From a virus, in IMG/VR virus record IMGVR_UViG_3300046734_000559, positions 1 to 25,947 of that record: a DNA stretch of 25,947 nt; one strand, 5' to 3'. The notes under the pieces were generated by a model that worked only from the letters and a program-made list of their open reading frames with translations, was not told where the DNA came from and did not search any database. Numbering within the stretch: position 1 is the first letter of the stretch; each line of letters opens with the position of its first letter. A program made the position numbers and the translations under genes. Positions 1 to 25,947 of this stretch are shown here, piece by piece.

Positions 1-2
1 TC

Positions 3-974
3 CAAATGGGTGCCGAAGATACAAAAAATCTCATAGATGAAACTATTAAATTAAACGAAGCCACTCAAAAAATGGTGCTTGCAACACAACAAACTGCACT
101 TAAAAACTTAGAAGAAATGGGTGTTACTGCATTACAAAAAGTACAAGCTGCAATGCCAAGTGCAGGAGAGATTACAACACAACTTGGCGGAGTTGTTGAT
201 AATTTATTTAGAGCATCAGAAAACGTTGCAGGAGTATACGAAAAGGGACGTTTTGCAATCGAGAATTTGCCTAATATGGAAGTCGGTGATGTTGAAAATA
301 TGACAGTAAATGATTTAGGTGTACCTGAACTAGCAACAGACGAAAATGCAAATACAAATGCTGAAACATTATCAGAAGAATTAAGCGATGCAAGAGCACA
401 AGTTGCAGAAACTGAACAAAAAATTGCGCAGCTTAGTGCAAGACAAACTGAAGCAATGCTTACAGGACAAACACAACAAGCAGATAGTATCGGTGCAGAA
501 ATAGATAAAATGAAATCCGAACTTTCGACTGCTATACAAAAGACAGGACAAGCATTTACAAATAGTAGACTTGCTGACTATAAAAGGAGTGGATTTACCG
601 GAAGAGGGTTTGCATCAGGAGGATATATTAGATCAGGCGAAGTAGGAGTTACAGGAGAAATGGGTCCTGAACTTATTACCGGGCCAGGAAATGTTTTAAG
701 CACTGAAAATACTCGTAATTTACTTACTATGATGCGAGGATTGCGATCACAGATTGACAATAATGCCACTTCGTCGTATAATAATGATACAGATACGATA
801 AGTAATAGTATTACAGAAACAATGGTCTCTATGCTTGAAGGAAAATTAAACACACAAAATTCGCTATTAGAAAGTTTACTAAGAGTAGAAAGTGGTGCAG
901 CTGATACAGGTAAGAGACAATTTAGAGCTACTAAAGGGTTAAGCGGCAATATGCTAAAAGGAATAGGCACGTGA
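3..974 (+). CDS. C-terminal part of a tape-measure-like or coiled-coil virion protein (5' partial)
   Basis: The frame is open to the window edge (codon CAA precedes the first ATG at 6), so this is probably the 3' end of a longer gene and the ATG at 6 an internal Met. Residues counted from that Met: 10-50 and 120-185 are Gln/Glu/Ala-rich helical segments likely to form coiled coils. Residues 199-231 are Gly-rich with the pattern GEVGVTGEMGPELITGPG. That pattern recalls the Gly-Glu-x-Gly-Pro-Glu-Leu box near the C-terminus of many phage tape-measure or minor tail proteins. The rest is polar and helical. In T4 the gene before the portal is the tail tube gp19, which this does not resemble. The stop overlaps the portal GTG by four bases, which suggests translational coupling. 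The tail role is an inference from one motif and the context; another internal virion protein is possible. Confidence 0.6.
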   Translation, partial: QMGAEDTKNLIDETIKLNEATQKMVLATQQTALKNLEEMGVTALQKVQAAMPSAGEITTQLGGVVDNLFRASENVAGVYEKGRFAIENLPNMEVGDVENMTVNDLGVPELATDENANTNAETLSEELSDARAQVAETEQKIAQLSARQTEAMLTGQTQQADSIGAEIDKMKSELSTAIQKTGQAFTNSRLADYKRSGFTGRGFASGGYIRSGEVGVTGEMGPELITGPGNVLSTENTRNLLTMMRGLRSQIDNNATSSYNNDTDTISNSITETMVSMLEGKLNTQNSLLESLLRVESGAADTGKRQFRATKGLSGNMLKGIGT

Positions 975-2710
975 GTTGGAAGAAATTTTTTACACCAGTC
1001 CCAACAAGTAATAATTCAAATGGAAGTTATAGTCCATTTACTATGAAAGGACAAGCAGGTCCGGGACCAGCTGCTTCTAATTACAGTTCCCATTTACCTG
1101 ATGTTTATGTAGGTTCGCCTAACCGTATCGAAAGATACAATCAATATAATACAATGGATAGTGACAGCGAAGTGAATGCAGCATTAGATATTCTTGCTGA
1201 GTTTTGTTCACAAAAAGCTTCTGACAACGATACACATTTTAATATAAATTTTAAAAAACAAGCTAATAATTCAGAGGTAAAAATATTAGGAGAGTATCTA
1301 AAACAATGGTGTAAAATTCAACAGTTTGATACTCGTATGTTCCGTATTATACGTAATTCTTTTAAATACGGAGACCAATTTTTTATCAGAGATCCTGAAT
1401 CACAAAAATGGTTCCACGTTGATCCTAGCCAAGTAACAAAGATTATTGTAAACGAAAGTGAAGGAAAACGTCCTGAACAATATGTTGTAAAGAATTTAAA
1501 TTTTGCATTTGGTGCTTTAGAAGCAACACCTTTAAATCAGCAAAACAGCTACGGTCCAGGCGGAACATCGGGCTACCAGACTGTTAGTCAAAAAGCAGCT
1601 ACAGGATCAGCAACACCTCCATCTGGAACAAGTAGATGGCAAACAGACCAAAGCGAAACATTTGTTGATGCAAATAATGTAGTTCACTTATCGATGAGTG
1701 AAGGATTGGATCAAAACTTTCCTTTTGGTAATAGTTTACTTGAAAGTATTTTTAAAGTATACAAACAAAAAGAATTACTCGAAGATGCTATTATTATCTA
1801 TCGAGTACAACGTGCGCCGGAGCGCAGAGTATTCTACGTTGATGTGGGCAATATGCCTTCGCACCTTGCTATGCAGTTTGTGGAGCGTGTAAAAACGGAA
1901 ATACATCAAAGACGCATCCCATCCAAGACAGGTGGCGGAACAAATGTCATAGACAGCTCATACAATCCACTGTCAATCAACGAAGATTACTTTTTCCCTC
2001 AAACTGCTGAAGGACGTGGATCAAAAGTTGAAACACTACCAGGCGGTACAAACCTAGGAGAGATTGATGACCTTAGATACTTTACTAACAAATTGGTTCG
2101 CGGATTGCGTATTCCTAGCAGTTACTTACCCACAGGCGCAGACGATGGGGCAAGTCAATACAACGATGGGCGAGTAGGTACAGCATACATTCAAGAGCTA
2201 AGATTTAACAAATATTGCGAACGTTTACAAGGAATGCTTGAAGAAGTTTTTAACTTAGAATTTAAATTATATCTTAAAAACAAAGGTGTTAATGTTGATT
2301 ATTCAATGTTTGATTTAGATCTAACACCACCTCAAAACTTTGCTGCATATAGACAAGCCGAACTTGACAACAATAGAATCAGCACCTTTAGTACTATCCA
2401 ATCGGTGCCATTTATGTCAAATAGATTTGCATTAAAACGCTTTTTAGGTATGAGCGATGAAGAAATAGCAGAAAATGAACGTCTATGGCAAGAAGAAAAT
2501 CAAGACAACTTAGATGCAGCAGCACAGCAGCCCGAAATGGGTGCAGCAGGATTATCAGGCGCAGGTATTACCGACGACTTTGGAGGCTTAGAAACTGAGC
2601 TTGGCGACGAAGGTGATGCAATAGATGCAGGAGAAGGCACTCCGCCTGAGACTGCAACAGGTGACGATATCGGAGGAGCAGAGGCAGCACCAACTGACCA
2701 AACTGTATAA
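971..2710 (+). CDS. 20: portal vertex protein, T4 gp20-like
   Basis: Forms the dodecameric portal at one head vertex, through which DNA is packaged and to which the tail attaches; it also nucleates prohead assembly. At 579 aa it is slightly longer than T4 gp20 (524). Recognisable blocks: MDSDSEVNAALDILAEF near residues 62-78, the signature RVQRAPERR followed by VFYVDVGNMP around 278-296, and IDDLRYF...LVRGLRIPSSYLP around 365-387. Residues about 180-225 form a Gly/Ser/Thr/Gln-rich insertion. The last ~60 residues are Ala/Gly/Asp/Glu-rich and probably disordered. The start is GTG at 971, overlapping the previous stop as GTGA; no later ATG would keep the conserved N-terminus. It opens the head gene cluster. 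Identification is secure from the motifs and the following gp21-gp22-gp23 order. Confidence 0.96.
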   Translation: MSWKKFFTPVPTSNNSNGSYSPFTMKGQAGPGPAASNYSSHLPDVYVGSPNRIERYNQYNTMDSDSEVNAALDILAEFCSQKASDNDTHFNINFKKQANNSEVKILGEYLKQWCKIQQFDTRMFRIIRNSFKYGDQFFIRDPESQKWFHVDPSQVTKIIVNESEGKRPEQYVVKNLNFAFGALEATPLNQQNSYGPGGTSGYQTVSQKAATGSATPPSGTSRWQTDQSETFVDANNVVHLSMSEGLDQNFPFGNSLLESIFKVYKQKELLEDAIIIYRVQRAPERRVFYVDVGNMPSHLAMQFVERVKTEIHQRRIPSKTGGGTNVIDSSYNPLSINEDYFFPQTAEGRGSKVETLPGGTNLGEIDDLRYFTNKLVRGLRIPSSYLPTGADDGASQYNDGRVGTAYIQELRFNKYCERLQGMLEEVFNLEFKLYLKNKGVNVDYSMFDLDLTPPQNFAAYRQAELDNNRISTFSTIQSVPFMSNRFALKRFLGMSDEEIAENERLWQEENQDNLDAAAQQPEMGAAGLSGAGITDDFGGLETELGDEGDAIDAGEGTPPETATGDDIGGAEAAPTDQTV

Positions 2711-2718
2711 ATAAAACT

Positions 2719-2964
2719 ATGATACTTAGAGAACTTTTTTACTTTGACAAAGACAACCTAGAACCAATTGAAGACCTTACTTATAGTCCGGCTGATGATA
2801 CCAGTGTGATGAAAGTTGATGATTCAAGGAAAACAAGACTTTCTTTAAAAGATATCAACAAGGCACGTAAAGCCTCAGAAAATCACCAAAAAGAAACTAC
2901 AAAAGAGTTAGAATTTGTTAAACAAATGTACGGACTGGCCGCACAAGCACAAGCCGCAGTTTAA
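2719..2964 (+). CDS. small helical protein between portal and prohead-core genes
   Basis: An 81-aa charged protein. Residues 1-25 are acidic (FYFDKDNLEPIEDLTYSP). A basic stretch follows, DSRKTRLSLKDINKARKASE (about 34-53), then an amphipathic Glu/Lys/Gln helix and an Ala-rich end. I recall similar small proteins with an R-K-T-R-L-x-L-x-x-I-N motif beside the portal gene in marine T4-like phages, without a proven role. By position (T4 has genes 67 and 68 between 20 and 21) it may be a minor prohead-core component; this is inference. The ATG at 2719 is the only usable start after an in-frame TGA at 2695, and it lacks a recognisable Shine-Dalgarno. A perfect TATAAATA lies six bases upstream, across the portal stop codon. 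Confidence 0.8.
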   Translation: MILRELFYFDKDNLEPIEDLTYSPADDTSVMKVDDSRKTRLSLKDINKARKASENHQKETTKELEFVKQMYGLAAQAQAAV

Positions 2965-2977
2965 CAAAAGGTGACAA

Positions 2978-3592
2978 ATGTCAAGCAAAAAAGTAGCGTT
3001 TGTGCTAGGAAATGGCATAAGTCGTAAAAAAGTTAATCCATTTGATTTAAAACAACACGGAACAATATATGGTTGCAATGCACTATATAGAACGTTTGCA
3101 CCAGATTATCTTGTTGCTGTTGACACAAAAATGATAATGGAAATACAAAAAACAAACTATCATCATAAGCACCAAGTTTGGAGTAATCCAAACAAACTAA
3201 CCAAGCAAGATCCTAATATCAATAAATTTAATCCTAATAAAGGATGGAGTAGCGGACCCACTGCATTGCATATGGCCAGTATGCACGATAATGCAGAAAT
3301 ATATATTTTAGGGTTTGATTATACCGGGCTTGGTGAAAAACAAGAGTATGTAAACAACATATATGCCGGCACCCAAAATTATAAAAATACACAAGATAGA
3401 GCTACATACTACGGTAATTGGCAGAGGCAAACAATGACTTGTATAAATCAGTTTGTCCGTACTAAATACGTTAGAGTTACGGCAAATGAGGAAAGCTATA
3501 TACCGGACACATTAAAAGATTGTAATAATTTAAAACACATCACAATTGATAATTTTATTGATTTTTTTGGTTTAACCCCAATGAAATCCTAA
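2978..3592 (+). CDS. Rossmann-like protein with GT42 sialyltransferase/DUF115-type signature
   Basis: A 204-aa soluble protein with no signal peptide or membrane segment. The N-terminus is a beta-strand plus glycine loop (VAFVLGNGISRK, residues 6-17), then YGCNALYR at 31-38 and PDYLVAVD at 42-49. A second block, WSSGPTALHMA (90-100), leads to IYILGFDYTG (108-117). The order GNGxS, then CN, then SG...A, then IYxxGxDxY is the layout I know from GT42 sialyltransferases (CstII type) and the related DUF115 family, which bind a nucleotide sugar. Conservation of catalytic residues cannot be confirmed by eye, so enzymatic activity is inference. A good ribosome site (AAGGTG) precedes ATG 2978. It lies inside the head operon, 13 bases after the 81-aa gene and before a weak terminator-like hairpin. 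Homologues near head genes occur in marine T4-like phages, to my recollection as hypotheticals. Confidence 0.8.
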   Translation: MSSKKVAFVLGNGISRKKVNPFDLKQHGTIYGCNALYRTFAPDYLVAVDTKMIMEIQKTNYHHKHQVWSNPNKLTKQDPNINKFNPNKGWSSGPTALHMASMHDNAEIYILGFDYTGLGEKQEYVNNIYAGTQNYKNTQDRATYYGNWQRQTMTCINQFVRTKYVRVTANEESYIPDTLKDCNNLKHITIDNFIDFFGLTPMKS

Positions 3593-3629
3593 AATACGCT
3601 GTTTTGACCCCATTTTAAGCGTATATTTT
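3591..3629 (+). terminator. weak hairpin, possible terminator or processing site
   Basis: AAAATACGCT (3591-3600) can pair with AGCGTATATTTT (3618-3629), leaving a two-base bulge and a 17-nt loop. It begins at the stop codon of the preceding gene and is followed by an AT-rich stretch. The large loop and low GC make efficient termination doubtful. It separates the 204-aa gene from the promoter-like sequence before the acidic core gene. Confidence 0.35.
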
Positions 3630-3637
3630 ATATAAAG

Positions 3638-3655
3638 TGTAAATATAATAGACAG
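3638..3655 (+). promoter_or_regulatory. candidate late promoter for the scaffold genes
   Basis: TGTAAATA (3638-3645) matches the T4 late box TATAAATA at 7 of 8 positions and overlaps TATAAT (3644-3649). Either could serve as a -10 element; I see no good -35 at the right distance. The next 14 bases, AATATAATAGACAG (3642-3655), recur exactly at 5252-5265 upstream of the gp22 gene. The site sits in a 92-base gap between genes, about 30 bases before a strong ribosome site, where a promoter would be expected. Confidence 0.45.
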
Positions 3656-3684
3656 CCTTGTAAAGATAACTAAAGGAGATAACA

Positions 3685-4647
3685 ATGACTGACAGCAATA
3701 AGTTTGAAGAAATGCTTGAGCATCTTGTTAATGAAGATCGCGAAAAAGCAGCAGAACTTTTCCACGAAATTGTAGTGGAAAAATCAAGAGATATTTACGA
3801 ATCATTACTCGAAGATGAAGAAGAAGTAGATGAAACAACTGACGAAGAAGTTGATGAAGCTACTGACGAAGAAGTCGATGAATCAGATGACGAAGATTTA
3901 GACGAAGCAACTGATGAAGAAGTTGACGAAGCTACTGACGAAGAAGTTGATGAAGCTACTGATGAAGAAGTTGAAGAAGGATTCTTTGATGAACCAGCAG
4001 TAGAAGCTGACCCAGCAGACGCTATGATAGGCGACATCGAAATGCCAGATATGGATATGGACGCCGGCGACGATGAAGCAGGCGACGAAATGGGTATGGA
4101 CGATGCCGACGGCGACATCGAAGATCGTGTAATGGATCTAGAAGATGAATTAGAAGCATTAAAAGCAGAATTTGAATCTATGATGGACGATGAAGCACCA
4201 GCAGACGATGAAGCAGGTGACGAAATGCCAATGGATATGGATTCCGAAGAAGGCGACGACGACGATGCTGAAGAAGAAGCATTTGCATACGAAGCAACTG
4301 ATGAAGAAGTTGATGAAGCAAGTGACGAAGAAGTAGAAGAGTCAAAAGTTGCCAAGTCAAACACAGAAGTGATGCGTGAATATACTGATAAAGTAACAGC
4401 ATCAATGGGTGACAACGGTGCTAATGCAAAATCAGTAGTTGCTGGTGCAAATAATATGGGCGGATCATCTGCAAATATTGCAAAAGGTGGATCAGCTGAT
4501 GAAAAAGGTACTGGCGCAAGCGCACCAAAAACAGATACCGCTGGTAACGTAAACGTTCCTGGTGGAAAAGCTGGGAAAATGAACTCAGCAAAAGCCCCTG
4601 CAAAGGGAGACAACGGCGCTAATACTAAATCAACAATTGGCGCTTAA
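3685..4647 (+). CDS. 67: acidic prohead-core protein, gp67-like
   Basis: The 320-aa product is extremely rich in Asp and Glu. The N-terminal ~40 residues (FEEMLEHLVNEDREKAAELF...IVVEKSRDIYESLL) form a short helical domain like the start of T4 gp67, the internal prohead-core protein cleaved by gp21 to internal peptides. T4 gp67 is only about 80 aa with an acidic tail; this protein is four times longer. Residues 49-96 are six tandem 8-residue units of type DEATDEEV, and two more units lie at about 202-217. Residues 115-200 are Asp/Met-rich, and 220-320 are Gly/Ala/Asn/Lys-rich, with GDNGANxKS occurring twice (242-250 and 308-316). It has a strong AAGGAGATAACAATG start, identical to that of gp23. 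Most of it is probably disordered core material. The assignment rests on the N-terminus, acidity and position directly before gp21; homology to T4 gp68 is an alternative. Confidence 0.75.
   Translation: MTDSNKFEEMLEHLVNEDREKAAELFHEIVVEKSRDIYESLLEDEEEVDETTDEEVDEATDEEVDESDDEDLDEATDEEVDEATDEEVDEATDEEVEEGFFDEPAVEADPADAMIGDIEMPDMDMDAGDDEAGDEMGMDDADGDIEDRVMDLEDELEALKAEFESMMDDEAPADDEAGDEMPMDMDSEEGDDDDAEEEAFAYEATDEEVDEASDEEVEESKVAKSNTEVMREYTDKVTASMGDNGANAKSVVAGANNMGGSSANIAKGGSADEKGTGASAPKTDTAGNVNVPGGKAGKMNSAKAPAKGDNGANTKSTIGA
3829..3972 (+). repeat. six tandem 24-bp units encoding DEATDEEV
   Basis: Six in-frame 24-bp units encode DETTDEEV, DEATDEEV, DESDDEDL and then three copies of DEATDEEV. Two further related units occur at about 4288-4335 in the same gene. 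Units differ mainly at synonymous third positions (GAC/GAT, GAA kept), so the protein repeat is better conserved than the DNA. The array could expand or contract by slippage. It is coding, not intergenic. Confidence 0.85.
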
Positions 4648-4657
4648 GGACTAAAAG

Positions 4658-5275
4658 ATGAAACACTTAAACGAACATTTGAGTTTCGACCAGGCTAAGA
4701 TTGTAGTTGAGTCTGCTAATGACGGCAAAGACCTTTTTATGAAAGGCATTTGTATTCAAGGCGGAGTCAAAAACGCAAATCAGCGTGTTTATCCCGTAAA
4801 TGAGATTAGCAGGGCTGTCACCACACTCAACGAACAAATTAGTGGCGGCTACTCAGTGTTAGGCGAAGTAGATCATCCTGAAGGACTTAATATTAACCTA
4901 GACCGTGTTAGCCATATGATTAATGAAATGTGGATGGACGGACCTAATGGTTACGGAAAACTTAAAGTACTACCAACTCCGATGGGACAACTAGTAAAGA
5001 CAATGCTTGAAAGCGGCGTCAAACTTGGTGTTTCATCGAGAGGTAGTGGCGAAGTAGACGGCGGCGGAGAAGTCGCCGGATTCGAAATAATAACTGTGGA
5101 CGTTGTGGCTCAGCCCAGCGCCCCCGGTGCGTATCCAACACCAATTTACGAACATTTAATGAACGAAAGAGGCGGATACAAGGCATTTTTAAATTCAAGA
5201 GAAGTACAAGGCGACAAAAAGGCACAAAAGTATTTAAAAGAGAGTCTATTGAATATAATAGACAGGCTCCAATAA
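4658..5275 (+). CDS. 21: prohead core protease, T4 gp21-like (peptidase S77/U9)
   Basis: The serine protease that, once the prohead is complete, cleaves the scaffold, internal core proteins and the N-terminus of gp23. The 205-aa protein (T4 gp21 is 212 aa) carries the expected motifs: NQRVYPVNE (41-49), GEVDHPEG (69-76) with probable catalytic His73, GVSSRGSG (124-131) with the nucleophile probably Ser127, and ITVDVVAQPSAPGA (145-158) with probable third residue Asp148. This His...Ser order is that of the herpesvirus-type maturation-protease fold. The ribosome site AAGGA lies 10-6 bases before ATG 4658, overlapping the previous stop region. The C-terminus (about 175-205) is a charged helix, possibly the self-cleaved part. 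The residue assignments are made by eye from the family pattern. Confidence 0.95.
   Translation: MKHLNEHLSFDQAKIVVESANDGKDLFMKGICIQGGVKNANQRVYPVNEISRAVTTLNEQISGGYSVLGEVDHPEGLNINLDRVSHMINEMWMDGPNGYGKLKVLPTPMGQLVKTMLESGVKLGVSSRGSGEVDGGGEVAGFEIITVDVVAQPSAPGAYPTPIYEHLMNERGGYKAFLNSREVQGDKKAQKYLKESLLNIIDRLQ
5244..5265 (+). promoter_or_regulatory. inverted repeat with TATAAT before the gp22 gene
   Basis: GTCTATT (5244-5250) and AATAGAC (5257-5263) form a perfect 7-bp inverted repeat around GAATAT. TATAAT lies at 5254-5259. Bases 5252-5265 are identical to 3642-3655 upstream of the other abundant core gene. It lies in the last codons of gp21, 24 bases before the gp22 start. It could be a promoter for gp22 or a small mRNA hairpin; no -35 element is clear. 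Confidence 0.3.
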
Positions 5276-5288
5276 CGAGGAGAAATTA

Positions 5289-6380
5289 ATGTTAGATGCA
5301 CTCAAAAATCTCTTCGAAAATGACGCACTATCAGAAGAAGTACGTTCTGAATTAGAGGAAGCGTGGAACGCAAAAGTTAAAGAAAATCGACTTGAAGTTA
5401 CTAGTGAACTACGCGAAGAATTTGCTAAAAAGTATGAACACGATAAAACTACAATGGTAGAAGCCATTGATAGTCTTGTTACAGAAAAACTAGCAGAAGA
5501 AATCGCAGAATTCCAAGACGATCGTAAACAACTAGCAGAAGCAAAAGCAAAATTTGCTGTTGCTCAGCGTAAAAATGCTAATCTAATGAAATCTTTTGTT
5601 TCTGAGCAACTTGCTACAGAAATTAAAGAACTGCACTCCGATCAAAAAGCAATGGCAGATAAATTTGTTGCTCTAGAAGAGTTTGTAGTAGAATCACTTG
5701 CGAAAGAACTTGCAGAATTTTACGAAGACAAAAAAGACTTGGCCGAAACAAAAGTACGTTTAGTACGTGAAGCCAAAGAACATCTTAGTAGCGTTAAGTC
5801 AACGTTTATTAAGAAAAGTGCAGCGTTGGTATCAGAAACAGTATCAAAGGGTCTCACAAAAGAGATTTCTTCACTGAAAGAAGATATTGAAGCAGCACGT
5901 GAAAATGATTTTGGACGTAAATTATTCGAAGCATTTGCTAACGAATATCAACACTCATATCTTAACGAGAAGAGTGAAACTTCTAAACTACTAAGGGTTG
6001 TAGGTACTAAAGACCAACAGCTTGCAGAAGCAAAAGAAGCAGCGTCTAAAGCAATCAAACTTGCAGAAGCACAGGCAGCAGAGAACAAAAAGATCACTGA
6101 ATCTGTGTCACGCAAAGAAAGTATTGATGGTTTAGTAGCTCCGTTGAGCATTGACCAGAAAGAAATAATGATGGACTTGTTAGAATCAGTTCAAACAGGA
6201 AAATTACAATCACAGTTTGAGAAATACTTACCGGCAGTTATCGACGGCAAGAGTCCAACGAAGAAGGCAGTTTTAGCAGAGGCAAAAGAAGTAACAGGCA
6301 ACAGAACAGAAACAACTGATATAACAGCAAAGGCTGATAGCAACGTAGTTGATATCAAGCGTTTAGCTGGTTTGAATTAA
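5289..6380 (+). CDS. 22: prohead core scaffolding protein, T4 gp22-like
   Basis: Main internal scaffold of the prohead, on which gp23 assembles and which gp21 degrades during maturation. The 363-aa protein (T4 gp22 is 269 aa) is almost entirely predicted helix, rich in Glu, Lys and Ala, with no Cys. A recurring pattern LAxE(I/L)xEx...DxKxLAE appears near residues 68, 108 and 137, with a divergent copy near 189, as expected for a coiled-coil rod. The N-terminal segment LDALKNLFENDALSEEVRSELEEAW and the FGRKLFEAFANEY segment (208-220) are typical of the marine T4-like gp22 family as I know it. The ribosome site GAGGAG precedes ATG 5289. The gene lies between gp21 and gp23, as in T4. Confidence is high from context and composition together. 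Confidence 0.93.
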   Translation: MLDALKNLFENDALSEEVRSELEEAWNAKVKENRLEVTSELREEFAKKYEHDKTTMVEAIDSLVTEKLAEEIAEFQDDRKQLAEAKAKFAVAQRKNANLMKSFVSEQLATEIKELHSDQKAMADKFVALEEFVVESLAKELAEFYEDKKDLAETKVRLVREAKEHLSSVKSTFIKKSAALVSETVSKGLTKEISSLKEDIEAARENDFGRKLFEAFANEYQHSYLNEKSETSKLLRVVGTKDQQLAEAKEAASKAIKLAEAQAAENKKITESVSRKESIDGLVAPLSIDQKEIMMDLLESVQTGKLQSQFEKYLPAVIDGKSPTKKAVLAEAKEVTGNRTETTDITAKADSNVVDIKRLAGLN

Positions 6381-6390
6381 GGAGATAACA

Positions 6391-7560
6391 ATGTCAGAAC
6401 TATTAGAAAGTCGCTGGCAAGAGACTAAAACAGCACTTCTTGAAGGCCTAAATGGCAATAAGAAAGCAGTTATGGCGTCAACACTTGAGAATACACGCAA
6501 GTATTTGGCTGAGACTGCAGGTGCTGGAGCTACCTCTGCCGGCAATATCGCAACACTTAACCGTGTGATCCTACCAGTGATCAGACGTGTTATGCCAACA
6601 GTGATTGCAAACGAAATCGTTGGTGTTCAGCCAATGACAGGTCCAGTGGGTCAAATCCACACATTGAGAGTACGTTACTCTGATACAGCAGGCTCAGGCG
6701 CAAGCGGAGCAACAGCTGGAGAAGAAGCACTTTCACCATTCAAAATTGCTGAAGCATATTCTGGTGCAACCAGTGGTAAAGCAGCAGCAACAGCAGCTCT
6801 AGAAGGTGCAGCTGGTAATAAACTTAGCATTCAGATCTTGAAACAGACTGTTGAAGCTAAATCACGTAAGTTATCAGCACGTTGGACATTTGAAGCGGCA
6901 CAAGACGCTCAAAGCCAGCACGGTATCGATGTAGAAGCAGAAATTATGGCAGCACTTGCTCAAGAAATTACTGCAGAAATCGATCAAGAGGTCCTAGGAT
7001 CACTTGCTTCTTTAGCAGGAACAGGTACAGACACTTATAACCAAGCAGCAGTATCTGGTACAGCTACATTTGTTGGCGACGAACACGCAGCTTTAGCAGT
7101 TCTAGTTAACAGAGCAGCAAACAGAATTGCACAGAGAACACGTAGAGGCGCAGGTAACTGGGCTGTTGTTTCTCCAGCAATTTTGACTGTACTTCAGTCA
7201 GCAACAACTTCAGCGTTCGCAAGAACAACTGAAGGTACTTTTGAAGCACCAACAAATACTAAAATGGTTGGTACTTTGAACGGTGCAATGAAAATCTACG
7301 TAAACACATATGCAGCAGATGATGATGTATTAGTTGGATACAAAGGTTCTTCAGAATCAGACGCAGCAGCGTTCTACTGCCCATACATTCCGTTAATGAG
7401 TAGTGGCGTTGTACTTGACCCAACATCATTTGAGCCAGTCGTATCATTTATGACTCGTTATGGATATGTTGAGTTGTCAAACACAGCTTCGTCTCTTGGT
7501 AACGCAGCTGACTACGTAGAGAAAGTTGAAGTGAACACAGGTAACTTGAGTTTCTCATAA
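6391..7560 (+). CDS. 23: major capsid protein, T4 gp23-like
   Basis: Forms the hexamers of the head shell (HK97 fold). Conserved blocks: NRVILPVIRRVMPTVIANEI (57-76), VGVQPMTGPVGQIHTLRVRYSD (77-98), a helix around residues 163-200 starting ARWTFEAAQDAQSQHGID that is the counterpart of T4's MELAQDLRAVHGMDAD region, and RRGAGNWAVVSP. At 389 aa it is well below T4 gp23 (521), so the T4 insertion domain is probably reduced or missing. A site L39-A40-E41 followed by T42 fits the gp21 (I/L)xE cleavage rule and would release a ~41-residue N-terminal peptide; this is inference. The ribosome site AAGGAGATAACA is the strongest in the window. The gene is directly followed by a strong terminator, consistent with very high expression. 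Confidence 0.95.
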   Translation: MSELLESRWQETKTALLEGLNGNKKAVMASTLENTRKYLAETAGAGATSAGNIATLNRVILPVIRRVMPTVIANEIVGVQPMTGPVGQIHTLRVRYSDTAGSGASGATAGEEALSPFKIAEAYSGATSGKAAATAALEGAAGNKLSIQILKQTVEAKSRKLSARWTFEAAQDAQSQHGIDVEAEIMAALAQEITAEIDQEVLGSLASLAGTGTDTYNQAAVSGTATFVGDEHAALAVLVNRAANRIAQRTRRGAGNWAVVSPAILTVLQSATTSAFARTTEGTFEAPTNTKMVGTLNGAMKIYVNTYAADDDVLVGYKGSSESDAAAFYCPYIPLMSSGVVLDPTSFEPVVSFMTRYGYVELSNTASSLGNAADYVEKVEVNTGNLSFS

Positions 7561-7578
7561 GCTAAACTTTACAAGTTC

Positions 7579-7605
7579 AAAATAGGCCCTACGGGGCCTA
7601 TTTTT
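7579..7605 (+). terminator. strong intrinsic terminator after the capsid gene
   Basis: AAAATAGGCCC (7579-7589) pairs perfectly with GGGCCTATTTT (7594-7604) around a TACG loop, an 11-bp stem running into a T tract. A-rich and T-rich flanks make it symmetrical, so it could act on both strands. It lies 18 bases after the gp23 stop and marks the end of the head transcription unit. Confidence 0.93.
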
Positions 7606-7608
7606 ATG

Positions 7609-7616
7609 AGTAAATA
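7609..7616 (+). promoter_or_regulatory. weak late-box match before the 64-aa gene
   Basis: AGTAAATA follows the capsid terminator and precedes the 64-aa gene. It matches TATAAATA at 6 of 8 positions. A transcript starting about six bases after it would carry only ~13 bases of leader, including AAGGAG. A promoter is expected here because the terminator would block read-through, but this sequence alone is weak evidence. Confidence 0.3.
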
Positions 7617-7634
7617 CCCACAAGGAGTAATATA

Positions 7635-7829
7635 ATGATATACAAAGGTCAGGTTTATAAGTTTACAGGTAAATGGGGTGTTGTACGTCCAGATGCATTT
7701 GGTCAAGTACGTGTTGACGTACTGTTTGATAAAAATCAACATAAACTAATTATTGGTGATCGTGTTGAATATGAACAAATTGAAAAAAATAATAGAAGAT
7801 ATGCAGAAAATATTGTAAAAATAGGTTGA
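7635..7829 (+). CDS. small OB-fold protein resembling a cold-shock domain
   Basis: A 64-aa protein with good AAGGAG spacing before ATG 7635. Its pattern GQVYKFTGKWGVVRPD (5-20), RVDVLFD (26-32), GDRVEYEQIE (41-50) and RRYAENIVKI (54-63) follows the layout of the cold-shock domain: the G-x-V-x-x-F opening, the RNP1 position (here KWGVVRPD rather than KGFGFI), the RNP2 position (here VDVLFD rather than VFVHF), then G-x-x-V-x-x and a closing A-x-N-V strand. Family members bind single-stranded RNA or DNA and melt structure. The RNP motifs are only partly kept, so an IF1/S1-like OB fold is an alternative. It stands alone between the capsid terminator and a structured RNA whose promoter overlaps its stop codon. 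A role as RNA chaperone for late transcripts or for that RNA is inference. Confidence 0.8.
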   Translation: MIYKGQVYKFTGKWGVVRPDAFGQVRVDVLFDKNQHKLIIGDRVEYEQIEKNNRRYAENIVKIG

Positions 7830-7853
7830 CTTTTATTTTGTATATGCTATATT
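7826..7853 (+). promoter_or_regulatory. sigma70-type extended -10 promoter for the ncRNA
   Basis: TTGACT (7826-7831) and TATATT (7848-7853) are each 5/6 matches to the bacterial housekeeping -35 and -10 boxes, separated by 16 bases. TGC directly before TATATT makes it an extended -10. The -35 box overlaps the stop codon of the 64-aa gene. The predicted start is near 7860. No other gene gap in the window has such a complete pair; the rest carry T4-like late boxes. Confidence 0.7.
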
Positions 7854-7859
7854 AAGTAC

Positions 7860-8103
7860 ATAACAAAGACGACGGTCCTAGTTAGATAGTGCAAGGAAGA
7901 GAGATAGCAGGTCTCAAACTTGGCTAGTAGTTGTAGTGACAGCGTATGAGCGTGGAGACACGAAGATGCGACTTTAAACGTAACTGTTTGATACTAGGCT
8001 CTTGGTGATTTAGCAGAACAGACTGCAAAGCCGGGTTGTTGGTATTCTGAAGTCCAACCTATCAACATTATAGAAAAAGGTCTACTTCGGTGGGCCTTTT
8101 TTT
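7860..8103 (+). ncRNA. structured small RNA of about 240 nt with its own promoter and terminator
   Basis: No open reading frame with a ribosome site exists here, yet the stretch can form many consistent helices. A closing helix GTTaGATAG (7881-7889) pairs with CTATCAAC (8059-8066). CTAGTA (7924-7929) pairs with TACTAG (7992-7997). CGTGGAGACACG (7951-7962) is a 4-bp hairpin with a GNRA-type GAGA loop, extended by CGTA/TGCG (7943-7946 with 7967-7970) across an internal loop. Smaller hairpins are GAGA/TCTC (7901-7915), AAAC/GTTT (7976-7989), GCAG/CTGC (8013-8026) and GTTGG/CCAAC (8038-8058). CCTAGT (7877-7882) offers a competing partner for ACTAGG (7993-7998). A strong terminator ends it. I recognise no known RNA family: there is no tRNA cloverleaf or tmRNA reading frame. 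It may be independently transcribed or derived from the 3' UTR of the 64-aa gene. Confidence 0.62.
8074..8103 (+). terminator. intrinsic terminator with C(UUCG)G loop
   Basis: AAAAAGGTCTAC (8074-8085) pairs with GTGGGCCTTTTT (8090-8101) through 12 pairs, two of them G-U, closed by the very stable C(UUCG)G tetraloop and followed by a run of T. It ends the small RNA and insulates it from the virion genes downstream. Confidence 0.92.
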
Positions 8104-8133
8104 ACGAACATTATAACCCATTTTTTCGAAAAG

Positions 8134-8141
8134 GATAAATA
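8134..8141 (+). promoter_or_regulatory. T4-like late promoter box (GATAAATA)
   Basis: GATAAATA matches the T4 late -10 TATAAATA at 7 of 8 positions and the NATAAATA form reported for cyanophages. The predicted start is near 8147, about 90 bases before the 116-aa gene and just after a strong terminator, exactly where a new promoter is needed. A 7-bp inverted repeat ATACTAT/ATAGTAT (8139-8145 with 8152-8158) spans the start region. Confidence 0.7.
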
Positions 8142-8146
8142 CTATT

Positions 8147-8235
8147 GTCAGATAGTATGCCGCAAGGCGGACTTATGCTGTACCCGCAGCGTAGCTCATA
8201 GAACGGGCATCGGACTTCTAAACAGGAGAAAACAA
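8147..8235 (+). promoter_or_regulatory. structured 5' leader with potential H-type pseudoknot
   Basis: The leader of the 116-aa gene can form CCGC-AAG-GCGG (8160-8170). It can also form a 7-bp hairpin TATGCTG/CAGCGTA (8174-8180 with 8187-8193), whose loop TACCCG exposes CCCG (8183-8186) complementary to CGGG (8204-8207), giving an H-type pseudoknot. ATGCC (8157-8161) with GGCAT (8206-8210) is a competing helix. CTTCT (8215-8219) can pair with the AGGAG ribosome site (8224-8228) over a 4-base loop. I recognise no known riboswitch consensus. The leader could stabilise the mRNA or regulate translation. Confidence 0.5.
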
Positions 8236-8586
8236 ATGGGAAGACCTATTAATAAAAGAAACTTTGGCGCTACTGGAGCCACCACACCAACAATACCAGT
8301 TAGATATCACAACGGATCATCAAGTGTAGAAGGTTACATTGTGAATCAAAAAGGTACAAACAAATTTACAGTAACAACTAACGGTTCTGATACATTCGTA
8401 TGCAGACTTGTTAATGAAGTTGCTCCAAATGCAGCAGCAGAAATGTCATTAGTTGGCTTAGCAGGCAGTCCTGTTATTCTGAAGAAACTATTCAACAGAA
8501 CAGCAGTTGATTGGGACGGTAACCGTTATACTTGGACTACTGAGGACGACTCTACCGAATCATTGTTAAGACTGACAGCCATTTAA
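8236..8586 (+). CDS. small virion-associated protein, unknown function
   Basis: A 116-aa protein with a basic, Gly/Thr-rich start (MGRPINKRNFG...) and a beta-rich body: VEGYIVNQKGTNKFTVTT (31-48), a Leu/Val stretch around 55-80, and DWDGNRYTWTTED (92-104). The G-R-P-x-N-K-x-x-F-G opening and the GYIVxQxGTxKF strand occur, as I recall, in small structural proteins that precede fibre genes in marine T4-like phages. There are no Cys-pair motifs, signal peptide or membrane segment; one Cys is present near residue 56. It is first in the virion-decoration unit after a late promoter box, with ribosome site AGGAG seven bases before ATG. A head- or tail-decoration role is inference from position. Confidence 0.85.
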   Translation: MGRPINKRNFGATGATTPTIPVRYHNGSSSVEGYIVNQKGTNKFTVTTNGSDTFVCRLVNEVAPNAAAEMSLVGLAGSPVILKKLFNRTAVDWDGNRYTWTTEDDSTESLLRLTAI

Positions 8587-8597
8587 GGAGTTTCTAA

Positions 8598-9617
8598 ATG
8601 GCTCAACGTATCAATAGAATCGGCGCAGATTCTTATGTAATCAAAGTAGATAATGGCGGAAGCATTGAATTAGATGTAGGACCAGCAGGTGCTGTCACAG
8701 TAACCGGTGATCTTGCAGTTCAAGGTGAAAGCACATCTATTGGATCTAGTGATCTTGTAGTTGAAGATAATACTATTACTGTCAACGCAGGTGAAACAGG
8801 CAGCGGAGTTACATTAAACACAGCCGGTTTAATTGTTGAGCGTGGAATCGCAAATGATGCTTACTTCTTCTGGGACGAAAGAGTACAAAGTATTAGTGGC
8901 GGAATAGCTCGTCAAGGTAGTTGGATATTACAAGACTCAACTAATGCTATTAACGGATTAGTTGCATCTAGTATTAGACCAGATACTATAGGAAGTAACA
9001 ATTTAACTTTACTAGCTGAAGGTACAGGTATTGTTACAGTTACAGGTACCACTGATTACGAAAAGCAAGTGTATGACTACACAGGCGATGACATTACTAC
9101 TAATGCCAGTAATCCAACAAAATTAGTTTTACCAAACGACGATGACGCATTAGTATCGGCTAGATTACTTGAAGACTTTGTAAGAGGATACACAACACAA
9201 AACTTACAAACAGGTATTTCAAAAGGCGATACTACACCTACTAGTGTAAAAACTTTTGACTTTGAAGTTGATTCATCAACAAGTAGAATTGAATTTAAAA
9301 TCGATGACAATTTGTTAGCAACAATGTTTGAGAATCGCTTAGAAATTGGCAATATTAAAATTACTGCTAATTCTATTACATCTAGCGATGTTAATGGCGA
9401 TGTTGTTCTTGCAGGAGCAGGTACTGGCGGTGTTAGATTAGATACTGCTACTACTATCAAAAAATTAGCAGACCCAGTTGTACCAACTGATGGAGTTTCG
9501 TTATATAGTAAACCATTAGCAGATGGAGGAACAGGTATATTTTTTGTAAATGAAGATACAACTCAAGACGAACTAGCAAGTCGGAACAAAGCACTACTTT
9601 TCAGTATAATATTTTAA
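8598..9617 (+). CDS. fibre- or baseplate-type virion structural protein
   Basis: A 339-aa beta-rich protein. The N-terminus VDNGGSIELDVGPAGAVTVTGDLAVQG (about 17-43) followed by TSIGSSDLVVEDNTITVNAGETG is the repeated beta-strand module that opens many marine myovirus fibre-like proteins. A related module occurs at the start of the 2830-aa protein and in its C-terminal repeats. Middle: FFWDERVQSISGG and a Thr/Asn-rich stretch ending LPNDDDALVSARLLEDFV (about 175-192). The C-terminal part ends GGTGIFFVNEDTTQDELASRNKALLFSIIF-like strands, which looks like an intact family C-terminus, not a truncation. A strong AAGGAG site precedes ATG 8598, 11 bases after the previous stop. It is probably an appendage subunit acting with the giant proteins downstream; the exact location in the virion is unknown. 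Confidence 0.85.
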   Translation: MAQRINRIGADSYVIKVDNGGSIELDVGPAGAVTVTGDLAVQGESTSIGSSDLVVEDNTITVNAGETGSGVTLNTAGLIVERGIANDAYFFWDERVQSISGGIARQGSWILQDSTNAINGLVASSIRPDTIGSNNLTLLAEGTGIVTVTGTTDYEKQVYDYTGDDITTNASNPTKLVLPNDDDALVSARLLEDFVRGYTTQNLQTGISKGDTTPTSVKTFDFEVDSSTSRIEFKIDDNLLATMFENRLEIGNIKITANSITSSDVNGDVVLAGAGTGGVRLDTATTIKKLADPVVPTDGVSLYSKPLADGGTGIFFVNEDTTQDELASRNKALLFSIIF

Positions 9618-9627
9618 AGGAACAGAA

Positions 9628-9960
9628 ATGGCAATAGTAAACGCACAAATAGCAAGCACAGATACAATATTAATTACTGTCCCAGCAGCTAAGAAATATG
9701 CTATAACTACAGTTCTAGTGTGTAACAACCAGTTTGATGACTCTAGTGGTGCAAATGATACAACATTTGATATGCACGTTATACCAGCTGGTCAAAGTAA
9801 AACACTTAGAAATTTAGTTTTAAATGACTTAAAAGTTGCAGCGGCAGATACATTTACATTTAATGTAGAAAGATTGATTTTAGAGGCAGATGACAGATTA
9901 GTGTTTGTAGGTGCTAACCCACAAAATTTAAGTGTTACAGTAAGTTATTTGGAAGTATAA
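9628..9960 (+). CDS. small beta-sandwich-like virion protein
   Basis: A 110-aa protein with alternating hydrophobic strands: MAIVNAQIASTDTILITVPA (1-20), KYAITTVLVCNN (22-33), FDMHVIPAGQSKTLRNLVL (48-66), VERLILEADDRLVFVGA (80-96) and a final LSVTVSYLEV. The sequence looks like a compact beta sandwich. Similar ~110-aa proteins with the I-T-T-x-x-V-C-N and F-D-M-H-x-x-P strands precede giant fibre genes in marine T4-like phages, to my recollection. The stop TAA (9958-9960) directly abuts the next ATG, and the ribosome site of the giant gene (GGAAG) lies in its last codons, so the two are probably translationally coupled. It may be a cap, linker or assembly partner of the giant protein; this is inference. 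Confidence 0.85.
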   Translation: MAIVNAQIASTDTILITVPAAKKYAITTVLVCNNQFDDSSGANDTTFDMHVIPAGQSKTLRNLVLNDLKVAAADTFTFNVERLILEADDRLVFVGANPQNLSVTVSYLEV

Positions 9961-12900
9961 ATGGATTATTTTAAGAGACAGTCGTTACATAGCAGGTTAA
10001 TAGGAGACACTAGTGTAACATTAACAGCAGATGGCGAAGTCTTAATCGAACCAAGCGGTCGCAAGGTTACGATTGACGGCGACTTAGTTGTTACAGGAAA
10101 CGCAAGCGGTTCTGAAGTTACTGACATACTTTATGTTACCCAAGACGGTAATGATTTAAATGACGGTAAAAGTTTAGGACCAGACGGAGCGAAAGCAACA
10201 ATTAAAAGTGCTGTCGCTTCATCAAGCCCGGGTACTACAATTCTTGTAGGACCAGGAGATTTCTATGAATCAAATCCAATAACTCTACCAGATTTTGTTA
10301 CTATTAGAGGTACTGGTGATTTAAGAAATACTAGAATTTTCCCAAGAAATAATACGCAAACTATTTTCTATATGGGAAATGGTTGTTACTTACACGAACT
10401 TACTATGAGAGGGTTAAGATATCCAGGATGGTGTGCTGAAATACGAGAAGGCGCACTTGTAACAACATCACCATATATACAAAACTGTACAAATATGAAT
10501 GGTCCTTGGTTGAATGACGGCACAGAATTTATTCCATTCGAAACAGTGCAGATACCAGGAATTGAACCTGGTGCTAAACCATTAATGGTTGAAGATTATC
10601 CTGCTTTACCTTCTGGCAAACAAGTTAATGACACAGGCGGCGGTGGCGGCCTATATGTTGACGGTAATCAATATGATCCTGCATCACTTGTGTTTAGTTT
10701 TGTTGCAGATGCATTTACACAAATTGCACAAGGCGGAGTTGGCTTTTGGATTGATAATTTTGGTTACACACAAATTGTTAGTTGTTTCTCAGTATTCTGT
10801 AGTGTTGGTTTTAAAACCACACGAGGCGGCTATCTATCTATTTCAAACTCTGTAAGTGACTTTGGATTAAAAGGTATTGAAGCAGACGGATTCTATCCAC
10901 AAGCATATACAACTGCCAGACCACAGCAAGATTATTTTAGTACTGTTGCAAGTGTTACAATTAATACACCTGGTGCAAATTATACTTCTGCTCCTACTGT
11001 TGTAATAGAAGGACCATCAAAAGTTGGAGGCGTAACAGCGACTGCCACTGCATCAATAGACACTACTTCAGGAAAACTAGCTGCTGTTACAATACAACAA
11101 GCAGGTAGCGGTTATACTAGTGTCCCTTTAATTTCATTTAGTGGAGGCGGAGCAACTGCTCAAGCCACAGGCACAATTAATCTTGCCTCTAATGTCACAG
11201 TAACCCTAAACAGTTTAAGAGACAAACCACAAACAGGTAGTATAATTAAATTTGAAGGTGACCCTCTTTATTATTATATTACTGGAACTAATCAAATTAA
11301 TCCACCTTTTGTTTATGATGAGGTAGTATGTAGAAGAGATTTACGTAGGATTATTGACGCTGTCACTGCTGATATTGTTTTAGGCACAAGTTATCAATCA
11401 CAAGCAGCAGCAACAAGTTACTTGAGAGCAACATCAAGTAAAGTATTATCAGATCAATTGGCACCAACTGTTTTTGGTATTGAATCGGCTAGAGACGGAA
11501 TGAAGGCCGAAACTACTAATCTAGCAATGGAAGAGCAAATTGATTATTTGTTTAACATAATTACAAGCACAATTAATGAAGGGGACAGTAGTGTACAGCC
11601 CGATAATCAAAATGATATTGCTAATACACTAAACGATCTGAATACTATCGACCCTGCAAGAATTGCTGCAAAAAATAATGTTTTAGAAAATAGAGAGTTT
11701 ATAGTAGAAGAAGTTGCAGCATATGTTAATGATCAGTTTACTGAACTAAGTTATAACCAAGCTGATTATACTAGTGATATGACAACACTTATTAATGGTA
11801 TTCAAATGTTTGCAGCGTTAGAAAGTAACCAGCAAATTATTAGACTTGCTCAAGAATACGAAGTACGCACTAGATTCAAACCAATGTTGTTGTCTAGTTT
11901 TAGATTCCTAAGCGAAAAATTTGAAGCACTAGCCGAAGTACAAGCAAGTACAATTGCATTAACAAATGTTAAAGAAGGCTTCAACCAGTTTATGAATATT
12001 ATTGATGATGGTGATAGTTCGGCAAATGTAATTGTATTTCCTGAACACGCAGGAGTTGATAGCAATAGAGCAGATGCTAAAGATCAATTACAAGCAAACA
12101 AAAACTTTTTGACAACAGAATTTACAACTTTTCTAGCAGCAGAAGCTCCAGGATTTAGTTTTGATGTGGATAATTACAAATTAGATTTTGAAAGAATAAT
12201 CGATGCTATGACCTTTGACGTCCTGTACAACGGTAATAGTAGTACAGTTTTAGAAGCTAGATATTATTTTGATAATGGTGCAGACGGAACTTTATTTTCA
12301 GATTTAACACCTAATGATAGAAATGCTATCGTACAATCATATGCACGTATGAGATTTGTAATAGGTAGAGTAGCTAGAGGTTTAGCTGTAACAGCTACAA
12401 CCGGTAATGGCGTTAGTCAAGATTTTACAAGCAACAATGCAACACAGAGTGAAGCTGATTTTCTAGATACATTATTGTTTAACATTGAAGATATGATAGA
12501 TAATGTAACACTAGATAGATTGCCTTCAACTTTAACATATCCAACATACGGGGACGAACCTGCGTTACAGGTAGATGCTGCAAATATTATTGAAGCTAGA
12601 CGTAACGGTTTTATTACTGATGCTATATCATATAATTTAGCAAATAATCCAACACTTACATACAATCAAGATAAATGTAAAAGAGATATCGGTTACTTGG
12701 TTGATGGAATTAATCGTGACATACTATTAGGTACTAATCATAATAGTATACAGGCAGCTACAGCATATAAACGTGCAAATGTTGCATATCTAAATTCAGA
12801 ACAAAAACCAGCTACAATTCTTTCATTAAAATATGCAAAAACATTAGGAATAGCAGCAGTTACAACTAATGATTTAATCAGAGACGATGTTTCAGCAAAA

Positions 12901-15900
12901 TGGGATATAATTCTTGATATTATAGAATTTGATCAATTACCTAGTGTAGGTATTGAATACCCGGATCCTGGTCCTGCAAGTAATGAACTAATTTATGGAG
13001 TTGATCAAGTTCTTGCAAATAAAGCATTTTTACAAGAAGAAACTGTACAATTTATTAACAATCAATATTTTGTATACAATAGTGCTAAGTGTGAAAGAGA
13101 TACCGGACTTATTATTGATGCAGCAGCATATGACACATTGCTTGGTACAAACTACAATGCAGTTACAGCAGGATTATCATATCAAAGAGCAAACAGTGCA
13201 TATGTTTTAAGTGATCAAAATACAGAAACAATCGGCGGTATTAATTTTGCAAAAAGTAGATCCAGTGATGCAACAACACATTCGCCCTCGCAATCAGATG
13301 TTGAAGCAGCATTTGACGAAGTAATTGATATTATACAAAACGGTGCAGTAAGCACACCGCAGGCTGCTGATCCACTTACATTTACAGATCCATCAACTGC
13401 ATCAACAGCCGAAATAAACACAAAATCTCAATTACAAAATAATAGAAATTTTATTGCTGCTGAAACAGTTGCTTACATAAATGAGAATTACGTTAATTTT
13501 ACATATGACAGTTCAAAATGTGAAAGAGATATTGGATTAATATTAGATGCAATATCAAAAGATGTTGCACTAGGAACAAACTATAATACTGTAACAGCAG
13601 GATTAGCCTACTCAAGAGCCACCGCTGCAACTAACAAAGCAGCACAAGGTTTACAAACACTCGAATCATTTAAGTTTGCACGTAAAGAAACAATCGAAAA
13701 AGGATTAAGTGATACTGGAGAAGCAAGGGCATTAGCATCGTGGAATGAAGTTATAGATATATTTGAAAATGGCGTTGTTAGTACAGATACCGCAGCCGAT
13801 GCTATAACATTTACTACTCCGGTTGGTGCAAGCCAAGATCTAGAAGATGCAAAAGATCAATTACAAGCAAATAGAGATTTTATTGCAGCTGAGATTGTTG
13901 CATATGTAAATGATAACACACCGCCGGCAGGTTATAATCAAACTAAATGCAATCGTGATGTAAAATATATTGTAGATGGTTTATCACACGATATACTTTA
14001 TGGTGGTAACTCAGCAACTAGACTAGTAGCAGCTAGTTATTTTGAAGGTGCAGTAGCACAACTTCCTGTAAACCAGCTAACACCAACTACTAATGCCTAT
14101 ACACACTTAAAAGATACTGTGATTCCAGCAATTATCACAAATACTCCACTAACACCTACAACTGGCAACACTGAAACTCAAGACACCACAAACGGTGCAG
14201 CAACCGCAACAGAAAGTGCAGCACTTGAATTATTGGTAGATATTATTATTGATCACATAAATGGCTACGATAATGTTAATCCGTTAGGTGACGAAGTATT
14301 ACCAAGTGTTACTTGGTCTACATCAGAACTGCAACAAGATTACAGCACTATTGTTGCACAGAAGTCAAGTATACAAAGTTTGACAACACAGTTTATTGCA
14401 GACACTTTTACTGGATTCAACTTTAATAGCACAAAATGCGATAGAGATACAAAGTATATTGTTGATGCATTAACATATGATATATTATACGGTGGCAATA
14501 GTGCTACGCTTAATGCTGCACGTAGCTATTGGGTAGGTACACAAACACAAGTTGAAGGACAAAAAGCAGAAACTGCAACAGCGTTAGAATATACAGCAAC
14601 TATATTAAATAAAATTATACAAGATCAAGCAGTTGATTATACTTGGCAATCAAGTGAAGCACAAGATACAACTGCTGGTGCAGGAACTACAACAGAAGCA
14701 GCAACCGCAGCTAACTTGTTGCAAATTATACAAGATGTTATAACTGACGGTCTAGATAATTTGCCTACAGAAGTCAAGCCAGATTATGCAACATTTGCAA
14801 ATGCAGATGTGATTGCTGGAGTTAATAATTTATTAACAGAAAAAGATACTATTGTAGCAGATACAATTACCTATATTAACACAACTTATAATGGATTTAG
14901 CTATGATCAAGAAGTATGTAAAAGAGACACAGGCTATATTATTGATGCTATTGTACACGATGCTTTCTACGAAGCAAACATTAGCACACTAATAGCAACT
15001 CGTGCATACTTCCTAGGTAGTACACAATACTTGCCAAATGAACAAGTTGCTCCTACAGTAGCAGCATACAACCATTTACAAAGTGTAATTGATGATACTA
15101 TTCAAGGTGTAGCAGTTATTCCACAGTCAGGAAATAGTCTATCACAAGTATTGAGCGGCAATTACGGAAATGCAGCAGTAGGAACAACATTTACAAATTT
15201 GATTGGTATATTAAAAACAGCAATAACTAATCAAACTTTAATTGGAACACCGGCTGAAATTGAACCTAATTATACCTGGATTAACCAAGCAACTAGAGAC
15301 GCAGCAGAATCATTTTTTGTACAAAAATCGTATTATGAAACAGAAACAATCAAATACATTGAACAAAATATTTTAGGATTCTCATATAATATTGATAAGT
15401 GTAAAAGAGATACAGGTTATATTATTGATGCAGCAATATACGATATGATGTATGGTGGTGATAAACAATCTCGTCGAGCAGCATTAGCATATTATAATGG
15501 TGCGATACTTACTGGTATAACAGGCGATTATGGAGATCAAACGGGTATCACAGCATATGCAAATAAGTATCTTGCTTCAATTGTAAACAAAGTTTCAAAA
15601 AATGAAACAGTTACAAAAAGTTTTGGTAACCCAGCAACACAACTACTAACCATACCAGATGGAAGTACATTATTAGAAACTGGTGAACTTCCTGGAGCCG
15701 AACTAGAATTATTAATTGCTAGGGTTGCTGATGCAATTGAAGCAAAAACAATGGGCGATTGGTTTGAAAGAGAGCACAATTTAACATTAGGTAATTCAAT
15801 ATTTTTACAAGAACGAAATGCAATACTTGATGCTGAAGACGATATTGTTGATAATGCCATTAGTTCATTAAACTTAGTATACGGTGGTATTTTTGATATC

Positions 15901-18453
15901 AACGTATTCCCTGGTGTTATTAGTGTAACCACAGATAAACTTGCAGATTTAAATAATGTTAGTACTGTTAGTACAAGTGGACACGCATTTGAGTATGTCG
16001 GTGCTGGTATAACCTACAATGCACTTCCATTCTTTGGCGGTACAGCAATACCTGAAACTGAGATTGTAGAATCAAATCAAGGTAAAATATTTGCTGGTGG
16101 TACAGTTGACCAAATTGGTAACTTTAGAGTTGGTAACTTCTTTGCTGTTAATGCACTTACAGGTGGTATCAGCTTAAATGCTAATGAAATTGACCTAGAA
16201 GGTTTGACAAGTGTTGGTCCGTTTATTAGAAACGGTATTCCAGTTGGTGTTGAATTAAAAGAGGTTAGTGACAACGAAGCATTGTTATCAAGTTTAGGCA
16301 CACAAGATTTCCAAACAGCACCTACACAAAGAGCTGTTTCAAATTATGTTGAAGCAAGATACTTGAACAAAACAACAGGCGGTGATATTGTTGGCGATGT
16401 AAGTATGACAGGAGACTTAGCAGTCAACGGTGATGCAATTACAAGTACAAATACAAGTTTTGAATTCCTTAATACAGGTGTACAAAGCATAGATATGTTA
16501 GCTGCGGCAACCACTATTAATATTGGTGCTGCAACAGGTACTGTTACAATTAATCCAGATGTTACAATAGAAGGTGTTCTAACTGTTAACGGAAACTTAG
16601 TATTTGACGGTGATGTTAATATTAGTATACCAGATGAAACATTACAAGCATATAGTATTACTGAAGGCACTGAAGATTATATAAGCATCAATACTAGAGA
16701 AGGTGAAGAAGCAATTACATTTGGTGAGCAGCCAAGTGTTATTATTGCCAACCAAACAATATCAACAAGCAAAGACACTGGTGCATTAGTTGTAGACGGC
16801 GGTGTTGGTGTTGAAGGCAGTGTGTTTATAAACACTGATTTAACTGTTACTGCAAACGCAAACCTAGGTGCAGATAGAACTACATCCGAACATACTGTTT
16901 CAGGTAAAATAGATATCGATATTCCAGATGATAGTATTAATAATTTTAGAATACACGAAAACATCAGTGAATATGTAAACATCTATACTACAGATGGTGA
17001 TGAACAAATTCTTTTAGGTAGTACACCTAAATTAATTATTCTAAACAACACAAACGCTACAGATAACACAACTGGTGCTGTACAAGTCACTGGTGGTATA
17101 AGTGCTCAACAAAATATACATTCGGGTATTGACGTTGTAGCAGATCGTGATTTGATTGCTGATAGAAATGCTAAAATTAACGGTAGTAATATCACAACCG
17201 ATTCTACCTCATTTGATGTAATAAACACAGTAGCAACAACTGTAAATGCGTTTGGTGATGCTACTACACTTAACATAGGTGGTGCTACTGGCACAATGAC
17301 AATTGGCAATGAAGTTGTTATTATAGATAGTGTAGCAGGTTTACAGATTCCGGTAGGTACTACTTCCGATCGTCCAACTAATGTTACAGGTAGAATCAGA
17401 TTTAACACTAGTTTAAATGCATTTGAAGGTTATGATGGTATAGCTTGGAATACTTTAGGCGGAGTAATTGATGTAGATCAAGATACGAAAATTGTTGCCG
17501 AAGATAATCCTGGTGCAGACAATGACGAACTAGACTTCTTTACTGGAGGTGTACTTAGAGCTACATTGAGCAGTACATCTTTTGATATTGCAGCAACAAA
17601 CACTTTAAGTATCGCAAATGTTACAGAAAGCGAATCAACAACAACAGGTGCATTAACAGTAGCAGGTGGTGTAGGCATTAGTAAAAACTTGCACGTAAAT
17701 GGATACATTAACGGCAACACAAATGGTATACTAACAATTGGTAACTTAGGTAGTGATAAAATCATTATCAAAGGCGAAACAATCGAAACACCTGATACTA
17801 TAAAACTTATTGCTAATGCTCCTGACAGTGCAGCTGACGACATTGTATATCCGATGACATTTGCACATCATACAATAAGTGGTGCTATTGTTGCAGGGTC
17901 TGGTACAGGTATTAAGTTTGAATTAGAAACAACAAATGACAATTTTGAAATCGGCGGCCAAATTGAAATAGTATCTCAAGACATTACAGGGTCACAAGAA
18001 GACTTTGATATGGTGTTTAGAACAATGGATGCTGGTAGTACAGGTGTAGAAAAACTACGTTTGAGTGAAACTACAAGTACATTTAGTACAAACGTTCAAG
18101 TTGATCAAAACTTATTTGTAACTGGTATACTTGATGCAGCAGGATTTAGAGGTAGTATATTTGCAGATGATAGTACCGAAATGCTTGATGCAATTAACAA
18201 CAAAATTACTGTAACTGATATAGCTGCTGGTACACTTTCACTTACTACTGATTTAGAAGTTATACACGGTGGTACAGGCGTAAGTACACTTACCGAAGAT
18301 GGTATTATGTATGGTGCAGGAACAGGAACAGTGCAAGTTACAGCAGCAGCTGGTACAGCAGATGCTTCAGAAACATTCCAAGTACTTACTGTAACAAGCG
18401 ATTCAGATGCGACTCCAATTTGGTCTGACACTATAGATGGTGGTAGCTTCTAA
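9961..18453 (+). CDS. giant modular tail-fibre or appendage protein (2830 aa)
   Basis: Domains in order. Residues 1-50: beta module (VTIDGDLVVTGNASGSE). About 55-320: right-handed beta-helix, pectate-lyase-like (YVTQDGNDLNDG, TTILVGPGDFYE, FVTIRGTGDL, SPYIQNC, QIVSCFSVFC). About 325-420: two Gly-rich beta repeats of the SGYTSVPxISFSGGG type. About 457-1970: ten tandem helical repeats, each starting with a CxRDxxxIIDA box. About 2010-2120: a block with YNALPFFGG, DQIGNFRVGNFFAVN and TQRAVSNYVE. About 2140-2500: repeats of the TTINIGAATGTVTI type, then RIRFNTSLNAFEGYDGIAWN. Near the end: GSIFADDSTEMLDAINN and GGTGVSTLTEDGIMYG, a common fibre motif. Probably a trimeric, host-contacting or baseplate-linked fibre; an enzymatic role for the beta-helix is not shown. 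No signal peptide. It ends in tandem TAA TAA. Confidence 0.9.
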   Translation: MDYFKRQSLHSRLIGDTSVTLTADGEVLIEPSGRKVTIDGDLVVTGNASGSEVTDILYVTQDGNDLNDGKSLGPDGAKATIKSAVASSSPGTTILVGPGDFYESNPITLPDFVTIRGTGDLRNTRIFPRNNTQTIFYMGNGCYLHELTMRGLRYPGWCAEIREGALVTTSPYIQNCTNMNGPWLNDGTEFIPFETVQIPGIEPGAKPLMVEDYPALPSGKQVNDTGGGGGLYVDGNQYDPASLVFSFVADAFTQIAQGGVGFWIDNFGYTQIVSCFSVFCSVGFKTTRGGYLSISNSVSDFGLKGIEADGFYPQAYTTARPQQDYFSTVASVTINTPGANYTSAPTVVIEGPSKVGGVTATATASIDTTSGKLAAVTIQQAGSGYTSVPLISFSGGGATAQATGTINLASNVTVTLNSLRDKPQTGSIIKFEGDPLYYYITGTNQINPPFVYDEVVCRRDLRRIIDAVTADIVLGTSYQSQAAATSYLRATSSKVLSDQLAPTVFGIESARDGMKAETTNLAMEEQIDYLFNIITSTINEGDSSVQPDNQNDIANTLNDLNTIDPARIAAKNNVLENREFIVEEVAAYVNDQFTELSYNQADYTSDMTTLINGIQMFAALESNQQIIRLAQEYEVRTRFKPMLLSSFRFLSEKFEALAEVQASTIALTNVKEGFNQFMNIIDDGDSSANVIVFPEHAGVDSNRADAKDQLQANKNFLTTEFTTFLAAEAPGFSFDVDNYKLDFERIIDAMTFDVLYNGNSSTVLEARYYFDNGADGTLFSDLTPNDRNAIVQSYARMRFVIGRVARGLAVTATTGNGVSQDFTSNNATQSEADFLDTLLFNIEDMIDNVTLDRLPSTLTYPTYGDEPALQVDAANIIEARRNGFITDAISYNLANNPTLTYNQDKCKRDIGYLVDGINRDILLGTNHNSIQAATAYKRANVAYLNSEQKPATILSLKYAKTLGIAAVTTNDLIRDDVSAKWDIILDIIEFDQLPSVGIEYPDPGPASNELIYGVDQVLANKAFLQEETVQFINNQYFVYNSAKCERDTGLIIDAAAYDTLLGTNYNAVTAGLSYQRANSAYVLSDQNTETIGGINFAKSRSSDATTHSPSQSDVEAAFDEVIDIIQNGAVSTPQAADPLTFTDPSTASTAEINTKSQLQNNRNFIAAETVAYINENYVNFTYDSSKCERDIGLILDAISKDVALGTNYNTVTAGLAYSRATAATNKAAQGLQTLESFKFARKETIEKGLSDTGEARALASWNEVIDIFENGVVSTDTAADAITFTTPVGASQDLEDAKDQLQANRDFIAAEIVAYVNDNTPPAGYNQTKCNRDVKYIVDGLSHDILYGGNSATRLVAASYFEGAVAQLPVNQLTPTTNAYTHLKDTVIPAIITNTPLTPTTGNTETQDTTNGAATATESAALELLVDIIIDHINGYDNVNPLGDEVLPSVTWSTSELQQDYSTIVAQKSSIQSLTTQFIADTFTGFNFNSTKCDRDTKYIVDALTYDILYGGNSATLNAARSYWVGTQTQVEGQKAETATALEYTATILNKIIQDQAVDYTWQSSEAQDTTAGAGTTTEAATAANLLQIIQDVITDGLDNLPTEVKPDYATFANADVIAGVNNLLTEKDTIVADTITYINTTYNGFSYDQEVCKRDTGYIIDAIVHDAFYEANISTLIATRAYFLGSTQYLPNEQVAPTVAAYNHLQSVIDDTIQGVAVIPQSGNSLSQVLSGNYGNAAVGTTFTNLIGILKTAITNQTLIGTPAEIEPNYTWINQATRDAAESFFVQKSYYETETIKYIEQNILGFSYNIDKCKRDTGYIIDAAIYDMMYGGDKQSRRAALAYYNGAILTGITGDYGDQTGITAYANKYLASIVNKVSKNETVTKSFGNPATQLLTIPDGSTLLETGELPGAELELLIARVADAIEAKTMGDWFEREHNLTLGNSIFLQERNAILDAEDDIVDNAISSLNLVYGGIFDINVFPGVISVTTDKLADLNNVSTVSTSGHAFEYVGAGITYNALPFFGGTAIPETEIVESNQGKIFAGGTVDQIGNFRVGNFFAVNALTGGISLNANEIDLEGLTSVGPFIRNGIPVGVELKEVSDNEALLSSLGTQDFQTAPTQRAVSNYVEARYLNKTTGGDIVGDVSMTGDLAVNGDAITSTNTSFEFLNTGVQSIDMLAAATTINIGAATGTVTINPDVTIEGVLTVNGNLVFDGDVNISIPDETLQAYSITEGTEDYISINTREGEEAITFGEQPSVIIANQTISTSKDTGALVVDGGVGVEGSVFINTDLTVTANANLGADRTTSEHTVSGKIDIDIPDDSINNFRIHENISEYVNIYTTDGDEQILLGSTPKLIILNNTNATDNTTGAVQVTGGISAQQNIHSGIDVVADRDLIADRNAKINGSNITTDSTSFDVINTVATTVNAFGDATTLNIGGATGTMTIGNEVVIIDSVAGLQIPVGTTSDRPTNVTGRIRFNTSLNAFEGYDGIAWNTLGGVIDVDQDTKIVAEDNPGADNDELDFFTGGVLRATLSSTSFDIAATNTLSIANVTESESTTTGALTVAGGVGISKNLHVNGYINGNTNGILTIGNLGSDKIIIKGETIETPDTIKLIANAPDSAADDIVYPMTFAHHTISGAIVAGSGTGIKFELETTNDNFEIGGQIEIVSQDITGSQEDFDMVFRTMDAGSTGVEKLRLSETTSTFSTNVQVDQNLFVTGILDAAGFRGSIFADDSTEMLDAINNKITVTDIAAGTLSLTTDLEVIHGGTGVSTLTEDGIMYGAGTGTVQVTAAAGTADASETFQVLTVTSDSDATPIWSDTIDGGSF
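11329..15882 (+). repeat. ten tandem CxRD repeats (~140-165 aa each) inside the giant gene
   Basis: The box C-x-R-D-x-x-x-(I/L)-(I/V)-D-(A/G)-x-x-x-D recurs at residues 457, 906, 1044, 1187, 1330, 1493, 1653 and 1814. Two degenerate copies with Tyr in place of Cys lie at 603 and 739. Spacings are 146, 136, 167, 138, 143, 143, 163, 160 and 161 residues. Each unit continues with a G(T/G)N..(S/A/T)...A...Y segment, a long helix, and a closing LQxNRxF(I)...E...Y(I/V)N segment. Some DNA identity persists between units; for example AAAGATCAATTACAAGCAAA occurs at 12079-12098 and 13852-13871, suggesting growth by duplication. Confidence 0.88.
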
Positions 18454-18457
18454 TAAA

Positions 18458-18556
18458 GCTGCCACTTTTACTCCTATCATAAATAACAATAGAACGATTT
18501 ATATCGTGTTACTGGGCGTCTTTATAGACTTGACCCGTACCTAAATAGGAGGCAGC
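18458..18556 (+). promoter_or_regulatory. leader able to mask the ribosome site of the second giant gene
   Basis: GCTGCC (18458-18463) is complementary to GGCAGC (18551-18556), and CTCCTAT (18471-18477) to ATAGGAG (18545-18551). Used together, sharing one base, they make a ~12-bp composite helix with an 8-base bulge that buries AGGAGG (18547-18552). Between the arms are ACGAT/ATCGT (18494-18507) and GTCT/AGAC, each with a TTAT loop. Both 5' arms lie upstream of the late promoter box, so only read-through RNA would contain them. This covers the whole 107-base gap between the giant genes. Confidence 0.5.
18478..18485 (+). promoter_or_regulatory. T4-like late promoter box (CATAAATA)
   Basis: CATAAATA is a 7/8 match to TATAAATA and fits the NATAAATA form. 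It lies 25 bases after the stop of the 2830-aa gene, with predicted start near 18491, giving a ~70-base leader for the next giant gene. No intrinsic terminator is evident before it, so read-through from upstream is also possible. Confidence 0.65.
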
Positions 18557-18560
18557 CTTT

Positions 18561-21500
18561 ATGGCAACAAAGATTAGACACAAGCGTAGTGCGGTGGCTG
18601 GTAAACAGCCGTTAGTTTCTCAATTAGAATCAGGTGAATTAGCAATCAACACAGCAGATGGTAAAGTATACCTATTGCGTGATGATAACACTGTACAAGA
18701 TATTACAAGAAGAGTATTTGAAGGAAATACACAATTAGAAGTAGATGACTTAGGTGATAGTACATCAGCTGCAATTACTGCAACTGTTAACAACGACTTA
18801 AAAATGTCAGTTACTGATAATGGTATATTTTTAAACGATGATATTAGTATTAATAATGCAAATACATTAACGTTCAAAGAACTTACAGGTTCTGGTGCTG
18901 ATGGTATTTCATTAAAATCTCCGGATACGCTTGACGCAGGGTACAACCTTACATTGCCTCCACAAGTAGGTACTACTGGTCAGCTTATAGCTACAGACGC
19001 ACAAGGAAATTTATTCTTCCAAGATGCAGATATTTTCGGCGGTAACGTTGTTTATGTTAGTGCCGAACAAGGCGATGATGCAAACGATGGTCAAAGTGCT
19101 CCAGTTAAAACTGTAAAACGTGCGTGTCAAATTGCTTCAGGTTTGATTTACAATGCCGATGGCACTACTAATGGTACACGAGTAAACGTAAAAGTTGCAG
19201 TTGGTGACTATACCGAGGACAACCCTATTATTGTTCCAGATAACACAGTTATCAAAGGTGACGGTTTGCGTGGTTGTATTATTCGTCCTGCAAACGCTAA
19301 CAGAGATATTTTACGTGTTAGAAATGCTTGTTACTTTGGTGAATTTACATTCCGTGATGGCGTCGACGAAAATCAAGTTCCTTTAATTACTGCTGATTAT
19401 GCTGTGGCATTTGATGATCCGTTTGATGCTAATATTACTGATCGTGCTGATTATACAAACTTGCCTGACACAAGACCTTTTATTACTACTTCACCTTATA
19501 TTCAAAATGCTTCAATTTTGTCCTTCTTAGGTATGAATGGTGCAAAAATTGATGGTAGCAAAGTTACTTCACCGAACATTGGTTTTATTCCACAAGAGCA
19601 AGAAAATCCAGTAGTTGGCGCAATACCTGAGCAAGGTAAATCAATGGTTGCCAACGCCTTTACTATTCTATCATTTGGTGGTACAGCGTGGCGACTAACC
19701 AACGATGCTTATGCACAGATCGTGTCTTGTTTTGAAATCTTCCTACTAAATGGTGTTTATTGTCAGTCAGGTGGTTATTGTTCCATTACTAACTCCGCTA
19801 CAAACTTTGGATTGTATGCGTTGAGATCTAGTGGTTATTCACCAAAAGCATTTGAATTTGACCGTGCATTTGTTACAGGTACAGGTGCTTTTGAAGGTTT
19901 ACAGACAGTTAGTATTGTAGGTATCAACAGAGATACACCAGTTGAAGAATTTGTTTTACGCTTCAGAGAAGCCGATTATAAAACAGCATACGAAAGATTG
20001 CTAGTTGAAAAAGATCAAATTGCAGCAGATACTGTTACTTGGATCAATCAACAAATAGCAGCAGCATCGCCAAGTATATGGGCATCATTTGAGTATGATC
20101 AAACAAAATGTGCTAGAGATGTAGGATTGTTAGTAGATGCTATCAGGTGGGATGCTGCATTTGATACTAATTATAGATCAGTTAGTTCTGCACTTACATA
20201 TTTTAACGGTAGATTTCCTTCTGCCTTGTTTGCTGCACAAAAAGCACAACACATAGAAGCATTTACACAAGCAAAATCGTTTACAACTAATATTACACAA
20301 CAATCTACATATGACTCTCGTGTTAACGCACTTTGGGACGAAATTATTGAAATTTTAGATAATGACAAAACATTTACACCAACTACAGGAACAACATACG
20401 ATCCTAACACAGGAATATTAGTTGCTAATATCGGTGCACACAATCTGACCGTAGGTACATCGATAATTATTGCTGATAATAGTTTGACGTTTACTTGTGC
20501 ATCAGATGGCAACACTGCTCAAGTAACATATCCAAGATCAACTGATCCGGCATCAAAAACAGCATTGACAATTTCTGCTGTGACATCTGATACCATTACT
20601 GTAAACGTTGGAACAAGTAGCGAAACATCTGCACATACATTTATAACATCAGCTGCTAATAGTGTTACTATTGAAGGTGTCGGTGTTACTGGACTTACTG
20701 ATCCAACTGGATATAATAGTAGCTACCTGGCAGGTTACGGAGATGCCAGAACGCAATTAGAAAGCAACAGAAATTTTCTTATAAAAGAAATTACTGCCTG
20801 GATTGCTGTACAAGTTGCTGGAGAAATATCACCATTTGTATCTACGTTTTCATACGATGTTGCTCAGTGCGAAAATGATATAGGATTAATTTTAGATGCA
20901 TTGAGATATGATCTAACATACGGTGGTAATTTACAAACTTTTGATGCAGCAATACAATATTTTGTTGGTACAACAAAACAACTTGCTGATGGTCAAAAAG
21001 ATGCAACATTAGCTTCTTACGCAAGATTAAAAGAAATTATCGGTCAAGTTATTCTTGAACAAGCGGTAACAGTATCCGCTGGTAATGCTTTGACTCAAGA
21101 CACATCCGGAACAGCAGGTAGCAGCGATGCGTCTAATGCTGCAAAAGATAGAATACAAGAAATTATTGATTATGTTGATAGCGATGGTGCAACTCCTCCA
21201 ACTAAAATTGAACCAGGTACAACTTGGGTTTCAGCCGCACTTGTAGAAGATAAAGATAGACTATATCCTGAAGCACAAAAAAATATTGGACAAAATGTTA
21301 ACGCATACATTGAAACACAAGTAGATGCTGCACAGTGGTATAACTTTACATACGATAATTCAAAATGTTTACGTGATACAAAACTGATTGTTGAAGCTGT
21401 TGCAAAAGATGCTTGGGATACAGGTAACAGATATTCACGTAGTGCTGGTTTATCTTACTACAATAAAAACATTGGCGATAGTTCGCAGATTAGTATTAGT

Positions 21501-24500
21501 GGACAAGAAAGACAAACTATAAGTGCTATTAATCAAGCCAAGGCATTAACATTAGCAGAAATTACAAGTCTGTCATTAGCATCACGAAATTTTGTAGGTA
21601 GTAGATTTGACATAGTAACAACTATTATTAATGATGGTGATGATTTACCAGATGCACAAGATGTAAGTTCAGAAGGCGATATTACAAACGATTTTAAAAC
21701 CAATGCTACCGAAAGTACATTTAATGGTTCAACGGATGTAAACGTAAATGTTGATGTATTTACAATTGTAGATCACGGATTTACTAACGGACAAAAAGTA
21801 ATTTATGATCCAGATAACAATCCAGTCATACAAGGACTAGATGCAGAACAAACATATTATATTAAAATTATTAATGATGACGAATTTAGTTTAACATTTG
21901 ACGAATCGGGCGATTTTGATGTTAATGTTCTTGCTACAAGTACCGGTACACATAAATTTTTATCAGGTGTTATTGAATTCTTTGTAAATGAGATTACTGA
22001 TTCGCATACAACTTATCAAACATTAGAATTAGAATCGGGTTCTGAGAGTTATGAGTTTGTACCGGGTAGACAGATTACCGGTGTTACAGGTACAAGTAAT
22101 AATGCTGCTATTGTGTTTAGTTGGAAGCCTGCCATAAGAGAACTTATAGTTAGTATAGAACAAGTAGCAGTTGGTCAAAGTTTGTTGCGTATCCAATTCG
22201 ACGAAACTAGTACTATTACAGCAGATCACGCTGGCACACCAAATACCACTATTGGTGTAAATGCTGCGCAATCTAAATTAGGACTTGGTACTGCAACTTT
22301 TGCTATTAAAGCAACTGACGGTAGTAGTTCTTTAAGTAACCTATCAGCCTTACCAGAAAATCAGGTTTGGTTCCACAGACCAAGTATTGTTAACTCATCA
22401 TCACACACTTGGGAATATGCAGGTTCAGGTACAGACTATAACGCATTACCACAAAACGGCGGTAACACAAAAAGTGAATTTGAACAGTTTGAAGAACTAC
22501 CCGGTCGTGTTTACTCTTCAGGTACAAACGAACTTGGTGACTTTAAAGTTGGTGACTTTATTACAGCGTTTAACAGAACAGGTAATATCACATTTAGAAA
22601 CAAAGTTCAGGTTGATGAACTTGATGCTTTGAGACTAAGTTTGTCAGATGTTGCAATTGAAGAAATTTCAACAAGTGTAAACTTAGGCGATGACGAGCTA
22701 GGTGGTGCAAGTAATGCAAGACTTTCAACTCAGTTAGCTGTTAGAGCATTTATTAGTAATAGATTAGGAGGCTTTGTTGACAAAACTGTGTCAACTGCTG
22801 CTGTTCCGGGTGCCATTGTTCAATTAAACACAAATGGACAACTTAATGGAGACTTAATTCCAGCAACACGTCAGTTTACAAATACCAACACACAAGGTTA
22901 TCAATCAAGACTTGAACAAGTTGATAATATACCACCTGTTGATTTGAAAGCTGGTGACATTGCTACAGAAAATTATGAACAAGTAGAACTTACTCTAAGT
23001 GGAAATATTAGTGCTGCTGACGGAGCTATTATTACACAACCTACTGCATTTGGCGCAACTGGTTATGCCAAAGGACTATATGGTAACAGCGGTAACATTC
23101 TTGTAGCAAGTATTGGCGGTGAATGGATTGTTGGAGACGATAGTACAGGCTCACAATTCCAAACTGGTGTTGGAAACAACATTTTTGTTGACGGTGTTGA
23201 CAGTGGTGTATATCCTACAGGTATTGGTCTATCAAGTCAAGTTATTGACAACTTCTTTTTAAGAAGTTCTAATTCAAGTCAATTCCTGATACTAGATCCA
23301 ACAGATGATTATACATTTACTACAAATACAATTACAAACTTAGAACGTACTTCAAATGTTACAACTGCTACAACAAGCGGTGCTCACAATCTCTTAATTG
23401 GTAATCAAATCAGTATTACCTGTTCTGATAATGAAACTTTTGAAACAAATGGACAAGTTATTAGTACGCCAACAAGTACAACATTTACATATTCAAATGT
23501 AGATCCGGATGACGTTGCAAGTTTTGCTGTATCTGACGGTTTTGTTGGCAGTGTTGTAAGAAGTGCTGACGGTAATGCTCAGGGTAGAGTAACTGAATTG
23601 AGAGAAGGTGTGTTATCAGGTATTGATAATTCTAATATTACAGGCGGTACTTTATACACTCCAACAGTAGGAAACCAAACATATCTCGATGTAGTATTAA
23701 CAAATGTAACAGGAAGTGGTACGGGTGCTACAGCAGATATTACAGTCACAGCGGGACAAGTTACCGATGTTGATATTAAAACAGGCGGCACAGGTTATGC
23801 GATTGGAGATTTATTAAGTGCAGCTTCTAGTAGTGTAGGAAACACAGGAAGTGGATTCCAGATAGAAGTTACTGCTTTTGAAAAACGTGCTTACATTGAC
23901 ATTATTGGCGGCGAACTTTTTGTTGCAAGTAGTTCAAGTGTTGACTTTGTAGAAGATAACACTGCTGTACAAACGGCACGAGACATAAACTTAGATGATT
24001 TTATCACACATAACTTCTTAGCAGGTTCTTCCGGCGCAGGCGGTGCTGTTGACTATACCAACTTTAGAATTACCATACCAAATCACGGATACTCAAATGG
24101 TGATCCATTAAAATACGATACATTAGGTAATGCTCCAATCGGTGGTATTTTGAACGGACAAGTTGTTTATGCAAAATTCATAGACAATAATACAATTGAA
24201 TTGTACGAAGGATTTGCACTACTTAACAAAATAGAATTTGCAAGTACTCCTGCTAACAACAATCATAATTTGACAAGAAGTACAGTTAACATAACTGACA
24301 ACAGCGTTATTATCGAGAATCACGGATACACAACAGCCGATGCTGTTAGATTAAACACACTATCAGACGGTAGTTCAAGTAATGCATTACCTATAGTTGA
24401 TGGTGCCGATCCTATTCCAGACGGTTCTAGATTCTTTGTTGGTTCTGTAACTACTAACTCATTTACACTACACGTTCTACGCAGTGATGCTCTAAGCAGT

Positions 24501-25947
24501 ATTAATGATCTTGTAACAAATCCAGAAGATTTAACAAGTGTAGGAATTGGTACTGCTAGAAGTACACGAAGTAATGCTCAAGTTACAGGTCAAATTAATA
24601 CATCAAGTAGATTAAAGAAAAATTGGAATACACTCGCTGTTACAAATATTGATGCTGAAAATATTATTTCAGGTATTATATCACCAAGTAGACTTGGCGG
24701 TAGCGGTGTTCCAAATAGTGACACATTCCTAAGAGGTGATAGTGCATATTCTGTTGTTGTACAAAAACTTAAAAAGGCAAGTACAACTGAAAACCCAATT
24801 ACACTTGTAGGCAATAGCGTAAGTCAAGAGTTTTACGGCACTGTTAGTATTGGTGTCAATAATGTTGACCTTGATCCGGGCGGAACATTCTCTACACTAG
24901 GTGTTTCAAAATTTTTACAATCACAATTTGATGTAAACGCTAATGCTAGTGGCGAAGTATTCCTTAAAGATGGTGTTGTTGATGCTGGTACACTGGATTC
25001 ATTAGATAGTGCATACTTTCTTAATCCTGCAAACTTAACAAGTCCTGTTCCTGTAAACAGAGGAGGGACAAATATTACTTCTTATGCTAGAGGCGATTTG
25101 CTTTATGCAGAAACAACTGGTACACTTAATCCATTATCTATAGGTAGAAACAATGCTATCTTAAAATCAAACGGTGAAACACCTGAATGGGGCACAGCAC
25201 TTGATCTTGCAGAAGGATTAGACGTTGGTGCTGCTGCACTTACTTCTGCAAGCACAGGTAGTGGTACTGTATATAATGATAATGTCACAAGTTTAAATAT
25301 TGGCGGCGATGCAACTAATATCGATATAGGTAGTACAGAAGGTACAAGAAACTTATTTCCATTTTTAGACGGATATGATGCTAGTGCAAGTCAAAATGTT
25401 GTAGGTAATTTAAAAAGCATAACTGCTACCACAAATGATCCAACTGACAACGGATTAAACGAAATTCCATTAGATGATACATCTAGTGTACTTGCAGGAA
25501 TGATTGTAACTGGAAGTGGTAGTATCCCTGCAAACACAACAGTAAGCGGTGTTACAGGTGATTACATTTATTTAAGCAACAATACAACTGGTACTATTTT
25601 AAGTGGAGCAACATTAACATTTACATACACACCAAAAACACTTGGTATCGATGTAGGTGATACAATTAATATTGGCTCAAGTACAAAAACTAATCTAGAC
25701 GGTACTTGGCCAATAATTGGTGCTACATCTAATGCTACATCGTTTACATTCCAGACTGATGCAAATGTTACATCAAATCCAGTTGATGTTCCTGCAGGCC
25801 AATTAACTATAAACGCAAACCTCGTTGTAAAAAATCCTAATATGTTTATCGGTAATGCGCAAAACTCTACTGCTCCTGTAAGTGGTATTATAGCTGGTAC
25901 AAGTGCAATAGGCATAGACACAGAAGGTGGTGATTTAACACTACAAG
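18561..25947 (+). CDS. second giant modular fibre protein, paralogue of the first (3' partial)
   Basis: The frame is open from ATG 18561 (AGGAGG, 8-base spacing) to the window end, at least 2462 codons. The N-terminus ATKIRHKRSAVAGKQP...QLESGELAINTADGKVYL is the classic attachment module of T4-like and other phage fibres. About 158-430: a beta-helix (VVYVSAEQGDDANDGQSAP, YIQNAS, AQIVSCFEIF) paralogous to that of the 2830-aa protein. CxRD-type boxes follow at 517, 770 (CEND) and 936, the first repeat carrying an inserted ~100-aa beta domain (about 610-714). About 1284-1400: a block parallel to the other protein (YNALPQNGG, NELGDFKVGDFITAF, TQLAVRAF). Later: HGF/HGY strands with YYIKIIN, a GGTGYAIGD repeat, and VNRGGTNITSYARGDLLYA near 2164. 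Likely a host-recognition or baseplate appendage; the C-terminus is unknown. Confidence 0.9.
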   Translation, partial: MATKIRHKRSAVAGKQPLVSQLESGELAINTADGKVYLLRDDNTVQDITRRVFEGNTQLEVDDLGDSTSAAITATVNNDLKMSVTDNGIFLNDDISINNANTLTFKELTGSGADGISLKSPDTLDAGYNLTLPPQVGTTGQLIATDAQGNLFFQDADIFGGNVVYVSAEQGDDANDGQSAPVKTVKRACQIASGLIYNADGTTNGTRVNVKVAVGDYTEDNPIIVPDNTVIKGDGLRGCIIRPANANRDILRVRNACYFGEFTFRDGVDENQVPLITADYAVAFDDPFDANITDRADYTNLPDTRPFITTSPYIQNASILSFLGMNGAKIDGSKVTSPNIGFIPQEQENPVVGAIPEQGKSMVANAFTILSFGGTAWRLTNDAYAQIVSCFEIFLLNGVYCQSGGYCSITNSATNFGLYALRSSGYSPKAFEFDRAFVTGTGAFEGLQTVSIVGINRDTPVEEFVLRFREADYKTAYERLLVEKDQIAADTVTWINQQIAAASPSIWASFEYDQTKCARDVGLLVDAIRWDAAFDTNYRSVSSALTYFNGRFPSALFAAQKAQHIEAFTQAKSFTTNITQQSTYDSRVNALWDEIIEILDNDKTFTPTTGTTYDPNTGILVANIGAHNLTVGTSIIIADNSLTFTCASDGNTAQVTYPRSTDPASKTALTISAVTSDTITVNVGTSSETSAHTFITSAANSVTIEGVGVTGLTDPTGYNSSYLAGYGDARTQLESNRNFLIKEITAWIAVQVAGEISPFVSTFSYDVAQCENDIGLILDALRYDLTYGGNLQTFDAAIQYFVGTTKQLADGQKDATLASYARLKEIIGQVILEQAVTVSAGNALTQDTSGTAGSSDASNAAKDRIQEIIDYVDSDGATPPTKIEPGTTWVSAALVEDKDRLYPEAQKNIGQNVNAYIETQVDAAQWYNFTYDNSKCLRDTKLIVEAVAKDAWDTGNRYSRSAGLSYYNKNIGDSSQISISGQERQTISAINQAKALTLAEITSLSLASRNFVGSRFDIVTTIINDGDDLPDAQDVSSEGDITNDFKTNATESTFNGSTDVNVNVDVFTIVDHGFTNGQKVIYDPDNNPVIQGLDAEQTYYIKIINDDEFSLTFDESGDFDVNVLATSTGTHKFLSGVIEFFVNEITDSHTTYQTLELESGSESYEFVPGRQITGVTGTSNNAAIVFSWKPAIRELIVSIEQVAVGQSLLRIQFDETSTITADHAGTPNTTIGVNAAQSKLGLGTATFAIKATDGSSSLSNLSALPENQVWFHRPSIVNSSSHTWEYAGSGTDYNALPQNGGNTKSEFEQFEELPGRVYSSGTNELGDFKVGDFITAFNRTGNITFRNKVQVDELDALRLSLSDVAIEEISTSVNLGDDELGGASNARLSTQLAVRAFISNRLGGFVDKTVSTAAVPGAIVQLNTNGQLNGDLIPATRQFTNTNTQGYQSRLEQVDNIPPVDLKAGDIATENYEQVELTLSGNISAADGAIITQPTAFGATGYAKGLYGNSGNILVASIGGEWIVGDDSTGSQFQTGVGNNIFVDGVDSGVYPTGIGLSSQVIDNFFLRSSNSSQFLILDPTDDYTFTTNTITNLERTSNVTTATTSGAHNLLIGNQISITCSDNETFETNGQVISTPTSTTFTYSNVDPDDVASFAVSDGFVGSVVRSADGNAQGRVTELREGVLSGIDNSNITGGTLYTPTVGNQTYLDVVLTNVTGSGTGATADITVTAGQVTDVDIKTGGTGYAIGDLLSAASSSVGNTGSGFQIEVTAFEKRAYIDIIGGELFVASSSSVDFVEDNTAVQTARDINLDDFITHNFLAGSSGAGGAVDYTNFRITIPNHGYSNGDPLKYDTLGNAPIGGILNGQVVYAKFIDNNTIELYEGFALLNKIEFASTPANNNHNLTRSTVNITDNSVIIENHGYTTADAVRLNTLSDGSSSNALPIVDGADPIPDGSRFFVGSVTTNSFTLHVLRSDALSSINDLVTNPEDLTSVGIGTARSTRSNAQVTGQINTSSRLKKNWNTLAVTNIDAENIISGIISPSRLGGSGVPNSDTFLRGDSAYSVVVQKLKKASTTENPITLVGNSVSQEFYGTVSIGVNNVDLDPGGTFSTLGVSKFLQSQFDVNANASGEVFLKDGVVDAGTLDSLDSAYFLNPANLTSPVPVNRGGTNITSYARGDLLYAETTGTLNPLSIGRNNAILKSNGETPEWGTALDLAEGLDVGAAALTSASTGSGTVYNDNVTSLNIGGDATNIDIGSTEGTRNLFPFLDGYDASASQNVVGNLKSITATTNDPTDNGLNEIPLDDTSSVLAGMIVTGSGSIPANTTVSGVTGDYIYLSNNTTGTILSGATLTFTYTPKTLGIDVGDTINIGSSTKTNLDGTWPIIGATSNATSFTFQTDANVTSNPVDVPAGQLTINANLVVKNPNMFIGNAQNSTAPVSGIIAGTSAIGIDTEGGDLTLQ
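20109..21850 (+). repeat. three CxRD repeats in the second giant gene
   Basis: Boxes CARDVGLLVDAIRWD (codon start 20109), CENDIGLILDALRYD (20868) and CLRDTKLIVEAVAKD (21366) match the repeat of the preceding giant gene. Spacing is 253 and 166 residues; the extra ~100 residues of the first interval are an inserted beta domain (about 20388-20700) with TIGAHNLTVGT-like strands. The end of the third unit is approximate. Confidence 0.8.

Follow-up and report, generated by a model that had tools for sequence, protein, structure and literature searches.

The closest described relative of the RNA considered here is the manA motif (RF01745), to which Rfam assigns the type "Cis-reg". The accessible part of its description by Weinberg et al. 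(2010; PMC2864571) rates a cis-regulatory role of manA as certain and a switch as probable, judging by its location in potential 5' UTRs. It is a long-standing riboswitch candidate, with no ligand named in the accessible parts of the mainly open-access literature surveyed. No claim of a stand-alone manA RNA gene was found in the same parts of this literature (PMC2864571, PMC9964418, PMC7657543, PMC7779021, PMC10043782, PMC9004378, PMC7029224, PMC3037559, PMC3692125, PMC3023696, PMC5082946, and PMC3014915). The nearest is PMC10832533, which in the portion available describes a manA motif near tRNA and tmRNA genes on a Bifidobacterium megaplasmid, one of two non-coding RNAs found with the transcriptome, and still terms it cis-regulatory.

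The window analyzed here is a stretch of 25,947 bases, positions 1 to 25,947 of IMG/VR virus record IMGVR_UViG_3300046734_000559. It carries a gp23 major capsid protein gene whose 30 best named relatives listed are from jumbo phages (63.9–69.9% identical), including Vibrio phage 2.275, PA5oct, and GAP32. The order 3' of gp23 is a terminator hairpin, a 64-aa ORF (7635–7829), a promoter (7826–7853), the RNA, and a terminator reaching to 8103. The features of this part of the window are:

6391..7560, + strand: gp23 major capsid protein gene, matching phrog_138 (major head protein)
7826..7831, + strand: −35 element TTGACT, overlapping the stop codon of the 64-aa ORF 7635–7829
7845..7853, + strand: extended −10 element TGC-TATATT (TATATT at 7848–7853), sigma70-type, after a spacer of 16 nt
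7860..8103, + strand: predicted transcript of ~244 nt, its start inferred from the −10 element and its end from the terminator
8075..8103, + strand: intrinsic terminator (GGTCTAC 8079–8085, TTCG loop 8086–8089, GTGGGCC 8090–8096, T run 8097–8103)
8134..8141, + strand: late-type promoter box GATAAATA, read from the sequence, at the start of the next unit and outside the RNA
8156..8238, + strand: freshwater-2 leader (RF02980), 68.1 bits against a gathering score of 49.9

In the close relatives compared, the late-type box is kept 3' of the terminator as NATAAATA. The freshwater-2 leader ends at the start codon of ORF 8236–8586, which is without a PHROG match; the leader exceeds its gathering score in 24 of the 26 records carrying the RNA. 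It resembles the RNA considered here in being the next structured RNA of the same intergenic region, but is a separate element behind a late promoter, and the two are not homologous as far as tested with their separate models. Farther downstream there is a 2830-aa ORF at 9961–18453, followed by no long closed + strand ORF up to the record end (25947); this region is perhaps a second giant ORF running off the record.

The initial annotation had described the capsid region as containing a free-standing structured RNA with a host-type promoter of the form TTGACT/16/TGC-TATATT and a C(UUCG)G terminator, in a stretch without a reading frame. Promoter and terminator are indeed present at 7826–7853 and up to 8103, and there is no ORF of at least 60 aa between 7830 and 8235. 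The evidence it drew on, a promoter match and mutually compatible helices, does not rise above chance in the window alone; it is across relatives that it finds support. In 3 kb there are 7 promoter-like sites vs. 7.4 ± 2.6 in shuffles, and the same scan listed 0 terminators vs. 2.4 in shuffles, missing the one at 8075–8103. The fold energy of the window RNA is −68.9 vs. −60.9 ± 4.8 (z −1.67), with 13 of 200 shuffles equal or better. Single-sequence statistics of this kind are compatible with chance, that is, with an intergenic stretch holding a fortuitous promoter, hairpins, and terminator. Across relatives, promoter, terminator, and helices are all conserved far beyond the controls.

With cmscan under permissive settings, the window aligns to the whole of manA (positions 1–192 of 192) at 29.7 bits (E 6e-06 for 451 bases). 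This is below the manA gathering score of 55.2, and by the Rfam rule the RNA is not a member. All 25 of the close relatives likewise gave full-length manA alignments at 29.7–47.0 bits, under 55.2 in every case. Of classical manA records searched alongside, 24 of 25 scored 168–196 bits, the miss (L086) being cut by a contig end. The manA 3' hairpin pattern occurs in at least 120 stretches of IMG/VR, with 102 classical and 18 window-type copies among the matches listed, and a search of viral sequence with the window-type pattern gave 25 contigs. Among the matches listed for the 16-base ATAGTGCAAGGAAGAG of the window RNA is a third kind, "type A", which is larger and whose outer helix is AAGC/GCTT. 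Of 36 records found by this 5' 16-mer, the manA model matches 26, nine of them above the gathering score (the set also included L086). From 140 listed 16-mer matches (viral loci plus the window's own), 23 were omitted as cut or without the 3' pattern. Five of those omitted (L213, L231, L233, L271, and L283) appear to be genuine RNAs whose 3' ends differ, and three (L222, L276, and L292) share one coding-looking sequence.

A model (R1) was built from 35 new-type sequences, with no classical manA included. It matches all 100 classical manA loci searched (E ≤ 0.1), which were taken from the 102 found and, having been picked by their 3' hairpin, are not a blind sample; contig ends truncate 17 of the 100, and the two weakest of these matches have E values of 0.011 and 0.023. 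Judged by these alignments, the window RNA is a diverged, free-standing branch of manA lying below its gathering score, and the earlier statement that it could be matched to no known family does not stand. It shares with RF01745 a full-length alignment, the same helices, the conserved 3' hairpin, and an occurrence in marine phages. It differs from classical manA in its low score, in having its own terminator, and in having no gene directly behind it. The published description of manA is as a cis-regulatory element, whereas the window RNA is not in a potential 5' UTR: a terminator, a late box, and another leader intervene.

Searches beyond these sets gave little. BLAST of the window region and that of a relative (L132) against phage records gave short local matches covering at most 13% of the query in the rows listed; some of those of L132 reach E 6e-5 but fall at query bases 40–97, on the promoter side, and were taken as chance or A+T-rich similarity. 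The window-type 3' end was found in 0 stretches of bacterial and archaeal genomes. The 5' 16-mer occurs there in 52 stretches in 257 billion bases vs. an estimated ~120 expected by chance, none with the other landmarks. No R1 or manA match was found in HTVC008M, Melnitz, Vibrio 2.275, PA5oct, GAP32, Syn33, Sf-FS3, or S-CAM8, using stricter filters that lose weak matches. The manA RNA of S-CREM1 gave no match to plasmids; among other phages, it is matched weakly and over part of its length by 45 records of the Synechococcus phage ACG-2014f type (E ~1e-3 in the rows listed).

The manA-type domain and its predicted helices in the window are as follows:

7850-8074, + strand: model R1 match, 118.5 bits, the window being one of R1's 35 training sequences
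7865..8068, + strand: manA-type RNA domain, aligned to RF01745 positions 1–192 at 29.7 bits
7862..7883, + strand: 5' hairpin (P1) with GACGACGG loop, its stem weak in the window and stronger in relatives
7885..7889, + strand: 5' strand of the closing helix (GATAG), pairing with 8059–8063
7892..7895, + strand: CAAG, pairing with CTTG 7919–7922 and enclosing helix 7901–7905/7911–7915
7924..7997, + strand: middle arm, closed by CTAGT 7924–7928/ACTAG 7993–7997 and containing a GNRA hairpin at 7951–7962
8001..8035, + strand: arm closed by CTTGG 8001–8005/CCGGG 8031–8035
8038..8058, + strand: 3' hairpin GTTGG/CCAAC, the most conserved part, abutting the closing helix
8059..8063, + strand: 3' strand of the closing helix (CTATC), pairing with 7885–7889

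The GNRA hairpin proposed in the initial annotation recurs here as CGTG-GAGA-CACG (7951–7962). The closing helix that it placed at 7881–7889/8059–8066 is retained in its core, G7885 and ATAG (7886–7889) with CTAT (8059–8062) and C8063; its GTT/AAC extension (7881–7883/8064–8066) is not kept in the relatives viewed (e.g., loci L101 and L132), where 7881–7883 instead closes a 5' hairpin. An anti-Shine-Dalgarno role for the P3a loop was considered by eye and dropped, the feature not being conserved.

Covariation was assessed in an alignment of 35 new-type representatives (<90% identity) not fitted to any model. RNAalifold, with no structure supplied, gave 30 pairs, 17 of them with two-sided changes that keep the pair. 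With a manA-guided structure of 55 pairs, 90.0% of cells are paired vs. 71.0% in shuffles, and a sliding control gave 34.6–53.3% when out of register. Two-sided changes occur in 41 of the 55 pairs and 356 cells, vs. 30.9 pairs and 115.6 cells in shuffles, a level reached by 0 of 500. The prospect raised at the outset, that related phages would show neither conservation nor covariation, thus did not materialize. In a joint alignment of new types and classical manA (A2; 89 distinct of 90), two-sided changes are seen in all 12 helices and 52 of 55 pairs, this alignment being fitted to R1 and hence biased towards it; its input was 93 sources, of which 90 matched R1 at E 0.001, the unmatched ones being P-RSM1, S-CREM1, and P-SSM7. 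The closing helix is constant within the new types (AU/UA), and is GC/GC in classical manA. With this covariation, and with promoter and terminator at fixed places in many divergent phages, the probability left to a chance assembly is negligible.

Promoters were sought with simple sigma70-like consensus scans on mostly incomplete contigs. Of 93 distinct new-type upstream regions, 85 have at least 10 of the 12 consensus bases (shuffles 5.8%), and 90 at least nine. The 3' end of the −10 element falls from −4 to +6 relative to position 1 of the model, with a TTGAC[ACT]-like −35 element in a fixed place. Classical manA resembles the window RNA in this respect, with at least 10 of 12 promoter bases at its start in 51 of 63 upstream regions (shuffles 4.0%), again in a fixed place. 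Counts of promoters, terminators, and context leave out 28 of the 100 classical loci (17 cut by contig ends and 11 full-length). Such a promoter precedes 11 of 12 isolate copies, the exception being S-CREM1. In eight of the 12 (L387, L388, L390, L391, L393, L394, L384, and L167), the −35 TTGACA appears by eye to lie in the terminator loop of the preceding gene (GAGGGTG-CTTGACA-CCCTC-TTTTT), so that terminator and promoter are fused and the T run serves as promoter spacer.

Terminators were sought by an equally simple scan reaching 110 nt from the RNA. Among the distinct new-type RNAs 59 of 95 have one, as do 6 of the 64 classical RNAs; the control, random windows drawn from these loci, gave 43 of 1040. 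In 30 of the 95 there is a TATAAATA-type box no more than 160 nt away, often at the RNA 3' end. The lack of a terminator and a start codon no more than 80 nt away are combined in 31 of the 64 classical RNAs and in 23 of the 95 of new type. This placement directly before genes, like the rating of Weinberg et al. in the part available, would suit a cis-acting riboswitch or attenuator, in which a metabolite or protein sensed by the manA fold sets terminator read-through or ribosome start downstream. Against this, the window RNA and 59 of the 95 new-type ones end in a terminator, whose stem varies among close relatives while the RNA core stays. The 5' arm of the terminator pairs no better with its own core (−8.60 kcal/mol) than with swapped ones (−8.44 ± 0.16), in a simple test of 54 terminators limited to this arm. 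In the window, moreover, the next gene is served by a late promoter and a different leader. Taken with the copy numbers and neighbors given below, a switch for the adjoining gene appears unlikely.

Antitermination has also to be considered. The put sites of phage HK022 are an example of an RNA that acts in this way, and by analogy the nascent manA-type RNA might make its own polymerase read through the terminator behind it. The fixed place directly after a host-type promoter would be in keeping with this, but terminators at a conserved position directly behind the RNA would have little point if they were always read through, and such a role is judged very improbable.

The RNA is present in one copy in each record that has it. 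Of 36 larger records searched, 28 match, with a single copy in each, and BLAST places it at a single site in every one of 39 annotated phage records (GenBank/RefSeq twins included); a 12.9-bit R1 match in L060 and a second one of 12.7 bits in L143 were treated as chance. Among new-type loci, a gp23 relative is found in 88 of 136, upstream and on the same strand in all 88, at a median distance of 354 nt. This share is inflated, since 24 of the 136 loci were contributed by the window's own record or by the gp23 scan, and some contigs are represented twice; when restricted to the 89 full-length loci that the 16-mer scan gave, the count is 43. gp23 is also upstream in 7 of 72 classical manA loci, and precedes the manA RNA in P-HM1 and P-RSM4, as in the window. 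Conversely, among 50 gp23 loci that are followed by 1700 nt or more of sequence, the RNA is present in 18 and missing from 32, so it is a dispensable, optional cassette. The manA model found no convincing RNA in the 32 records without an R1 match (one match of 11.9 bits). In L053, for example, gp23 is followed by a terminator, a small ORF, and what looks by eye like a freshwater-2 leader, and the RNA is missing.

Neighbors vary widely. In P-SSM2, regA is before the RNA and purL after it; pstS is before it in P-SSM4 and ferredoxin in P-SSM7. gp32 follows it in P-HM2, and in P-TIM68 and P-TIM40 the next gene on its strand is talC. In the cultured SAR11 phage Mosig, where the RNA occupies 108158–108382 of the record, rubrerythrin follows it. 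In metagenomic loci, the genes after it include gp32, peroxiredoxin, a mannose-6-phosphate isomerase domain, phosphomannomutase, transaldolase, Hsp20, and ThyX. The S-CREM1 copy is flush between tRNA-Leu and tRNA-Asn. In a tree of the RNA (midpoint root, with context labels set by the authors), 15 sequences from T4-like contexts lie inside those from jumbo-phage contexts, with support of 0.97–0.99; this nesting suggests exchange of the RNA between phage lineages. The single copy per record, with downstream genes unrelated or absent, argues further against a riboswitch.

The same neighborhoods bear on a structural role, in which the fold protects or insulates transcripts as a 5' element and the terminated versions are by-products, or decoys for a nuclease or protein. 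The RNA does stand at the very start of strong-promoter transcripts, in leader and free-standing forms alike, and the downstream genes are functionally unrelated. A general leader would, however, be expected more than once per genome, and a terminated transcript has nothing to protect; this explanation is considered improbable, more so than a riboswitch.

Several other features were seen near these RNAs. Small hypothetical genes are annotated over the manA RNA as PHM1_121 (P-HM1, L387), PSSM4_169.1 (P-SSM4, L389), and PHM2_011 and PHM2_012 (P-HM2, L392), and are probably not genes. Of 12 viral loci scanned, 4 have glutamine riboswitch aptamers (glnA, RF01739), all above the gathering score, some hundreds of bases 5' of their manA-type RNA (L210 2812–2861, L219 1573–1622, L289 230–279, and L308 2909–2956); these are likewise structured RNAs of the gp23 neighborhood, but of another fold and family, with an aptamer of validated type. 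The contig of L240, which also has a manA-type RNA, encodes a two-piece (alphaproteobacterial, permuted) tmRNA at 2105–2378 (− strand). A phage tmRNA of the two-piece permuted kind is in print for Melnitz, according to the accessible part of PMC9004378.

The order of arms in manA-type RNAs, by eye, recalls that of a tRNA with a long variable arm: a closing helix, 2 nt, a 4-bp arm, 1 nt, a middle arm, a variable arm, and then a 5-bp hairpin abutting the closing helix. Unlike tRNA, they have an 11–12-nt loop in place of the 7-nt T loop, no CCA end, and an extra 5' hairpin. No tRNA or tmRNA model matched 7800–8250 up to E 10, ARAGORN found 0 genes in the window, and no 6S family was among the 11 Rfam matches up to E 10 in the same region. 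RNAs C and D of T4 are further stable RNAs of phage tRNA arrays with which a comparison may be drawn. There were no tRNA genes beside classical manA in 60 loci, so the S-CREM1 array is not typical. A weak link between tRNA and manA models and a frequent position of manA beside tRNAs are described in the available part of PMC3692125. That the arm order lets the RNA engage the host tRNA or ribosome machinery is a long shot.

The explanation preferred here is that the window holds an autonomous manA-type gene for a non-coding RNA (probability roughly 0.7), which fits better than the Rfam "Cis-reg" label on the sequence comparisons above. It reads as a gene for a finished RNA because of its promoter, its frequent terminator, its single copy, and a deep fold kept while the neighbors change. 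In this much the initial reading of a free-standing structured RNA with a sigma70-type promoter and its own terminator in the capsid region is borne out by conservation in relatives. Host-type RNA polymerase would start near 7860 and stop near 8103, giving an RNA of ~244 nt with the manA fold, while the late promoter at 8134 would serve the next gene separately. The polymerase would be the unmodified host enzyme, probably acting early in infection, and the finished RNA would have a host or phage macromolecule as its target in trans, rather than switching the gene next to it. The RNA-handling or translation machinery is the first candidate partner, because of the arm order and the place between two tRNA genes in one phage. 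The S-CREM1 copy, without a promoter of its own, counts against an autonomous gene, as does the absence of the RNA from 32 of the 50 gp23 loci, and RNAs directly before genes with no terminator (e.g., before rubrerythrin in Mosig) may act in cis.

Whether the whole manA family could be such an autonomous, single-copy, trans-acting phage RNA gene, started by host sigma70 or cut from a tRNA array and passed between lineages, is evenly balanced; the carriers would be phages of Prochlorococcus, Synechococcus, and SAR11, relatives of marine jumbo phages, and perhaps mobile elements of other kinds. An RNA-seq study of P-HM2 infection, with reads counted for intergenic regions too, has been published (available part of PMC5082946), and cultured carriers include the SAR11 phage Mosig and several Prochlorococcus phages. 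If manA is an independent RNA gene, the search for its metabolite has been misdirected, and an RNA tool widespread among viruses that infect the most abundant bacteria of the ocean would become accessible to direct test.
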